A stretch of 64,000 nucleotides of DNA from the NCBI RefSeq assembly GCF_015207735.1, contig NZ_JADEWG010000002.1, forward strand, positions 1 through 64,000, written 5' to 3'. The notes below the pieces were generated by a model. That model made no database searches, was not told where the DNA came from, and saw only the letters and a list, made by a program, of their open reading frames with translations. The translations under genes and the position numbers were made by a program. The DNA comes from [Phormidium] sp. LEGE 05292. Its GTDB lineage: Bacteria; Cyanobacteriota; Cyanobacteriia; Cyanobacteriales; Aerosakkonemataceae. Position 1 is the stretch's first letter. Every line of letters starts with the position of its first letter. Below, one piece after another: positions 1 through 64,000 of the stretch.

Positions 1-136
1 ATTAATAATAAATTGAAATTACTCAAACGTTGTGGATTTGGCTTTAGGAATTTCCGCAATTTTGAATTAAGAGCTTTATTGTTCTGGCACTTCCCTAATA
101 ATTTAGCACAGTAAGTACGGAAGAACCGATGAACCA

Positions 137-1666
137 TTGACTAAAACCCAAAGACAGAGAAAAGTTAAGAGCAATGATTCAGAGGAATTAACTTTAGAAG
201 AAGCTCAACCAAAATCTAAAAGTAAGAGCCAATCTCGAACCGATGAATTAGATGACTTATTAGATGAATTGGATGGAAATGAACCATTATCTAAAACTAA
301 AAATCAACCTCAAAAAGATGAGGTAAAATCAAATCACATTAGCAGACAATCAGTTCATCAATCATCAAATAACTTAGATATTGATAGCATACTCGATGTT
401 ACTTCCCAGGTTAGTAGTCGAGCCGCCACTTCTGGAAGTGAAGTAGATGGTACAACTGTTGGTGGACTTAGTACTCAAATTGCTGTCCTCACTACTTTGA
501 TTGGCAAAAAAGCAGCCGCACAAGTTTTTGCAGCAGCTAAAGCTACTGGAAGAGAACGTCAGATTAGTCATATTATCAAAAGACTTAAAACACAAAGTCA
601 ACGTGCTGACTCCTTATCTTCACGAGTTAAAAGCTTGTCCCAAGAAGAATCAGATGAATCAGATGAATTAGAAACATCACCAGATGAACCCATAATAATG
701 GAGGAATCTTCGTCAGAAGAAGAGGTAGAATCTGTATCAAATCCTGGGGTTATTTTGGCTGAAGCTATTAACCAAATCAGCGATAGAATCGATAAAACTT
801 CCCTCACCTTAGCACCAGATACTTCAGACAAATCTGAACCTATTAAAATTGACACCAACGCTAGTTTTGATAAACAACTTGCACAAATTAATCAGGCTCT
901 CGACCGACTAGAAAAGCGTCTCGATACTCTAGAAGCACGAATTGAAGCTTTAGAACAAAAACTTTCTCCTACTGAACCAGTGGTTGAACCTGATAATGGT
1001 TCAAATTCAAACAACAGCAAACCGTCTCCATTAAAACCGATAAATATGGACAATCCCAACGATAAAAAAGCGTCTGACTCATCACAAATTGCTTCCTTAT
1101 TAGCACAAATTTATAACCTAGTTGAAGAAGAAGCAGCAGCAGCAGGTGAAACCTTAGAAGATGGAGTTGAATTGGGAAGCACCAAACTTTATCAGACTCG
1201 CCAGCGTAATTCTATATCTGTAAAATTAGAAAATCAACAAGGTGAAGAGTTGTTCCGAGCAACTTGCTCCCAAGGTCAATGGAAAGTCATTAATGATTTC
1301 TTGAGCCAAGAAGACAAACAAGAAATCGCTCGTTTAGACATTCTACAACAAACGATTCATCAAGAAACATTAGCTGAAGTATTAGGGAGAAGCGGTTTAA
1401 CCCAAATGAACTTTACCGACTTGCAAGGTCGTCGTCTCGACTTTGAAATTGAGTTTAACGATAGGTCTAAGTCCTCTGCTTCTATTCAAGGCTTTAACGA
1501 ACACGATGAAGTAGTTTTTGACGCAACTATTGCTAAAGGTAAAGTTGAAGTACTTCAGTGCGATATCCCTATCGAAGATGTAAAATATCTGCTTTCTCAA
1601 AAGCAACATAATTCTCATCTCGAAGCACAAAAGAATCAAGAAAGCGAATCCGAATTGGAAGCTTAA
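137..1666 (+). CDS. Coiled-coil protein at head of the T4SS operon, unknown function
   Basis: The frame opens at TTG 137; the ATG at 129 is out of frame and stops at once. The 509-residue product is very rich in Ser, Glu, Lys and Gln. Residues 1-100 look disordered and acidic-basic, and about 240-275 form a clear coiled coil (DRLEKRLDTLEARIEALEQK). The C-terminal 200 residues hold two related beta-rich units, each with a phrase like 'xxELFRATxxxGxW' or 'DEVVFDATIAKGKVE'. No signal peptide or membrane segment is seen. It precedes the pilin-like gene on the same strand, so an accessory transfer role is inferred from position only. Confidence 0.6.
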   Translation: MTKTQRQRKVKSNDSEELTLEEAQPKSKSKSQSRTDELDDLLDELDGNEPLSKTKNQPQKDEVKSNHISRQSVHQSSNNLDIDSILDVTSQVSSRAATSGSEVDGTTVGGLSTQIAVLTTLIGKKAAAQVFAAAKATGRERQISHIIKRLKTQSQRADSLSSRVKSLSQEESDESDELETSPDEPIIMEESSSEEEVESVSNPGVILAEAINQISDRIDKTSLTLAPDTSDKSEPIKIDTNASFDKQLAQINQALDRLEKRLDTLEARIEALEQKLSPTEPVVEPDNGSNSNNSKPSPLKPINMDNPNDKKASDSSQIASLLAQIYNLVEEEAAAAGETLEDGVELGSTKLYQTRQRNSISVKLENQQGEELFRATCSQGQWKVINDFLSQEDKQEIARLDILQQTIHQETLAEVLGRSGLTQMNFTDLQGRRLDFEIEFNDRSKSSASIQGFNEHDEVVFDATIAKGKVEVLQCDIPIEDVKYLLSQKQHNSHLEAQKNQESESELEA

Positions 1667-1672
1667 AATGTC

Positions 1673-1690
1673 TCCCCTCTAATTGGAGGG
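1673..1690 (+). terminator. Weak stem-loop after first gene
   Basis: CCCCTC and GAGGGG pair as a six-base stem directly after the first gene and are followed by a short T-rich stretch. It could attenuate rather than end transcription, because the next gene follows on the same strand. Confidence 0.35.
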
Positions 1691-1788
1691 GTTCATTCTA
1701 ACTATTTCAATTGACCGAGTATGGTGAAGTCACGAACACCGAGTTCCTTTTAAATTGGCATCGAACCTACATAAATCAAGAAACTCTT

Positions 1789-2403
1789 ATGACAGTTTAC
1801 CAAAATTCTTTGAAGAGCCAGCGCAAAAAACTCTTATTCAATCGCTGGTTTGCTCAACAAAAAATCAACCTTGGCGATTTACTATTTATTGCTATTTGCA
1901 TAGCAGCACTAATCTACTTTACCATCCGTCAACCCTTTTTTATCACAATACTAGGTTGCTCTAGCCTTGTATTTCTCAGTTTATGGCATATCGTTAGAGC
2001 TATTCCAATTGTAGAACGGTATATTGGTAGCAAAATTCGTTTTTGGCACGTTACTACTGCTATTATTACCGCCACTGCATTATGTTCCGTACTCGATTCT
2101 CCAGCTAATGCAATCTTTCTTTCAGGTTTAGAAGTATTTATGCAACAACTAGCGCAAGGTGCGGCGGCGGCGGGAGGTCAACCGATTTCTACTGATGTGA
2201 TTACGTTGATTTTCAACTTAATTCGAGGTGCTTTTCTTTTGCTAGTAGCTGCTGCTTCCTTGTTCGCTTATAACCAAGCACAGCAAGGAAATGATTGGCG
2301 ACCAATTGTAACTCAAGTAGCACTGGCTTTTTCCATTGTAATTGCTATTGATGTTGTTACCTTTTTATTCGTTGGTAATGGTACTGGTGGTACTGGAGGC
2401 TAG
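1789..2403 (+). CDS. VirB2/TrbC-like pilin candidate, small membrane protein
   Basis: A TTG frame opens at 1711, but ATG 1789 gives a better 204-residue start. After a basic N-terminus (about 1-30) there are hydrophobic segments near 30-75, then a third near 85-105 ending in SPANA, which resembles a signal-peptidase site. The remaining part, about 95 residues, has two hydrophobic helices joined by a short polar loop and ends in a Gly-Thr tail. That layout (cleavable leader, two helices, small size) is typical of VirB2/TrbC pilins, although the leader here is much longer than usual. Position immediately before the VirB4-like ATPase supports the call. No sequence-level family motif was recognised. 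Confidence 0.5.
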   Translation: MTVYQNSLKSQRKKLLFNRWFAQQKINLGDLLFIAICIAALIYFTIRQPFFITILGCSSLVFLSLWHIVRAIPIVERYIGSKIRFWHVTTAIITATALCSVLDSPANAIFLSGLEVFMQQLAQGAAAAGGQPISTDVITLIFNLIRGAFLLLVAAASLFAYNQAQQGNDWRPIVTQVALAFSIVIAIDVVTFLFVGNGTGGTGG

Positions 2404-2410
2404 AAAGAAG

Positions 2411-2453
2411 AGGGGGGGAGTGGGTGAGTGGGTGAGTGGGTGAGGGGGTGAGG
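2411..2453 (+). repeat. Heptamer repeat, left arm of inverted pair (locus A)
   Basis: GTGAGTG-type heptamers (AGTGGGT GAGTGGGT and variants) run in tandem starting eight bases after the pilin gene stop. The reverse complement of this array is at 2934-2980, so the two arms enclose the S23 gene. Confidence 0.85.
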
Positions 2454-2496
2454 TTTGTGAAACGCTAATAACTGGCTTAATTTCCACCTTTGATTC

Positions 2497-2898
2497 TTAC
2501 TGCTGTTTTTTTTGTGTTGGTAGGAGCCACCTAGAAAAGTTAGTAATCATGTTAACTAATGTGCCTAGTATTCGGTTGTACTGCCGATAAAGTTCCCTAC
2601 CAACTTCGACATCTAAGTAGCCACATTTAACAGCAAATTCAATCCATGTTTGAGTTTCAGCAGCTTCTGCTTCCGCATCACTTAATTTGGATATAAAAGC
2701 ACCTTCATAACGCCTTTTACGCCATGCCTCTGATAAGTTTGCACAAACAGAACGTGATGACCGACGAATTTGATCAACCAACGAGTACCTTTCTTCAACG
2801 GGAAATTTCTTAGAAAGTTCAAAAATTTGCATAGCTACCTCAAAAGCAAGTTGGTAAACTTCCAAATCTCGATGAGATTGAATTTGTTTACGGCTCAT
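2497..2898 (-). CDS. Four-helix-bundle protein, S23/IVP family
   Basis: The 133-residue frame starts at ATG 2898, preceded by GGAGGG seven bases upstream; a longer frame to 2940 would read through the repeat arm and is not preferred. The sequence matches the four-helix-bundle family known from 23S rRNA intervening sequences (HRDLEVYQLAFEVA near the start, LVDQIRRSSRSVCANLSEAW in the middle, a WIEFA helix later). Members of this family resemble the Avd accessory protein of diversity-generating retroelements. The gene lies antisense between two T4SS genes and is bracketed by inverted heptamer arrays, so it looks inserted rather than part of the operon. Its function outside rRNA is unknown. Confidence 0.85.
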   Translation of the reverse strand: MSRKQIQSHRDLEVYQLAFEVAMQIFELSKKFPVEERYSLVDQIRRSSRSVCANLSEAWRKRRYEGAFISKLSDAEAEAAETQTWIEFAVKCGYLDVEVGRELYRQYNRILGTLVNMITNFSRWLLPTQKKQQ

Positions 2899-2933
2899 TT
2901 TAAACCCTCCTTTTTCCTTCCTTCTTTTATTAT

Positions 2934-2980
2934 CCCCCACTCACCCACTTACCCACTCACCCACTCACCCACTCTCCCCC
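2934..2980 (+). repeat. Heptamer repeat, right arm of inverted pair (locus A)
   Basis: CACCCACT-type heptamers are tandemly repeated here and are the reverse complement of the array at 2411-2453. The array ends eight bases before the virB4 start codon, leaving no room for a normal ribosome binding site of that gene. Confidence 0.85.
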
Positions 2981-2988
2981 TTAAAACT

Positions 2989-5900
2989 ATGCTCAAAGAC
3001 CCAGACAAAGACTTTGTAACTGTCAATAAAATCCTTGGAAAGCAAGCATCAATAGGCTTTATTCCAGCCGAACAACTCGTTCCTTGGATGGCTATCGCTA
3101 TTGTTTCATACATTCTCACTAACGGCTTTTTTAGCTTGGGAATGCCTTGGTTTTTCACTACTACGTTCTGGCTAATTATTAGTTGGTGGTTTTTGACAGG
3201 AAAAAAACCTCACCTGTTTGTAGATAAGTTCAGATTCCCACCCGGTAACGAATGGTACAACGGCAATCTATCATACTTACCCCCTGTACCAGAAAAACGA
3301 CCGCCTGCGCTTCGTACTCGCTTTAAAGATTCGCAAGTTCGCATCAAACTAAAACCCAAACTTGCGCCGAATCAACAAGGAGGTAATAGCAGACTTATGC
3401 CATTTCAGAACTACCAAAATCTTCTGTGTCTAGTGACCATCAAAAAAGATAATCGCGAAGTATCGGGTTATTTGCTTAACGAAGGCAGTCAATATCAAGT
3501 TGTATTTGGTTTCCAGACTCAAGGATTGCATAACCTCCTATATCGTCAGGAAGTTAGCAATGCAGCTACTGCTTTAGAAGAAGGATTAAAAGATATCCCT
3601 CCAGGTGAAAAGTTGGTATTCCATACAGGTTGCTATAGCAATGACAGTATTCGACAGCAACAACTAGACGAACAAGTTGAAAATTGCGATCTCAAACCAA
3701 TTTCAGTATTAATCAGAAACGAACAAAAGCGCGTTCAAGAATTAACGCTAACTGGCACCAGACAGGTGTGGAATCAAACTATTTTCTGTACTTGGACATT
3801 TAACGCGCAATCTGGTTCTAAATCCAACGACCCTTTGAGTAAGTTTATTGACGGCATTTTAAATACAGCTAGCAGTATCACTGCCCAGTTTACCGGAAAC
3901 GATCGCCTGAGTAAAGAACGCTTTTACAAGCAATTACTACTGCAATCTTTCGAGCAAGGTTACTTAAGTTGGGAAATCTTACTTAATACCAAAATCGGGC
4001 TAGAAATTCAACCGATGAATGCCGAGCAATTGTGGTCATACTTGTGGAAAAAATTCAACAATACACCTGCATCGCCTATTCCGCAATTACTCACTTTAGA
4101 AGAAACTGCATCCGACTACAAACTAACGGAAACTATCAACAGTTATAAACACGCTTGCACCATTTTAATTGAAGGTCAAAACGGTCGTTCCAGTTGTCCA
4201 GAACACAAACAAGATAAATCGCGCATCTGGCTAAATGGCAGAAATACGGAATGCGGCGTGCTGACAATGGAAGAAAGTCCCGGTGGTTGGATTAATACTA
4301 GAGAACAATTGAGATGGCTGTGGAAAGTGATGAGTTCCACTTACGTTCACGATACCGAAGCAGTTGTGGAAATTAGTACAGCTTCTAACTTTTTTATTCA
4401 AGACAATTTAGCTCGTCAAGCCAAACAATCTAAAACTGCTAGAAAACTTGCTTTGGAAAAAGGACAAGGGCGAGATGTCGGTGCTGAAGTTAAGCAGGAC
4501 GAATCTTTCGATGCTCAGAAAAAAATGTACAAAGGTGCGAAAGCACTGCACGCTGCGGTTGTGTTTTTAGTCTATCGACCAACTCCAGAACAACTCAATC
4601 AAGCTTGTCAAATGTTAACCAATAGTTTCGGTTCTGCCAAAGTAATTAGAGAGCGAAATATTGCTTGGTTAGTCGGGCTAGAAACTTTACCAATTACGCT
4701 CGGTTGGCTCTTGCACAGCAGTTCGCTCATTAACGAACGTCGCCTTACTTTTGATACAGAAACTGTTGCAGGTGTTTTACCTTTAACTGCGGTGAGAGAT
4801 CTCGATTCAATTGGTGTCGAATTTATCACTAAGGGCGGTAAGCCTGTCTGCATTGACCTCATGCACGAACAAACTAGCCGAGCTGTCATTACTGGGGAAA
4901 GCGGTAGCGGTAAATCAGTTTTGGGTTGGCGATTTGCTCTTGATGCTTTAGCTGCTAACATTCCTGTTGTTGGCATGGATATTTCTAGCGGTTCTGGTAG
5001 CACGTTTGAAACTGCTCTAGCACTTTTAGGCGATGATGGTGCGTACTACGACATTACCAAAGGTAGCTCTAATTTACTCGAAATTCCCGACCTGCGACGC
5101 TTTGATAAAGAGGAACGCTCCCGTCGGTTAGACCAGTGGAAAGAGTTTATTAGAAAATCCCTGACTATTATCAGTATGGGTAAAGTAAATGACCCTAAAT
5201 TAGCGCAGCGAGTTGACGCTATTCTGCTGCTGACTTTGAAAAAGTTTCTTGAAGACCCAGAAATAATCGAACGCTACAATGTTGCCTTTGAAAAAGGTTG
5301 GAAATCAAGCGAATGGCAAGAAATGCCAACCCTCAAACATTTGCTCAAATTCTGCACTAAGGAACAATTAAATCTACAAAACTTTACCGACCTCGATCGC
5401 ATTGCCATCAATCAGATTATTACTCAATGTAATGCCTTACTTGCTTCACCTTTAGGAAAAGCGATCGCTAGACCTTCTACCTTTTCCCCCGAACCTGCAA
5501 TTAAGTTTTTCGCTTTGAGCGGTTTGAGCAACGAACAAGACCAATATTTGATGGCAATGAACGCCCATGCTGCTTGTATCCGCAATGCCCTTTCACACCC
5601 GAAAAGTTTATTTATTGGCGACGAACTTTCGATTTTGTTCAAAAAAGATGGCTTTGCTGAAGTAGTAGGCGAACTTTGTGCGGTTGGACGAAAAAATGGC
5701 ATTTCAGTGTTACTGCTTTCCCAAGATATCGATAGCATCTGCGATTGCAGTGCAGGAACGATGATTCTCCAAAACATGGTTTACCGCATTACCGGGAGAT
5801 TAACATCTAATGCAGTTAATTCTTGGGTTAAGCGTTTGGGATACCCATCAGAAATTATCGGTCAAAATGCTACCGAAGCGTTTCTTCCAAAAGCCACTGA

Positions 5901-6189
5901 ACTCTGCTCAAATTGGCTGATTGAAAAAGGTGGTCGCTTTTGGCAAACGCAATTTTATCCAGGCGAAATGGTATTAGCGAGCGTAGCAAATAATCAAACA
6001 GAATTGATGGCTCGCGCTAGAGTGATGGCTCAATATCCCGATACCCTAAAAGGGCGATTGTTAGCCCTCAAACAGTTTACTTCTGAATACGTACAAGCCA
6101 TTAAAGAAGGTCGCTCTCTTGCCAATATTGGCAACAATTCTCTTTCCGATATTCAGCACAAACAACATCCCACTCGGATGGCTAGCTGA
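2989..6189 (+). CDS. virB4: VirB3-VirB4-like conjugation ATPase
   Basis: ATG 2989 is the first credible start; the open frame runs further up only through the repeat arm and antisense S23 gene. The 1066-residue product has an N-terminal hydrophobic block (about 30-80), as in proteins where VirB3 is fused to VirB4. The C-terminal half is a VirB4/TraC-type motor with Walker A GESGSGKS at 636-643 and Walker B LFIGDE with Asp878-Glu879, followed by a SQDID motif. It should energise pilus assembly and substrate transfer at the inner membrane. No Shine-Dalgarno lies before the start because a heptamer array abuts it, which may lower translation. Confidence 0.85.
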   Translation: MLKDPDKDFVTVNKILGKQASIGFIPAEQLVPWMAIAIVSYILTNGFFSLGMPWFFTTTFWLIISWWFLTGKKPHLFVDKFRFPPGNEWYNGNLSYLPPVPEKRPPALRTRFKDSQVRIKLKPKLAPNQQGGNSRLMPFQNYQNLLCLVTIKKDNREVSGYLLNEGSQYQVVFGFQTQGLHNLLYRQEVSNAATALEEGLKDIPPGEKLVFHTGCYSNDSIRQQQLDEQVENCDLKPISVLIRNEQKRVQELTLTGTRQVWNQTIFCTWTFNAQSGSKSNDPLSKFIDGILNTASSITAQFTGNDRLSKERFYKQLLLQSFEQGYLSWEILLNTKIGLEIQPMNAEQLWSYLWKKFNNTPASPIPQLLTLEETASDYKLTETINSYKHACTILIEGQNGRSSCPEHKQDKSRIWLNGRNTECGVLTMEESPGGWINTREQLRWLWKVMSSTYVHDTEAVVEISTASNFFIQDNLARQAKQSKTARKLALEKGQGRDVGAEVKQDESFDAQKKMYKGAKALHAAVVFLVYRPTPEQLNQACQMLTNSFGSAKVIRERNIAWLVGLETLPITLGWLLHSSSLINERRLTFDTETVAGVLPLTAVRDLDSIGVEFITKGGKPVCIDLMHEQTSRAVITGESGSGKSVLGWRFALDALAANIPVVGMDISSGSGSTFETALALLGDDGAYYDITKGSSNLLEIPDLRRFDKEERSRRLDQWKEFIRKSLTIISMGKVNDPKLAQRVDAILLLTLKKFLEDPEIIERYNVAFEKGWKSSEWQEMPTLKHLLKFCTKEQLNLQNFTDLDRIAINQIITQCNALLASPLGKAIARPSTFSPEPAIKFFALSGLSNEQDQYLMAMNAHAACIRNALSHPKSLFIGDELSILFKKDGFAEVVGELCAVGRKNGISVLLLSQDIDSICDCSAGTMILQNMVYRITGRLTSNAVNSWVKRLGYPSEIIGQNATEAFLPKATELCSNWLIEKGGRFWQTQFYPGEMVLASVANNQTELMARARVMAQYPDTLKGRLLALKQFTSEYVQAIKEGRSLANIGNNSLSDIQHKQHPTRMAS

Positions 6190-6236
6190 CAGCTAATGTC
6201 GGTCATTACACAACAATCTCTAAAGGAGAATAGACG

Positions 6237-7103
6237 ATGAATACCAGAATACTTGTGATGAAACTTGCTCTCACCGTTCCGGCGCTCGGAATCGCGTTAA
6301 TGCTAAACTCTGTAGAGGCGCAAGCTCAAACTTCTGATAAGTCTAACACTACAACTACGGTTCCTAGTTCTAGTTTGAATAACGTCAATCCTTCTAGCTT
6401 CACGGTTCCTACTTCTCAAACTCAACAAATCGAGCAACAAATTCAGAAAGAATCTGAAGAGTTTTTAGGTCAAGTTAAGAATCCAATTGATAAAGTATCG
6501 GGTGCGATCGCCAAAATTACGACGCAACTCGACCAAATGCTGCAATCATTCGTAGGTTCCCTCAAAGTTCCCGATTTACAAGAAGTTGTAGCTAAAATAA
6601 TGAGTGGTAACTTCACCGATAATGAAGGTACTAAACTATCTGCAACTTTAGAGAATAAACCGCAAGGTTCTTACAGCATTCAATCAGATTTAGCTAACCT
6701 TGCCCAACAGCAAACAGCAACTTCAAGTGCTTCAGACGCTACTCTCAGTAAAGCTGCTCAGAATAGGCAAGCTCAAATGGCACAAATGGTTGACCAAAAT
6801 GTTACTAAAAATATTCAACTGGGTGAAGAATCGCAAAACCAAGATGTGACGCAACACATCATGCGTAATATCTCTCAACAAACCGCACTAACAGCGCAGA
6901 ATCAAGGCGTGATTATACTTCAAAACCAACAAGCGCAGATCGATCGCGCCCTCGCTAATACTTTAAGCGCTCAACAAGCTAAAGAACTCAGCGAACTTAA
7001 TGTAACTCAGCGAAGACAAGATGCTGCTGCTGGTACTGCTTCTTCCACGCAAGCCGGACTGTTTCAAATGCCGGGTGGCATTACGTTAGGAGAAAAAGAA
7101 TAA
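6237..7103 (+). CDS. Secreted VirB5/TrbJ-like protein
   Basis: The start is supported by AAAGGAGAA seven bases upstream. The 288-residue product has a signal peptide (hydrophobic core about 10-25, probable cleavage after EAQAQ). The mature part is low in hydrophobics, rich in Gln, Ala and Ser, and predicted helical, with a long helix ending in repeated Gln-Ala pairs (about 215-260). Location between a VirB4 and a VirB6 candidate, plus this helical periplasmic layout, fits VirB5/TrbJ, which caps or assembles the pilus. No family signature was seen, so this is inferred from synteny. Confidence 0.5.
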   Translation: MNTRILVMKLALTVPALGIALMLNSVEAQAQTSDKSNTTTTVPSSSLNNVNPSSFTVPTSQTQQIEQQIQKESEEFLGQVKNPIDKVSGAIAKITTQLDQMLQSFVGSLKVPDLQEVVAKIMSGNFTDNEGTKLSATLENKPQGSYSIQSDLANLAQQQTATSSASDATLSKAAQNRQAQMAQMVDQNVTKNIQLGEESQNQDVTQHIMRNISQQTALTAQNQGVIILQNQQAQIDRALANTLSAQQAKELSELNVTQRRQDAAAGTASSTQAGLFQMPGGITLGEKE

Positions 7104-7133
7104 GTAACTCGAAAAGTCAAAAAAAGTTAGTTA

Positions 7134-7176
7134 GCAGTCAGTCTTTATTAGTAATTGAAATTGACTGCTGACTGAG
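7134..7176 (+). repeat. Short inverted repeat between T4SS genes (locus F)
   Basis: TTAGCAGTCAGT and TTGACTGCTGACTGA form inverted arms about 20 bases apart, built from heptamer-like units. The layout resembles a shorter version of the larger heptamer inverted repeats elsewhere in the window. It lies between the VirB5-like and VirB6-like genes. Confidence 0.5.
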
Positions 7177-7193
7177 CATCGAGGAGTCAGAAA

Positions 7194-8279
7194 ATGTTTG
7201 CACCATTTATTGCCCAAACAAGCACAGCAGGACAAGCTTTAGATACCCTTTCTAGTGCCATAGAAGTTTCCCAAAAAACAGTCGAATCTTGGAATTTACT
7301 ATGGTTTAACACTTTCAATACCCAAGAATCTGCTTTGTGGATTGCCTTAGTCAAATTGGGATTAATTTTGGCAGGTATGTCCGTTATCTACTTAGCTGTT
7401 ACTAGCGGTAAGGAAATTATCGAAAAACAATCTTGGTCTGAATTGATTGCTATGCTAATTTGGCCGATCGTTATTCTATTTTTCTTGAGTAACAATGGCA
7501 AAATTCTAGCTGAAAGCGTTAAGTTTGTTCATGGGATTGGAGGAGCGCAAGTTCAACAAATATTGGAAATACAATTGGGAGAAATGACATTTAGAAGCGC
7601 TCTGACAGATGTCAATCTTACCAGTGCTGCCAAAGAAGAGATTGAAAAACTTTACAGCGAATGTCAGGGTAAAGTAGGCGAAGCTTTAGTTGAGTGTTGG
7701 AATGATAAAAAAGAAGCAGCCCAAGCTATTCTCAATGAAGCCGAACAGAAAAATGGTAGTCCTCTCAAAAGTTTGCAGCGATTTGTTGAAAATCTAGCCA
7801 ATGTTACTAATGTCGCCGATATCGCTAGTGGTGATTTTGCCGGACAAGTTTTTCGCTCTACTGTCTTGCCAATTATTCGCTTAATTTTGAGAGCAGTTCA
7901 GTGGGCTTTTGTCAATATCTTAGAAGCTGCATTGTTGTTAACAGCATTGTTCGCTCCTGTGGCGATGGGTTTATCTTTACTACCATTACAAGGAAAGCCT
8001 ATTTGGGCTTGGTTAGTTGGATTTATGTCTTTGTTTGGAATTCAGCTTGGCTACAACATTGTGGTGGGATTGGTAGCTGTAGTTATCGTCAATTCCGATG
8101 CCGAACTCGTCACTGATATTGCTTTCCTTTTCTTTTTAGCTGTGTTTGCTCCCGTTCTAGCTATTTCCATCGCTAGAGGCGGCGGTACGGCTTTATACAA
8201 TGCGATCACTAATAATACCAAACAGCTTACCGATATTTTTAGCAATGCGATCGGTGTATTTGCGGGCAAGTTGATTTAA
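7194..8279 (+). CDS. VirB6/TrbL-like polytopic membrane protein
   Basis: GAGGAG lies about eight bases before ATG 7194. The 361-residue product has a hydrophobic segment near 50-70, another near 85-102, a soluble loop of about 110 residues (105-215), then four or more strong membrane segments between 220 and 335. VirB6/TrbL proteins, which form the inner-membrane part of the channel, share this layout with a large loop between membrane clusters. The position between VirB5-like and VirB8-like genes fits. Specific residues were not recognised. Confidence 0.65.
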   Translation: MFAPFIAQTSTAGQALDTLSSAIEVSQKTVESWNLLWFNTFNTQESALWIALVKLGLILAGMSVIYLAVTSGKEIIEKQSWSELIAMLIWPIVILFFLSNNGKILAESVKFVHGIGGAQVQQILEIQLGEMTFRSALTDVNLTSAAKEEIEKLYSECQGKVGEALVECWNDKKEAAQAILNEAEQKNGSPLKSLQRFVENLANVTNVADIASGDFAGQVFRSTVLPIIRLILRAVQWAFVNILEAALLLTALFAPVAMGLSLLPLQGKPIWAWLVGFMSLFGIQLGYNIVVGLVAVVIVNSDAELVTDIAFLFFLAVFAPVLAISIARGGGTALYNAITNNTKQLTDIFSNAIGVFAGKLI

Positions 8280-8321
8280 GACATTTAATTGCTTTAACAA
8301 CTGTTATTACTTTACTTCTGT

Positions 8322-9044
8322 GTGAAGCTTATGACTTTTAAATCATCACCATCTCAACCCTTATTACCAGAATCAAAAAACACTTTAGCTTTGTGCTTCG
8401 TGTTACTGACAGCTATGGTTAGCATTTTGACTGCTGCTGTTGTATTCAATACCTTGAGTCTCAAAACATTGTCTCAAAAGAAAGTAACATTCGTACAACT
8501 CAAAGATGGAACGACAGCTTCAGTTATGGAAGCAGATGGTTTATACAGAGAACCAAAAACTATCAAAACTTTTGTTTCTTCTTGGGTTAATCTCACCTGG
8601 GGGTGGGATGGAAAGATTCCCGGTACAGATGACCCCGATCCAGGGATAAAAATCAAAAAATCCGAAAGAGTTCCCACCAGTGCATGGATGGCTTCTTTGA
8701 TGATGGAGTCACGATTTGGAGAGGCTTCTTTGGTGGAACTTGCCAAATTAATACCGAACGGAGTTTTTGAAGGTAAAACTCGTTCTACAGCTTACGTTTC
8801 TTACCTTTCCGAACCGAGAGAAATCAAAAAAGGTGTTTGGGAAATTGATGTAATTGCTACCCGCGTCGTCCTCGAACAAGGTGTTGGCGAAAGCCGACAA
8901 CCATTTAATCGCACTATCACTGTGAAAGCAACTGAAGTTCCCATCTCTCCATTAGGCGAAAATGCCAACCTGGTTGAAAAAACAGTTAACTCGATGCGTT
9001 CAGCCGGGTTGGAAATTACCAAAATTGTTGAATTTAAACCATAA
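8322..9044 (+). CDS. VirB8/TraE-like bitopic membrane protein
   Basis: The frame can start at GTG 8322 or at ATG 8331; neither has a strong ribosome binding site. The product (237-240 residues) has one membrane anchor at about 25-48 and a periplasmic domain of about 190 residues with alternating helix and strand. That topology and size match VirB8/TraE assembly factors, which bridge VirB10 and the inner-membrane complex. It ends 11 bases before the virB10-like gene, with AGAGGT in the gap, which suggests a shared transcript. Confidence 0.55.
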   Translation: MKLMTFKSSPSQPLLPESKNTLALCFVLLTAMVSILTAAVVFNTLSLKTLSQKKVTFVQLKDGTTASVMEADGLYREPKTIKTFVSSWVNLTWGWDGKIPGTDDPDPGIKIKKSERVPTSAWMASLMMESRFGEASLVELAKLIPNGVFEGKTRSTAYVSYLSEPREIKKGVWEIDVIATRVVLEQGVGESRQPFNRTITVKATEVPISPLGENANLVEKTVNSMRSAGLEITKIVEFKP

Positions 9045-9055
9045 AGAGGTAGATT

Positions 9056-11056
9056 ATGAATCAACAAACTAATCCCGCAGATCCTAATTCCATCAATTCT
9101 TCAACTACAGATATTGAAAATAGCAAGCCAATTGATGCCGAGCAAAGTAACAGCCATCCAACCCAGACATCGAAAGTTGAATCTTCTGCTAATTCAACCC
9201 CTTCTTCTTCAGGAAATGATATCGACTTCAACGAATTTGCTGGTTTCAATCCTCATGTTTCACTAACACTTGAAGCTCAATACCAACTCGCTCAAGATGA
9301 AGAGAAACCCTTACCTCCTCCTGTTTCTGAAAGAGGTATTCCACGAATGGTAGCGATGCTCTTGTTAACTGGGGGAGTGATATTACTGGGGCTGGTAATT
9401 TGGGAGTTTGTTAAACCCAGATCGGCTATCAAACCGATCGCTCAAACCACACCCAAGGAAACTAAAGAATCTCCCATTAAAGATGAAAAGCCAGAACTGC
9501 TGGCTAGGTTAGCTTATGTTGACCAACAGAAACTCGTAGCACAAAACCCAAAGACTGAGAAACAACCCCAAACAGAACCGGAAGCCAAACCAACTCCTCC
9601 CCCGGTTGCGGAACGATCGACTCCACGCCCAGCGCCTGCTAAGAGTCCGACACCCCCTCCCAGAACCATTGTCCGAACCGTCACCGTTCCTGCACCACCC
9701 CCACCGCCCAAGACTATTGTGCGAACGGTCACCGTTCCAGGGCCACCTCCGCCGCCGAAGGTTATTGTGCGAACTGTTACTGTTCCTGCGCCAGCCCCTA
9801 AACCCGCACCTGTTTCCACCCCCGAACTTACCCCCAAACCGATAGCAACTCCAGCGCCTACTACCGAAAAAGTTGACCCTTTCGAGCGCTGGAACCAGCT
9901 GGCGCAGTTGGGTCAAACCAGGGGAAACGTTGAAAACGATTCTTCTGTTGGACTCCAAAATGCTTCAACACCGACTGGCGCAGACACTCCTGGTTCTGAA
10001 CCACCGTTAATCTCTGAAATTCAGGTATCCTCAAAACCAACTGGTAAAGAACAAGCCTCGAACAGCATACTTACAAACAATACAGCGGTTCCCGTTACCG
10101 TTGACGATCGCCTGCCATCAGACACAGCTATACAATCGCGTCTTGGCGGCTCACAAGCAGAACTCAGTGCTGCGCGAGTGGCTCCACAGTCATCTATAAG
10201 TAGACTGGGACATATCGCAGATGAATCTGCCTCGTCTGGCTCTTTACCAACTTCTAGCGATCGCACTTCCGAATTTTTGACAGTTGCGATCGGCAATTCA
10301 CCACAAAACAAACAACCCGCACGCAACAATCTCTCACCAGGCGCGATCGGGATTCTGACTCGAACGCCCCAATCTTCAAAACCAACGGAAACGGCACAAG
10401 TAGCACTCGGAACTACAGCCTCTGGGACAGTATCCGTTCCCCTGCTGTGGGATGAAGATAGCCAGGAGCAGCTTTATAACCGATTTGCCATTACCTTAAC
10501 TGAAGACATTCTAGCGACAGACGGCTCAGCAGTATTAAAAGCTGGGACGGTCATTATTGCTAAAGCCAATCGGGTCGGTAAAGAAAACCGGATGGTACAA
10601 GCGAGTGCGATCGCAGCTGTATATACCGATGAATCGGGACAAGTCAAACAGCAAGAAATTCCTAATGGTGTAATGCAGATTGCAGGTGAAGATGGAGAAC
10701 CGTTGATTGCTAAAGGTTATCTCGATCCTGGTGATGATATTGCCAAACAAGATCTTCTGATTGCTCTGCTGTCTGGAGCGGGACGAGTCGGAGAAGTTTT
10801 AACCTCACCCAGAGTCAGAAGTCGCAGCAGTATTAGCAGCGGCGGGTTTTCCTCTGACACCATTACTGTAGAAAGCCGAGACCCTCAAATTTGGTCTGCC
10901 GTCCTCGATGGCTTTTTTACCCCTCTAGCCAAACGACTTGAAAAACGCTCCGATAAAGCGGTCGAAGAACTTTTAAATCGCCCCAATATTGCAATGCTTC
11001 CGAAAGGAACTAAGGTTTCGCTCGTTCTCAATAGTTTTCTCAACGTTAATCCATAA
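9056..11056 (+). CDS. virB10: VirB10/TrbI-like channel protein with Pro-rich linker
   Basis: The 666-residue product has a cytoplasmic N-terminus of about 97 residues, one membrane segment (98-119), a long Pro-rich periplasmic linker and a C-terminal VirB10-type domain (about 455-666). The linker carries three near-identical copies of IVRTVTVP separated by Pro runs (about 200-250). The C-terminal domain holds VPLLWDE, then 'FAITLTEDILATDGSAVLKAG', shortened here to its recognisable core LTEDI...LKAGT, the beta-barrel part of VirB10/TrbI. The protein should span both membranes and couple ATPase state to the outer-membrane pore. It comes before the VirB9-like gene, the reverse of the usual order. 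Confidence 0.8.
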   Translation: MNQQTNPADPNSINSSTTDIENSKPIDAEQSNSHPTQTSKVESSANSTPSSSGNDIDFNEFAGFNPHVSLTLEAQYQLAQDEEKPLPPPVSERGIPRMVAMLLLTGGVILLGLVIWEFVKPRSAIKPIAQTTPKETKESPIKDEKPELLARLAYVDQQKLVAQNPKTEKQPQTEPEAKPTPPPVAERSTPRPAPAKSPTPPPRTIVRTVTVPAPPPPPKTIVRTVTVPGPPPPPKVIVRTVTVPAPAPKPAPVSTPELTPKPIATPAPTTEKVDPFERWNQLAQLGQTRGNVENDSSVGLQNASTPTGADTPGSEPPLISEIQVSSKPTGKEQASNSILTNNTAVPVTVDDRLPSDTAIQSRLGGSQAELSAARVAPQSSISRLGHIADESASSGSLPTSSDRTSEFLTVAIGNSPQNKQPARNNLSPGAIGILTRTPQSSKPTETAQVALGTTASGTVSVPLLWDEDSQEQLYNRFAITLTEDILATDGSAVLKAGTVIIAKANRVGKENRMVQASAIAAVYTDESGQVKQQEIPNGVMQIAGEDGEPLIAKGYLDPGDDIAKQDLLIALLSGAGRVGEVLTSPRVRSRSSISSGGFSSDTITVESRDPQIWSAVLDGFFTPLAKRLEKRSDKAVEELLNRPNIAMLPKGTKVSLVLNSFLNVNP

Positions 11057-11061
11057 TAGCC

Positions 11062-11826
11062 ATGAAGACTTGCACGAAATTCCCCCATCTCCAAATTCTT
11101 GGTTGGTCTTTAGTAACAGCAGCGATCGCTGCTGGCACTTGCCCGATAACCACCTTAGCCCAATCATCAAGTGGTTATCGAATAGTAAATCGCGATGTTG
11201 CTGCTAATGGCGCGATCGATGTCAAAGTGTATCCAGGGCGAGCAAGTGCGATCGACTTCACCCAAACTGATGAAGTAGTTAGTTACGTAATGATTGCTGA
11301 CCCTTCTCGTCTCGTGTTCGGTACAGATACGGAATTATCAGACGGTCGCGCTAAAACTGTATTTTTGCGATCGATTCTACCATTGCGATTCCCTGGTGCT
11401 ACTACTGCCAAAATCACCAGCCTTTCCATAAAAACAGTGGACTCTAGAGGTAGACAGCGACTTTACACTTTTAACGTCGTACCAACCAATAATCGGCAAG
11501 ACCAATTGGGAATTCGGATTGCTACAGTTCAACAATCTGGAAATCCCCCTAGTTCGGATATTAGTACAGATCGAAGTATTAGAACATCAGAAGTAGAAAG
11601 AGGGTTGTCAATTGCGATCGCAAGAAGGTACACGACAGCTAATGACCCTGTTGTTTCTCAAGTGCAACAGTTTTTAGACAAACTGAGAAATCAAAACTTA
11701 TCCCCAATTGATGCTGCCCGAGAGGTGGGATTAGATTTCTCAGTAATTATTGAACTCGTCAAGATTGCCAAAGAAGAACCAGCTATTTCCTTGACTCCTA
11801 TTCCCGTTCAGGCATCCAGAGGGTAA
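11062..11826 (+). CDS. virB9: VirB9/TrbG-like secreted outer-membrane channel protein
   Basis: It begins five bases after the virB10-like stop. The 254-residue product has a signal peptide (about 1-34, ending near TTLAQ) and a beta-rich domain with VYPGRASAIDFTQTDEVV and MIADPSRLVF, which resembles the N-terminal VirB9/TrbG pattern where a hydrophobic strand follows 'G..t.I.f...e.v'. The C-terminal 80 residues are helical, unlike classical VirB9, whose C-terminus is a second beta domain. It probably partners the VirB10-like protein at the outer membrane. Confidence 0.65.
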   Translation: MKTCTKFPHLQILGWSLVTAAIAAGTCPITTLAQSSSGYRIVNRDVAANGAIDVKVYPGRASAIDFTQTDEVVSYVMIADPSRLVFGTDTELSDGRAKTVFLRSILPLRFPGATTAKITSLSIKTVDSRGRQRLYTFNVVPTNNRQDQLGIRIATVQQSGNPPSSDISTDRSIRTSEVERGLSIAIARRYTTANDPVVSQVQQFLDKLRNQNLSPIDAAREVGLDFSVIIELVKIAKEEPAISLTPIPVQASRG

Positions 11827-11898
11827 GGAGTGAGGTTAGGTTATCTGCCGAGGGTTAATTTTCTTTTCTAGTAGTTGATAGTTCCATTATCTTCAGAT

Positions 11899-12252
11899 AT
11901 GCAAATCTTCACAGCTTTCATCAATCTAATAAAAACTGCATTCGAGATGGGGCTATCAACTATCCTTAACAGGCTCGTTCGATTCAAACAGTTTATTCAA
12001 AGATTAAACGAAGGCTACAACGATTTCTTTCAAAGCTATTTAATTTGGCACTGGTTCTTTGTGGGGCTAGGAATTTTACTACTTTTACACGCATTCTTTA
12101 CTGGCAACATCCGGGGGATGATTGCTAATGCAGTCATTACTGCTTTTGTTTCCCCCATAGCACCGTTTAACAAAATTCCTGGATTGGTGCGATATCTAAC
12201 AATTGGGCTATTGACAATCGAACAGCTATTGGAATCCATCCGACTTAAGTGA
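11899..12252 (+). CDS. Small membrane protein at end of T4SS operon
   Basis: A TTG opens the frame at 11875, but ATG 11899 is preferred and gives 117 residues. An amphipathic N-terminal half is followed by a hydrophobic segment at about 50-70 and a second, weaker one at about 75-95. No family was recognised. It lies on the T4SS strand, 72 bases after the VirB9-like gene, so it may belong to the same transcript. Confidence 0.5.
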   Translation: MQIFTAFINLIKTAFEMGLSTILNRLVRFKQFIQRLNEGYNDFFQSYLIWHWFFVGLGILLLLHAFFTGNIRGMIANAVITAFVSPIAPFNKIPGLVRYLTIGLLTIEQLLESIRLK

Positions 12253-12347
12253 CATCTAACAAAGGTTTATCACTCCAGGCTGAACCATAAGTTATCAGGG
12301 CTGAGTTATCAACGAAAAAAGACGGACAAAGTGATTGAAAGAGGCTG

Positions 12348-14744
12348 ATGAGACATCTGACAAATAAGCTTAAAAAGAATTCGCCGCCTTTATCGCTGCG
12401 CTTACTCTTAACAGTTCCCTTTGCTCTTTTGATTACTGCATCCGTTGGGCTAACTGGGTGGATATCATTTATTGCCAGCAAGCAGACAATGAACGACTTG
12501 GTGGCACAGTTGCTTCAACAAGCAACTAAACGCATCTCGGAACCCTTGGACTACTTCGATAGTTTGCCTAATGCCAACCAGGTCGCTCAAGAGAGCGGAC
12601 AGTCTGTTTTGAAAGACCTACAAATCAGCCCTAATAGTCAAATTTTTATTATCAATTGTTCGGGAAAAATCATTGCTTACTCTACTCCTAGTACGAAAGA
12701 TATTCCCGATTATCTAGTTGCACAAAAATTAATTCATCAGCAAAATATCATTAAATATTCAGTCCAATTTTTGATAAAACATTTCGATAATTTATATGCG
12801 ATTGAAAAGAGTAAAACGCTCAATTTTACTGTTAATGGCGACAAACATTTACTCCAGGTCAAACCTTTTTCCGAATCGGGTTTGGAGAACAAGCACGGTA
12901 TAGATTGGTTAATTGTTGCTGTCGTCCCTGAAAGTGATTTTATGAACCAGGTGAACGCCAACACTCGCATCACGTTCGTGCTTTGTTTGTTAGCGTTAAT
13001 TCTCTCTATTGTACTGCTATTATTTATTTCTTTAAGAATCGAACTCAAACTATGGCGATTAATTGAGGCTACGCAAGCAATTGCTCAAGGAAACCTGAAC
13101 CAAGAGGTGTTAGGAAGTAATGTCGCCGAACTAGAATATCTAGCTCGTGCTTTCAACCAGATGAGCCAACAATTGCAAAAATATCGTTCTCAATCCGAGT
13201 ATTACTCCAATATCCTGGAACGGAGAGTCGAATCTAAAACTCGCCAACTAAAACAGAAAAACCGGGAACTCAAACTGGCAAAAAAGGTAGCTGAAGCGGC
13301 TAATCATGCTAAAACTACTTTCCTCGCTAATATGAGCCACGAATTGAGAACGCCACTTAATGTAATTCTTGGCTTTGTCCAACAGATGACTCGTCACGAG
13401 CTAACGACTCCCTCTCAGCAGTCAAGGCTGGATGTTATCAATCGAAGTGGCTCACATCTGTTAAAACTTATCAATAATATTTTGTCTCTGTCTAAAATTG
13501 AAGCGGGTCAGATGACGCTCGATGAAATCGCTTTTGACTTCTATGCTTTACTCGATGATATCGAACAGATGTTGTTGCCCAAAGCTAACTTGAAAGGTTT
13601 GCAATTAGTTTTCCAACGTTCTAAAAAAGTCCCGCAATATATACGGACTGACGAAAGCAAATTGCGCCAAGTTTTAATGAATCTTTTAGAAAATGCGATT
13701 AAATTTACTGACTCCGGCAGTGTTACACTTCAAGTTCAAGTAACTGACCGTTTACGTCTATCTCCTGACGAGCAATCGTCAAAAGTTAAAGCTTTACTTT
13801 TTTGTATTAGCGATACGGGTTCCGGTATTGCACGAGAGGAATTGGGGTCTTTATTTAAACCATTCGTACAAACCGAAACTGGTAGGCGCAGTCAAACCGG
13901 AACTGGATTGGGGCTGCCCATTAGTCGTCAATTTATTAAAATGATGAGTGGCGATATCCGAGTGAAAAGCCGATTAGGGCAAGGCACCGCTTTTCGGTTT
14001 TATATTCGAGTCGGTTTGGCTGAAGTTGGTGAAGTTAAAAATAACCTATCGCCTTCCAGAGTTATTGGTTTAGCACCTAACCAACAAAAGTATCGCATCT
14101 TGGTTGTTGATGACCAATGGGAAAATCGTTTGCTTTTAAGTGAGTGCTGTAAGGAAGTGGGTTTTCAAGTTTGGCAAGCATCTGATGGCAAAGAAGCTAT
14201 TGAGTTGTGGCAGCAACACAAACCTCACCTGATTTGGATGGATATTCGGATGCCGATAATGGATGGCTATCAAGCTACTCAATATATCAGAGAACAGCAA
14301 AACGGTGAAGAGACGGTGATTATTGCTTTGACGGCTAGCGCCTTTGATGTCAAGAGGGAAAAAGCTTTCAAGGTTGGTTGCAATGACTTTGTGGCTAAAC
14401 CTTTCCGAGAAGGGGTAATTTTTGAAAAGATGGCACTTTATTTGGGTGTTCGCTACGTCTACGAAGCGGAATCTTCCAATTTACAAGAGCAGCATCAGTT
14501 AGTTCAAAAGCTCACTCCTGAATCGCTTTCTGTGCTGCCTAAAGAGTTGCTAACTCAACTTCATCAAGCAGCGTCGCTTGGGGATGACCAAAAAGTTAAA
14601 GAACTGCTCGAGCAAATTCCCCAGTTGCAAAATCCACTCAAAATTGCACTTGCTCAATTGGTTGAAGATTTGCGATTGGACACTATCAGCGATTTAACCA
14701 AATTGTATGTTGAAACTGAAGGATTGGCATCAAAAGCGAGGTGA
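12348..14744 (+). CDS. Hybrid sensor histidine kinase with HAMP and receiver domains
   Basis: The 798-residue product has a membrane segment near 18-42, an extracytoplasmic sensor of about 160 residues, a second membrane segment near 205-230, a HAMP domain and linker helix (230-310), then a HisKA domain with the phospho-acceptor in MSHELRTPL (His about 331). ATPase motifs follow: NLLENAIKF (N box), DTGSGIA (G1) and TGTGLGLP (G2). A receiver domain (about 580-700) keeps VVDD, the acceptor Asp in WMDIRMP, the Thr/Ala switch ALTAS and the Lys in AKPF. A helical tail of about 80 residues is typical of cyanobacterial hybrid kinases. No response regulator gene is next to it. Confidence 0.95.
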   Translation: MRHLTNKLKKNSPPLSLRLLLTVPFALLITASVGLTGWISFIASKQTMNDLVAQLLQQATKRISEPLDYFDSLPNANQVAQESGQSVLKDLQISPNSQIFIINCSGKIIAYSTPSTKDIPDYLVAQKLIHQQNIIKYSVQFLIKHFDNLYAIEKSKTLNFTVNGDKHLLQVKPFSESGLENKHGIDWLIVAVVPESDFMNQVNANTRITFVLCLLALILSIVLLLFISLRIELKLWRLIEATQAIAQGNLNQEVLGSNVAELEYLARAFNQMSQQLQKYRSQSEYYSNILERRVESKTRQLKQKNRELKLAKKVAEAANHAKTTFLANMSHELRTPLNVILGFVQQMTRHELTTPSQQSRLDVINRSGSHLLKLINNILSLSKIEAGQMTLDEIAFDFYALLDDIEQMLLPKANLKGLQLVFQRSKKVPQYIRTDESKLRQVLMNLLENAIKFTDSGSVTLQVQVTDRLRLSPDEQSSKVKALLFCISDTGSGIAREELGSLFKPFVQTETGRRSQTGTGLGLPISRQFIKMMSGDIRVKSRLGQGTAFRFYIRVGLAEVGEVKNNLSPSRVIGLAPNQQKYRILVVDDQWENRLLLSECCKEVGFQVWQASDGKEAIELWQQHKPHLIWMDIRMPIMDGYQATQYIREQQNGEETVIIALTASAFDVKREKAFKVGCNDFVAKPFREGVIFEKMALYLGVRYVYEAESSNLQEQHQLVQKLTPESLSVLPKELLTQLHQAASLGDDQKVKELLEQIPQLQNPLKIALAQLVEDLRLDTISDLTKLYVETEGLASKAR

Positions 14745-14761
14745 AGCCACGATAATTTTTC

Positions 14762-15565
14762 TTATTTTTTCTTAGGATTGAAAACAGTGTCGATAGCTCT
14801 ATCGATTAATTCAATGGCTTCCTCGCCTGGGTAACTAGATACGGGGATTCTGCGGTTGGTTAATTTTGGTGGGTTAGTACCGTGTTTCGCTTGGTAATAA
14901 TCGTCAGCGAAACTTTGGATTAGCTGAATTTGGTCGGGATTACTTTTAATACCTTTTTCTTTCAATCTTTCTGCTATTGTCCAAGCTTTCTTTGATTTAG
15001 CGTTAGCTTTGTTGCTAGCTGAATTATGGTTTGAATGGTTAGAATTACTAGCCTCAGTCTCAGGTGATGAACCATTCTTTTGTTCAACATTATCGGTTGA
15101 ATTACCTGCTTGTTGAAAATACTCTTCTAAAATCGGGATAACCGAACGATACCACTTTAACTGTGGCCCTTGCCATTTGTTAGTTTTAGAAGAAGCTAGC
15201 AAACTGATACCATGTTCGCAGCCTGCTTCCGTGATTACCCAAATTCGCTTTTCGTCATTTCTTTCCTGGTATCCCAGCTTAGCTAATGCAGTGTTTACTT
15301 GCTCCGGTTTGATTTTAACGGTTAAGTTCTCTGTTAGTGTCGCCGCTAGTTCTGTGACGCTCATTCCCTCTTCTGGTAACGAGTGAGTTGCACCAATTAA
15401 AGATTTGGCTAATTCTGCCACTTCTTTAAGTTCGGGGTGCATGGCAGCTAAAGCATTGAACTTGAACTGAGCTATTGCGGCATTACTCAGTCCGGCATTT
15501 TCTAGCCAGCCTGATAGTTGGTCGATAGTTTGGACGGCAGTAGCAACCTGTTCGGGAGAAAGCAT
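14762..15565 (-). CDS. Winged-helix-like plasmid protein, unknown function
   Basis: The 267-residue product begins at ATG 15565. Residues about 65-130 (LAATLTE, then VNTALAKLGYQ, then WVITEAG) resemble a winged-helix domain such as the C-terminal domain of phage KilA-type antirepressors, where 'LG.....W..T..G' recurs. A low-complexity Asn/Ser linker (about 165-195) separates it from a helical tail with AERLKEKGIKSNPDQ. The sequence upstream of its start carries direct repeats and a DnaA-box-like site, so a replication or copy-control role is possible. That role is a guess from context. Confidence 0.5.
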   Translation of the reverse strand: MLSPEQVATAVQTIDQLSGWLENAGLSNAAIAQFKFNALAAMHPELKEVAELAKSLIGATHSLPEEGMSVTELAATLTENLTVKIKPEQVNTALAKLGYQERNDEKRIWVITEAGCEHGISLLASSKTNKWQGPQLKWYRSVIPILEEYFQQAGNSTDNVEQKNGSSPETEASNSNHSNHNSASNKANAKSKKAWTIAERLKEKGIKSNPDQIQLIQSFADDYYQAKHGTNPPKLTNRRIPVSSYPGEEAIELIDRAIDTVFNPKKK

Positions 15566-15893
15566 AAAGTAATCTTCTAGCTTTTCAACAGATTAAAGAC
15601 TATTCCGTTACAACAGTCCAGCTATCTGTAGAGCAAACTCTGACTTGAAGAAGATTTTGCCCAGGTTTGGAAGAAGAAATTGGCCAGCTTAAAATGTTTC
15701 GTTACTTAAATATTTCTCAAGCGTCAACTTTTCCTGTAGTCTGCCTGTATGTCATTTTCCGGCCTTTTTTGGAACGTAAAGTTGACCATCTGTTTTTGGA
15801 ACGTAAAGTTGGCCATATTGACCAATTTCTTCTTTAAGTTACACAAACTTATCCACGCTTTTTGTGCGCCATGGCGCACAAAGTCACTCACCC
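15566..15893. other. Gene-free stretch with direct repeats, DnaA-box-like site and palindrome
   Basis: Two copies of TTTTTGGAACGTAAAGTTG plus RCCAT lie at 15766-15789 and 15793-15816, 27 bases apart. A partial inverted copy (GTCAACTTTT) is near 15723. TTATCCACG at 15849-15857 is close to the DnaA box consensus TTATCCACA. A perfect 22-base palindrome with core GTGCGCCATGGCGCAC occupies 15861-15882. Tandem repeats, a DnaA box and a palindrome together are usual at iteron-type plasmid origins. They could also be remnants of transposon ends, because an IS607 remnant and a broken gene lie next to them. Confidence 0.45.
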
Positions 15894-16115
15894 TTAAGGG
15901 CCATCTCCTCTGACATAACCAAGCTCCACCAACGCCGTCAATAATTCCAGTTCAAACCGCTGATAAGCTGAAACCTCTCGCAACCGTTCCAATCTTACCC
16001 GTTCGCCAATAGCATCAAAAAAATCCGCCACCTTTCTTTTCCCTCGCCGCTTGTCACCCACAACATTTCTGTAAGCTTGTGACAAAACCACTTTCGGGTC
16101 GAAAATACCTTCCAC
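15894..16115 (-). pseudogene. C-terminal fragment of DUF4276-type (TOPRIM-like) protein
   Basis: The 73-residue remnant reads EGIFDPKVVLSQAYRNVV near its start and ERVRLERLREVSAYQRFELE near its end, the usual closing pattern of DUF4276 proteins ('DPK..L', then 'i.lerLr...sfq.F...l..al..lGy'). Its N-terminal partner is at 17566-17737 on the other side of an IS607-type element. About 70 residues of the usual middle are absent from both pieces, so insertion was accompanied or followed by a deletion. Confidence 0.65.
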
Positions 16116-16117
16116 CT

Positions 16118-16345
16118 CGAGATAGAGTAACGAGGTTTGGGCTAAACTACATCAAACTTCTGTTGTCGGCAACAGGTAAAAGGTTGGAAATTGTAAACGA
16201 TGCAGACAACGGAAAAGATGAGTTGATGCAGGACTTAGTATCTGTAATCACTTCATTCGTGCAACGAATTTATGGATTAAGGAGAGCCAAAAGAAAAACC
16301 GAAAAAATTATGGCCCAACTACACAATAATGGGGGAGAAGAATGA
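16118..16345 (+). pseudogene. C-terminal fragment of IS607-family serine recombinase TnpA
   Basis: The fragment begins at RDRVTRFGLNYI, which corresponds to the end of the catalytic domain ('DRLtRFG.e.l') of IS607 TnpA. It keeps the C-terminal ELMQDLVSVITSFVQRIYG and the following basic helix. The catalytic Ser and the N-terminal helix-turn-helix are missing, so this copy cannot transpose by itself. An open frame extends upstream to 16079, but that part reads through the antisense DUF4276 remnant. Confidence 0.75.
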
Positions 16346-17565
16346 GATTAGTGGAGCGTCATGTTATAAAGATAGGTCATCAATTCTATAAAGAAATAGA
16401 TGATTTGGCGTGGCGTTCCAAGAATCTTTACAATTATGCCAATTACTTAGTGAGGCAGTCATTTATTGGGGAAGGTAAATATCTGAATAATGCTGCTATC
16501 TTTCATTTAGTAAAGCATCATGAGTCATACAGTGCAATACCTCGAAAAGTTAGTAATCAGGTATTAATGGTGCTACATCGAAACTGGAAATCGTTCTTTG
16601 AGGCACAGAAGTCTTACAAACGAAATCCCTCAAGGTTCAAAAGTCGTCCGAAGTTACCTAAGTACAAAGATAAAGACAAGGGACGAAACATTGTAATTTA
16701 CGAACTGGGAGCGATTTCTAAACCTTTGCTAAGAAAGGGGGTTATTAAGTTATCTCAAACCGAAATCACAATTCCAACAAAGGCAACCGATGTCAAAGAA
16801 GTACGCCTTATTCCTCAATGTGGACGGTATGTAATTGAAGTAGTTTATTTCCAAGAAATCAAACCACTTCAGTTAAACCCTGATTGGGTAGCAGGTATCG
16901 ATATTGGATTAGATAATTTAGCAGCGTTAACTTCAAACAAGCTAGGGTTTAAACCTATTCTTGTTAAGGGACGACCACTAAAATCTATCAACCAGCAATA
17001 CAATAAAAGCAGATCTATTCTGCAATCTCAACTCAAGGGTAATACTAAAACATCAAAACGTATTCAAGCATTAACTTGTCAACGTAACAACCGAGTAGAC
17101 AACTATCTACACAATGCTAGTAGATGGATTATTGATTATTTGGTGAGGGAAGGAATTGGGATATTGGTTATTGGAAAAAATGACCAATGGAAGCAAGAAA
17201 TTAATTTAGGTGCCACAACTAATCAGAACTTCGTAAGTATTCCTCATGCTCGATTTATTGAGCAGTTAAAATACAAAGCTGAATTAGTTGGGATGACCGT
17301 TTTAGTTAATGAAGAAAGTTATACTTCTGCTTCATCGTTCTTGGATTTAGATCCAATTCCGGTAAGGAGCGAAGGTGCAAAACACACCTTTAGTGGTAAA
17401 CGGATTAAAAGAGCTTGGTATAAATCAAAGAATGGAAAACTCATTCATGCAGATATCAACGCCAGTCTCAATATCACAAGAAAGGTAGTCCCTGCGGCTT
17501 TTAGCTTAGGGATAGTGGGTATTGCAGTTTACCCTTCTCGGATCACTCCGGGTAAAGTAGCTTAG
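16342..17565 (+). CDS. tnpB: TnpB-type RuvC nuclease, variant active site
   Basis: The 407-residue product starts inside the stop of the tnpA fragment (ATGA overlap). An N-terminal helix-turn-helix-like part is followed by a RuvC fold: GIDIGLDNLAAL carries the first catalytic Asp (about 187), and HADINASLNI carries the last (about 370). Where most TnpB proteins have the second acidic residue, this one reads LVIGKNDQW with no Glu, and an EES appears later before YTS. The usual CxxC...CxxC zinc knuckle after YTS is replaced by ASSFLDLDP. TnpB is an RNA-guided DNA nuclease that favours element retention; here the partner transposase is broken. Confidence 0.85.
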   Translation: MRLVERHVIKIGHQFYKEIDDLAWRSKNLYNYANYLVRQSFIGEGKYLNNAAIFHLVKHHESYSAIPRKVSNQVLMVLHRNWKSFFEAQKSYKRNPSRFKSRPKLPKYKDKDKGRNIVIYELGAISKPLLRKGVIKLSQTEITIPTKATDVKEVRLIPQCGRYVIEVVYFQEIKPLQLNPDWVAGIDIGLDNLAALTSNKLGFKPILVKGRPLKSINQQYNKSRSILQSQLKGNTKTSKRIQALTCQRNNRVDNYLHNASRWIIDYLVREGIGILVIGKNDQWKQEINLGATTNQNFVSIPHARFIEQLKYKAELVGMTVLVNEESYTSASSFLDLDPIPVRSEGAKHTFSGKRIKRAWYKSKNGKLIHADINASLNITRKVVPAAFSLGIVGIAVYPSRITPGKVA

Positions 17566-17737
17566 GATATTTGTCCATAAATCTACTAACTGTAAACAAT
17601 CCCAATACCTCTCCCACCTCAATACTAGAGCGAGCTAACCGCAAACATAACTCCTCTGTAGCACGACGCAAAACAGGAGGGAAAAATCGATAGTCAGTTG
17701 GCCCTTCGGCAAACAAAGCCAGTCCCAAATAGCGCAT
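17566..17737 (-). pseudogene. N-terminal fragment of DUF4276-type (TOPRIM-like) protein
   Basis: ATG 17737 has GGGAGA eight bases upstream, and the AAA ATPase stop lies just before it, so translation was probably coupled. The fragment reads MRYLGLALFAEGPTDYRFF, the opening of DUF4276/TOPRIM-like proteins where 'vEG.TD..f' holds the acidic residue of the TOPRIM fold. After about 45 residues the homology ends at the IS607 right end. The C-terminal piece is at 15894-16115. Confidence 0.7.
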
Positions 17738-17741
17738 AGGG

Positions 17742-19091
17742 TTAGTTCTCCCGGTCAACGCTACTTAAATACCGTTCCACCTCAAAGCGACTGACATACT
17801 CTTGCTTCCCATTAGAAGTAGCTACAGGTCGAATTCGAGTTTTCCGACTTACAGAACCAACTTCCGGGTTGACAACGCTAACTAAATCAGCAAACATCGC
17901 CTCTCCTTCCTCCAAACAAGAGAGAACTACTGGCGAGTGACTGTTAAGCAATATCTGAAAAAACGGTTCCTCCTCATCCACTTCCAAAGAAGTTGGAGCA
18001 GTTACCCCCTCCCGCAACCTTTGAATTAGCGTCATCAACCGAGATGGGTGAACTCCGTTTTCCGGTTCCTCAAAACAAACCAACCCGCGATGCTCTGGGT
18101 CATGTAAGATGGTCAGCAAAGCTAGAACGCGCAACGTACCGTCGGAAACTACACGAGAACTAAAAGGCTGTTGATGAGCGTAACCAATCTCAATCCGATA
18201 CTCCCGGTCTTTCTCATCTTCCTCTACAATTACATCCACTACACCAGGAATCAGAGAAGCTAAATCAGCAGCAATATCTGCAATAACTCCCTTCGGCTGG
18301 CTTAAAGTAGCTGTTTGAGCTTGAATTCTAGCTAGCACTGTAGCTAAATTTGCGCCATCTGGTTCCAGTTCGAGAGCAGCAGTGGTAGCACTCGGTTGTC
18401 GTAACTGTCTGGGGTCGAGTTGGAGAAAACGTATCGCGAGCATTTCTTCTCGAATGGCAAACAGATGAGGAAATTCCGCACTGGTAATGGAAGAAAGCAC
18501 TGTCGCTTCTGCATTTGTAGCTGAGTGCGTGCGACCTGCCTGATTATCTGGCAGAATTTGAAAGCGGCGCACCCCTTCCGCTTCTACTGTAGTTAACCAA
18601 GGTGTGGAGCGAGAATACTTGAAAAATGCCTCTCTAAATTGAGAGGATGGTTCTTGTCCTAACGATCGCCATCGGTCATTTTCGGGCAAGATAGGTAAAG
18701 CCGCTTCTCTGACTACAATAAGTCGCTCCAACCCTCGCTCATCTTGCCTTAATTCAATTTCAACTTCGTAACGCACCCTTGAATGAGAAATTTCCACCGT
18801 ATCACCCCAAGGGTCGCTGACTTCTTTGAAGAGAAGTAATTCAACGGCAAAAGACATTTTCGTACTTCTTGTACCATCAGCTTGCCGTCTGAATAACTCA
18901 ACGGCTTCACCGCGCAGATTTTTTACTGCGTCGCGTAGGTTATTCCCTGCTATTTGGGAAAGAAATCGCAGCGCATCGAAGAGGTTGGATTTACCCGCAG
19001 CATTTGGCCCTAATATCACCCCGAAAGGAGATAAATCAAGCGTAAAGTTCTCAAAGGTTTTGAAACCGTTAATCTCTATTCGGGTTAACAT
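17742..19091 (-). CDS. AAA ATPase of the RecF/OLD-like class, partner of DUF4276
   Basis: The 449-residue product opens with INGFKTFENFTLDLSPFG and Walker A GPNAAGKS (28-35). A long middle domain is followed by an ABC-like core: SDGTLRVLALL (signature-like), CFEEPENGVHP (Walker B with catalytic Glu, about 335-345) and NSHSPVVLS (switch His). These are features of the AAA_15/AAA_21 class. Such ATPases commonly sit with a TOPRIM or DUF4276 partner, as in OLD-like and PARIS-like anti-phage pairs. The partner is broken here, so the pair is probably inactive. The defence role is inferred from family context. Confidence 0.8.
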   Translation of the reverse strand: MLTRIEINGFKTFENFTLDLSPFGVILGPNAAGKSNLFDALRFLSQIAGNNLRDAVKNLRGEAVELFRRQADGTRSTKMSFAVELLLFKEVSDPWGDTVEISHSRVRYEVEIELRQDERGLERLIVVREAALPILPENDRWRSLGQEPSSQFREAFFKYSRSTPWLTTVEAEGVRRFQILPDNQAGRTHSATNAEATVLSSITSAEFPHLFAIREEMLAIRFLQLDPRQLRQPSATTAALELEPDGANLATVLARIQAQTATLSQPKGVIADIAADLASLIPGVVDVIVEEDEKDREYRIEIGYAHQQPFSSRVVSDGTLRVLALLTILHDPEHRGLVCFEEPENGVHPSRLMTLIQRLREGVTAPTSLEVDEEEPFFQILLNSHSPVVLSCLEEGEAMFADLVSVVNPEVGSVSRKTRIRPVATSNGKQEYVSRFEVERYLSSVDREN

Positions 19092-19247
19092 TTTCTACCC
19101 ATCTTGCTAGAACGTAAGAAATGAACTTTACTAATTTAAAATCAGCTTTATATTCCCCTGAGTGTACTACAGCGAGAAATTGCGATTGCATTTATCAATA
19201 TAGCCTTGAGATCGAATGTTGTTATTGACAAACAGCAGATAGCTTTA

Positions 19248-20180
19248 TTATTGCTCATCTACTAAAAGTGCTTCCATCTGGCTAAGTAGCTTTTCCAAAG
19301 CTTTTTGCTTTTTCGGATTGTCCCAAAACTTAGCTACGAGTAACTGACGCGATACTTCTTTCATTCTATTTTTTAAAGGATTTTGTGTTGGTTCGGATTT
19401 AGCTGGGCGAATAGCTTTGATGCGTTCTTTGATTTGGCTGAGCGACCAATTCTCCTCGATCGCTTCCTCTAAAAATTCTTCTCGCTTCCTTATATCTTTA
19501 ATTCGAGCGATCGCGCAAGCCTTCGTATATTCGATGCGTCCTTCCCGCAAGACTCCAATAATATCTTCTGGCAGATTCAACAAGGGTAGCCGACTGCTGA
19601 CGAAAGATTCCCAACTCATCAGCCCCAAGGAGCTAAACAATTCCTCAATTTCCTGCCCTTGGGAATTACCCAAAACGTTTTGGGTAACTTTTCCTTTCAG
19701 TTCGTTTTGCATTCGATACAGTAGCCCACGAGCTTCTTCCAGAGTTACTTGCAGCCTGAAAGCCAGTAATTGCAGGATGCCTTCTGTTTCTTCAACCGGA
19801 TTTAAATCTTCCCGTTGCAAGTTCTCTATCAAAGATAACACAAGAGCTTGTTCGTCGCTCAGTTCCCTCACTACTACTGGGACACTGGTAATTCCAACTA
19901 TTTGAGCGGCTCGATAGCGACGTTCTCCAGCTACTAGCTCGTAGCTTCCCCCATTCATCGATCGTACTAGCAATGGTTCTAGGATACCGTGTTCTTTGAT
20001 AGAAGCTGCCAGTTGTTGCAGCTTTTCCGGATCGAAATATCGCCTGGGTTGCTTTGACGGTAACCCGATGGCAGAAATTTCAATTAGTTGTGCAGCTGCC
20101 TCTACTTCTGGTTCTCCTAGTAGTGCTGCGACACCTCTAAGTTTGCTGGTATAGGGTTGGTCTTTTTTGCTCGAACTCAC
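19248..20180 (-). CDS. parB: Plasmid partition protein ParB
   Basis: The 310-residue protein has the ParB N-terminal domain: RRYFDPEKLQQLAASIKEHG, then the nucleotide-binding box GERRYRA at 85-91, then ENLQREDLNPVEE. A helix-turn-helix follows, and the C-terminal 60 residues are helical and basic, suiting dimerisation. An insert of about 40 residues (near 155-195: KGKVTQNVLGNS and after) interrupts the usual HTH spacing. It overlaps parA by four bases (ATGA), so the two are translated together. It should bind a centromere near parA. Confidence 0.9.
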   Translation of the reverse strand: MSSSKKDQPYTSKLRGVAALLGEPEVEAAAQLIEISAIGLPSKQPRRYFDPEKLQQLAASIKEHGILEPLLVRSMNGGSYELVAGERRYRAAQIVGITSVPVVVRELSDEQALVLSLIENLQREDLNPVEETEGILQLLAFRLQVTLEEARGLLYRMQNELKGKVTQNVLGNSQGQEIEELFSSLGLMSWESFVSSRLPLLNLPEDIIGVLREGRIEYTKACAIARIKDIRKREEFLEEAIEENWSLSQIKERIKAIRPAKSEPTQNPLKNRMKEVSRQLLVAKFWDNPKKQKALEKLLSQMEALLVDEQ

Positions 20181-20947
20181 TTTAGACTCTCTAAACTTTT
20201 AGCGATTTTGTTTAATACAGCTACGGCTGGATGTTTGGAGTTAGCTTTAGCTAAAGGTACTCTAGCTTCCGAAGCATCTGGAAAAGCGATCGTGCGAGGG
20301 ATGGGATCGTAAACTTTAGCCAAGGGAGACAACTGCTCGGTAATAGCTTTAAAAGTTCGCGTTTCTTGGGCTGTACGACCATCGTACATGGTGGGAATGA
20401 AACCCGCGATCGCTAGATTGCGATTAGCTGCTTTGCGAAGTCCTGCAATTGTCCTTAATAATAGATCCGTACCCTGAAATGCTTTAAATTGAGTTTGGAT
20501 CGGCACTAAAACATGAGTAGCTGCTACCAAACTAACGATACTCAATATACCCAAACTGGGAGGACAGTCGATCAGGATAAAATCGTAGTTGGGCAGTAGG
20601 GGAGCTAAAGCATTTTTCAAGCGCATCTCTCGCATCATACTTGCTACCAATTCTAGTTCGGCAGCACTTAAATTAATATTAGATGGAGCTATGTCTAAAC
20701 CGTGAATTTTTCCCTGAATTGCTAATGGTTGTTCTCCCACCACCGCATCGTAAACGGTGGTTTCTAGTTCCACCGGGTCAAGTCCCATAAAGGTGGTGAG
20801 CGAAGCTTGCGGGTCCATGTCAACTAAAAGCACGCGGTTGGGATGACGTAGAGCTAAGTGGTAGCCCAAGTTCATGGTAAGAGTAGTTTTCGAGACACCG
20901 CCGCTTTGATTGAATAACGCTATGATGCGCGACATAGGTGTGGTCAT
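20177..20947 (-). CDS. parA: Plasmid partition ATPase ParA
   Basis: The 256-residue protein is a short ParA/Soj-type ATPase. The deviant Walker A reads SGGVSKTT (about 15-22) in place of KGGxxKT, followed by DMDPQASLTTFMG (Walker A') and LIDCPPSLG (Walker B). No N-terminal DNA-binding domain is present, so this is a type Ib-like arrangement in which ParB or the operator repeats give specificity. Start at ATG 20947 or at the fifth-codon ATG 20935. Upstream repeats at 20949-21003 are the likely control site. Confidence 0.93.
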   Translation of the reverse strand: MTTPMSRIIALFNQSGGVSKTTLTMNLGYHLALRHPNRVLLVDMDPQASLTTFMGLDPVELETTVYDAVVGEQPLAIQGKIHGLDIAPSNINLSAAELELVASMMREMRLKNALAPLLPNYDFILIDCPPSLGILSIVSLVAATHVLVPIQTQFKAFQGTDLLLRTIAGLRKAANRNLAIAGFIPTMYDGRTAQETRTFKAITEQLSPLAKVYDPIPRTIAFPDASEARVPLAKANSKHPAVAVLNKIAKSLESLK

Positions 20948-20948
20948 A

Positions 20949-21003
20949 CAATAAAGTTGTATCCTAAATAATAAACTCGTATCCTAAACAATAAAGTTGT
21001 ATA
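20949..21003 (-). promoter_or_regulatory. Three tandem 18-20-base repeats upstream of parA (parS/operator candidate)
   Basis: On the plus strand the unit AATAAAGTTGTATCCTAAA occurs as three copies about 19-20 bases apart, with small changes (AATAAACTCGTATCCTAAA, AATAAAGTTGTATACGG). They start a few bases before the parA start codon and would cover its promoter. Tandem repeats in this position act as partition site and operator in many plasmid par operons. Confidence 0.6.
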
Positions 21004-21048
21004 CGGCCAACTTGTGCCTTAAACATTTTTGTACAACTTTTCAGCTAG

Positions 21049-21519
21049 CTACTGATGCCCCCACAATCCCAATCGCTGTTCCTTGGCGTCTTGCTCGATC
21101 GACTGGAAGGTTTCGCGGTTGGGGCAGGATTCCCCCGTAGTTCTGGCTAATCCTGCTGCTAGCAGTTCGGCGTTTAGCGACGTCTCCTCATCCTGGTTAG
21201 TCGTAGGTGCGTAGACTTCTGCTCTTATGGTATTGCCGTCCGATCGCACGGTCACAACCACCAGCCCTTTAGCCTCTTCATCTGTCAGATCGGTCAGTTT
21301 TTTAAGCAGCTTCCTAGCTTGACCGTCCTGTTTTGCCGGGACATCGACGCCGCAAAGTCTGACTCGGTAGGTCTGCCCCTGACTCGTCATCTCGATCTCG
21401 TTCCCGCTGGCGATCGACTCAAGAAACATCCTTTGATTTGGCAGTCGATCGGCGTTGCAGGAAGCCAAGAGCAACAAAGAAAACAGTAATGTGCCTTGCA
21501 GGAAGCTAATCCCCGACAT
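21049..21519 (-). CDS. SNase-like lipoprotein, probably degenerate
   Basis: The open frame runs up to 21813, but that part is antiparallel to the preceding nuclease; ATG 21519 gives a 156-residue product with a lipoprotein signal (LLFSLLLLASC). It overlaps the upstream nuclease by 14 bases. The SNase pattern is recognisable: VRLCGVDVPAKQDGQA replaces the usual 'RL.GIDaPE...G..A', and IRAEVY replaces 'gR..a.v'. The Glu that normally follows the Gly is Gln, and the 'APE' is 'VPA', so catalysis may be lost. Confidence 0.6.
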   Translation of the reverse strand: MSGISFLQGTLLFSLLLLASCNADRLPNQRMFLESIASGNEIEMTSQGQTYRVRLCGVDVPAKQDGQARKLLKKLTDLTDEEAKGLVVVTVRSDGNTIRAEVYAPTTNQDEETSLNAELLAAGLARTTGESCPNRETFQSIEQDAKEQRLGLWGHQ

Positions 21520-22192
21520 AGCACTTGGGCTCCTCTCCACCGGGACGGGAGTAGGCCGATCGACCGCCGCAAGCATTACCCCGTCGATCGATGTCATACG
21601 GACATTGGCATCCCTGCCCCCTAGTTGGCTCCCGCAGCGGAGTGGCAGCAGTTTGGGTAGTAGGTGCGGTGGTGGGTCTGGCGACTGGCTGTTGCGGGGT
21701 TCGCCGTCCGGCTCGGAAGTCCCAAGGCATGATTGGGCTGGGTTGACTCCAGAAAGCCAATCGATTTTGTCTAGCTCCGGCTTCTGCCTGTTGGTACTCG
21801 CCACGGCTGGCATTGCACCCGCTAAAATATTGCGGATAAATAATCGCGTAGCCCTCCCGAACCATCTGTAAGTTCACAGATTGGTTGCCTTTGAGAACCT
21901 CCGCAACTGTTCTGCCGTACTGGTCGCGATCGATAAACCGCAGTCGCACCGCCTGCCCAGTTGGTAGAAACTGCCCCAATCTATACCTGGCTCTTTCACC
22001 CCAAGGTTGCTGGGAGATTTCCGGTGCGTCGATGCAGCCTAGCCTCACGGTAACGGTTTGGTTAGCGCTGCGGACTCTGATTGTATCGCCGTCGCCAACG
22101 CTGATAACTGTGGCCGATTGTTGCTGTGCGATGGCTGTGGGGACTGCTATCAGCAGAAAAATTGCGACAGCGATCGAGAAAAACTTCTTCAT
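21506..22192 (-). CDS. Secreted thermonuclease (SNase-like)
   Basis: The 228-residue product has a signal peptide (about 1-22, cleavage near AIA-QQ). The SNase fold spans about 25-150: VGDGDTIRV, VRLGCIDAPE, then WGERARY and QYGRTVAEV, which keep the Arg-Glu-Arg catalytic set expected from the family. A Pro/Thr linker and a Cys-rich tail (CQCPYDIDRRGNACGGRS) follow, the latter common in cyanobacterial secreted nucleases. It is predicted to cut DNA and RNA outside the cytoplasm with calcium. It precedes a second, more divergent SNase-like gene on the same transcript. Confidence 0.85.
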   Translation of the reverse strand: MKKFFSIAVAIFLLIAVPTAIAQQQSATVISVGDGDTIRVRSANQTVTVRLGCIDAPEISQQPWGERARYRLGQFLPTGQAVRLRFIDRDQYGRTVAEVLKGNQSVNLQMVREGYAIIYPQYFSGCNASRGEYQQAEAGARQNRLAFWSQPSPIMPWDFRAGRRTPQQPVARPTTAPTTQTAATPLREPTRGQGCQCPYDIDRRGNACGGRSAYSRPGGEEPKCYVGD

Positions 22193-22346
22193 GACTTATT
22201 TTCATTCATCATCCAAACTACACCCATAGGCGATCGCAATCTTATCGCCTAAAGCTACCACACAAGCACCAAAACAACGGTTAGGTTTGGCAATGGTATT
22301 AGATATCCGTTTTATATACAATAAGGAGCAAAAGTTAGCCTTATTT

Positions 22347-22628
22347 TTAAACAGTACAATCTTTCCATCCACAATATTGGCACTCCCAGACTAGCGAGGG
22401 TTCGTATTTAAGGCAGGGCATTTCGCAGCCGGGACAACGCCCTGTAAATAGGGGATGCCAGTCTAACAATTCGAGTTGTTCTTTTTGCGTCCAACGTTTT
22501 TTGGGCTGCTTAATCAAATGGCCATTATAAAACGAGGGTTCTATAGTTAATTCCCCATCTATGAATTTCGTTTCTTCTAGTGACCAGTTTTCGTCAGGAT
22601 TTAAATCAAAAGAATTATTAGCAGGCAT
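22347..22628 (-). CDS. Small zinc-ribbon protein, unknown function
   Basis: ATG 22628 gives 93 residues; a TTG five codons earlier is possible. The C-terminus has two Cys pairs, CPGC and CQYC about 17 residues apart, enough for a zinc ribbon. The middle is basic (KQPKKRWTQKEQLELL). No family was recognised. Confidence 0.5.
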   Translation of the reverse strand: MPANNSFDLNPDENWSLEETKFIDGELTIEPSFYNGHLIKQPKKRWTQKEQLELLDWHPLFTGRCPGCEMPCLKYEPSLVWECQYCGWKDCTV

Positions 22629-22777
22629 TCGGCATTTTACCAAATATTATACTTGGTATTTTAATGAACTACCCCGCCGCAAGTGACGACATCAATAATC
22701 AGGCTTCCCCAAAGCATTGATTCGCTGATCTAACCCCAGTACCTAGCGGCTCAGGGGGATTTCTTGCTCACATTTCG

Positions 22778-23344
22778 TTAAGAAAATTTCCCAAACGGTT
22801 GACACCATAGTTCCCAATTTTCCTTGTTAAAGGGACTTCGCCACTTTAAAATTAACTCGCGCTCTAACTTCTGCCTAGCTTTTCTATCCGGTGGAGTGTC
22901 CCACCAGAACGCTGTCGCCACTTCAACAGGCAACTCATAACGACGGTGCATCTCAATGTAATTAATTATGTATTCTTGGCAGTCGTGACTTATCCAGCGC
23001 TGCTTAGGAGTTCTTTTGGTTTCGCCCACGTACAACAGAATTGGCAGAGCGTTATCAATCACCAAGTACACGCAGATTGAATCTCCTTGCTCTGGCATCC
23101 GGTAAAACTGTGAGGGCTGCAACTTCAGAATAAAAGGATCGATAGCATCTGAATCGCAATGGTTTGGAGCTAAATCAAATAGCGTTCCTTGCTGTGGTGC
23201 TTGGCTTTCTCGCTGCTTTTGTTGGTATCTAAATATTTGATTTTTCCACTTCTGTAATGCCTCAGAGTCCATGACTAGCTGCTCTGGTTTGCTAGTTTTG
23301 TCGTAAAAGTCTGGGAAGAGGTTAAGCTGTTGATGTTCCATCAA
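22778..23344 (-). CDS. GIY-YIG nuclease-like protein
   Basis: The 188-residue protein has an N-terminal part of about 85 residues of unknown fold and a C-terminal GIY-YIG-like domain: VYLVIDN...ILLYVGETKRTPKQRW, in which V-Y-L and Y-V-G replace G-I-Y and Y-I-G, then LERELILKW with the family Glu. It is about the length of cyanobacterial stand-alone GIY-YIG proteins. The target is unknown. Another GIY-YIG-like gene lies 200 bases upstream, so a paired role is possible. Confidence 0.7.
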   Translation of the reverse strand: MMEHQQLNLFPDFYDKTSKPEQLVMDSEALQKWKNQIFRYQQKQRESQAPQQGTLFDLAPNHCDSDAIDPFILKLQPSQFYRMPEQGDSICVYLVIDNALPILLYVGETKRTPKQRWISHDCQEYIINYIEMHRRYELPVEVATAFWWDTPPDRKARQKLERELILKWRSPFNKENWELWCQPFGKFS

Positions 23345-23558
23345 TTTAAGCCTTGACTTTACTAAAAAAATAATTTGCCCTGGTGAAAATATTTCGCCTT
23401 ATTTCTCAATGATGGATTTCTCGATCCCATAGCCAGTTGTTACTACATTGTATTCACCTTAAATATTCTACAATAATAGTTACATCAAAAAAACAAGCCG
23501 ATAAATTAAGCTAATCTTTAGGGCGTAATACCCCAAGCTCCCTCAGCTAAGCGGAAGA

Positions 23559-24527
23559 TTAAGGAACCCTTGCAACCGATCGTAATGGGATTAGAGCTAT
23601 CGCTATTGAACTATTTCCATTAGCAATAATATCCCGTTCGATTGAATTTAATTCTTTTGGCTGCATTTGCCGTAAATCTTCCAGTGCTGCTTTAGCATCA
23701 TCGCGTCGAGGGAATTTATAATACTCAGTTAAGCTATCTATCGGGTAATTGAAACGCTTGTATTTATGCTTGAAATACAATTCTACATTTCCCCGGTGTT
23801 CCCAAGTTCCTAAAACGCTAATTTCAATATTTTGGTAATGAGAGCGTAAGTCATGCTGGATTTCAACTAATCTTTCTGGCATCATTCGCTTAGTAATCCC
23901 AATTTTTAACAAAGTAATGTCATCTGCTTTTATTTTCAAGTAATAGAGACGAGCTAATAAAATATTTCTTAGTTGAGCGCGATACAATTGGAGATCGACT
24001 AACCTTTCTGGTAAGTTAAGTTTTTGGATGACTTTAGCAAGTTCTGCTTTTCGTTCAAATTCAGATAATTTCTTCAACAGCAACGGTTCTTGCAGTTGAT
24101 TGAATTTTACTAAGTCCAACATCCCCATAGGAATTTTTCCTAAATCGGTAAATTCATAACTTGCAGGTTGACGATAAGGATTTTTGCGAATTACTCCTGC
24201 TTTAAATAGCGGTGGTAATTCCGGTAAAAAAGGAATACCCCAGTCATTTTCTCCAAAAGATTGCCAAAGTTTTTTAAGTAATTGAAGAGATTTACCGGAT
24301 AATTGAATATGGAAATTATCGTATAAGGGTAGAGTAGGAACTTCCCGCTTTGTAGCAACCGGATAACAAGTTTCCTCAGAGTGAGCGAAATGGTGTTCTT
24401 TGATAGTTCCTTTTTTCGCTACTAAAAGACCACCGCAGTAGGGACATCTTAAGTTGGTTTTACCGCTAGGTACATCGGAAATTGCCACGAGGGTGTTATT
24501 TTTATCGACGCCAAATTTCAGCCACAT
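23559..24527 (-). CDS. CoiA-like zinc domain fused to a T5orf172-type GIY-YIG domain
   Basis: ATG 24527 (MWLKFGVDK) is preferred over the longer frame from 24590. The N-terminal 60 residues match the opening of competence protein CoiA: a strand pair, then CPYCGG and HHFAHSE. The middle, about 150 residues, is helical and of unknown type. The C-terminal part reads LLKIGITKRMMPERLVE, LGTWEHRGNVELYFKHKYK and YYKF, the MUG113/T5orf172 variant of GIY-YIG nucleases. The combination suggests a DNA-processing enzyme. CoiA-type domains are nuclease-related in other proteins; the role here is unknown. Confidence 0.65.
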   Translation of the reverse strand: MWLKFGVDKNNTLVAISDVPSGKTNLRCPYCGGLLVAKKGTIKEHHFAHSEETCYPVATKREVPTLPLYDNFHIQLSGKSLQLLKKLWQSFGENDWGIPFLPELPPLFKAGVIRKNPYRQPASYEFTDLGKIPMGMLDLVKFNQLQEPLLLKKLSEFERKAELAKVIQKLNLPERLVDLQLYRAQLRNILLARLYYLKIKADDITLLKIGITKRMMPERLVEIQHDLRSHYQNIEISVLGTWEHRGNVELYFKHKYKRFNYPIDSLTEYYKFPRRDDAKAALEDLRQMQPKELNSIERDIIANGNSSIAIALIPLRSVARVP

Positions 24528-25180
24528 AGAATACCTAAAACTGAAGTTGTTGAGTATTGAATACCAATAGAACGAGCAACACCCTGCCAAACCTGGTTGT
24601 CCAGGTCATCTCATGTCTAGTGGAGTTAATAATTTATTAATATTTTAGTATTTTTTATCGAGTGCTATTCATCTGCTAAACGAAATCAACTTGTAAGTAG
24701 AGTGGCGAACCGAGCGCAAGCTTGACAGTAAACAGACAATAATATTACTAAAGTCAAACAAATTTGATTAGCTCTATCTTTAAAGGTAGTAAACTTAAAA
24801 ACTTTATTCATCAAGAAATATATCATTAGTGAGAGCCGAGCGCATCCTTATTAACGGAGTAGAGAAACGTTATCCAATCTCTGCCTTTTGAGGAACAAAT
24901 AAATCAGTCTTTCGAGGTAGCAAACTCATCTTTATTAATGGCCATAATAGGAGCAAGATAAAGCTCTATAAAACTTATATAACTAACATATCTACCAAAA
25001 GTCATTTAACCTATCTGTTTTGAACGGATAGGTTTTATTATTACCAATTTTTGGGGATATATGTAATAACAAATAGCCATAGCGAATATAAAATATTCCG
25101 GAGTACTTTTTAACTTTTTAGTACTTACCTACTATTACCAACCTAAATATTATAAATAGTAATTTGAGTTAGGAGTTACA
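24528..25180. other. Gene-free AT-rich stretch ending in a strong terminator
   Basis: No convincing frame was seen on either strand over 650 bases. Two loosely similar phrases (AGGTAGTAAACT near 24785, AGGTAGCAAACTC near 24917) may be degenerate repeats. The only clear structure is the stem-loop at 25008-25034, which points rightward but has no gene before it. A short untranslated RNA is possible. Confidence 0.4.
25008..25041 (+). terminator. Strong rho-independent-type terminator with no upstream gene
   Basis: AACCTATCTGTT and AACGGATAGGTT pair over 12 bases (one G-U) around a three-base loop and are followed by TTATTATT. It lies about 140 bases before the glycosyltransferase start. No plus-strand coding frame lies upstream within 500 bases. 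Confidence 0.7.
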
Positions 25181-26419
25181 ATGCGCGTTCTGTTGTCAAC
25201 AATTGGGTCGCGGGGCGATGTTCAGCCGCTGGTGGCGCTGGCGTTGGAATTAAGGAACCTCGGCCAAGAAGTTCGCCTGTGCGTACCCCCCGACTTCCGC
25301 AACTGGATCGAGAGTCTGGGGATGCCCGTCACACCCATCGGACCCTTCCTGCGATCGACCGGGAAAGCCAGCCCATTGGCAGCTATACCCACGCCCGAGC
25401 AGCGGCGTCAGATGATGGAAGGCACTCTCGCCATCCAATTCGAGACGATCGCAGCAGCAGCTAAAAACTGCGATATCATCGTGGGAGCAACAGCCCTCCA
25501 GATCGCCGCGCCCTCAGTAGCAGAGCGGATGGGCATCCCGTACATCTTCGCCGCCTACTGCCCGACCGTTCTGCCATCACCGCACCACGCGCCACCCGTA
25601 CTGGCCATGCTGGGAGACACGTCGGTACCCGCAATAGCCGACTACCGAGAACTGTGGGATCTGGATGCACGACGCTGGAACGATATGTGGGGTGTCCTGC
25701 TTAACTCCCATCGGGCATCACTCGGCCTCAGAGCGGTCGATGATGTACGCAGCCACATCTTCACCGACCGACCCTGGCTAGCCGCCGACCCGACGTTGGC
25801 ACCCTGGCCTGACCCCGCTGACCGAGCCGTGTTCCAGACCGGAGCCTGGATACTGCCGGACGAGCGTCCACTCTCCCCCGAACTGGAGGCATTCCTCGAC
25901 GCTGGCTCCCCGCCCATCTACTTCGGCTTCGGCAGCATCCGCACGCCGGAAAACCTCAGCCAGGTGGCGATCGCATCAGCTCGTGCGATCGGACACCGTG
26001 CGATCGTGTCCCGTGGTTGGGCTGACTTGTCTGTTGTGGACGACGAACCCGACTGCTTGGCCATCGGCGAGGTTAACCAGCAGGCGCTGTTCAAACGAGT
26101 CGCAGCCGTCGTCCACCACGGCGGCGCGGGCACCACCACTGCCGCCGCACGAGATGGTGCGCCTCAAGTGGTTATCCCCCAGATGTACGACCAGCACTAC
26201 TGGGCGCAACGCATTCACCACCTGGGCATCGGAACCGCACACGAAGGAGGCACACCAACCACTGACTCTCTGACGAGCGCTCTGTTACACGCACTCCAAC
26301 CCGATGTGGTTGCCCGTGCCCGAGCCATTGCCATCGCCATACACAGCAATGGCGCACTCCTCGCCGCCCAGTGCTTGATAACCGCCGACAAAGAGAACGC
26401 ACTCCAAGAGCGATTATAA
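25181..26419 (+). CDS. GT1-family (macrolide/glycopeptide-type) glycosyltransferase
   Basis: ATG 25181 is preceded by AGGAG. The 412-residue GT-B protein opens with MRVLLSTIGSRGDVQPLVAL, the GtfB/MGT signature, and keeps the C-terminal donor-binding motif HHGGAGTT (about 312-319) and PQMYDQHYWAQRI. Enzymes of this type move an activated sugar onto lipids, sterols, polyketides or glycopeptides. The acceptor cannot be told from sequence. Base composition is strikingly richer in G+C than all neighbours, and codon use favours C/G endings, suggesting recent transfer. It is isolated, not in an operon. Confidence 0.9.
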   Translation: MRVLLSTIGSRGDVQPLVALALELRNLGQEVRLCVPPDFRNWIESLGMPVTPIGPFLRSTGKASPLAAIPTPEQRRQMMEGTLAIQFETIAAAAKNCDIIVGATALQIAAPSVAERMGIPYIFAAYCPTVLPSPHHAPPVLAMLGDTSVPAIADYRELWDLDARRWNDMWGVLLNSHRASLGLRAVDDVRSHIFTDRPWLAADPTLAPWPDPADRAVFQTGAWILPDERPLSPELEAFLDAGSPPIYFGFGSIRTPENLSQVAIASARAIGHRAIVSRGWADLSVVDDEPDCLAIGEVNQQALFKRVAAVVHHGGAGTTTAAARDGAPQVVIPQMYDQHYWAQRIHHLGIGTAHEGGTPTTDSLTSALLHALQPDVVARARAIAIAIHSNGALLAAQCLITADKENALQERL

Positions 26420-26549
26420 TGAGAGAATTGCCCAAATTTAGATGATTTAAGGCGAAAATTACAATAGGTTCAAAGGTTCCCTCTCACCAGAAGCGATCGC
26501 TTCTATTTGTGGATGGGATTACATCATCTTCCCCACTATAAAATTTCTA

Positions 26550-27092
26550 CTATTCAGGTTGGATTCGGACTATTTCTATAGCTTCATCGAGCCAGTCAAG
26601 ATAAGTTTGTTCTCGCCGCGTTACCAACTCCAGTACCAACTGCTGCAAGAACTCCTCGCGAGATACTTTCGGATCGTTCGAGGAATTAATATCGTGAGCC
26701 TTACACTCGTCTAATTTCTTCCGTCTTGCTTCCATTTCTTGCTCCAACAAACGAATAATCGCTTCATTGGGTAGCTGGGCGGCAAAGTAGAGTTGCACCA
26801 ACAATGGTTCTCGCCAAATTGGTAGGGGTTGATGAGTTCTAAGCCACTGATTCAATTCCTCTTCACCTGTTGGTGTAATGCGGTAGACCTTACGATTGGG
26901 GCGATCGTACTGAACTTCCACCGTGCAGGTAATCCAACCTTGCACCTCTATTTTGTCCAACGTGCGATAAATCTGTGCGAGATCTGCTGGCCACAGATGT
27001 GCTATGCAGTCATCAAAGCACTCACTTTTCAAGTCGTAACCAGTCCGCTCCTGTTGCTGAAGTAGACCGAGAATAACGTAGGCAAGAGACAT
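26550..27092 (-). CDS. PadR-family transcriptional regulator
   Basis: The 180-residue protein starts MSLAYVILGLLQQQERTGYDL, the PadR winged-helix opening, followed by IYRTLDKIEVQGWI (recognition helix region) and a wing with DRPNRKVYRITPTGEEEL. The C-terminal 80 residues are helical, as in PadR dimers. It lies 128 bases from the divergent pirin gene and could repress it. Confidence 0.9.
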   Translation of the reverse strand: MSLAYVILGLLQQQERTGYDLKSECFDDCIAHLWPADLAQIYRTLDKIEVQGWITCTVEVQYDRPNRKVYRITPTGEEELNQWLRTHQPLPIWREPLLVQLYFAAQLPNEAIIRLLEQEMEARRKKLDECKAHDINSSNDPKVSREEFLQQLVLELVTRREQTYLDWLDEAIEIVRIQPE

Positions 27093-27220
27093 AGACGGTT
27101 TACCGAACTCTCAAGGAATACAAGCCCTACTCATCAAGTTTATATACTCCTATGTTAATATATGATTAATCAGATATAAGACAAATGATATAAAAAATCT
27201 GATTCCCAGGAGGCAATAGT

Positions 27221-28114
27221 ATGACCGTGCTTTCTCAAACGCTGCGAACCGTTGCCGGAATCATCAATAGCGTTGAAACCTTAGAAGGAGAAGGGTTCCT
27301 AGTACGTCGTCCCTTCCCTAAAAGCAGCTTTTCACAGTTCGATCCCTTTCTTCTCCTCGATGAATTGGGTCCCATTAACCTCAAACCCGGTCAGGCAAAA
27401 GGCGCACCAGATCATCCCCATCGGGGCTTTGAAACCGTCACTTACGTTTTGGATGGGCAGTTGGAACACAAAGATTCCTTCGGGCATACAGGAATGCTAA
27501 ATCCGGGCGACGTGCAGTGGATGACGGCAGGGGCAGGGGTGGTGCATTCAGAAATGCCTTCAGCAGAATTTACTCGTACAGGTGGACGGCTACATGGGAT
27601 TCAACTGTGGGTCAACCTGCCACAACGGGACAAAACGATCGCGCCGAGGTATCAAGAAATTGGCGCGGCTCAAATTCCGGTAGCTCAAAGCGAAGATGGA
27701 TCTGTAACGGTGCGTGCGATCGCTGGAGAAGCGTTAGGAGCTTTGGCTGTAATTGAAACCCGCACGCCGATTATTTATTTGCACTTCACGCTGCAACCCG
27801 GTGCATCGATCGTCCAAAGAGTACCGAAAGAATACAACGCTTTTGCATATATATTGGATGGTTCTGGTTTGTTCGGCACCGAACAAGAACCCGGTAATGA
27901 TGGGCAGATGGTAATGTTCGCACCAGATGGGGATGAGGTTGTAATTGCTAACCCTGCTGATGCTCCACAACCGCTCGATTTACTACTGATTGCCGGAGTA
28001 CCGTTGAATGAACCAGTAGTGCGCTACGGGCCTTTCGTGATGAATACGGAAGCCGAAATTTTGCAAGCACTCGAAGACTACCAAACAGGAAGGATGGGAC
28101 GAATTAATGGTTAA
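27221..28114 (+). CDS. Pirin-family protein
   Basis: The 297-residue bicupin is preceded by GGAGG. The N-terminal cupin has PDHPHRGFETVTYVLDGQ and then HKDS, HSEM, giving the metal-binding His/Glu set; the region 'MTAGAGVVHSEMP' is the pirin signature. The C-terminal pirin domain lies at about 180-280. Some pirins act as quercetin dioxygenases or redox cofactors. It overlaps the next gene by eight bases and faces a PadR gene, which may control the pair. Confidence 0.92.
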   Translation: MTVLSQTLRTVAGIINSVETLEGEGFLVRRPFPKSSFSQFDPFLLLDELGPINLKPGQAKGAPDHPHRGFETVTYVLDGQLEHKDSFGHTGMLNPGDVQWMTAGAGVVHSEMPSAEFTRTGGRLHGIQLWVNLPQRDKTIAPRYQEIGAAQIPVAQSEDGSVTVRAIAGEALGALAVIETRTPIIYLHFTLQPGASIVQRVPKEYNAFAYILDGSGLFGTEQEPGNDGQMVMFAPDGDEVVIANPADAPQPLDLLLIAGVPLNEPVVRYGPFVMNTEAEILQALEDYQTGRMGRING

Positions 28115-28523
28115 CACACTTATTCAACGCATTCTTCAACATCAATTTTTGAGCAACTTACGCATTAAATTACTGCATTTGCACAAAATGTTGTTGAACG
28201 TTGAGCGTATAACTTACGAGCAAGTGCGAGGAAATGTTTCTCGTGGGGAACTGCTACAGCTGGTAATTAATCACGATCGATTTGCCTGGTTACATCAACT
28301 TTCCCAACTAATTTTGCAAATCGATAATTTGCTCAATGCTGATGAGCCTGTGACAGAGGAAGCGATCGCCACTCTCATTACTGATGTTCGGACTTTGCTT
28401 GCACCAAACGAATGGGGGAATGATTTTGCAATCAAGTATGATGCAGCTCTGCAACGTAGTCCTGATGTGGTATTAGCCCATGCTGATGTTGTCAAGCTAA
28501 TAACGTCAGACTTTCAGCCATAA
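28107..28523 (+). CDS. Helical protein translated with pirin, unknown function
   Basis: ATG 28107 lies inside the pirin stop region (eight-base overlap), so translation is coupled. The 138-residue product is all-helical, with a repeated 'LLQLVINHDRFAWLHQLSQL' type amphipathic pattern (given here at its 20-residue limit). No signal or membrane segment is seen. A strong terminator follows. No function was recognised. Confidence 0.75.
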   Translation: MVNTLIQRILQHQFLSNLRIKLLHLHKMLLNVERITYEQVRGNVSRGELLQLVINHDRFAWLHQLSQLILQIDNLLNADEPVTEEAIATLITDVRTLLAPNEWGNDFAIKYDAALQRSPDVVLAHADVVKLITSDFQP

Positions 28524-28530
28524 ATTGATT

Positions 28531-28580
28531 CAGTTCGTCTTGGTTAAACCCAATTTAGACGAACTGTTTCTTTGTTTCTT
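28531..28580 (+). terminator. Terminator of the pirin operon
   Basis: CAGTTCGTCT (28531-28540) and AGACGAACTG (28557-28566) form a perfect ten-base stem and are followed by TTTCTTTGTTTCTT. It begins seven bases after the stop of the preceding gene. Confidence 0.8.
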
Positions 28581-28617
28581 CCAAAACCTCATCACCCACT
28601 TTCATTTCCAGCCATCC

Positions 28618-29271
28618 TCAAACTGGCTCTAATTCCAGACTACGCCACAAATACCAGGAAGCAATACTGCAATAAGGCTTCCACCTTCTTCCGAAGCGTT
28701 CTGTAGCCTTGCGGTCGGGAAGCGCCTCCAGACCGTAGAGTTTCCTCATACCTGCACGCACGCCTAAATCATCCACAGGTAGTACATCCCAGCGCTGGAG
28801 ACGGAAAATCAGCAGCATCTGCACAGTCCAGCGTCCGACACCTTTGACCCGCGTCAGAGTCTTAATAATCGCCTCATCGTCCAACAATTCCAACTCTTCA
28901 AGCGTAGGCAATCCCTCATTGATATGACGTGCTAAGTCTTTGAGGTAAGAGATTTTAGGACGCGAAATACCCACGCGACGGAGAACTTCATCCGGCGTGT
29001 CCAAGACATCTCGTGCCGAAGGAAACTCATTATCAGGATACAGCTGGAGAAATCTTTGGTGGATAACCTTAGCTACCTTAGTAGAAAGTTGTTGATGAAG
29101 AATCGATCGACATAGGCAAAAGAACAAATCTCCCTCCAGTTGATGCCGATCCAATTGACATACACCAACTCGGTCAATAAGTCTTCCCAGGATAGGGTCG
29201 CAATTTTTGAGAAAGTCGATCGCGATGGAGTAATTCATCGACACACTATCAGCTTGCTCCATACATCTCAA
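28618..29271 (-). CDS. DNA-3-methyladenine glycosylase II-like (AlkA/HhH-GPD)
   Basis: The 217-residue protein has the HhH-GPD fold: SILHQQLSTKVA early, the helix-hairpin-helix VKGVGRWTVQM at 142-152, and the catalytic Asp in LPVDDLGVR (167-168). This family removes alkylated bases from DNA. It starts in an ATGA overlap with the upstream pentapeptide-repeat gene. It lacks the N-terminal domain of E. coli AlkA, like many short bacterial homologues. Confidence 0.9.
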   Translation of the reverse strand: MRCMEQADSVSMNYSIAIDFLKNCDPILGRLIDRVGVCQLDRHQLEGDLFFCLCRSILHQQLSTKVAKVIHQRFLQLYPDNEFPSARDVLDTPDEVLRRVGISRPKISYLKDLARHINEGLPTLEELELLDDEAIIKTLTRVKGVGRWTVQMLLIFRLQRWDVLPVDDLGVRAGMRKLYGLEALPDRKATERFGRRWKPYCSIASWYLWRSLELEPV

Positions 29272-29990
29272 CTCGATCGGGAAAGCAACTGCTCTTGCGT
29301 TAACTTAGCCCCAGTTAAGTTAGCTCCACTTAAAATAGCTTCATCAAGAATAGCTCCTCTTAGATCGGCAAAGCTCAGATTCGCACCTGTTAAATCTGCC
29401 CCCTGAAGGCAAGCATCATTCAAGGAAGCCTTGAAAAAATTAGCTCCTCTTAGGTTAGCTTGACTGAGGTTTGCTCTTATCAACAAACTTCTATACAGGG
29501 AAGCCTGACTCAGATTGACTTTACTTAAAGAAGCATCGCTCAAATCTGCTCCAGTTAAGTCCACTCCAGTCAGATTTGCTCGACTCAACTCAGCAAAATT
29601 CAATTTCACGTAAGTTAAGTTGCATTGGCTTAACTCTTCTGAGCAAAGCACAGCACACCTCAAGTTAGCGTTAGCGAAATTCCTTTCACCAACTGCGTAT
29701 CGCCTCAAAAGTTCATCCTTACTCAATCTAGCTAACAGGACAGTCGAAGCTCCTTGATAGCACCAAGATGCTCCTACCAAGTTAGCGGCTGTATTAACAG
29801 CTACTTCGTCAGATGAAGGCATCACAATACTGTTGCAACCATCCCATTCACCACCGAGCATAAATGCAATGTCACGAGCAGCATTGGCACAGTCAAACAA
29901 TAAAACATCTCTGGTATGCTCTGAGAGTAAATTCCTACCCATTAATTGGTTTAGGGCTGAAGACAATCTTGTTTGTAACGGGTTTTTCAT
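29268..29990 (-). CDS. Pentapeptide-repeat protein
   Basis: Residues 1-95 form a globular lead domain with no recognised family. From about 100 to 235 there are roughly 25 pentapeptides of A(D/N)LXX type (LTGVDLTGADLSDASLSKVN is a typical stretch), which fold as a right-handed quadrilateral helix. There is no signal peptide. It is the first gene of a two-gene unit with the AlkA-like gene. Some pentapeptide proteins protect topoisomerases, but most cyanobacterial ones have no known role. Confidence 0.88.
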   Translation of the reverse strand: MKNPLQTRLSSALNQLMGRNLLSEHTRDVLLFDCANAARDIAFMLGGEWDGCNSIVMPSSDEVAVNTAANLVGASWCYQGASTVLLARLSKDELLRRYAVGERNFANANLRCAVLCSEELSQCNLTYVKLNFAELSRANLTGVDLTGADLSDASLSKVNLSQASLYRSLLIRANLSQANLRGANFFKASLNDACLQGADLTGANLSFADLRGAILDEAILSGANLTGAKLTQEQLLSRSS

Positions 29991-30160
29991 GATGATTTTT
30001 TTTGAAATAAATAACTAGCCTTCTGGGAACTAGCCATATTTCCAAATTGTGCCTGATGCCAACCAATATATCCGTATGAACTCTCTACTTAACGAGTAGG
30101 GATTTCCGCTTGGGTAGGTCTTATATTTTCCAACAGTTGAAGTCAATGATATTTCTTCCG

Positions 30161-30583
30161 CTAACGTTCCCACCGAAACTTACGTTCCGACTCCCGAATC
30201 GGCAGATCGTTGATACTAGCTTCCCGCCGTTGCATCAATCCATTAGGTGCAAATTCCCACTGTTCGTTACCATAAGCGCGATACCACTGACCGGAATCGG
30301 TGTGATATTCATATTCAAATTTAACCGAGATGCGATTATCAGTGAAACTCCATAGCTCTTTTTTCAATCGATAATCCAGTTCTGTATTCCATTTCCGGGT
30401 AAGAAATTCGCGAATCTTTTCCCTTCCGGTGAAAAATTCGGTACGATTTCGCCAAACTGAATCTTCCGTATAAGCTAAGGCAACTCGTTCGGGGTCGCGA
30501 GTATTCCAGGCATCCTCAGCTGCTTGCACTTTCGCTCTAGCGGTTTCTAAAGTAAACGGAGGTAAAGGCGGTCTAGTTTCCAT
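30161..30583 (-). CDS. NTF2-like protein, DUF1348 type
   Basis: The 140-residue protein matches small NTF2/SnoaL-like proteins of the DUF1348 type: [29 protein letters not shown], then [12 protein letters not shown] and [10 protein letters not shown]. Length is near the family norm, so it seems intact. Function is unknown. It lies next to a run of truncated genes. Confidence 0.85.
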
Positions 30584-30620
30584 TTGATATTTTTCCTAAT
30601 TAAAATTGTAAATTATAGGA

Positions 30621-31045
30621 TTATTCAGATTGTGGCGATCGCTCACTCAACTGCTGTTCTAACTGTGCAATCCGAGCTTGTAAAGGAGCTATCATTTCTT
30701 GGACTTCGCTAACAGAATAGCGGATGGGAATATGTTGGGGACAATTTTCGCTGATTGCTTCTACGTGGAAAATAATTGCCCGTTCTACTTGAGCAGAATA
30801 ATTAGGTATTCTTAACCGTTCGATTAATGCAGTATCGCCTTCTACATATTCGGCACGTCCCCAAATTTTTAGCCGTTTGCGGTGACGGTAATCCATTAGA
30901 AACAGGAATGCTTTATCATTACCGGAGAGATTACCTACCGTGATGTATTGCACATTTCCCGAAAAGTCAGAGAAGCCTAAAGTCTTTTCGTCCAACACCT
31001 TTAAAAACCCAGGTGAACCCCCACGAAATTGAATTTTACCATCAC
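30621..31045 (-). pseudogene. PNP-oxidase-like flavoprotein, N-terminus lost
   Basis: The C-terminal 140 residues are a good pyridoxamine 5'-phosphate oxidase-like domain: KIQFRGGSPGFLKVLDEKTL, NVQYITVGNLSGNDKAFLF, RRLKIWGRA. The family normally has about 60 further residues before this. Upstream, the frame runs into antisense TetR coding, and the last residues before the junction (FHPFPLESD) are not family-like. The gene was probably cut by the same deletion that removed the start of the neighbouring tetR. Confidence 0.7.
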
Positions 31046-31474
31046 TTTCCAGGGGGAAAGGATGAAATGGTCGAAACAGTGTTGGATTATTTGGAACGAT
31101 GGTCGAGGGAAAATATCTTGCCAGCACTTCAGGGTGAAGGAGATGCCTTGACGAAATTGACGCGAATGTGCTTACGTTTAAACGAACTTTATGAAGGGGG
31201 AGAGCAACCTTGTTTATTTGCTATTTTGCAGTTGGGTTCGGCTAGAGATGTATTTCACGCCAAAGTCAAAGTTTTACTTCAAGCTTGGATTGATGCGATC
31301 GCGAATGTATTAGTTGAATCTGGTCTAAAAGAGGAACTTGCTTTGCAACGGGGAGAAGATGCGGCAATTGCTATTCAAGGCTCATTAATTTTATCGCTTG
31401 GTTTGGACGATCCGGCTCCTTTTAAACGCGCGATCGCGCAATTACCAACACAACTCACTTCACACGATTTCTAA
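31031..31474 (+). pseudogene. TetR-family regulator, DNA-binding N-terminus lost
   Basis: The remnant begins FYHHFPGGKDEMVETVLDYL, which is the end of the TetR helix-turn-helix ('lYhHFpgGKeeL'). The ligand-binding part then continues normally to 31474. The first 40 or so residues, which hold the DNA-binding helices, are missing, and the frame upstream enters the antisense PNP-oxidase remnant. The orientation is as expected for a regulator divergent from its target gene. Confidence 0.75.
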
Positions 31475-31549
31475 ATCAAAAGTTTGGCTTTTCCATCTAA
31501 ATCAACGAGTTCCCCTATTGTACAACTCATTTATACTCGCTATATCTGC

Positions 31550-31847
31550 ACTTAATGAGCAACAAATTCCCGACTATGAAGTGAGCAATTGGTATGTTTC
31601 AACTCACCCAAATTCGCTGTTCGTTACCTCGCTCATAGCAGCTAAACCCGCTCTCCATTGTCGTTATGCACTCCGAAATAATCAATTAACTGTGCATTAT
31701 TTAGATGGCCGATTAGAACGGCATATTCTTTCAAAAGCAGCTGAATTACGTGCTGTACTTGAGGATGTTTTTTGTTTGAATTTAGAAGCGCTTCCAGATC
31801 TAAATCGTGCGCTGCAACAGGTAGTAGAGGGATTTGATGGCAAATGA
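31550..31847 (+). pseudogene. Arylamine N-acetyltransferase, C-terminal fragment
   Basis: DYEVSNWYVSTHPNSLFVT and the following RYALRNNQLTVHYLDGR, AELRAVLEDVF correspond to the last third of arylamine N-acetyltransferases. The catalytic Cys and His, which lie upstream in the family, are absent, and sequence before 31550 does not match the family in this frame. A longer open frame from 31398 overlaps the tetR remnant and is not believed. Confidence 0.7.
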
Positions 31848-31941
31848 TAATTTATTATCTCAGATCGAGCGCTCAGTCAATTCTCTACAACCCTTGCATG
31901 GAGATGCCAATGCTTCTAATTTAATTCCCACGGTAAGCTAA
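31837..31941 (+). pseudogene. Possible phosphotransferase (APH-type) fragment
   Basis: A 34-codon frame contains LQPLHGDANASNLI, the catalytic loop pattern (HGDxxxxN) of aminoglycoside/choline kinases, and then stops. No other part of such a protein is visible nearby. It fits the surrounding run of gene fragments, but a motif this short could be chance. Confidence 0.35.
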
Positions 31942-32046
31942 GAAACTGCGATGGCTGGAATTGGCAATATGTGGCATCTTCGTCTAGAGGATTTTGCGGC
32001 TCTGTGTTGAGTTTTGCTTGGTAGCGAACATTTCAAAGTATTTCAA

Positions 32047-32514
32047 TTAATAAGTTTCGGGGATGAGGGCGATCGCAAGTGTCTGAGGCTTTGGCGATCG
32101 CCCTAAGTTTGATACTCTGTAAGCGGCAACTGCTTCGGGACGACCGAACACGGGTACTGCCAGGTAAGTAGCGCCTTGTTCCTCGTGAGCAGCTGCTAAT
32201 TTGACGGCAGTAGCTGGAGCGATCGTACTCATGGATATATGAATGCCTCCAGCCCCTAACTGGCTCAAAATACCATTTTCTCCCTGTATGACAGCTTCTA
32301 GTACTGAGTCGTTGGCCAGGATAGTGAATACTATTCCTCCCGGTTCGATGACATCTGCTGGGCGAGATACCAGTTGAGCACCTTTGTCTATTAAGGGTTG
32401 GGCTTTTTCGGGAGTGCGGTTATACACTCGCAGCTTGTAGCCTGATTCAATCAGGTTAAGACCTAATGGTAGACCCATATTTCCCACGCCAATCAAGCCG
32501 AGCGTTTCACTCAT
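32047..32514 (-). pseudogene. NAD(P)-binding beta-hydroxyacid-dehydrogenase-like protein, C-terminus lost
   Basis: The 155-residue frame opens with GLIGVGNMGLPLGLNLIESG (Rossmann motif GxGxMG) and keeps ISMSTIAPATA and VPVFGRPEAVAA, as in 6-phosphogluconate/3-hydroxyisobutyrate dehydrogenase relatives and imine reductases. The normal length is about 290 residues. After FGRPEAVAA the sequence loses similarity and stops, so the all-helical catalytic domain with its Lys is missing. Confidence 0.75.
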
Positions 32515-32812
32515 AATGTTTTTCCTGCTGCCAACGACACAGTTCTAAGTTAATTTGCGGTGAGTCTAATTCACTTTGACGATGAGAGCGGAATGCTTTC
32601 TTTCAGTAAATATTTAATTTAAACCATTCTTTATCACAATGCGCTTCCTACTTTCTGCATAAGCAACTATGCTTAGCCAAGATTTCAGTTAAATATAAAT
32701 AATTTACCCAATTTGGAATGTCGTTTCATTTGTATAAAACCCTTCCACGAGTAATCCCTGTTGAAAGATATGGGAAGTTAAGTTTTTCATAAAATACGTT
32801 CAAATTTATTTT
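32515..32812. other. Gene-free spacer
   Basis: About 300 bases between the dehydrogenase remnant and the FtsK-like gene. No convincing frame, repeat or hairpin was seen. Confidence 0.4.
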
Positions 32813-34948
32813 TTAAGGAACCGGACTATTATTCCACAAAGGCTTAAACCTATCAATAAACTCTTTTTCCCGGCGTTCAATCTCATTACAAACCTCCCAA
32901 CCAATCCCAGGTTTTTTCCCCTCCACCAATAACTGTTCGATTTGATTTTCTCGATGATGTTCTGGATACTTCAAAGAATTAAACCGAAGCTTGAGATTAG
33001 TAGTACAGCCAACATAATACAATTCATAGTCTTCATCAAACACGAAATAAACACACTGCACCTCTGGCAACTTTCCCTTCTCTTGCCATTTCAAATACTT
33101 AAGACCTCGCAGAAACACTTCTCTCTCATCCAACATTTCTGCTTCCGCCCACATTTTATCATAAGTAGCTTCCGCCTCCTTATACTGCGGCCCTCCACCC
33201 CGTTCCAACTTCCAAGCCACCCGAATCGTTTTTATCTTGCCCCACTCCCTCCTTTTCATAGCTCTAAATAGCAGCATATTTTCCGCTCTTTTTCTCCCCT
33301 TAAACAAGGGAACATTTTGAGGTAATTCTCCCTTCTCATACTGGTCGAGTATGTTCTCAGACCATTGAACGTTCGGAACGTTCTGAGATGTTCTCAACGT
33401 TCCACCCTTGTTCTGAGCCTGTTCCGAGCTTTTCAGCAATTGTTCTGGATGTTCTCGACGTTCTGTATTCTGTTCTGCTTTAACCTGAGTTACAGTATCT
33501 TTAGAACCCTCGACATTCTCCACATTTTTAAACACGGCATTCCAATCATCAACCAAAAGCCCTTGCAATCTTTCTCGCTTATTAGTCTTACAAATTAAAT
33601 CTCCCTTACCCAGCAATAAGTGAGCGATTGGCGGTGGGTCTAAAGCAACTAAAGAAGCCACAATCGAATCCACTCTTAAGCCAATTTTTACTGGTAAATT
33701 AGCCTTGATAATTGACGATACCACTCGTTCCAATGGATGCTGCGTTCCTAAAAATAAATGAATCCCTGCTTCTCTAGCTTTCTGTCCCAATCTTTCAATA
33801 CTTTCTTCTAAAGCTTTCTTCGATTTACTTTCAGCAACAAAATCAGCATATTCATCAAACAACACCAAAATAATTGGCATCGAATATCCAGCTTGCTGAT
33901 ATTGGTTAATATTTCCTACACCAACTTGCTCGAATTGTCTATATCGCTTCTCCATTTCATCCACTAATGACTGCATGAACGAGATAGTTTCATCCTTATC
34001 TTTCAATATCGGTCTAAGTAACCAAGGAATCCCTTCAAACTTACTAAACTTACTGCGTTTGGGGTCAATTAAAGCTAACTTGACTTGCACTGGTAAATAA
34101 TTGCTTATGACAAAAGCGATAACTGAATAAAACCATTCAGTCTTACCGCTACCAGTCATTCCCACTACCAGTCCATGACAAGTTTCTGGTTCTTGTAAAT
34201 CTATCTCTACCAATTGACCTTCTAAATTAACCCCAACTGGAATTGTCAGTTTACTTTTATCGGCTTTTTTATATTGAGAAAATAGTACGAATTGTCTATC
34301 CTGTCTGGGTACATCAATCGAAATATAGCCCGACTGCGACATGATAATCGGAGTATCTGGTAGCCCTACTCCCACCTTTAAATCTTCGGCTAAATCTTGA
34401 ATTTTATTAAACTTTATCTTCGGTTGGGGTTTGACTTTATAGCGAATAAAAGTCGGACTGACAATTTCACCCACAAAAGAGACTGGTGCATCAAATTCGG
34501 CTAATGAACTAATAATCGCCTCAGCAATATTATTCTGATTAGATTCTTGTTCTTCTCTTGAAGGCAGTTGCCTTATATTTTCCTGGGTTATCGTTTCACC
34601 AACAACAGGTACGTAATATTGTCTATCAATGATTTCTTGTCCAGTTACTACTGCCCCCAAAGCATTGCAATAGACTGTCGCCCGTGCTTTTTCATTAGCA
34701 TTTCGATATGGCGTTTTCTTCCACAAACTCAACGAAGTGCAAATAGCAGAGGCACCTAAAATACTACCTGCACTAAAACAGGCTATTTTAGCAATATTAT
34801 TACCATTCCAACCGATTTGAGAAATCGGAAAGAAAAGTGATGCCCCCAAACAAGTAGCAACACCAACTAATTGCAAACCACAACGGTGCCACTCTTCTCT
34901 ATCATTTTGTGTGTTGAATAATTGCCAAAGTTGTGTTGGTCCTTTCAT
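32813..34948 (-). CDS. FtsK/TraD-like DNA pump fused to a GIY-YIG nuclease domain
   Basis: The frame extends to 35038, but its first 30 residues are translated heptamer repeat (YYLLPTTYY); ATG 34948 (MKGPTQLWQLF) gives 711 residues. Two membrane segments (about 25-70) are followed by an FtsK-type motor with Walker A GMTGSGKT (263-270) and Walker B ILVLFDEYADF (about 355-365). A linker and helical region (about 480-620) lead to a C-terminal GIY-YIG-like domain (631-711) with VYFVFDEDYELYYVGC and EKEFIDRFKPLWN. The motor resembles conjugation coupling proteins and probably feeds DNA to the T4SS of region 1. The nuclease fusion is unusual. Confidence 0.8.
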   Translation of the reverse strand: MKGPTQLWQLFNTQNDREEWHRCGLQLVGVATCLGASLFFPISQIGWNGNNIAKIACFSAGSILGASAICTSLSLWKKTPYRNANEKARATVYCNALGAVVTGQEIIDRQYYVPVVGETITQENIRQLPSREEQESNQNNIAEAIISSLAEFDAPVSFVGEIVSPTFIRYKVKPQPKIKFNKIQDLAEDLKVGVGLPDTPIIMSQSGYISIDVPRQDRQFVLFSQYKKADKSKLTIPVGVNLEGQLVEIDLQEPETCHGLVVGMTGSGKTEWFYSVIAFVISNYLPVQVKLALIDPKRSKFSKFEGIPWLLRPILKDKDETISFMQSLVDEMEKRYRQFEQVGVGNINQYQQAGYSMPIILVLFDEYADFVAESKSKKALEESIERLGQKAREAGIHLFLGTQHPLERVVSSIIKANLPVKIGLRVDSIVASLVALDPPPIAHLLLGKGDLICKTNKRERLQGLLVDDWNAVFKNVENVEGSKDTVTQVKAEQNTERREHPEQLLKSSEQAQNKGGTLRTSQNVPNVQWSENILDQYEKGELPQNVPLFKGRKRAENMLLFRAMKRREWGKIKTIRVAWKLERGGGPQYKEAEATYDKMWAEAEMLDEREVFLRGLKYLKWQEKGKLPEVQCVYFVFDEDYELYYVGCTTNLKLRFNSLKYPEHHRENQIEQLLVEGKKPGIGWEVCNEIERREKEFIDRFKPLWNNSPVP

Positions 34949-34952
34949 TTTT

Positions 34953-35058
34953 TGGTAGTAGGTAGTGGGTAGTAGGTAGTAGGTAATAGGTAAGAGATAA
35001 TAAGTAACAGGTAATATATAATAATCAATCTTTCTCACTACCTACTACCCACTACCCA
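34953..35058 (+). repeat. Heptamer inverted repeat (locus B)
   Basis: The left arm (34953 to about 35014) is GGTAGTA/GGTAGTG in tandem, decaying into GGTAATA variants. The right arm (35036-35058) is its reverse complement (CACTACCTACTACCCACTAC). The unit lies exactly between the FtsK-like gene and the small membrane gene upstream. The left arm starts five bases before the FtsK-like start codon, where it replaces a ribosome binding site. Confidence 0.85.
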
Positions 35059-35059
35059 A

Positions 35060-35356
35060 TTAAAACCAAACCCAAATAATACCGATTAATGCAGAAACTC
35101 CTAACAATCCCAGTAGCAGAATCAAAGCGCTAGGACTACTTTTAGTTAGTTGGGATATTGTATTGGGAACTAACGTGATAATAACCATCCCAATTAATAT
35201 CAGGAAAACGATTAAGCCTTGAATTGCCAAACTGACGATAGTAATTCGACTGGGGAAAGCAGAAATTCGCAGAATCGAATGCAGTAGCGAGAAAATAGAC
35301 CAGCCTGTTAGGAAGCAGGCGGTGAAGAATAGAAAACCAGGATGGATAAAAGACAT
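35060..35356 (-). CDS. Small membrane protein, unknown function
   Basis: The 98-residue product has three hydrophobic segments: about 8-28, 42-63 and 76-97. The stop codon lies two bases from the repeat arm of locus B. No family was recognised. Position next to the pump gene suggests a plasmid transfer-region protein. Confidence 0.55.
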   Translation of the reverse strand: MSFIHPGFLFFTACFLTGWSIFSLLHSILRISAFPSRITIVSLAIQGLIVFLILIGMVIITLVPNTISQLTKSSPSALILLLGLLGVSALIGIIWVWF

Positions 35357-35397
35357 GAAGGAAAATGGAGAGGCAGGAAGCAGGCGAGAGAAAAGAA

Positions 35398-35793
35398 TTA
35401 GCTAATCTTCAGACCAAATAAAGAAAACTCTTGCATGAATTGATTCGAGTATTCTTTAACAGCTTGTTCTGCTTGCTTGTCAGCTTGTTTAGCTTTCGAC
35501 AGTGCTTCAGCGTGTTTGACTGCCAGTGGGCCTAATGCTTGAATTGCCTTTGCGTCCGCACTCGCTTCCATCGTCGCGGCTTTCCCGTGTTGTACCTGGG
35601 CTGCCCTCCAAGCGACGTGGTTTTGAGCAGAAGCGATCGCGATATCCGATAATGCTTTATACCCTCGTTTGGTATACTTGACCGTTTTTTTCGATTCTTT
35701 CGCCTGTACAGCCAATGATTTCGCCTCGTCTTCACTAAAAGTACGTTTGGCTGGTAGCCTGTCTCCAAAGTAGTTTTCTGAAAAATAACCCAT
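35398..35793 (-). CDS. Ala/Lys-rich helical protein, unknown function
   Basis: The 131-residue product is helical and rich in Ala, Lys and Gln (AEALSKAKQADKQAEQAVKE), probably a coiled coil over the C-terminal 60 residues. It has no membrane segment. Its start lies 30 bases from the locus C repeat. No function was recognised. Confidence 0.55.
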   Translation of the reverse strand: MGYFSENYFGDRLPAKRTFSEDEAKSLAVQAKESKKTVKYTKRGYKALSDIAIASAQNHVAWRAAQVQHGKAATMEASADAKAIQALGPLAVKHAEALSKAKQADKQAEQAVKEYSNQFMQEFSLFGLKIS

Positions 35794-35822
35794 TTAGTTA
35801 GAACCCCTGCAAAAATTGATTC

Positions 35823-35952
35823 GTCATTAGTCATTAGTCATTAGTTATTGGTCATTGGTCATTGGTCAAAAGCTATTGATACGCATCGTTTTATTTAAAT
35901 TCCAAAGAACTCAAATAATTACTAATAACCAATGACTAATGACCAATGACTA
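35823..35952 (+). repeat. Heptamer inverted repeat (locus C)
   Basis: Left arm 35823-35868 is GTCATTA/GTCATTG in tandem; right arm 35920-35951 is the reverse complement (ACTAATAACCAATGACTAAT). About 50 bases of AT-rich sequence lie between. The right arm runs into the stop codon of the coiled-coil gene, so its last codons may derive from the repeat. Confidence 0.85.
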
Positions 35953-36315
35953 AATTCCCGAAGAAGCCAAACACTTTTTGAAGTTAAAAATTGCCGTTTG
36001 AGTCTGCTTTAACTCTTTAGTAATTTGAGCATTTTGAGTTTGCAGCAATTTGTTCTGTGCTTGCAAGGTTTGGTTCTGCTTATTCATCAAAGAGATTTGA
36101 TTCGCCATCATCTGCAAACCCAAACAGAAACCAAATCCTAAAATTACTAGCAATCCCAACACCAAAAAGATAGGTTTGGCATTAGTATTACTCGGACTGA
36201 TGTTAGTAGCAATTGGCGTGGAAGTGCAGTCGCAAGGTACGAAAGCTTCCGAACGTAGCAACACTCCCGGATACAAAGCAGTAGCCTGTATTCTTTGAAA
36301 TTCATCTTGTTCCAT
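35950..36315 (-). CDS. Single-pass membrane protein with coiled coil
   Basis: The 121-residue product has a membrane segment at about 48-70 and a Gln-rich coiled coil with repeats of QNQ/QLQT type (NKQNQTLQAQNKLLQTQNAQ) at about 77-105. The gene overlaps the one upstream by 14 bases, indicating one transcript. Function is unknown. Confidence 0.6.
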   Translation of the reverse strand: MEQDEFQRIQATALYPGVLLRSEAFVPCDCTSTPIATNISPSNTNAKPIFLVLGLLVILGFGFCLGLQMMANQISLMNKQNQTLQAQNKLLQTQNAQITKELKQTQTAIFNFKKCLASSGI

Positions 36316-36535
36316 GAAAGCCTCCTTCGTTTAGTCGGGCTAACTTTTGTTGGACTAATAATTCAGCCAGTTCGATATCGATTCGACTCGGCGCAGTAGG
36401 ACAGAATTGTTCGTTGGATAGCACTACGTAGTCGCTAGAATATTTGCTTTTTACAAATACCCAATCGCTACTGTTTTCGTACCTAGTTTCGTTCAAGATT
36501 TTGACAATTTCTTGGCCAGTTAACTGTTGTTTCAT
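36302..36535 (-). CDS. Small protein, unknown function
   Basis: The 77-residue product has no recognised motif. Its end overlaps the start of the coiled-coil gene by 14 bases, which supports it as a real gene in the same transcript. Confidence 0.5.
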   Translation of the reverse strand: MKQQLTGQEIVKILNETRYENSSDWVFVKSKYSSDYVVLSNEQFCPTAPSRIDIELAELLVQQKLARLNEGGFHGTR

Positions 36536-36597
36536 TTTCTATCAATCCACCTTAGAATTAGTGTCGCTAATCTTTCTCCCCTGCTCCCCTGCACCTT

Positions 36598-37286
36598 TCA
36601 CGGCATAGAAAGGTAAGGAAAATCCCAGCAATCAGAAGAATTGGGAGGTAAATTTTTCAGTTGATTAAATAGATTCACCAATTTTCGCCACATTATTTGT
36701 TGTTCTCCCTGACTGAATTGCTGGGTTGATAGTTCTTTTCTGAGAACTTGAATTTCCTTAAGGATGCTAATTTCTAGTTCTCGAATATCCCGAAGTTCAT
36801 CTGTGATGGTAGTAAGCCTATCGTCTCCACTTCTACCATCAACAATGGAGGTTTTTTTTCGGTAGCTTCAGGTAAAAAGTTGGTCAAAATTCCTTCTAAG
36901 TCAATTTGACCGTAAGAAAAATTTCGTAGTTTGTCCAAATCTTCAATTATCTTCTTGGTAGATTGCACTGTTCCCTGTTTCAAACCAAGCGCATAACCGA
37001 TTTGTACGCCTGCATTAATGTCAGCTATCTCTTTCATCCCTTTGACGATACCAGCCTTAATTCTTGCTTCGGTAGCTGACTTGTCTGCTTCTACTAATTG
37101 CTGGGCAATCTCTGCATATTGGCTACTTATCTGACTGGATAGTTCTTCATTAGAACTATCCTCATAATTGGGTTTTTTAGCCTTTTTGTTCTGAGTGTTC
37201 CGAACGTTATGGGCGTTCCGAATCACTTCTTCAATCTTTTGTTGAGTTTCAGAATTTACTGGTGCTTGTCCGTTGTTGGTACTCAT
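36598..37286 (-). CDS. Helical plasmid protein, apparently frameshifted at an A8 run
   Basis: The uninterrupted frame is 36774-37286 (170 residues), starting MSTNNGQAPVNSETQQ and largely helical. At 36852-36859 the minus strand has eight A residues. After them, the frame in use ends in an uncharacteristic tail (VEVETIGLLPSQMNFG), while the alternative frame continues as coherent coding (TDELRDIRELEISILKEIQV and more) to a stop at 36598-36600. The longer protein of about 230 residues is probably the true or ancestral product, made by slippage or broken by a one-base change. Its start overlaps the gene upstream by 38 bases. Confidence 0.55.
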
Positions 37287-37683
37287 TTTTTAACTCCTGA
37301 AATTGTTTTTCTAGGTCAATACCCTCTAATAGAAGCGCTTGTTCTGCTAATCCTGCATCCTTCAAAGCGATATAAGTTTTACGAGTATGGGTGCGTTCTC
37401 CCAGATGTTGAGAAATTCCCAATCTTAACCACAAATGCAAGCCGAGAACATCTTTTACTTGACTCCAAGACAGAATCTTCTCTTCATAGCGAGAGTATCG
37501 AAAGTATCCCAAGGCTTTTAAGTGCGCGTTAATGGTATCTCTCGTGTTTATCCCTAGCAATTTCCTCAACGTTAAAACGTTTATTCCAGCTTCTGTCCTC
37601 GGAACGGGTAAGGATACAGTTTGGCGAATATAGCGTCGAGGTGTTGGCAAGTTTTGGGATGTTTGTTGTCGAGAAGTAGACAT
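37249..37683 (-). CDS. Plasmid protein with possible DNA-binding N-terminus, unknown function
   Basis: ATG 37683 (MSTSRQQTSQ) is preferred over the longer frame to 37731, which would include a terminator-like hairpin. The 144-residue product reads VLTLRKLLGINTRDTINAHLKALGY near residues 36-60, compatible with a helix-turn-helix. It overlaps the downstream gene by 38 bases. No family was recognised. Confidence 0.5.
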   Translation of the reverse strand: MSTSRQQTSQNLPTPRRYIRQTVSLPVPRTEAGINVLTLRKLLGINTRDTINAHLKALGYFRYSRYEEKILSWSQVKDVLGLHLWLRLGISQHLGERTHTRKTYIALKDAGLAEQALLLEGIDLEKQFQELKNEYQQRTSTSKF

Positions 37684-37693
37684 ATAATAAGCA

Positions 37694-37715
37694 TAAAAAA
37701 ACCGCTCGGTAGCGG
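37694..37715 (-). terminator. Terminator-like hairpin just before a minus-strand gene
   Basis: On the minus strand CCGCT-ACCG-AGCGG is followed by seven T residues. It lies 11 bases upstream of ATG 37683, so it either ends the transcript of the genes to the right (37943-42242) or acts as an attenuator for the gene that follows. Confidence 0.55.
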
Positions 37716-37763
37716 GGAGGGTCACATTCACCTAAACAGGTTATTATGACCCTTGATTTTGGT

Positions 37764-37942
37764 AATTCAAAATGCAAAATTCAAAATTTAAAAAAAAGAA
37801 ATTATTTTGAATTGTTTAATTAAGGATACAAGCCCCGGTTTAAAAACATGGAAAAGGAAAAAGCGCTCTTCAACATTATTCAAGCCCCTGGCTTTAAATT
37901 GATGGTCTTAATTTTGAATTTTGAATTTTGAATTTTGAATTA
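37764..37942 (+). repeat. Heptamer inverted repeat (locus D)
   Basis: Left arm 37764-37790 is AATTCAA/AATGCAA-type; right arm 37908-37942 is its inverse (TTTTGAATTTTGAATT). Between the arms are two near-copies of CAAGCCCC(T)GG with TTTA, about 75 bases apart. The right arm abuts the stop of the small gene at 37943. Confidence 0.8.
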
Positions 37943-38164
37943 TTAAAGATTTTGGTTATTTAATCTGGCTGCTATTTCGCCAAAATGTAAGCAAATATTA
38001 GGCTTCGGTTCTACATATTTTCTGGTATCTTGGTCGGCTAGATAATGCTTTAATGTTTCGATGGGTATACCAGATAACCTGTGCATCTGGTATACGGAAA
38101 AGTTGTATTTTCTCCGGAATTCTTTGGGATGAATTGGGTCAGGATTTTTGGGTAGTTTGGACAT
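37943..38164 (-). CDS. Small helix-turn-helix-like protein
   Basis: The 73-residue product has FSVYQMHRLSGIPIETLKHY, which fits a Cro/XRE-like helix-turn-helix. It has no other domain. It may be a regulator of the plasmid transfer region, but the target is unknown. Confidence 0.5.
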   Translation of the reverse strand: MSKLPKNPDPIHPKEFRRKYNFSVYQMHRLSGIPIETLKHYLADQDTRKYVEPKPNICLHFGEIAARLNNQNL

Positions 38165-38305
38165 GGTAGTTTTCTCCTACAATAATGCCCCAGGCGTTAA
38201 CCAAGGGGGTAAATTCGGTATTTAGCTTAAGTGGCGGCAAACTCTTGCTTTATCGCAGCATTCGGGTATCTTCTGGCTTGGCTAGAAACTTTTCATCAAA
38301 TCTGC

Positions 38306-38623
38306 TTAAAATAAGCTTAGTTGACCTTCATTTATGCAAGAGTCCCAATCTAATTCTGTTTTAACGATTAGTTGCTTAAGCTGCTCTATTTCCTTATTGA
38401 TATCGCAGTCTTCACTGTCGTTATAATCTTTGGAAAAGAGCGCCCCATCCGTAATAGCATCGATGACGTAGTGCCAATTACCTATTAACCAATCGCCCAC
38501 CGCTTCTAAGTGTTGATTAACACAGAATTCTTCTTCTTCACCGCAGTAACAAAATCCATCAGCAATCAGCGCTTCTGCTACAGCTATCGCTTTTCCTTTT
38601 AACCAACACGGTAAGTCTGTCAT
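38306..38623 (-). CDS. Acidic protein, unknown function
   Basis: The 105-residue product is acidic, with a CYCGEEEEFCVNQH stretch at about 21-34 and a helical tail. No family was recognised. The position among other minus-strand plasmid genes supports it only weakly. Confidence 0.45.
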   Translation of the reverse strand: MTDLPCWLKGKAIAVAEALIADGFCYCGEEEEFCVNQHLEAVGDWLIGNWHYVIDAITDGALFSKDYNDSEDCDINKEIEQLKQLIVKTELDWDSCINEGQLSLF

Positions 38624-38695
38624 AGTTTTTGTTTCCTTTCATGCTTCATCACTAAGGTGTCATTCTCAACGCTTTTATTCATGGTTATTTGCTAC

Positions 38696-39121
38696 CTATA
38701 AAGGTATGCCAAGTAATTGCTGGACTTCTGTCTTGCCGATATGTTTCCATTGAGGATTGCTGGCTTTTAGTTTGATTGGTTGAATTGCACGCTGGTTAGG
38801 GAAAGGATAGTGGCAACCCCAATCAAATTCAACTAAACTAAATGATTCAACAAACAGAGAGCTTCTGCCATTATTTTGTTCTGGATAATGTTCTATCCAG
38901 ATTGTTTTTTTGACATCGAGTTCATATTGGTATGCCACGAGGGTAGCTATTCCCTCTGCCATGTTGGTAACAGATGTACCTTCGTTTGTTTCGCTCTCGC
39001 TAACTATTACGATTGTTTGTTCGGGCAGAAAATATATTCTGACCCGACAATGGCTCTCACAATTGTAATAGCCAGGGTAGTCAAGAATCTTGTCCTCAAG
39101 AAGAATTGCTGCTTTTAGCAT
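38696..39121 (-). CDS. Hypothetical protein, unknown function
   Basis: The 141-residue product looks alpha-beta, with VRIYFLPEQTIVIVSESETN near the N-terminus, and a C-terminal helix KTEVQQLLGIPL. It lacks signal and membrane segments. It lies 37 bases downstream of the methyltransferase gene on the same strand. No function was recognised. Confidence 0.5.
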   Translation of the reverse strand: MLKAAILLEDKILDYPGYYNCESHCRVRIYFLPEQTIVIVSESETNEGTSVTNMAEGIATLVAYQYELDVKKTIWIEHYPEQNNGRSSLFVESFSLVEFDWGCHYPFPNQRAIQPIKLKASNPQWKHIGKTEVQQLLGIPL

Positions 39122-39158
39122 GATTTTGCACGCTTTAGGTTCAATTTTTGAAATTTAT

Positions 39159-42100
39159 TTAAAACTCTATTTCTTCCGGAAAACCTTCCTGACAAGGTTC
39201 TACATTGGCTAAAATTTCTGCCATTGCTTTTATGCCTTGTGATAATGCTTTCCCTTTTTGATGGGTAAATCCACTTTCATCGACATATTCGCCTTCTTTA
39301 TCCCATCCTGGTACTCCCAAGCGGTCGAGACAGCGACCTAATTGGTAGACTGCTTCATTTATCTGCTCGCCAAAGTATTCGTTTATTTCAGATAATTCTT
39401 GGTTTTTATTTGCTAAATATTCTGCTTGTACTAACTGTTTTAATTCCGCTTCAGTTAACGGCATTTTGAGAAGCGATTCTTGGTAATTACTGATGTAAAC
39501 AGGCATTTGAAATTTCGTACTAGGTCTTAAAATTACTACTGCCTGCTCTCTTGGCCCACAGATGGTATTTTCTATTTCTACTTGCTTGAATATGCCAATA
39601 TCGTTGATTAAAGCATCGATTGGACTCTTGACTATCCGCACGATGTCACCAGGCTCAAATGTTTGAGCTTTTACCTCATCCTTAGAGTCTGGTTGACTTG
39701 GCAAAATTTGTTTGTATGTCTCTAGTTCGGAAATAGCTTCGCTGTATTTCTTTTCTAAAGATTCATAGGCTTGGTGTAGTGATTCGATTTGCTGCTGCAT
39801 CACCATTAATTGCGAGGAGATATTATCATCTTTATCGTTATTTTCGCGATTAGCTTTGGTTTCATCTAACTCAGCTTTTAGTTGCTGAATTACGGAGTCT
39901 TTCTCTTGCACTAATTCGGTTAACTGGCTGTACTCCCGCGTGGTGATAGGAATTCCCCCACCACCGTGTTTGGTGGTAGGCTTTTGTAAGCAAGTTGCCA
40001 CTGCAACTGCTATTTCTCCTGTAGTAGGTTGGGCATCTACGTTTTTTGTTCGTAGCTTTGCTAATAACTCGGCTTTGGTCAGGATAGCTTCTCTGTCATT
40101 TTCTCGAATATCCCAAACTCGGAAAACGCGATCGCAGTCTGTCTGTGTTGCTATACTTTGACTTAAGTCAGATGTAATAGTATTGGCTAAGTTTTTGGCT
40201 GCTTTGTCTGATAATCCCAACCGTGTGGTCAATTGGCGGCGACATTTATCGAGTTTCGATAGCTTCTGCTCGATTTCGTTGATTAATCGTTCGTCCCCGC
40301 TATCTGCGGCTGTTTTGAATTGTTCGTGTAGGTTGGCGGATGTAGCTAAAATTGCTGTTAACTCAAGATAGGTGTCTGGGTCGATTGCTTTGACTGAGGA
40401 AAAGTCGAATTTTATTAGTTCCCCAGATAATAGCTGAACTGAAATATCTTGGTTTTCTTGGATGTTTTCGACGATAGCGAGATTACCGGAGTGTTCGGAG
40501 TCCGAAGCTAAAATCTTAACTGGTTTACCAATTGCTATTTCTGTAATGGGTGCGATGGAGAAATTGTCTGCTTTTATTCTCTGTTTGATGAGGGATACCG
40601 TCCATTTGGCATCTTCGGTTAAAATTTGTTCGATTTGTTCTTCTGTCCCCGCTAGCAAGGCTGCTGCGTGACAGATGGGCATATTCAGGATTTGGTCGTA
40701 GAGTTGGGGACATTTCTCGATGAGTTTGGCTTGGGCTACTAGGTTACGGTAGTAACGGACGATTTCGGGGGGAAAGCAGTGTTTGAGGAGTTGTTTGAAT
40801 TCTGCTTCGCCGAGGGCTTCCAGTAGTTCGAGGAGTTTGTAGCCTAGTTCTAGTCCTTGTTCTTTTAGTTTAGCGATCGCTCCCGTGTGGGTAAATCCCA
40901 ATTCGACGACTTCTCTCGCTAGAGCGATGGTTTGGCTGCTGGTTAATGGGGGGAAGTTGTAGTTGTCGAGGAAGGTAGAAGTGGTGGTTGATTGCATGGT
41001 GATGCTCCCGGTGGGTTGATTTTGAGTTAGAATTTCATTCGCTTTTTTTTGTTTGTTTGAAGTGCTTTCCTGTATGGCAGGAAGCACTTCTACTTTCTTG
41101 TGTGAGAAAGCTACTGGATATGCTGTGGGTAAATAAGGCTTAACTGCGTTAGCGACGATGGCTGCTAGCAGGGAGGGTACGCCGTTTCCGATGGCTGAAC
41201 CTGAAATCCAAGCTTCATCTGGCAGCCAAAACCAATCTGGAATGGTCATTAAACGGGCTGCACCGCGAATGCCTAAGTTTTTCCAAGTTCCATCGGGTAG
41301 ACGAATGTTGATGGCGTTGGCGCGGCTGTTGTGGCGCTGGTCTAACCAAATGCTTTTGCGGATTGTCCAACTGGTTTCGTGGGGAAGTCGGACTTTGGGG
41401 TTGCCATAAGCGCCTACTCGTTCGATTAGTAAGGGTTGTTGTAGGAAGTGGGATGGTAAGTTGGTGAGGCGTTGCAGTTGGGCAGGTGTAGGGTGGATGT
41501 CTTCTAGGTGGGGTAGGAGGTCGCAGATGGCTTCATACCAGCCGATAGGTTGTGGCGCAGTTGGTTGGGGAACGAGAGGAAAGTTTTCTTCCCTACTCCC
41601 TACTCCCCACTCCCTACTCCCTTTTAGGGCGATAGCCAGAAAGCGATGGCGTTGTTGGGGGATGCCGAAATCGGCGCTGTTGAGAATTTTGGCGGTGAAT
41701 TGGTAGTCCAGGTCGATGAGTGCGGTTTTGATGAGTTGCCAACTGGTGGATTGTTGGTATTCTGGGACGTTTTCGATGATGAGGAGGGGGGAATGGAAGG
41801 TTTGGAATGCCTTGATTGCGGCGGTGGCGGTGTCGATGTCGGATTGGGTTTCTTTGGCTTTGGGGTTGCTTTTGGAGAGGTGTTTGCAGGATTGGGTGAG
41901 TACGAGGATGTCAGGGGTGGGGAGGTCGTTGAAGCGATCGGAGGCTGCTACTTTTTGCAGGGTTTGGCGGATGACGGGGTGGTGGAAGTTGGTTTGGTAG
42001 ATTTGGGCGATGGCTTGGCTGAGGAAGGGGTCGCTAGTGTCGTGGTCTATATTCCACAGGCTGTGGATTCCTGCTGTTTCAAAGCCTGCGGTCATGATGC

Positions 42101-42242
42101 CGCCTCCGCCGCAGAGGTAGCCTGCTGTGGGGGCATTGGGTGGCAGAATTGGTTTGGGGGCGGTAGCCCAGCTTATTGGGCTATTGGGTTCAGAATGGCA
42201 GGGTTGAGGATTCATGGCACAACTGGCTTTTTTTGGATGCAC
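39159..42242 (-). CDS. C5-cytosine methyltransferase fused to a large C-terminal region
   Basis: The 1027-residue product begins at ATG 42242 or ATG 42215. Residues 41-370 are a C5-methyltransferase: GYLCGGGGIMTAGFE (motif I), TQSCKHLS (motif IV, Cys119, where the usual motif is PCQ), ENV at 157-159 (VI), QQRHRF (VIII) and GNGVPSLLAAIVANAV (X). Residues 208-220 are encoded by an in-frame heptamer repeat. The rest, over 600 residues, includes a helical domain, a coiled coil near 770-830 and a short beta domain with EPGDIVRIV. The second half may once have been a separate gene starting at an internal ATG (ITMQSTTTS). It probably modifies plasmid DNA. Confidence 0.8.
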   Translation of the reverse strand: MHPKKASCAMNPQPCHSEPNSPISWATAPKPILPPNAPTAGYLCGGGGIMTAGFETAGIHSLWNIDHDTSDPFLSQAIAQIYQTNFHHPVIRQTLQKVAASDRFNDLPTPDILVLTQSCKHLSKSNPKAKETQSDIDTATAAIKAFQTFHSPLLIIENVPEYQQSTSWQLIKTALIDLDYQFTAKILNSADFGIPQQRHRFLAIALKGSREWGVGSREENFPLVPQPTAPQPIGWYEAICDLLPHLEDIHPTPAQLQRLTNLPSHFLQQPLLIERVGAYGNPKVRLPHETSWTIRKSIWLDQRHNSRANAINIRLPDGTWKNLGIRGAARLMTIPDWFWLPDEAWISGSAIGNGVPSLLAAIVANAVKPYLPTAYPVAFSHKKVEVLPAIQESTSNKQKKANEILTQNQPTGSITMQSTTTSTFLDNYNFPPLTSSQTIALAREVVELGFTHTGAIAKLKEQGLELGYKLLELLEALGEAEFKQLLKHCFPPEIVRYYRNLVAQAKLIEKCPQLYDQILNMPICHAAALLAGTEEQIEQILTEDAKWTVSLIKQRIKADNFSIAPITEIAIGKPVKILASDSEHSGNLAIVENIQENQDISVQLLSGELIKFDFSSVKAIDPDTYLELTAILATSANLHEQFKTAADSGDERLINEIEQKLSKLDKCRRQLTTRLGLSDKAAKNLANTITSDLSQSIATQTDCDRVFRVWDIRENDREAILTKAELLAKLRTKNVDAQPTTGEIAVAVATCLQKPTTKHGGGGIPITTREYSQLTELVQEKDSVIQQLKAELDETKANRENNDKDDNISSQLMVMQQQIESLHQAYESLEKKYSEAISELETYKQILPSQPDSKDEVKAQTFEPGDIVRIVKSPIDALINDIGIFKQVEIENTICGPREQAVVILRPSTKFQMPVYISNYQESLLKMPLTEAELKQLVQAEYLANKNQELSEINEYFGEQINEAVYQLGRCLDRLGVPGWDKEGEYVDESGFTHQKGKALSQGIKAMAEILANVEPCQEGFPEEIEF
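41590..41622 (+). repeat. Heptamer array inside the methyltransferase gene (locus E)
   Basis: CCCTACT/CCCCACT units repeat with period seven over 33 bases. Translated on the minus strand they give GSREWGVGSREE, directly after the motif VIII region. The length keeps the reading frame open. No opposing arm is seen nearby. Confidence 0.8.
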
Positions 42243-42424
42243 GAATCTGTCAGAGCAGTGATCATAGTTCTGCTTTGAAGGCTAGGAGTTGAGAGGGTGA
42301 ATAACTAATTGGGTTCGGTACTGGCAGGGCAGCAGGAGTAGAACAAACCTGGAGATTGCTAGGTCTCGTATTTGCCGATGTTGGCTTGCCAGATTTTGAA
42401 GGTTAATTTCTTCTACTTTACATC

Positions 42425-42480
42425 TGCGAACTTAAGTTCGCAACCCTTTCCTAAAAATATTTACGCACTCCAGTTCGCAA
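42425..42480 (+). promoter_or_regulatory. 18-base palindrome and half-site (operator candidate)
   Basis: TGCGAACTTAAGTTCGCA at 42425-42442 is a perfect palindrome. A further half-site AGTTCGCAA is at 42472-42480. They lie between the divergent methyltransferase gene and the XRE regulator gene, within 100 bases of the latter, so the regulator itself is the likely binder. Confidence 0.6.
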
Positions 42481-42523
42481 GTAAAAGCTTGAAAGTCTCC
42501 TTGATTAATTCGATATTGAACTT

Positions 42524-43138
42524 ATGAGTCTTCATTCGCTGAGAATTGGGTTGGCTAAGTTCTGGACAAAGCGCGGACGCAAACAATTAGGTCAGTTAGT
42601 TAAGCAAGCTCGAGAGAGGCTAGGATGGAGCCAACGGCACGTTAGTGACTTGACTCGACAAATCAGCCCCACGTATGGAGTGAGCGATGGTGCTATCAGT
42701 ACGCTTGAAAATGGGGCAAAGGAACCAAAACACAACACTGTAGTAGCAATTGCTGCAGTTGGTTTTGTGATTAATCCAGTAACGGGTCAACCGTTCACAG
42801 AAGACGAACTATTTGATATTGCTGCTGAACGTCTTGACCCGCAAACAGGGAAGTATAAGTTAGGAACTGAAGAACTGACGATCGCTGCCTTAATCGAGTT
42901 AGAAATTAAAAATCAACCCAGATTGCCTAAGCGGTTGGCACTGGAAAGGCTAGCAACAAAGGCACAATTAGACCCAGACAAGCTAGAAGCAATTTATGCA
43001 GGGCAAACCCCTACAGATGAAGAACTGGCTAAGTTGGCTCAAGCTCTAACTAAGGATGATGGAACTTTTTGGCACGATATTGAGTTACAAAAAGTCCGTG
43101 ACAAGGAGCTTACCCGCATTTCTCACAAACTAATTTGA
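42524..43138 (+). CDS. XRE-family transcriptional regulator
   Basis: The 204-residue protein has a Cro/XRE helix-turn-helix at about 20-80: LGQLVKQARERLGWSQRHVS, then GAISTLENGAKEPKHNTV. The longer-than-usual spacing between helices is accommodated by ISPTYGVSD. The remainder is helical, with QTPTDEELAKLAQAL. It is divergent from the methyltransferase gene and separated by 281 bases holding a palindromic site, so it may control both. Confidence 0.85.
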   Translation: MSLHSLRIGLAKFWTKRGRKQLGQLVKQARERLGWSQRHVSDLTRQISPTYGVSDGAISTLENGAKEPKHNTVVAIAAVGFVINPVTGQPFTEDELFDIAAERLDPQTGKYKLGTEELTIAALIELEIKNQPRLPKRLALERLATKAQLDPDKLEAIYAGQTPTDEELAKLAQALTKDDGTFWHDIELQKVRDKELTRISHKLI

Positions 43139-43309
43139 AAAGCTGATTTGGGGATGAAAAATTGAACTTTTTGAAAAACTTGGGATAGGGAAACAGATGC
43201 CCAAGAAAAATTTAATTTAAATTTACCAAACCGTTACTAAAACGTATTCAAAAAACTTTTCATCAAAAAATAGACTGCACATATATATGGTCAGTTATTG
43301 ACGAGCTAT

Positions 43310-43504
43310 TTAGTCTATTTTTAATTTTTTATCTAATTCAGCTATTAAAATAATTCCGGCATTTGAAGTGATTCTCCCTCCCGAAAAATTAGCAATGATT
43401 TCTTGTCTTTTAACTTTTCCCAGGTTGAATTGCTTATGCTTACTGGCTTTTTTTCGAGAACTGGGAGTCATAAGCTGATTGACATTAGATTTTTTACTCC
43501 TCAA
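43310..43504 (-). pseudogene. IS1380-family transposase, N-terminal fragment
   Basis: The 64-residue frame has FSGGRITSNAGIILIAELDK, the opening pattern of IS1380 transposases ('f.GG..tSdaG.lLl.elD'). It ends by a stop after KLKID, and nothing of the remaining 350 or more residues follows. Confidence 0.7.
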
Positions 43505-43626
43505 TTATAGCAGATTTGTTTACCTGTTAGTTAATGATTAAATAATTTAATTATCATTAAAAAATGGCAATAAATTTTTCATTTTGTCCCCCTCTAATTC
43601 CTGATAAATTTTGAATTAATACCAGT

Positions 43627-44381
43627 TCACACACCTTCTTGCCACGATAACAGATTAGTGAGGCGCTTTTTGCCCCGTTTTGGTTGATTCAACTGCGCCA
43701 AAGCCAATTGTGCTTTCTCTAATCTCGACAGCAGCGCTTTTTCTCCCGATTCAGCTGCTGCTATGGAACGAACAACTAACAGCCGTTCTGTCCAAGTAAC
43801 AACTTGACCGTTAACTGTTGTACTACGGGTCAGTGGAGTTTCATAACCAGTAGCAATTTTTTTGGTGATGCCATTGGCATAATCATAATCAATCGTAGTT
43901 AGGACTTGCTGCAAGGAATTCACAGGGTCAAGGTAATTTTCCAGTTCTCCTGCTGTCAGTTGAGTCGCAGGCAGGGGGCATAAATAATAATCCTGGTTGG
44001 CCACTACTGCCCCACGAGTAGAGAGGGCAGCCATTTTACAATCCCCGATGTAGAGTAAGCCAGATTGTTTCAATGTCGAACGCACTCGTTCAATGGCTGG
44101 TATATATAAGGGGTCATCAGCTTTATTTCCTGGTAATACATCTGTGGCAATGGGCATTCCCAAGGGATCTAATGTTGATAACATCAGTTTGACTTGGGTC
44201 AAGTCGGGACGATGATCTTTGCTATGACCCTACTGAAATAAGCCATCAGGATTGACTCCACAGTAGGTGCTGGCACTGGTGCTATCCAGACGGGCTGTTC
44301 TTGGCTTGAGATCGTACACTTGTACTAGGTGGCTACCTAATTCTCGTTCAAATTCTAACCACGAGCCATCGTCTTCTTTCT
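43627..44381 (-). pseudogene. IS1634-family transposase, internal fragment with stop
   Basis: Read on the minus strand from about 44381, the frame has VQVYDLKPRTARLDSTSAS (catalytic Asp region), then DGLFQ, a TAG stop, then GHSKDHRPDLTQVKLMLSTL, LYIGDCKMAAL and YYLCPLP, as in IS1634 transposases. An open frame of 191 residues starts after the stop at 44202. Both ends of the transposase are missing. Confidence 0.8.
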
Positions 44382-44402
44382 AATTGTAAAATTAGAAAGA
44401 AG
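44373..44402 (+). repeat. Perfect 13-base hairpin before the aminotransferase gene
   Basis: CTTCTTTCTAATT and AATTAGAAAGAAG flank a four-base loop. It marks the end of IS1634 similarity and lies 45 bases before the next start codon. It may be an IS-associated structure or a leader hairpin. Confidence 0.6.
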
Positions 44403-44446
44403 TAGCTGTTTTCGATATGACCTTGATTTCTAAATGAGTTCTTAAC

Positions 44447-45694
44447 ATGAATTTGACATTGCCAATTACCGGAACAACAAGAAAATTTATTACCACAAAT
44501 GGAAAGGAAATCTTTTTTAATTCAGGCATTGGAGGAATAGTTGTTGACACTGAGGGAAAAGAGTATTTTGATTTTGTTCTCGGTTTAGGTCCAGTGTCAA
44601 TCGGTCATGCGAACTCTGAATTTAATAGTATGCTTCTTGAACAACTCACTAAAGGAGTGCTTTTACCAACATATAGTTTCATACATACTGAGTATTGTGA
44701 ACTCTTATCACAACATTATCCAAATTGGAAAACGGTATGTCTTTTCAAAAGCAGCTCTGAGGCAGTTGCAGCAGCGTTGCGACTAGTAGGCATGAGATTC
44801 ACACAAAAAGGCATAATTCGGTGTGGTTATATTGGTTGGCATGATGTTCATCTTGCTTGTACTCCTAAATGGCACGCTCCTAGAGGTTCATTGGAACGTG
44901 AATCTCTATATTTTACCCAGGGTATGCGTGGGGTTAGCAATATGGAACCAGTTTATAATTGGTTGGATGACAACATTTCTACACTTGAATCACTCTTAGT
45001 TAAATACGAGAAAAATATATCATGTTTTATTTGTGATTTTTATGCATTAGGAGACAATGCTTTAGATAAATTAAGACAGTTACAATTACTCTGCCGTAAA
45101 AGAGGGGTAGCCATAATTGTCGATGAAACTAAAACCTCTGGGCGACTTAATCCTGGTGGAATTACTATGGATGAGAATGTAGATGTTGACTTCGTTATAT
45201 TAGGCAAGGCTATTGGCAATGGTATTCCTCTAGCATCTTTAATGGTCAAGAATGTTAATGATTGGAACTTTACAGATTCACGTATCGGCGGCACTTTTTC
45301 TCGAGATACACTTGGTGCGGCAGCAGGTGTAGCACAGATCAGTTTAATGACTCAATGGAACGGTTATCTTCAATTACCACGAACTGGTATTCGAGTTTGT
45401 AATACAATCAACAAGGCTATCGACGTAGCTCAAGTGTCTCAATTTGTTAAAGTGGTTCCTATGTTTAGTGGAGCATTATTTGAACTGCGATATAGCCAAT
45501 TAATAGTAAAAAATATTAAGAAACGTGCTTTATTAGAGAGATGTTTTATTGATAACGGAATTTTAATAATGGATGGACATTGCAATTATATTTGCTTAGA
45601 GCATGAAAATATTGATTGGGAAAACCTGACTAATTCATGTGTGAAAGCTCTACTACAATGGAAAACCTTGTTACTCAAACTAAAATGTGATTAA
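44447..45694 (+). CDS. Class III PLP-dependent aminotransferase
   Basis: The 415-residue protein is of the ornithine/GSA aminotransferase class: GGIVVDTEGKEYFDFVLGLG early, KSSSEAVAAALRL, the cofactor Asp in IIVDETKTSG, and the PLP Lys in LGKAIGNGIPLA (about 255). It resembles glutamate-1-semialdehyde aminomutase relatives and the sugar or cyclitol aminotransferases of natural-product pathways. It ends 31 bases before the convergent radical SAM gene. Flanking IS fragments suggest both were carried in together. The substrate cannot be told from sequence. Confidence 0.85.
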   Translation: MNLTLPITGTTRKFITTNGKEIFFNSGIGGIVVDTEGKEYFDFVLGLGPVSIGHANSEFNSMLLEQLTKGVLLPTYSFIHTEYCELLSQHYPNWKTVCLFKSSSEAVAAALRLVGMRFTQKGIIRCGYIGWHDVHLACTPKWHAPRGSLERESLYFTQGMRGVSNMEPVYNWLDDNISTLESLLVKYEKNISCFICDFYALGDNALDKLRQLQLLCRKRGVAIIVDETKTSGRLNPGGITMDENVDVDFVILGKAIGNGIPLASLMVKNVNDWNFTDSRIGGTFSRDTLGAAAGVAQISLMTQWNGYLQLPRTGIRVCNTINKAIDVAQVSQFVKVVPMFSGALFELRYSQLIVKNIKKRALLERCFIDNGILIMDGHCNYICLEHENIDWENLTNSCVKALLQWKTLLLKLKCD

Positions 45695-45725
45695 AACTAT
45701 TTAAAAACATTAAAAAATTTGTGTT

Positions 45726-46601
45726 CTAAGTATAACAACCATTTTCCTCATCAGGATTGATATTTTCAAGATGTTCAAGAAAGTCCCAGTCTACCAAGTT
45801 TTCTAGCGGAACTTTTTGCTTATCTTCCCAAGTTTTGCGTTTTAACTGCTCGTGAGAAAATACAAGACCAACACTTCCCAAACATTTTGCACAAGTTCTT
45901 AATGGCTCATCAGATGCAAGGTATTCTTTTAGCTGATCTGACAAATTTGAACTCCCATCAAGAGGTATACCATCTTTGAATAAATCTTTAGAATTTTGAT
46001 TAATGGTATGGGACTGAGGACATTTATAAAAGTATCCTTCATGCACTGAATGACAGCCCCATTGATGTGCAATTTGGCAAGTTGAATAAATGCGTCTTAT
46101 CAAATCTATATCATCCGTACCTAGACCAGAATGAGACTCTCTGAAGAATTTGTAAGTCTTGTTTTCAATGTCAACTCCAAATTCTTTTCCCCGAATATAT
46201 AGTTTATTAAGGGTTTCAGTAGAGATTTCAAAGCCAGGATAAGAAGAAATTTCAATAACATCAATTAACTTCCACAAATCATCAGAAGTTTTACCAAGAA
46301 GGATGCCATTAGTTACAATCTTGATTTTATCTGCGATACCAGTAGAAATTGTTCTGAGAACAATTTCGGTTAATAAAGGATGAAGTAGTGGCTCGCCACC
46401 CAATAATCTCAAGGTTTGAGCATGATAAGACTTGGCTAAAATTCTTAGTGATTTTTCAATAGCTTCTGGAGCAGAAAATCTAGTTTTGGATATAGGGGAT
46501 AGATGACTACAAGCTCGGCAAGAAAGATTACAGTGTGAAACAACATCAATCTCTAGTATTTCAGATTCAATACGGTGATCGTCCTTTATATAATAGGCCA
46601 T
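45726..46601 (-). CDS. Radical SAM enzyme with extra Cys-rich C-terminus
   Basis: The 291-residue protein has the [4Fe-4S] motif CNLSCRAC (Cys24, 28, 31) after EIDVVSHC, a LLGGEPLLHP motif and an ISSYPG strand. The C-terminal part has further Cys residues (STCQIAHQWGC, YKCPQ, CAKCLG), compatible with an auxiliary cluster of SPASM or twitch type. It is convergent with the aminotransferase. Related enzymes act on peptides, sugars or cofactors; the substrate is unknown. Confidence 0.85.
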   Translation of the reverse strand: MAYYIKDDHRIESEILEIDVVSHCNLSCRACSHLSPISKTRFSAPEAIEKSLRILAKSYHAQTLRLLGGEPLLHPLLTEIVLRTISTGIADKIKIVTNGILLGKTSDDLWKLIDVIEISSYPGFEISTETLNKLYIRGKEFGVDIENKTYKFFRESHSGLGTDDIDLIRRIYSTCQIAHQWGCHSVHEGYFYKCPQSHTINQNSKDLFKDGIPLDGSSNLSDQLKEYLASDEPLRTCAKCLGSVGLVFSHEQLKRKTWEDKQKVPLENLVDWDFLEHLENINPDEENGCYT

Positions 46602-46712
46602 AACTTTATGTATTTAAGTTTGATTTAGTAGCATATAATATTATAACTCCTAAGAAACACATTCTCAAACCCCTATGGTTGATGGATTTCAGCTGATTGT
46701 GTTTCTTCGATC

Positions 46713-46757
46713 CTTTGCGGATGCGTTAGCGTAGCCTGCCGCAGGCATTCGCGTCCG
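46713..46757 (+). repeat. Palindrome-rich dispersed repeat
   Basis: GCGTAGCCTGCCGCAGGC with flanking GCGGATGC and ATTCGCGTCC makes nested inverted repeats. It resembles short GC-rich repeats that occur in many copies in filamentous cyanobacteria. A single copy is seen here, beside the IS4-like remnant. Confidence 0.5.
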
Positions 46758-46765
46758 TTGGGGGC

Positions 46766-47189
46766 TCAGATCTTGCACCTGTAAAAATAGATGTCAAAAC
46801 CGAGACTACGTATAAGAGGAATCAATCGTTGAAGCTCAAGTAAAAAAAGAGACACAAGTATTTGAGGAAACAAACATTCAACAGCAGTTTGTGCAGCCTC
46901 ACCCCAATCAGGTAAATCAGATCGTTGAGTTAATAAATAAGTCCAGTGAGCGAGCAGATAAGCAATTAGAGAGAGGATGAGCCAACGATACATTCCCAGC
47001 AATGAACCTTGACCGAAACGATGTAAGCCAAAACGGTGTTTGGCCGTTTTAAACCATCCTTCGATCTGCCACCTCCGCTTGCCCCACCATTTAATCGTAC
47101 TAGCTTTCAGGGGTTTAGGAGATAAAACAAAACGTTTTTCTCGCTTACCATTATCACGTTTGAGATAGTACCAAGCAACCGAAATTAGT
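46766..47189 (-). pseudogene. IS4-like DDE transposase, C-terminal fragment
   Basis: The minus strand reads ISVAWYYLKRDNGKREKRF, then WWGKRRWQIEGWFKTAKHRF with the catalytic Glu, then RFGQGSLLGMYRWLILSLIA and a hydrophobic tail, ending just inside CAGATCTTGCACC. The open frame from an internal ATG (47002) covers only the end. The N-terminal catalytic Asp residues are missing because the next IS begins at about 47190. Confidence 0.75.
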
Positions 47190-48033
47190 GGGTTTAGACT
47201 ATGAACGGTTAATTGAGTTAATCAATCAAGCGGAGAGCTTACATAATCAAAAACAAAAAGCAATCGAACAAAAGAAAACAAGAATAATCTTACGCTGGCG
47301 GGGGAAGACAGGCTAAGTTAAGTGTAACCGACCAAGTTCTCCTAACGTTAGTATATCTACATCACTTGCCGACATTCCAGATGTTAGGAGTTCAGTTTGG
47401 GGTGAGCGAATCAGCGGCCAACTATATATTTCATTACTGGCTGGGAATATTCAGAGAACTGTTGCCAGCGTCCTTAGTAGAACAAGTAAAAAAAAACGAC
47501 TCAGAGTGGGCATGGATTGAAGAAATATTAAGTCAATTTGAATTAATAGTGGATAGCTGCGAGCAGCCAAGGGAAAGACCAACAGAGTACCAAGAGCAAA
47601 AAAGTATTACTCAGGAAAGAAGAAAAAGCACACATTTAAAAACCAATTTATAGTGATGCCCACAGGTAAAGAACTCGTGGATGTAGCAGTAGGAAAACCT
47701 GGTGCAACCAGCGATATAACTCTCTGGCGAGAACGAGCCAGGGAGTTAAGCGATAACCAAAAATTTCAAGGAGATAAAGCTTATGTAGGAGAACCAGCGA
47801 TTGACACACCTCATAAGAAAACTAGAAATAAAGGTATCACGGTTGAGCAGAAACAAGATAATCAAAAAAAAGCTCGAAAAAGAGTGGTGGTAGAACACTT
47901 AATTAGACTCGTGAAAACTTTCCGGATAGCAGCCGAAAGATTCCGGTTAAAATCGACAACTTATGAACCAGTAATTCTGGCTGTATGCGGATTAATTAGA
48001 TGGCGGATAGGTGCGCTCGTTCTCAGTAGCTAA
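47190..48033 (+). pseudogene. IS5-superfamily transposase with stop and frameshift
   Basis: Translation from 47190 gives VGLDYERLIELINQAE, a stop after WRGKTG, then VTDQVLLTLVYLHHLPTFQ and PRERPTEYQEQK. The frame then shifts at the A-rich stretch near 47600; the other frame continues KKKKHTFKNQFIVMPTGKEL, GDKAYVG and VVVEHLIRLVKTFR with the last catalytic Glu. These are HTH_Tnp_4 plus DDE_Tnp_4 features. Two disruptions make it probably dead. It abuts the IS4-like remnant. Confidence 0.75.
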
Positions 48034-48445
48034 AAAGCCTAACGTTTGGATTTGAATATGGAATAAGATTACCTAAAAAATCTACCACATTTTGACTGCA
48101 ACACTGTCAAAGCCTTATGTAACCGTTGGTTTTTGACTACCTGCCCTTTAGGGGGCAGGTAGTCAAAAACCAATATTAGAAAGGCTTTGGTAGTTTTTGG
48201 AGATGTCTATTTGGGCGCGATCGTCTAACTTGTCCGCCCCCAAATACAAAATCTTCTGGCGGGAAGGGAGTAAGCTAGGGTGGGCATTGCCCACCAACAG
48301 GAGAATCAGCTTTTCACGATGGGCAATGCCCATCCTACAAAAAACAGCAAGCGACTGGTAGTAATTTATAGAGTAGTTCAGGTATAATAAAGGACTGATA
48401 GTCAGAAATCAAGAGAAAAGTTAATATCTTTTACTACATTTAATT
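48034..48445. repeat. Gene-free stretch with three inverted-repeat structures
   Basis: At 48126-48173 two 21-base arms (GGTTTTTGACTACCTGCCC and its complement) pair perfectly around a six-base loop. At 48199-48209 is GGAGATGTCTA, which recurs near 52257 and 52326. At 48279-48295 and 48318-48334 two palindromes (GGTGGGCATTGCCCACC, GATGGGCAATGCCCATC) face each other like a REP pair. No open frame was seen. Confidence 0.75.
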
Positions 48446-50020
48446 ATGAAAAATGTATCAGACCTAATTCTAGAATGCAACAATGATTATTCTAAATTAG
48501 AAAAAAATTATGAGATATATGGCTATGGATCACTGGTTCTCGATCCATACAACTCGATTAAGCAAATTCAAACATCTTTATCTTTTCTTTCAGTATCAAT
48601 AATTATACCCTCATATAATTGTCGAGATACAGTAATTGTATGCCTAAAAGCATTAGCCAAAAGTAGCTTTAATAATAGACATTCTGACCAACTTGAAGTC
48701 ATAGTTGTAGATGATGGCTCTTCTGATGGAACTTTTGAAGCGCTGATTGAATTGCGTATTGGTCTTAAATACTCAGTCATAAGACAAGCACATTTTGGAC
48801 GTGCTCATGCAATGAATACGGGAATTGCAGCATCTACGGGAGATATAATTATTTCTTGCGATGCTGATATGATTTTGTCAGTTCATACAATAAGTGAACT
48901 AGTAAAACGCCATAGTGTTCTGGAAGAAGAAGTAGTTTTAATCGGTTTTCGTAGCAATATTCATGGTGTTTCGTTAGATATAGCCCAGAACCTTGTCGGA
49001 CATTTACCAAAATTTTGGGATGATAACCGCTATCACTATGATTGGCCGGGATGGCCAGAAAACATGATGCAAGTGACTAAGCATTTGAAACTTCTGGGTG
49101 ATGGGAGAAAACTCTGGCTAACTGACACTATTACACCTAGTGATGAAATCTGGACTTTGCCGCGTATGGTATATGGTGCGTTATTTAGTATGCGGCGCAG
49201 TTTGATAAACCGTATAGGCGGCTTTGAAGAAAAATTTCAAGGATGGGGATGGGAAGACACTTGGATCGGTACGCTGGCAATTTGTGAAGGTGCTCTTATT
49301 ATTCCAGTTCCTTCAGCAACTGGGTATCATCTCGATCATCCCGATCGCTCACCATCAAAATGGGAAGAATCTCGACAAAATTTTACTTTAATGGAACAAC
49401 TTTCACGACAATCATTGAATACAGCTAAATCTAATTATTTAGAAAATGCTCTTGCTAGGATTGTAGAGTACTATGAAAACAAATTTCGGTTTTATGAGCA
49501 AGAATTAACAACAGAGTTTGAAAGTATAAACCGCATAAAAAAATTTTTAGATGATGAAGCTAATACAGCTTTTTATCACTTTTGTCTTGGTCAATATAAA
49601 TTGGCAATCTCATATTATTGTGAAGCTCAAGAGATGAAACCACAGGATCTTGCTAATTATGCTCGGTGCTACTTTGAGATAGGTAATCCAAATGCGGGAC
49701 TTGAAATATTAGCAGATGCTCTTCAATGTTTTCCAGATGACCCATTACTCTTGATGGAGTCAATCTGGCACTATGCTCGTCTTAATAAAATTTCAACAGT
49801 GAAGAAACTTTTTTACGATATGTTATCTGTGATATCAAATGACCCAATTTGCCTTTATCTACTCCGTCATTCACCTGAAGAACATACAAATCGTGGATGG
49901 AAATATTTGCAACAAGGATTTGTAAATTTGGCATGGCGCGACTTTACGGCAGCACTTCTACTGGACTGTGATTATAAAGAAGCACATTATGGGTGGGAGC
50001 AGTGCGACAAGAGAAACTGA
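48446..50020 (+). CDS. GT2-family glycosyltransferase with TPR-like C-terminus
   Basis: The 524-residue protein has a GT-A domain (about 50-300): VSIIIPSYNCRDTV, IVVDDGSSDGT, HAMNTGIAASTGDIIISCDA with the DxD-like CDAD, and a late QGWGWEDTWIG motif shared with GalNAc- and galactosyltransferases. Residues about 370-520 are helical repeats of TPR type (NTAFYHFCLGQYKLAISYY and GWKYLQQGFVNLAWRDFTAA). A gene for a methyltransferase-like protein follows 34 bases later. The acceptor is unknown. Confidence 0.88.
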   Translation: MKNVSDLILECNNDYSKLEKNYEIYGYGSLVLDPYNSIKQIQTSLSFLSVSIIIPSYNCRDTVIVCLKALAKSSFNNRHSDQLEVIVVDDGSSDGTFEALIELRIGLKYSVIRQAHFGRAHAMNTGIAASTGDIIISCDADMILSVHTISELVKRHSVLEEEVVLIGFRSNIHGVSLDIAQNLVGHLPKFWDDNRYHYDWPGWPENMMQVTKHLKLLGDGRKLWLTDTITPSDEIWTLPRMVYGALFSMRRSLINRIGGFEEKFQGWGWEDTWIGTLAICEGALIIPVPSATGYHLDHPDRSPSKWEESRQNFTLMEQLSRQSLNTAKSNYLENALARIVEYYENKFRFYEQELTTEFESINRIKKFLDDEANTAFYHFCLGQYKLAISYYCEAQEMKPQDLANYARCYFEIGNPNAGLEILADALQCFPDDPLLLMESIWHYARLNKISTVKKLFYDMLSVISNDPICLYLLRHSPEEHTNRGWKYLQQGFVNLAWRDFTAALLLDCDYKEAHYGWEQCDKRN

Positions 50021-50054
50021 TAAATCATAAAATATCAATTGGGAGCAAACACAA

Positions 50055-50714
50055 ATGGGACGAAAACAAGCACTTTTTCACGGTGATGATCGGCGTTTTG
50101 ATGATCTAGCTGATTTTGTAGGAAATTATTTCACAAATAATGTTAAGTATATAGCTGATGTCGCTGGAGGACAAGGAATGTTAAGCCGGCTTCTCAAAAA
50201 GAAGTATAACTTTGAGTGTGAAGTTATTGATCCTCGTGAATATAGCCTAAAAGGTGTGTTTCATCGTAAAACATACTTCAAAGTTGAGATGGCAGCTTAC
50301 TATGATCTTTTACTTGGATTACATCCAGACGGGGCATTGCCAGAGTTAGTGCTAGCATCAATCATACGACCAACTCTTATAGTACCATGCTGTAATTTCT
50401 GGTCTCCTTGCCGTATGGGTATTAAGGAGATGATTGCAGATATTCAATGTTGGTACAAAGAACATGAAGTATCTTATGATATAGTTTGTTTTCCGTTTTC
50501 TGGCCCCTACAACATTGGAATGATAACGACTCCACCAATTTCTTCACCAGTAAAAATTCGAGAGGTTGGTTCACATCTAAATAAATCAGATCAAATTACT
50601 GAAATCAGAGGTGCACGCCGTCAATTTAAGGCTAAGGCACGAAGTAGTAAATTTGTAAAATCGAAGGGGTGTTGTATACAAACCAATGTTACGAGCGATC
50701 CTGGGACGACATAG
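50055..50714 (+). CDS. Methyltransferase-like protein, unusual C-terminus
   Basis: The 219-residue product has IADVAGGQGMLSRLLKKKY (SAM-binding glycine loop) followed by VIDPRE, which suits a class I methyltransferase. VPCCNFWSP lies where the catalytic loop would be. From about residue 175 the sequence becomes basic and low in order (RRQFKAKARSSKFVKSKG), which looks like readthrough into non-homologous DNA after a break. It is the second gene after the GT2 gene on the same strand. Confidence 0.6.
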   Translation: MGRKQALFHGDDRRFDDLADFVGNYFTNNVKYIADVAGGQGMLSRLLKKKYNFECEVIDPREYSLKGVFHRKTYFKVEMAAYYDLLLGLHPDGALPELVLASIIRPTLIVPCCNFWSPCRMGIKEMIADIQCWYKEHEVSYDIVCFPFSGPYNIGMITTPPISSPVKIREVGSHLNKSDQITEIRGARRQFKAKARSSKFVKSKGCCIQTNVTSDPGTT

Positions 50715-51328
50715 TGGGATGGCGTCATTCGTGACAGGTTAAGAAAGTGGGGCAAATGTCAATGAGCGAATATACTCAATTTATCCCAAAAGAAAGAGAA
50801 TATCACCTGGTCGGGGAGAGGGAAAAGGCAATCAGTGATTGCCTTTTCCCTCTCGGTATGATAAATAGGCTCATTTTTCCAACAAAGGAGAGCTTTCGGA
50901 ACATACCCTTTCGATCGGAAACTACTGGTATCCAGTTCAAAAAGGCTCTTATCTAAATGTTTTGGCTGGTGTGCCCATTTCTTGGTCAAATAATTTGGCA
51001 TATTCTGTTTCAAATTCTGACCAGGGTATCAGTTTGGCCATGATTACGCATCGACTATCTGCTTAACTTTTTCAGAAACGATGAAACATATCCAAAAAAT
51101 TTTGCAGGTTTCGCAGTATCAATTACCAGTTATGCTGGAAAAACAAGCACACAAAACACCTAGAGAGCAGTTAGTTAATTATGATGAACTGAGGGAATAC
51201 TTTGATAATACTCCTTTTTCAGTTTTTTTTACGACCGTACTTCAGGTGGCGACCCCCTTGTTTAGCAAATGTTTTGATGGCTAAAGTACAAGTATATGGT
51301 GGGAGTTCAAGTATAAATTGCATGCCAT
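50715..51328. other. Degenerate stretch with palindrome and small orphan frames
   Basis: A 39-base palindrome occupies 50816-50854. A plus frame near 50885-51060 reads as coding-like (SIGNYWYPVQKGSYLNVLAG) but has no start. A 67-codon frame at 51081-51284 (MKHIQKILQVSQYQLPVML) has no recognised family. These may be pieces of one lost gene. No complete gene is supported. Confidence 0.4.
50816..50854 (+). repeat. 39-base palindrome
   Basis: GAGAGGGAAAAGGCAATCA and TGATTGCCTTTTCCCTCTC are perfect 19-base arms around one base. It can form a long hairpin on either strand. Because it is symmetrical, both strands encode EREKA(I)(S/T)DCLFPL in small frames, which should not be mistaken for genes. 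Confidence 0.8.
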
Positions 51329-52021
51329 TTAACCCCCTTTGATAAAAGACTTTTTACTCAAAAACACCTGCCACCCTTTCTCAAGAATCTCTATGTGGCT
51401 TGAGAAAATCTCTAGAAATACATCTATCGCATCGCTTGGCTTCTCAATCGGTGTTTCATACTCGTAGTCGTCAAAGATCAATATACCTCCTACCTTGAGG
51501 AGATCCCAACATAACACTGCATCCCGAAGTACATCTGTTGTAATATGCGATCCATCAATATAAATAAGATCATAACTTTCAAGGGGAAGCATTCTAAGGA
51601 TTTTTTTAGATTGACCAACCATTTTATCGACTTTGTTTTGTGATCCTGTTTTAGAAATGTTAAAATCAAATGAATGCTCAACTAACATATTTTCAAAAAC
51701 ATCAACGCAAGTTATGCTAGCAGTTGGGCTGGTAAGAATATGATCTAGTAGATAACAAGTAGACATCCCCTCAAAACTGCCTACTTCTAAAGCGTTTAGC
51801 CCTGGATAACCAACAAACCCTTTTAGTAATCGCTCCCAATTTGGAATATGCCAACTGAACCAATCAGTTGTAAACTGATATCCTTTTTCCTTACTCTGAT
51901 GCCATCCTCTTAAAGTATGTACCTGTTGGATATAAGCAGCAGCTTCCTCAAAATTACCTTGTTTAGCACAAGTTAAAGCTAAATCCTCATATATCTTTAA
52001 ATTTTCTGGAGTGATATTCAT
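51329..52021 (-). CDS. Class I SAM methyltransferase (Methyltransf_24 type)
   Basis: The 230-residue protein starts with a single TPR-like helical pair (ALTCAKQGNFEEAAAYIQQV), then LNALEVGSFEGMSTCYLLDH (SAM-binding loop), ITCVDVFE, YDLIYIDGSHITTDVLRDAV and GGILIFDDY. This is the class-24 pattern seen in sugar and small-molecule O- or N-methyltransferases. It lies at the downstream end of the glycosyltransferase operon, on the same strand, after a spacer of about 295 bases. Confidence 0.85.
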   Translation of the reverse strand: MNITPENLKIYEDLALTCAKQGNFEEAAAYIQQVHTLRGWHQSKEKGYQFTTDWFSWHIPNWERLLKGFVGYPGLNALEVGSFEGMSTCYLLDHILTSPTASITCVDVFENMLVEHSFDFNISKTGSQNKVDKMVGQSKKILRMLPLESYDLIYIDGSHITTDVLRDAVLCWDLLKVGGILIFDDYEYETPIEKPSDAIDVFLEIFSSHIEILEKGWQVFLSKKSFIKGG

Positions 52022-52316
52022 AATTTTTTTCTTTGAATGCTAATGAAACAAAAGTTATGCTAAGAATAGCATCCGTTGTGCCAGGCGTAAAGTTAAACTA
52101 AGCCAAAACCTCACGATTTCGACTCGTCTTCAAAACGGGACGTGAGACTTTCTCCTCCTCCCGCTCCTCTCTGATAGGCGTATAGCAGCGAACCCTATGT
52201 TTACGCCTACACCTATCTAGTTTTTACAAATTTTCTTTAGGTCGTTGAAAGTACATTAGACATCTCCAATAATCCCTAAAAATAGGGCGGAAACCCTTGT
52301 ATATCAAGACCAAAAT
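52022..52316. other. Spacer with copies of GGAGATGTCTA
   Basis: TAGACATCTCC at 52257-52267 and GGAGATGTCTA at 52326-52336 face each other around about 58 bases; the second lies in the last codons of the glycosyltransferase gene. A third copy is at 48199. The motif resembles an IS end. No frame was seen. Confidence 0.55.
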
Positions 52317-53108
52317 TTAATTTATGGAGATGTCTATTGCATTTAACCAAGGGAAAATCCCTTGGTATCTAATATCCATTGCTTTATTGCCAGATCTAAA
52401 ATATTCAATCATGCCTTTTTCATCGCTTGAATGTAATCTATAATTAACTGTACGAAAACCAGTTGATGCACCATAATGAGTACGGACTAGATGGTTGCTA
52501 AGAATTGCATCTGCACGATAGCCATTGAACCATAAATGCCCTACTTGAGTCAGTGTATGCTTACTAATTGCCATACAGTTTGTGTCAACAAGAAAAGGAT
52601 TTTCTTTATAGAAATCAACAAGTGATGAATCAAGCCCATCAGAAACGCTTTCATATGACTCAAAACGTTTCCAGTAGCCGAGACTATCACAGTTATCGTC
52701 AAGTACCCAAGTTCCATCTTCTCGGCAAATCCGCCTAAGAGCAAATACCCATTGAACTTCAAACCTATTTATAGTCTCTATACATATTCTAACATGAGTA
52801 GGATCTAACCAGTTGTCTTCGTCAAGAAAAAAAATAATTTCTGCTTCAACAAGATACGAGAAACCAGCATATATTCGATGTCCATTAAAGCCATGCCCAC
52901 CTGTGTTATTCGGAAGAGTTATAAGATGAATTGGTATGCGTGAAGATTTAAAATCTTTTACAATATTAAATACGATATCTTGATAATCTTTTCCATCTAT
53001 GACAATGAGGTGGCTTAAGTTGTCGTAGTTTTGTTTTTGCACACTTTCTAGGCATGAGTAAAGGTGTAAATTTCCAATAGTTGGCGTAATAATAACAGCA
53101 GATTTCAT
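52317..53108 (-). CDS. GT2-like glycosyltransferase
   Basis: ATG 53108 (MKSAVIITPTIGN) with GAGG upstream is preferred to the longer frame from 53123. The 263-residue GT-A protein has VQKQNYDNLSHLIVIDGKD, IIFFLDEDNWLDP (DxD-like motif), and a late HLVRTHYGASTGF. The last residues (DISIN) come from the GGAGATGTCTA repeat, so the natural C-terminus may have been replaced. It lies downstream of the kinase-like gene. Confidence 0.82.
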   Translation of the reverse strand: MKSAVIITPTIGNLHLYSCLESVQKQNYDNLSHLIVIDGKDYQDIVFNIVKDFKSSRIPIHLITLPNNTGGHGFNGHRIYAGFSYLVEAEIIFFLDEDNWLDPTHVRICIETINRFEVQWVFALRRICREDGTWVLDDNCDSLGYWKRFESYESVSDGLDSSLVDFYKENPFLVDTNCMAISKHTLTQVGHLWFNGYRADAILSNHLVRTHYGASTGFRTVNYRLHSSDEKGMIEYFRSGNKAMDIRYQGIFPWLNAIDISIN

Positions 53109-53173
53109 ACAAGAGTACCTCAAGATTTAGATTACTAATTTGTTTAATCTTAATGATTTAACCACCTTTTTAT

Positions 53174-54142
53174 TTAAAATTCAATAAATTTGTATAACTC
53201 ACCATAGAATTTTATCTTATCGTATTTCATAAACTCTTCTACCCAGTTATATCCCCAAGTAAGATTATTATTCTGTTTGGTAGCTTCAGACAATCCCCAA
53301 AGAAAAAATTTGAATATTCCAAACTGAATAGCTTCAAAAATATGCTCTTTTTCCCAAGTCGTTAATTCTCTTTGTTTATTATAACCCTTAATGATTTCTG
53401 CTAAATAATTAAAATTTAAAATTTCTTCATCAAATGAGCTAACTAAAGTCGTTCCTAAATCATAAAAACTATAATATCTGTTTACGCAATCCCAGTCAAC
53501 AATCTTAAATACTTTTTCATGTTTAAATATTATATGTTCAAGAGTAAATTCAACATGGCATATAGACTGGGGTAAATAATCGGGGACTTTTAAATTTTCT
53601 ATGTTGTCTTTTATATATTCAATAACTTTTAAAAGTTGGCAAGACAATCGTTTAGATTCAGAATAATATTTGAGGAATAAATCGTAATAATATTCGTAAG
53701 TTTCAAATGTTTCAAAAAAGGGATAAAATTCTGTTTGTTTGTGAAGTAATCCTAAGTATTTCCCTATTTGATAAGCTTTATTTTTCGTCATATTGCTTAC
53801 AATAGTGAAATCTAAAAACTCAAAAAGGGCTACTTTACTACCATTATATTCTGTATAAGGATTGTTATTTTTAGAATTAAATAATTTAACAGAAGGATAA
53901 TTGTTTTCCAATAGGTAATTTACGAGAAACAATCCATGATGTTTAAAGTTATCAAATTCTTTATATTGCTTCAGAAAATATTTGCCAGTTGTTGTTGATA
54001 AACAATAGCATAACTGAAGATGTTTTGATTCTCTTGGATAAGTTAGATAACTTTTTAAGTTTCCAAGATTATAAAAATCAAGAATATTTTCTAAATCACT
54101 TCTATTAAGCATAACTTTTCCAAAGTTCTCTATAATTCCCAA
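53174..54142 (-). CDS. APH/choline-kinase-like protein with altered catalytic loop
   Basis: The 322-residue protein has the fold of aminoglycoside and homoserine kinases: YFLKQYKEF (ATP-binding Lys), HHGLFLVNYLLENNYP, and IGKYLGLLHKQTEF. The catalytic loop reads HVEFTLEHI in place of HGDxxxxN, and the metal site is VDWDC. The Asp-to-Glu and Asn-to-His changes suggest a changed or lost phosphotransfer activity. It overlaps the upstream glycosyltransferase by 13 bases. A small-molecule or sugar kinase role in the cluster is inferred. Confidence 0.75.
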   Translation of the reverse strand: MGIIENFGKVMLNRSDLENILDFYNLGNLKSYLTYPRESKHLQLCYCLSTTTGKYFLKQYKEFDNFKHHGLFLVNYLLENNYPSVKLFNSKNNNPYTEYNGSKVALFEFLDFTIVSNMTKNKAYQIGKYLGLLHKQTEFYPFFETFETYEYYYDLFLKYYSESKRLSCQLLKVIEYIKDNIENLKVPDYLPQSICHVEFTLEHIIFKHEKVFKIVDWDCVNRYYSFYDLGTTLVSSFDEEILNFNYLAEIIKGYNKQRELTTWEKEHIFEAIQFGIFKFFLWGLSEATKQNNNLTWGYNWVEEFMKYDKIKFYGELYKFIEF

Positions 54143-54978
54143 ATATCTGATTGATAATTGACATTGACATCAAAATTATTGGAATATCCACCAAGATAAT
54201 ATTTAACAGTTATTTCATTGTTACATATCATTTCTATACCTAATTTAACAAAATTGTAAAGCATTTTGTCATCTTCAGCTAAATTCTGCTCCCAATCATG
54301 CTTTGTAAACGTTTCTGGAATCGGATATTTCCGTAATAGTTCTGTATTTAATAACCAGACATTAGTATCTACTTGCATAACAGATGAACCAACTGTTAAA
54401 TCAATCCTGTCTCGAAAAACGTTTGAGCCTGGCTCGATCATTCCAAGATCGCAAAATTGTTTGTATTTGTGAAGACCATCTGTGATTGTTCGACTCCATG
54501 GCCAATACTGTTCAAGAAATGGAGTCCCATCAAAATTATAAATTCTACGATGACAATATATTGCTTGTTTGCCTGTAGTAAGGGCACAAGACATTAGACT
54601 ACTAATATGATTTTGTTCAAATTCATTATCGTCATCTAAAAAACAAACCCATGGGGAAATAACCTTAAAAACGCTTTGATTTCTAAGTCGCGCTAACCTA
54701 ACTGGACCACTCTTATCTTTGTGATTCCTAGTGCAGTATAAGAACTTGAGATGTGATTTGTAGTGTTGAATTTCTTCAAGAAATAGTTGAGTTTCATAAC
54801 AATCATCAACCAAGATTAAATGACTTAATTGACCTTGATAATCTTGAGACTCAACAGATGCAATAGCCCTACTTAAAGTAGTTAAACGTTTACGGGTAAT
54901 AGTGATCACAGTTACATGGGGATATTGGGGAGATACAATACGGTTTGTGTTCATACTTGATTGGTTGTTTTCCTCCAA
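54130..54978 (-). CDS. GT2-family glycosyltransferase
   Basis: The 282-residue GT-A protein has HVTVITITRKRLTTLSRAIA, SHLILVDDCYETQ, a CFLDDDNEFE motif (DxD) and HDWEQNLAEDDKMLYNFV where the catalytic Asp is expected. Its end overlaps the kinase-like gene by 13 bases and its start overlaps the methyltransferase gene upstream by 28. That tight packing indicates one transcript. Confidence 0.88.
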   Translation of the reverse strand: MEENNQSSMNTNRIVSPQYPHVTVITITRKRLTTLSRAIASVESQDYQGQLSHLILVDDCYETQLFLEEIQHYKSHLKFLYCTRNHKDKSGPVRLARLRNQSVFKVISPWVCFLDDDNEFEQNHISSLMSCALTTGKQAIYCHRRIYNFDGTPFLEQYWPWSRTITDGLHKYKQFCDLGMIEPGSNVFRDRIDLTVGSSVMQVDTNVWLLNTELLRKYPIPETFTKHDWEQNLAEDDKMLYNFVKLGIEMICNNEITVKYYLGGYSNNFDVNVNYQSDIWEL

Positions 54979-55892
54979 CTAAGAACGTTAACTGGTAAGC
55001 CTTTACGATTTATGGGATGATCTAACTCGATTTGCCAACCAATATTTTTGGCGCATTCACTAATTTTAATGTATTGTGATTCAGCAATCAACAAAGCGAC
55101 ACGACCATCCGGATGAAGTACACGATCTAATTCTAAAAGTGATTCGCATATAGTATCAGTTGCTACTTCTTCATAAGGAGGTTCACTCGCAATTGAATGA
55201 AAATAACAGGAAGGAAAGGGTAATTGACGTGCATCAGCTACAGTATGCTTGGCTCCTAAAAACTGAAGCCCAAACCTAACTTTAGGATCAATATCAGTGC
55301 TGTATGTTTCAAAATTATGAGCGACTGCTTCTACGACAAGTCCTCCTGCTCCAGCAAAAGGATCTAGAAAACGTTCAAGTTTTGGATTATAAACTAGATT
55401 TACAAGCATACGCGAATCAATCACGGGAAGTCCTCTACGACTCAGTAATCCCCCATCACCACGGTAACCGACAATATGACGAACACCTCCATCTTCTGTT
55501 GGCAAAAGAAATTCACGACGATCTGGCGACATATCTCGTATTGCCTTTGTATCAGCTTGATAAAGCTTTTCTAGACGGTAGTATTTTCCTTTCCATCTAG
55601 ACAGTTCATTTTTATTACGAATTAAATCGTCAGAAACAATTACAACTTGTTCTACTATCTCACTATAACCAAGACGTGGAAAAAGTCCACAAGCAGAAAC
55701 CAGATTTTCACTAGGTAGCTTAAGATAAAATAATCCCATTGGATCTCCAAAAGGCCCACCAGTTATGAGATATGCTCCTAAATGTTGGAGAAGATGAATA
55801 GCTTCTTGAGAAGCAACATATGTTGCTTTTCGTCTAGAGTTTGGTTGTCGCATTACTAATAATTCTTCCATTTCTAAAAAAATCCCACCCAC
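54951..55892 (-). CDS. Trm11/Trmt-type amino-methyltransferase
   Basis: The frame starts at GTG 55892; ATG 55871 (MEELLVMRQ) is an alternative. Residues about 170-305 are a methyltransferase: RFLDPFAGAGGLVVEAVA (motif I), STDIDP, VADARQLPFP and SEPPYEE, where DPPY or NPPY would be expected. The fold matches N-methyltransferases acting on RNA or DNA. The N-terminal 160 residues are not recognised as THUMP. It overlaps the downstream glycosyltransferase by 28 bases, which is an odd partner for an RNA enzyme, so a small-molecule substrate is possible. Confidence 0.75.
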   Translation of the reverse strand: MGGIFLEMEELLVMRQPNSRRKATYVASQEAIHLLQHLGAYLITGGPFGDPMGLFYLKLPSENLVSACGLFPRLGYSEIVEQVVIVSDDLIRNKNELSRWKGKYYRLEKLYQADTKAIRDMSPDRREFLLPTEDGGVRHIVGYRGDGGLLSRRGLPVIDSRMLVNLVYNPKLERFLDPFAGAGGLVVEAVAHNFETYSTDIDPKVRFGLQFLGAKHTVADARQLPFPSCYFHSIASEPPYEEVATDTICESLLELDRVLHPDGRVALLIAESQYIKISECAKNIGWQIELDHPINRKGLPVNVLSWRKTTNQV

Positions 55893-55898
55893 TTCGGA

Positions 55899-56624
55899 TT
55901 ATCTAAAAAAAGCAAATGTTTCTATAGAACCAACAGTCCTAAAATAATCTTCCATCGAATCCCAAGATTCAAAGAGGCAGATAATTTGCGATTTGTAACA
56001 TTTAAAAGCATTAATTTTGGATGTTAATTCTTTATCACTCAAATTGATATTTATACGTTTTAACAGGAATCTATTGAAAATTTTATTGTCATCATGTTCA
56101 TAGTAAAAATCTTGATATAATATAACATTATAGCCCTCATTCTTAAGCAACAAACCAACTTTTTGAGTTAAAATGTGATCGACATGATTCCCATTCGCCA
56201 TTGGACAATAAATTATAGCGGAAGAAATATTGTGATTAGCCTTAATACTACATAAAATGTCAAGTGGTAAGTGATCATCTTCTTGTTTCTGCAAGGTTCT
56301 GAAGTCCTGAATCGTTAAATAAAGATGTTCTCCTAATGAATTTTGACGATAAATCGAGTCAGGGAAGGGTAAAAAGTTTGAAATTGCTCCAAGCTTTTTA
56401 CAAGCTAAAATATCTTCATTTCGCCGTGTTGTAACAATTGTTTTGGATCCCCAAATTGAATGCAGTTCATTAGCTAATTCTGATAATGGCAAAAGAGCAT
56501 CACCACCAAAAATTGTCAATATATGCACTTTTTCGCCGTTTTCTGATAAACGACTAATAAAACCACCACAAGAACCAACTACATCATCAAAATGAGGCGA
56601 TAGAAATAAATGTGTTTTGCTCAT
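55899..56624 (-). CDS. PIG-L/LmbE-family deacetylase
   Basis: The 241-residue protein has HLFLSPHFDDVVGSCGG (metal-binding H-x-D-D at 11-14), VTTRRNEDILACKKLG and MANGNHVDHILTQ (second metal His). This family removes acetyl groups from N-acetylhexosamines on lipids, mycothiol precursors or aminoglycosides. It lies three bases from the GT2/TPR gene upstream and six bases from the methyltransferase gene downstream. A GlcNAc-like sugar in the product is inferred. Confidence 0.9.
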   Translation of the reverse strand: MSKTHLFLSPHFDDVVGSCGGFISRLSENGEKVHILTIFGGDALLPLSELANELHSIWGSKTIVTTRRNEDILACKKLGAISNFLPFPDSIYRQNSLGEHLYLTIQDFRTLQKQEDDHLPLDILCSIKANHNISSAIIYCPMANGNHVDHILTQKVGLLLKNEGYNVILYQDFYYEHDDNKIFNRFLLKRININLSDKELTSKINAFKCYKSQIICLFESWDSMEDYFRTVGSIETFAFFR

Positions 56625-56627
56625 AGC

Positions 56628-57812
56628 TCAATCTTTACCATCCAGCAATTTTAAAATATTTGTGACGATTTCTTTTTTTTCAGACTGTAATAATCCAAAT
56701 AATTTTATGCCATGTATGACATCATCAAGTTCACCACTCCTTTGAGATAGTTTTAAAGAATACTCAAAATCATTAACACTTTTAGAAAAGTCATCATTCC
56801 AGAGTGAGTAAAGTCCACGACTAAAGTATGGTTCAGCAATGGTTCTGTTATCCTTTAGTCTACTCTCAACAATAATCAAGGCATAATTGAGTGATTCTTG
56901 CCACTCATCGTCTCCTATAGCAAACTTTGCTACCGATTGGCAATAGTATATATAGTCATTAAATGGATTATTGATATTATTAGTTAATCTCAACCATTGT
57001 TGCCAACAACTTAAAGCTCTATCTTTTTGTTGAGTTACAAGAAACGCTTCGGCAAGTTGCCAAAGTGACCAACCGTCTAATGGATCTTCTTTGACCCATT
57101 TTTCTAACTGCCTAATACCATTAAATTTGTCACCTTTACGAATCATCTGCACTGCGGAAATTGGACCTTCCCAAGAAGTAACTAATTTTACTCCATTGCG
57201 TTTTGGCGGTAGGTCGGGAGAATTACCAAATATAACAAGACATTTATCAGTTCTTACCCATCCAAAAGTTTTGGACAGAGTACATATATACTCTACATCT
57301 TGTATAACCTCTTTCTCCATACTTGCGAAGGGAAAAGGGATACTCTTAACCGCTTCTCGCCTCGCCATAAAACCACTGTTATCACAATGACCTATTTCTG
57401 GAAATCCATCAATGTTTTGATGGTAGCGACGATCTTCTACACCACAAAGTGCAATTCCATGAGAGGGATTTTTCTCAAGTAGTGAAACCATTTCTTCAAG
57501 AAAATTTTGTTGGTAAATATTGTCGTCATCTAGAAAACAGACAAAATCAGAAATATCAAGATGCTTTAAAGCCCACCTCTGTAGTGGATTTGGTGTACCA
57601 TCAGGTTTGTTAAGTCCTGGCTCTTCAGCCCCAAGAGTACGGCTAAAGCCAAAAGATGTCCGCTTGCTGTGAGCATAGTCACTTGGGAGAACCCCATCTC
57701 CAATAACATAATGATGCCAGTAGGGATAAGACTGCCTATCTATACTAGCGCAGGCATCCTCAAGAGATACTCTATTAAGTGTGACTGTAATAATACTAAC
57801 TTTTGTTTTCAT
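56628..57812 (-). CDS. GT2-family glycosyltransferase with TPR-like C-terminus
   Basis: The 394-residue protein has a GT-A domain: VSIITVTLNRVSLEDACASI, HYVIGDGVLPSD, and VCFLDDDNIYQ (DxD). A helical repeat part (about 240-390) reads GWSLWQLAEAFLVTQQKDRA and YFSRGLYSLWNDDFSKSVND, which is TPR-like. The start overlaps the upstream GT4 gene by 17 bases. Confidence 0.88.
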   Translation of the reverse strand: MKTKVSIITVTLNRVSLEDACASIDRQSYPYWHHYVIGDGVLPSDYAHSKRTSFGFSRTLGAEEPGLNKPDGTPNPLQRWALKHLDISDFVCFLDDDNIYQQNFLEEMVSLLEKNPSHGIALCGVEDRRYHQNIDGFPEIGHCDNSGFMARREAVKSIPFPFASMEKEVIQDVEYICTLSKTFGWVRTDKCLVIFGNSPDLPPKRNGVKLVTSWEGPISAVQMIRKGDKFNGIRQLEKWVKEDPLDGWSLWQLAEAFLVTQQKDRALSCWQQWLRLTNNINNPFNDYIYYCQSVAKFAIGDDEWQESLNYALIIVESRLKDNRTIAEPYFSRGLYSLWNDDFSKSVNDFEYSLKLSQRSGELDDVIHGIKLFGLLQSEKKEIVTNILKLLDGKD

Positions 57813-58980
57813 TATCTGTTAACCTTTGATTACCTAACAATAACCAATCAGATTTTGTAACTGAATAAAATAAAGTAGCCAATCGTTTTCCAATTTCAAT
57901 GGGATTATATTGGGTACGAATGAAGTTATAGCCAAGCTCTATTTCTTTGAGACTTGAACCATCGACAATTGCTTGTGCTATTTTAACAGGATCTCTTTCT
58001 GGAATAACAATATGTCCATAGCCGGGTGGGACTGTTTCAGAAAGAGCGCCAACACCATGACTAATGACAAAAGTTTTACAAAGCAATGAATCAATGAGGC
58101 TAAGTCCCAAAGTTTCAGGAAACATTGACAGAAAAAGGCAACACTCGCCAGAAGAATAATATGAATAGAGATGATTTCGCGGAATCCATTTATGAAAAGT
58201 TACATTTTCATTCAAATCAAGTTCGGAAACCTTCGATTTGATAAAATTAATAAAACGAGATTCTTGGTCAACATCGAATTTACGAGATATTGGTGGCTCT
58301 GGCACTAATAGATGGTACATTGGATCATATTTGATTAGTTCTTTCAATACTTCCAATGCTTCTTCGTGTCCCTTACCTGGCTCTGGTCGATGGGGAAATA
58401 AGATGTATCGCAATTTTGTATTATTCTGTCCAACTAATTTCTGAAACGATCCCGAATCAGAATGAATACTAAGCTGCGGATCAAAAGGTGCAGGAACTAC
58501 TTCAATGCGTGGTCGTTTTCGTAAACTATGTATATGAGGAAGCCACTTTTCTATACTACGTCTACTAAAATCGGAAAGCAGAAGAAGCATATCCCAATTA
58601 CCATCAAACAAGGCTGCACATTCATCAGGATAAAGACATTGAGTGGTAAATGTTAGCATGATTGGCTGTTCAATTACCAGAGGAAATTTTCGGTCTACAG
58701 TCCACACCAGATCGATACCTTCTAAGAGCTGAACAATTACTTTGAGGTTTGATGCTTGGCCTTCGGGTGAAGGATCAGTAACTGTCACTTCGCTAAGTAC
58801 GGGAAAAATCTCGATATGTGTATTATCAACTATTCCTTTTTCGTCACAATAAGGACAGAGAATCCGAAAATTAAAGCCCAGTTTGATGAGAGCTTTAATT
58901 TGCAACCATAAAAGTGTCTGAGCTCCACCGGCAAGATTATGAGGATGAAATGGATAATATAGAAACAGTAGTATTCTCAT
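57796..58980 (-). CDS. GT4-family (GT-B) glycosyltransferase
   Basis: The 394-residue protein has HNLAGGAQTLLWLQIKALIK (N-terminal GT-B loop), ILFPHRPEPGKGHEEALEVL (inter-domain motif), then FLSMFPETLGLSLIDSLLC, the E-x7-E-like donor motif, and GVGALSETV. This family moves hexoses from NDP-sugars with retention. The gene overlaps the downstream GT2 gene by 17 bases. Confidence 0.9.
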   Translation of the reverse strand: MRILLFLYYPFHPHNLAGGAQTLLWLQIKALIKLGFNFRILCPYCDEKGIVDNTHIEIFPVLSEVTVTDPSPEGQASNLKVIVQLLEGIDLVWTVDRKFPLVIEQPIMLTFTTQCLYPDECAALFDGNWDMLLLLSDFSRRSIEKWLPHIHSLRKRPRIEVVPAPFDPQLSIHSDSGSFQKLVGQNNTKLRYILFPHRPEPGKGHEEALEVLKELIKYDPMYHLLVPEPPISRKFDVDQESRFINFIKSKVSELDLNENVTFHKWIPRNHLYSYYSSGECCLFLSMFPETLGLSLIDSLLCKTFVISHGVGALSETVPPGYGHIVIPERDPVKIAQAIVDGSSLKEIELGYNFIRTQYNPIEIGKRLATLFYSVTKSDWLLLGNQRLTDNENKS

Positions 58981-59070
58981 TTGTAGATAAAAGTGTACTT
59001 TTAAAAATCACGGCGATGAGGATGCAAACGTAAACTAAAAAAATTGAGTTATAGAAAAACTCTCGGATTT

Positions 59071-60063
59071 TTATAGATGTTTTAATTTATCATTTTGTTC
59101 GCTAAGTGCTCCTTTCTTGCCAACAAAAAAATGGAAAATAGCCTTTATTTTAATCAAGCTTTGTAAGAAATTTTTCATGCGTAGTTGATCTACTATATTT
59201 AGAAATTCTTCTACTAAAATTAAACTAATTGATCTAAAAGCTTTTATTCCTCTGTAGTATTGGCTAACGAATAAAAGGCGATTACGAGTCATATAATAAA
59301 GTTTTCCTAATGATGTTTCACCTCCTAAAGACTGAGACGCTTTATGATAAACAACTGATCTGGGATCAACAACAACATGATATCCAGCTTGTTTAGCTTT
59401 TAAGCACCAATCAACATCTTCAAAGTAAATAAAATAGTTTTCATTAAAGTCACTAATTTCTTCAAATACAGATTTTTTCGCTAGTAAAACACATCCTGGA
59501 ACCCAATCTACTTTATATAAAGCATTTGGGATATTGGATGTTGGCTCGTTGTAGTAAAGAGCAGTTACTATTCCATTCTTATCAATTGAACCACCGGACG
59601 TCCATGCGATAGAGGGATCATCCCAATATAATATCATCGAACTAACAACCCCTATATTTAAATCTTGTTCAGCAGTTTCAATAAGATACGTCAAAAATTT
59701 CGGACTTACTTTAGTATCATTATCTAAGAAAAGAATATAATCTGCTTGATGATCGGCATATTTTAAACCAATATTTCGTCCTCCAGCACATCCATAATTA
59801 TCCTGCTGTTTATAAACTCTAATAGTTGGATGAGCTTGCAAAATTGCATTTACTGAGTCATCTGAAGAATTATTATCAATTACAATTATATGATAGTTAG
59901 GATAATCAATCTTTTTCAATGAATTTAAGCATCCTATAGTATCATATTTCTGATTCCAATTAAGAATTATCACTAAAACTTTTGGGGGGGGGTTCATGGA
60001 TTTCATTTTTTGTGTAGTTAAATAAGCTTGATTCATAAAGAATCTTTTGAAGTCATCGCCCAT
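59071..60063 (-). CDS. GT2-family rhamnosyltransferase-like glycosyltransferase
   Basis: The 330-residue frame starts at ATG 60063; starts at its 10th, 20th or 23rd codon are also possible, and the last precedes a run of nine G on the plus strand. GT-A motifs are VLVIILNWNQKYDTIGCLNS, IVIDNNSSDDS, YILFLDNDTKV (DxD) and YFEDVDWCLKAKQAGY (catalytic ED), followed by a membrane-associated helical tail. This is the WbbL/RfbN pattern of rhamnosyl transfer. The start overlaps the upstream GT2 gene by 31 bases. Confidence 0.9.
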   Translation of the reverse strand: MGDDFKRFFMNQAYLTTQKMKSMNPPPKVLVIILNWNQKYDTIGCLNSLKKIDYPNYHIIVIDNNSSDDSVNAILQAHPTIRVYKQQDNYGCAGGRNIGLKYADHQADYILFLDNDTKVSPKFLTYLIETAEQDLNIGVVSSMILYWDDPSIAWTSGGSIDKNGIVTALYYNEPTSNIPNALYKVDWVPGCVLLAKKSVFEEISDFNENYFIYFEDVDWCLKAKQAGYHVVVDPRSVVYHKASQSLGGETSLGKLYYMTRNRLLFVSQYYRGIKAFRSISLILVEEFLNIVDQLRMKNFLQSLIKIKAIFHFFVGKKGALSEQNDKLKHL

Positions 60064-60944
60064 ATCTTGATATTATTCCAAGTTTGAATAACTATTCCAG
60101 CTAAAATACCTAACTCCATAGAAATTATCCCAACTATACGACCTATAGAAAAAGAGTTTGGACAAATAGGATCCCAGTATAAAACCCGCTCCATCAGACT
60201 TCCAAGATGTGGTTCAGATTCCCTGTTAGTCTTAGATTTAGCAACAAGTAAAACTGCCCATCTTGCACGTATATAATTTTGTCGTGCAAGTCCCAGTAAC
60301 GAATTGCGATGTCGATAGGAGACAACTGCATCATTACAGTAAGACAAAGTACCTCCATTTATTTGTAAACGCCAGCATATTTCAATATCTTCACAAGAAT
60401 AATATTCTTCATCAAATCCTCCCAGAAGATCAAATTTATCTTTCCAAATTGCAAAGTTCCCACTAGGGGCATAATCAAGATAGTACCAAGCATTTGGTAG
60501 GCCTGAACGAGAAAGAGGAGTGCGCCATTTCTGAATTTTTGTGTCATTTAGACTAACTTCATCAATTCGTCCGCCTACAGCGTCAGCGTGATGAGCAGCA
60601 CAAACCATAGACAATATCCACTTCTGACAAACACGATCATCTGCATCACAGAAACATAGCAACTCACCTTTAGCAATTTTTGCGCCAGTATTTCGTGCAT
60701 AAGCTGGACAATAAGTACCTACGGCAGAGACTATTTGAATATTTAGCTTATATCTAAACGACTCAGCAATTTCTACGGTGTTATCAGTTGATCCATTATC
60801 TACAACAATGACTTCCCAACCGCCGGGATACTCTTGCTGTACAAGGGCTTCTAATTGAACAGCAATAAATGAAGAAGCGTTTAAGGCTGGAATAACTACA
60901 GTTACATATGGAAAGGACGGACGGATTTTAAATATTTCTGACAT
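60033..60944 (-). CDS. GT2-family glycosyltransferase, first gene of the operon
   Basis: The 303-residue protein has VTVVIPALNASSFIAVQLEA, VIVVDNGSTDNTVEIAE, LLCFCDADDRV (DxD) and YYSCEDIEICWRLQINGG (catalytic ED), with a C-terminal hydrophobic segment at about 268-290. The GT2 fold with a membrane tail suits a membrane-bound oligosaccharide assembler. Nothing on the same strand lies upstream, so the promoter of the 52.3-60.9 kb operon should be in the 330 bases before it. Confidence 0.9.
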   Translation of the reverse strand: MSEIFKIRPSFPYVTVVIPALNASSFIAVQLEALVQQEYPGGWEVIVVDNGSTDNTVEIAESFRYKLNIQIVSAVGTYCPAYARNTGAKIAKGELLCFCDADDRVCQKWILSMVCAAHHADAVGGRIDEVSLNDTKIQKWRTPLSRSGLPNAWYYLDYAPSGNFAIWKDKFDLLGGFDEEYYSCEDIEICWRLQINGGTLSYCNDAVVSYRHRNSLLGLARQNYIRARWAVLLVAKSKTNRESEPHLGSLMERVLYWDPICPNSFSIGRIVGIISMELGILAGIVIQTWNNIKIWAMTSKDSL

Positions 60945-61272
60945 AAAAAAATGTTTTAGAATTAGGAAAAGTAAACTTCCAAATGTTTGAACTGTCGGTA
61001 GAAATAGAAAAACTTAGATCTTGCACTAGGGCTAAACCCCGGGTTTCTTGCAAATAGCTAAACCTGAAAGCCTAGATTGTTCTTAAAGAAACCTGGGTTT
61101 TCAGGTCTTGTTGAGAATGGTGCAAGCTCTGAGAAAACAGACTACTGTGGTGACGGTTTCGCGTAGGGACGGTTGCCTGAGTGCTAGACAATTTCCGTTA
61201 CTGCCGAAACTCTCTCTCCACTGAGGCAACCGCATCTCTTCCCCACCTGAATCCTTGCGAGAAATTGGCTGA
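60945..61272. other. Gene-free stretch holding a MITE-like repeat
   Basis: Apart from the element at 61016-61130 no feature is clear. The operon promoter for the glycosyltransferase genes should lie between 60945 and about 61015, but no confident -35/-10 pair was picked. Confidence 0.45.
61016..61130 (+). mobile_element. MITE-like element of about 115 bases
   Basis: AGATCTTGCAC at 61016-61026 and GTGCAAGCTCT at 61120-61130 form terminal inverted repeats with one mismatch. Inside, AAACCCCGGGTTTCTT and AAGAAACCTGGGTTTT form a second inverted pair. AGATCTTGCAC also occurs at 46768 at the end of the IS4-like remnant, so this may be a non-coding relative of that IS. Confidence 0.6.
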
Positions 61273-62341
61273 ATGAGGGTGAGAGCCATACTACTTTATG
61301 GTAATAGAGCCGATGAATCCGATTTTCAACATTATAAAGCAAGGATGGTAAGTAGTAGGACACAATTAATTACACAACACTCTGGGCTACAAGCCTTGTC
61401 TAGTACCGAAACCGCTTCTAAAATGCAATTTCTAGCCGTAACCGGAGGAACCACACCCGCACTCGACACCAAAGGCCAGCAAATTACCGAAAAAATCCGC
61501 AAATTCTTTCCTTTATGCGACTTCGACTTTACCATCGAACGGGAATTAGCAGGCGAACCGGGAGGTTACGTCCTTCAAGTGAAAAGAAGCACCGATGGCT
61601 GGCAGAAGCGCGTAGTCATTTCCAGTTCCGATTGCAAGCGAGCCGTTGACTTCGAGCTAGCGATCGAAAAGGGAATGGGAGTCGATGTATCCTGTAACCT
61701 CAGAACCGACCAACTCAAAGCTTTACTGCGCGAACGCCGATTGGCTTACCGTTACCGGGTAGGCATTACCTACCAGCTAGCCAACCAACCGCGTAGGAAA
61801 GCAAGACAACGGCATCTGGGTGTTCAAAGATGGCCAATTTAAACCGGATGGCACCCCTACCACCGAAGAGGAAACTGGCATTTGCTGGAATCCAAACTTG
61901 GGAGCTTGCGAAAAAGGTTTAGATGAGATTAAATCGCCCAAAATCGCCCCACCCAATCCAGAAGCCCTGCCGCAATTGGTGGTCGCCATGCCCAAGAAAA
62001 AGCGGCGTTGCTGGGAAATTCCCGCCGTTCTAGCAGCCGAGTACATCCAGCTAGACGACCCTCAAGAACCCCCTCCACTAGAAGGTGAGCCAGTCGATGG
62101 AACCGATGGAACCAATGGAACCACTCAAAACCGATTGGAACCAATTTCTGGTTCCAGCATGGAAGCTTACCAGATAAACACTTCAGCTTCTCAAACTTCG
62201 ACGGAACCATCTGAGTTAGAAAACAACCATCCAAAAACAGCAGGAGCAATTAATTCAGCCCCTGGTGTGGCATCTCAGATACCTTCTTCCGACTCACAAA
62301 AAAATGAAGGTATTTTTCCTCGCCAAACTAATGAAGTGTGA
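61273..62341 (+). pseudogene. Unknown plasmid protein, broken by a frameshift
   Basis: The first frame (61273-61842) starts with MQFLAVTGGTTPAL from an internal ATG at 61420, then IRKFFPLCDFDFTIERELAG. Its last residues (RKARQRHLGVQRW) are unlike the rest. The next frame, open after a stop at 61778, continues sensibly as KQDNGIWVFKDGQFKPDG and on to 62341. A one-base shift near 61785-61800 therefore joins them as one protein of up to 355 residues. The second part has KKKRRCWEIPAV and a low-complexity tail. No family was recognised. Confidence 0.5.
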
Positions 62342-62452
62342 CGTTCTCTTGCCGCGATCGCAATCAGCCTTCTGGCCTTTATACTTGTTGGACAACCTAC
62401 ACTCGAAAGCGCATTATTGCAGCGGCGACAACTGTACCGTTGGGCATCGGCA

Positions 62453-63505
62453 TCACACCTCAACATCAATTCCCAAAGCCGGATTGAACGCATGACGGTC
62501 GTTGACGTGAGCGTACAAAGCAGTTGTCTTCGGGTCTTTATGACCCAACAAATCCTGCACCTGCCTCAAATCTGCCCCCTTTCGCAATCCCAGCGTCCCT
62601 GCCGTATGCCTGAGACTATGCGCTGATAGCCGTCGTCCTTCAGTTGCGTTCTCGGTTGTTTTCAGTTTCGCCGCCACCAAATACTCATCCACGATCCACC
62701 GAATCCCGCGCCGCGATAACCGTTGTCCCTCAAACCGATGGCTCGCCGCCACGAACAAAGGACTCTCAGGAGCCAGTTCCTCTCCTGCGCTCTCCCTTGC
62801 TTGCAAATACTGCCACAAGACCTTACTCAAATCCGGACGCAGCGGAATCGTTCTGATGCTACCCTTCCCCTCTACCCGCAATCCCCAGTTAGACCCAGAG
62901 CGCACCAAATCCCCGAAATTCGCCCGATGTAACTCCACCGTGCGCGGCCCTTGCAGTGCCATGATGCCCAAAAGCGCCCGATCGCGCAAACTCTTTCGAC
63001 TGCCATCGTGAGGAATCACCGCCAAAAGCTGCTTGAGTTCCTCTTCCTGCAAATAAGTCACCCGTTCTGCCGGGTCTAGCTTTTCCTTCGGCGGTTTAAT
63101 TTGAGCGGCAGGATTTTCCTTTACCAACCCCTTAGATAGTGCCGCCTCGTAAAACCGACGCACTACCGACAAAGTAAGGGCAACGGTAGCTGATTTTTGA
63201 TGCTTCTCCTGCACCAAATAGCGACGAAAAAGCTTGACATCTTCCTCATTCGCTAAAGCCGGATTGATACTTTGTCGATCGCACCAATCAATATATTGAA
63301 TGACGCGCCGCTGGTAAGTGTAAACCGTATCCTCTGCCGCATCCCCATTTGCGACATCCAAAGCCAAAAATCGCTCGAACGCCTCTACCATCGCCTCCGT
63401 TGTAGGCAAAATAGCGACGCGCTGGTTTTGTTGACGACGCTTGTTAGTAGGTTCTTGGGGCAGCCGTTTGGTTGGCACTTTGATTGAAAAGTCACACAAT
63501 GCCAC
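62453..63505 (-). CDS. Tyrosine recombinase (XerC/XerD-like integrase)
   Basis: The 350-residue protein has an N-terminal SAM-like core-binding domain (about 40-135) and a catalytic domain with Arg188 in LQGPRTVEL, HSLRHTAG (His296, Arg299), His322 in LLGHK, and the nucleophile Tyr331 in TALYAHV. The full catalytic set is present. It could resolve plasmid multimers or mobilise a neighbouring segment. Its plus-strand neighbour is the broken gene at 61273-62341. Confidence 0.93.
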   Translation of the reverse strand: MALCDFSIKVPTKRLPQEPTNKRRQQNQRVAILPTTEAMVEAFERFLALDVANGDAAEDTVYTYQRRVIQYIDWCDRQSINPALANEEDVKLFRRYLVQEKHQKSATVALTLSVVRRFYEAALSKGLVKENPAAQIKPPKEKLDPAERVTYLQEEELKQLLAVIPHDGSRKSLRDRALLGIMALQGPRTVELHRANFGDLVRSGSNWGLRVEGKGSIRTIPLRPDLSKVLWQYLQARESAGEELAPESPLFVAASHRFEGQRLSRRGIRWIVDEYLVAAKLKTTENATEGRRLSAHSLRHTAGTLGLRKGADLRQVQDLLGHKDPKTTALYAHVNDRHAFNPALGIDVEV

Positions 63506-64000
63506 TTTACATCAAAGCAGGGAAGGCGGATAATTATTACTACCGAGAAGAGATATTTCTGGTAGCAATAAAGCCATAGAAGCTGTCTCACCAAGACTCT
63601 CCAATGCGTTCTGTTCTAAGCTCCGATGAGATACCCCTACATTGTCTAGCCACTGTCTAGACATATAAAAACTGCTCGAGAAATGCTCTAGAAAAATGTG
63701 TCGGTTCGCGCATAAGTAAGTTGATTGAAAAATGTTTGTGGGTGTCTGAAACCCCTAGCAAACCTTCAAGACGCTGCTTTGGCACGAAAATTAAACTCAA
63801 CAGTACTAAGCTAAAACTGAAATTTCTGATTTGTAGCACAAAGGCAGCAGTGCGATCGCATCAGTTTCACTGCACGATAGCAATCAGTTTCAGTGGTGCA
63901 AAGAAACTTATTGTTGTAAGTGGTTCTCTTGCCAGTCAAACAAATTCCGCTGTCCGCATCTACCGCTCATTATCTCTAAGAGTGCAGCACGTTCAGTTTC
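63506..64000. other. Region upstream of the recombinase, no gene seen
   Basis: No convincing frame was found in about 495 bases. TGTCTAG occurs at 63643-63649 and 63654-63660, the second extending to the palindrome TGTCTAGACA. Such short repeats beside a tyrosine recombinase could be its crossover site. Confidence 0.4.

What the first reader, a model, noticed from the sequence alone, without database searches (positions are those of the whole stretch)
2411..2980. S23 four-helix-bundle gene framed by inverted heptamer arrays inside a T4SS operon
The S23/IVP gene is antisense and lies exactly between the pilin-like gene and virB4, with tandem heptamers on both sides in opposite orientation. S23 proteins are known from 23S rRNA intervening sequences and are related to the Avd protein of diversity-generating retroelements. 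The arrangement looks like a mobile unit whose ends are the heptamer arrays and whose only gene is S23. The insert also removes the normal ribosome binding site of virB4.
Basis: partly seen in the sequence, partly recalled or inferred. Interest (0 to 1): 0.72.

Follow-up and report, generated by a model that had tools for sequence, protein, structure and literature searches.

The report
Mobile S23 gene between inverted repeats
A small gene of unknown function (S23) sits between two mirror-image arrays of short repeats inside a plasmid transfer operon, and comparison with relatives indicates that gene and arrays form one mobile unit found in several groups of bacteria, which may help explain where similar insertions in ribosomal RNA come from.

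Summary
The antisense S23 gene and the inverted arrays are real; the unit is an octamer (GAGTGGGT), not a heptamer. The anatomy is general: 73 of 86 independent S23 loci with readable flanks have inverted arms, against 14 of 319 ORFs of a control stretch. In loci labelled as other phyla it is 11 of 15 against 2 of 58. The array unit follows the S23 subfamily rather than the host genome (Mantel r 0.63, 0 of 2000 permutations).

Gene and arrays come and go together. S23-less copies of one insertion site hold no array. One site in 94-98% identical genomes carries two unrelated S23/array cassettes. One unit is inverted between two Nostoc. Some copies ride in transposons: ten identical ISL3-family copies with 8-bp duplications, and a MITE-like copy with an empty site.

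The window copy is old, shared with relatives and decayed or lost in others. S23 is under purifying selection. How array-only units move is unknown; they show no excess of target duplications. Proposed: S23 binds its own hairpin arrays; other enzymes move the unit.

The parts
2410..2983 (.). whole unit: left array, antisense S23 gene, right array (574 bp)
   Evidence: absent as a block in pOSC7112.01
2410..2452 (+). left octamer array, unit GAGTGGGT, about 5.4 copies
   Evidence: TRF
2497..2898 (-). S23 (four helix bundle, 23S rRNA IVP family) gene, 133 aa, with AGGAGG just upstream of its ATG
   Evidence: PF05635 107.3 bits; TIGR02436 97.7 bits; dN/dS 0.16 against the G006 copy; sequence
2936..2983 (-). 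right octamer array, inverted copy of the left unit (CCCACTCA on the + strand)
   Evidence: TRF; inverted arm score 69
   Evidence: no Pfam or NCBIfam hit
2989..6189 (+). VirB4/TraC-like ATPase gene, right neighbour of the insertion
   Evidence: hits below the curated cut-offs; conserved in cyanobacterial plasmids

Best explanation
The block is one copy of a mobile cassette: an S23 gene together with its own pair of inverted tandem arrays. Shown by comparison: gene and arms are present or absent together, are exchanged together at one site, and can be inverted together; the array unit goes with the S23 subfamily, not with the host; the protein is kept by purifying selection; some cassettes travel inside transposons (an ISL3-family IS, a MITE-like element). 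Inferred: the S23 protein, a relative of the solved protein 2GSC, binds the hairpin formed by its own arrays in single-stranded DNA or RNA and so protects or presents the cassette. No catalytic domain was recognised in it, so strand transfer would be done by enzymes in trans: IS transposases where terminal repeats surround the cassette, and recombination or template switching between arrays elsewhere. The window copy inserted before the window organism, G006 and PCC 7112 pOSC7112.02 diverged.
For: Association: 73 of 86 independent loci against 14 of 319 ORFs, and 11 of 15 (9 of 11 flank groups) against 2 of 58 in loci labelled non-cyanobacterial. Unit follows subfamily: Mantel r 0.63 over 70 loci, 0 of 2000 permutations; same subfamily in different genomes 0.43 (84 pairs) against different subfamily in the same genome 0.15 (20 pairs), p 3e-5. 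Plasmid repeat 535-543 bases with S23 and 72-73 without, no array in the short copies. L089 against L094: flanks 97.6% and 96.7% identical, S23 33% identical, different arms. L046 against L054: unit 95.9% identical but inverted relative to the flanks. L042 against the empty site in G264. Ten identical ISL3 copies with S23 in G375. dN/dS 0.26 or less in 58 of 60 pairs. Window site: shared with G006 and pOSC7112.02, S23 fragment in G122, none in pOSC7112.01.
Against: Array-only units show no excess of target-site duplications (1 of 81 with 8 or more shared bases, 0.7 expected). At the L046 site and at the CP-ATPgrasp site, S23-less relatives do hold arrays, so arrays can exist at a site without S23. 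23 of 24 inverted array places in 400 kb of G168 have no S23 trace. 13 of 86 independent loci have no arms by this measure. Binding of S23 to arrays was not tested; the unit/subfamily correlation could be common descent alone. In pOSC7112.02 the array next to the S23 stop is in direct orientation and the inverted one lies about 300 bases further.
Confidence: 0.6

Rival explanations
1. The arrays are pre-existing hairpin hot spots and S23 genes (or S23-bearing elements) merely insert into them or are tolerated there.
For: Inverted arrays without S23 are common (26 rows in 400 kb of G168). At the L046 site G387 and G358 have arrays but no S23; at the CP-ATPgrasp site G009 has an S23-less hairpin.
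Against: S23-less plasmid copies have no array. Different cassettes at one site bring different arms. Units follow the S23 subfamily across genomes. The window octamer is nearly absent elsewhere in its genome.
Confidence: 0.18
2. S23 is only a passenger of ordinary transposons (ISL3 and MITE-type elements); the arms are a part of those transposons, and array-only units are worn-down remains of them.
For: ISL3 elements with S23 and arrays; L042-type terminal repeats shared with a MITE family.
Against: No ISL3 transposase match near most S23 loci (17 of the loci held then gave one). The 14 distant S23-less ISL3 elements with terminal repeats have no arrays (but they are another clade). S23 subfamilies with and without transposase share the arm layout. 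In G387 S23 is 96.6% identical to that of G375 while the transposase is only about 62% identical.
Confidence: 0.15
3. S23/array units are RNA-level elements like ribosomal intervening sequences, copied by a reverse transcriptase in trans, with S23 acting like Avd.
For: Long predicted RNA stem; weak Avd similarity (PF22296 E 4e-4, NF033474 21.7 bits against a cut-off of 80); S23p in rRNA IVSs (PMC4990558, passages).
Against: Avd cut-offs not reached. No reverse transcriptase was looked for here. The transposon-borne copies move as DNA.
Confidence: 0.05
4. An ordinary host gene with strong hairpins for regulation or termination, not a mobile unit.
For: Purifying selection; 5' arm rich in G in 70 of 73 loci, next to the start codon.
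Against: Presence/absence, exchange and inversion of whole units. S23-less hairpins show the same polarity, G>C in 18 of 22.
Confidence: 0.02

Closest known systems
23S rRNA intervening sequences with an S23p ORF, e.g. in Coxiella burnetii (PMC4990558: abstract, Introduction, section 15 and found passages seen)
   Same: S23 ORF in the loop of a stem made by complementary ends; similar size (428 nt against 574 bp here); that paper reports tandem heptamers (GACAGAT) just before the S23p start codon; a mobile origin had been proposed by authors it cites.
   Different: Ours lies between plasmid transfer genes, not in rRNA; arms are long tandem arrays on both sides; S23 here has AGGAGG and is under purifying selection, whereas the Coxiella S23p is said to be decaying and probably not made.
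ISL3-family insertion sequences (PF01610, NF033550)
   Same: Some carry the S23 gene with inverted arrays just inside their terminal repeats.
   Different: The window unit has no transposase; no terminal repeat was recognised outside its arrays.
Avd / diversity-generating retroelements
   Same: Avd is a distant sequence relative.
   Different: Avd cut-offs are not reached; no template or variable repeat was looked for.
MITEs and REPIN/RAYT systems (REPINs: PMC3116915, search listing only)
   Same: Small inverted-repeat units without their own transposase; possible footprints of a coding partner (resemblance recalled).
   Different: The coding partner here is S23, which matched only PF05635 and bAvd in Pfam, not a transposase family.
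Heptamer tandem repeats of cyanobacteria and others (PMC4679880, PMC4692102: found passages seen)
   Same: Same kind of intergenic 7-mer arrays, sometimes inverted; PMC4679880 suspects horizontal spread without an evident mechanism.
   Different: No S23 in the terms I searched there ('four helix' 0 in both, 'S23' 0 in PMC4679880); PMC4692102 says its repeats are generally not associated with mobile elements.

Membership tests
S23 protein family (PF05635 / TIGR02436) | profile score above the curated cut-off | tested here: met
   107.3 bits against 33.8; 97.7 against 24
23S rRNA intervening sequence | located inside an rRNA gene | tested here: not met
   lies between two operon genes; no rRNA match in L001 or in 12 other S23 loci at gathering scores
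23S rRNA intervening sequence | complementary ends that form a stem around the ORF | tested here: met
23S rRNA intervening sequence | RNase III excision of the RNA | not testable with these tools
   needs RNA work
diversity-generating retroelement Avd | Avd equivalog score | tested here: not met
   21.7 bits against a cut-off of 80; bAvd 21.3 against 40
diversity-generating retroelement | reverse transcriptase and template/variable repeats nearby | not tested
   no search made
ISL3-family IS with S23 passenger | ISL3 transposase beside S23 at the window site | tested here: not met
   no transposase match in L001; met at G375
MITE or other DNA transposon | terminal inverted repeats with target-site duplication | tested here: not met
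   no excess of duplications over 81 array-flanked loci (arm edges estimated); met for L042
REPIN/RAYT | Y1 transposase as coding partner | tested here: not met
   Pfam finds only PF05635 and bAvd in the protein

The most novel reading that the evidence does not exclude
S23/array cassettes are a distinct class of mobile element spread over several phyla, in which a non-catalytic four-helix-bundle protein is matched to its own inverted microsatellite arrays (period 7 or 8-9 by subfamily). The S23 insertions in 23S rRNA are members that landed in rRNA hairpins, and many heptamer hairpins of cyanobacteria are S23-less footprints of the same class.
Probability: 0.3. Interest if true: 0.9.

Novelty: new variant of a known kind. 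Interest (0 to 1): 0.76.

Why it matters
S23 proteins are known from ribosomal intervening sequences, but no function is known for them (PMC4990558, Introduction). Finding that free-standing S23 genes sit inside inverted tandem arrays, and that gene and arrays come and go together, gives the family a common anatomy. It makes two open questions directly testable: where rRNA intervening sequences come from, and how heptamer repeats spread between genomes.

Tried and rejected
Target-site duplications for all array-flanked units: no excess, so a uniform cut-and-paste model was dropped. Of the L042 group, L042, L055 and L021 show 8-9 base direct repeats at their ends, while L036 and L025 show no exact one and L070 is truncated. 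Derivation of all S23-less hairpins from S23 units: not borne out as a general claim; at the window site the G122 remnant is supported by a protein match (34 aa, E 2e-8), the G001 remnant only by a DNA alignment (no protein match). Arm polarity as an S23-specific signal: rejected. The flank of L217 as an empty-site probe failed because it matches a repeated gene. No structure prediction was run. Literature searches found no paper linking S23 to inverted arrays; the library is open-licence PubMed Central only, and searches listed 40 of 258, 15 of 60 and 15 of 1,198. Elhai et al. 2008 on small mobile repeats is not held; its content is recalled only.

Rows dropped and biases: 7 of 149 S23 loci lacked flanks. 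Identical ISL3 copies (L209, L216, L224-L232), a duplicate (L233) and L242 were left out of the counts. L097 gave a false score from runs of N and was trimmed at the N run. The best-scoring member stands for each flank group; a random member gives 67-73 of 86, mean 70.6. Grouping by flank also merged some unrelated loci through repeated genes. The S23 set is not random: 80 loci are the best-matching relatives of the window protein (136 were found). The 319 control ORFs include the one S23 gene of that stretch, which scores below 28 because its ORF runs into the arrays. Non-cyanobacterial labels are record titles, mostly of metagenome bins; L075 (same as L074) and L047 were left out; L074 scores exactly 28.

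Full report
OBSERVATION. Between an upstream ORF ending at 2403 and a VirB4/TraC-like ORF starting at 2989 lies an antisense S23 gene (ATG at 2898, stop at 2497, 133 aa). Tandem arrays lie at 2410-2452 and 2936-2983. They are octamers (GAGTGGGT and its reverse complement), not heptamers. A 15-mer of the unit with up to one mismatch matches 7 times in the draft genome (7.5 Mb, 351 contigs), all in these arrays. The tool's reversed control, which is a rotation of the same octamer, matches 9 times, 8 of them here. The S23 strand with its arms folds into a long stem (-194 kcal/mol, z -5.9, 0 of 100 shuffles as good). AGGAGG stands just before the S23 start. The protein matches PF05635 at 107 bits and the solved proteins 2GSC and 2RLD (E 9e-10 and 2e-7).

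THE WINDOW SITE IN RELATIVES. G006 (VirB4 97% identical) has the same unit in the same place. G122 (73%) keeps an S23 fragment (34 aa, E 2e-8). G001 (96%) keeps the left array and a short stretch that aligns with S23 DNA, but no protein match. Oscillatoria nigro-viridis PCC 7112 carries an S23 (82.7% identical over 133 aa) at the same place on conjugative plasmid pOSC7112.02 (VirB4 83%). Its arrays have period 8 too, unit GAGTGGGA upstream of S23. The array next to the S23 stop is in direct orientation, and the inverted one lies about 300 bases beyond the stop. Its second plasmid pOSC7112.01 (VirB4 64%) has 16 bases between the two genes, with GGAG before virB4. No S23 match at E 0.01 was found in L118-L125, L378 or L379. 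So the insertion is old and not a fixed part of the operon.

GENERALITY. In the first set, 91 of 106 S23 loci with both flanks had inverted arms (score 28 or more; one of the 91, L097, is a false score from N runs), against 9 of 367 other ORFs of the same loci; direct repeats scored that high in 11 of 106. In the enlarged set it was 115 of 142 inverted and 13 of 142 direct; after grouping by flank homology, 73 of 86, or 67-73 with a random member per group. In 400 kb of one Nostocaceae genome (G168), 14 of 319 ORFs scored as high, and 4 of 63 small ORFs with free flanks. For 15 loci with non-cyanobacterial record titles (Verrucomicrobia, Acidobacteria, Chloroflexi, Planctomycetota, Bacteroidota and others, mostly metagenome bins) it was 11 of 15, or 9 of 11 flank groups, against 2 of 58 ORFs. 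In the G168 stretch 26 rows of inverted array pairs were found. Of 24 distinct places, one holds the only strong S23 match, whose ends run into the arrays; 23 hold none at E 0.01, and two weak S23 matches lie outside any pair.

ARMS GO WITH THE GENE. Over 70 loci with arms, protein identity and arm similarity correlate (Mantel r 0.63, 0 of 2000 permutations). Among loci with a genome handle, arms of one subfamily in different genomes are more alike (mean 0.43, 84 pairs) than arms of different subfamilies in one genome (0.15, 20 pairs; p 3e-5). In the window subfamily 30 of 34 arms with a clear period have 8 or 9; in the other subfamilies 22 of 22 have 7; 14 arms had no clear period. This can be read as gene and arms descending together as one unit. 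It does not prove binding.

PRESENCE, ABSENCE, EXCHANGE, INVERSION. (1) A sequence repeated on Nostoc plasmids measures 543 and 535 bases between two anchors where S23 is present (L367, L019) and 72, 72 and 73 where it is absent (L373, L374, L375). The short copies hold no array. They are homologous copies on different plasmids, not strict orthologues, and some bases differ at the join. (2) At one site (between genes I would call CP-ATPgrasp and alpha-E; names recalled, from no call), G004 and G005/G003 have flanks 94-98% identical. Yet G004 carries an S23 with GGGGCTA arms, and G005/G003 one with GGTCAGT arms; the G004 and G005 proteins (L089/L094) are 33% identical. The alignments break at the cassette borders. 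Elsewhere the site has a plain spacer (G139) or an S23-less hairpin (G009). (3) L046 and L054 (Nostoc favosum, N. flagelliforme) share a site, but the 512-bp unit, 95.9% identical, is inverted relative to flanks 91-95% identical. At that site G387 and G168 hold other repeats and no S23, and G150 and G196 about 30 bases. (4) L042 has terminal repeats and ATCGCAAC on both sides; the same place in G264 (96% identical flanks) is empty with one diverged copy (5 of 8 bases the same).

TRANSPOSON-BORNE COPIES. G375 has ten copies of a 2.3-kb ISL3-family element with transposase and S23, identical over 2271-2318 bases. Of the 9 copies read at both ends, 7 have exact 8-bp duplications and 2 have one mismatch; the tenth has a displaced right end. 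Heptamer arrays lie just inside both terminal repeats. G387 has two more such elements; in one the transposase is about 62% identical to that of G375 but S23 96.6%. Five distinct S23-carrying ISL3 elements with both ends readable have these arrays. Three further S23-positive rows (L316, L319, L339) gave no such repeat, and two were cut at an edge. The 14 distant S23-less ISL3 elements with terminal repeats have none, but they are another clade. The L042-type terminal repeat is shared with a MITE family: six copies with both ends in hand have 8-9 bp duplications, and three of the six hold inverted arrays without S23.

SELECTION. Of 60 S23 pairs within flank groups that met the listing criteria, 58 have dN/dS of 0.26 or less (window against G006: 0.16). 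The two others, 0.70 and 0.80, rest on few changes; the pairs are not independent.

MECHANISM. Shown: gene and arms behave as one cassette and can be carried by transposons. Not shown: how array-only units move; as a group they lack target duplications. My preferred reading is that S23 recognises the hairpin of its own arrays, and that enzymes in trans, or recombination between arrays, move the unit. A route through RNA and a reverse transcriptase was not tested.

RELATION TO WHAT IS KNOWN. The nearest known thing is the ribosomal intervening sequence with S23p. The Coxiella paper (PMC4990558; abstract, Introduction, section 15 and found passages) describes a 428-nt element with S23p in the loop of a stem, tandem heptamers just before its start codon, excision by RNase III, and earlier proposals of a transposition origin. 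By location the window unit is not such an element; by anatomy it resembles one. Two papers on heptamer repeats (PMC4679880, PMC4692102; found passages) do not mention four helix proteins; the first suspects horizontal spread. An Arthrospira paper lists two four helix bundle genes among 24 strain-unique genes (PMC8700078, passages), which fits mobility.

Noticed in passing
window 34954-35058, 35819-35953, 37764-37941: Three further inverted heptamer-array pairs between genes without an S23 gene (the first pair seen by eye only). The third has the AATTCAA unit also found around the S23 gene L003 of the same genome.
   Followed up: partly
window 9668-9798: A 48-base tandem repeat (2.7 copies) inside the ORF 9056-11056 of the transfer operon.
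   Followed up: no
L003 (own genome, G000:C337): This S23 unit lies between an N-terminal and an apparent C-terminal piece of an ISL3-type transposase gene.
   Followed up: partly
L301 and L095 (both genome G009): An S23-less hairpin at the CP-ATPgrasp/alpha-E site uses a GCTAAT(T/G)G-type unit like the arms of that genome's S23 gene L095.
   Followed up: no
L143, L144 (G387, G168): At the L046 site these genomes carry arrays of a longer tandem repeat (TTAACGGAGTTCAAAGG-type) in place of S23.
   Followed up: no
L243-L272 and listed places: An abundant MITE family of Nostoc with ends GGGAGCAACGCGAAAAAGTGAGAT; in G297 and G294 two ends stand about 1.93 kb apart, a possible full IS.
   Followed up: partly
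L198 (G297): Arms of this S23 gene contain the heptamer TCAGTTA, the reverse complement of the TAACTGA repeats described in PMC4679880.
   Followed up: no
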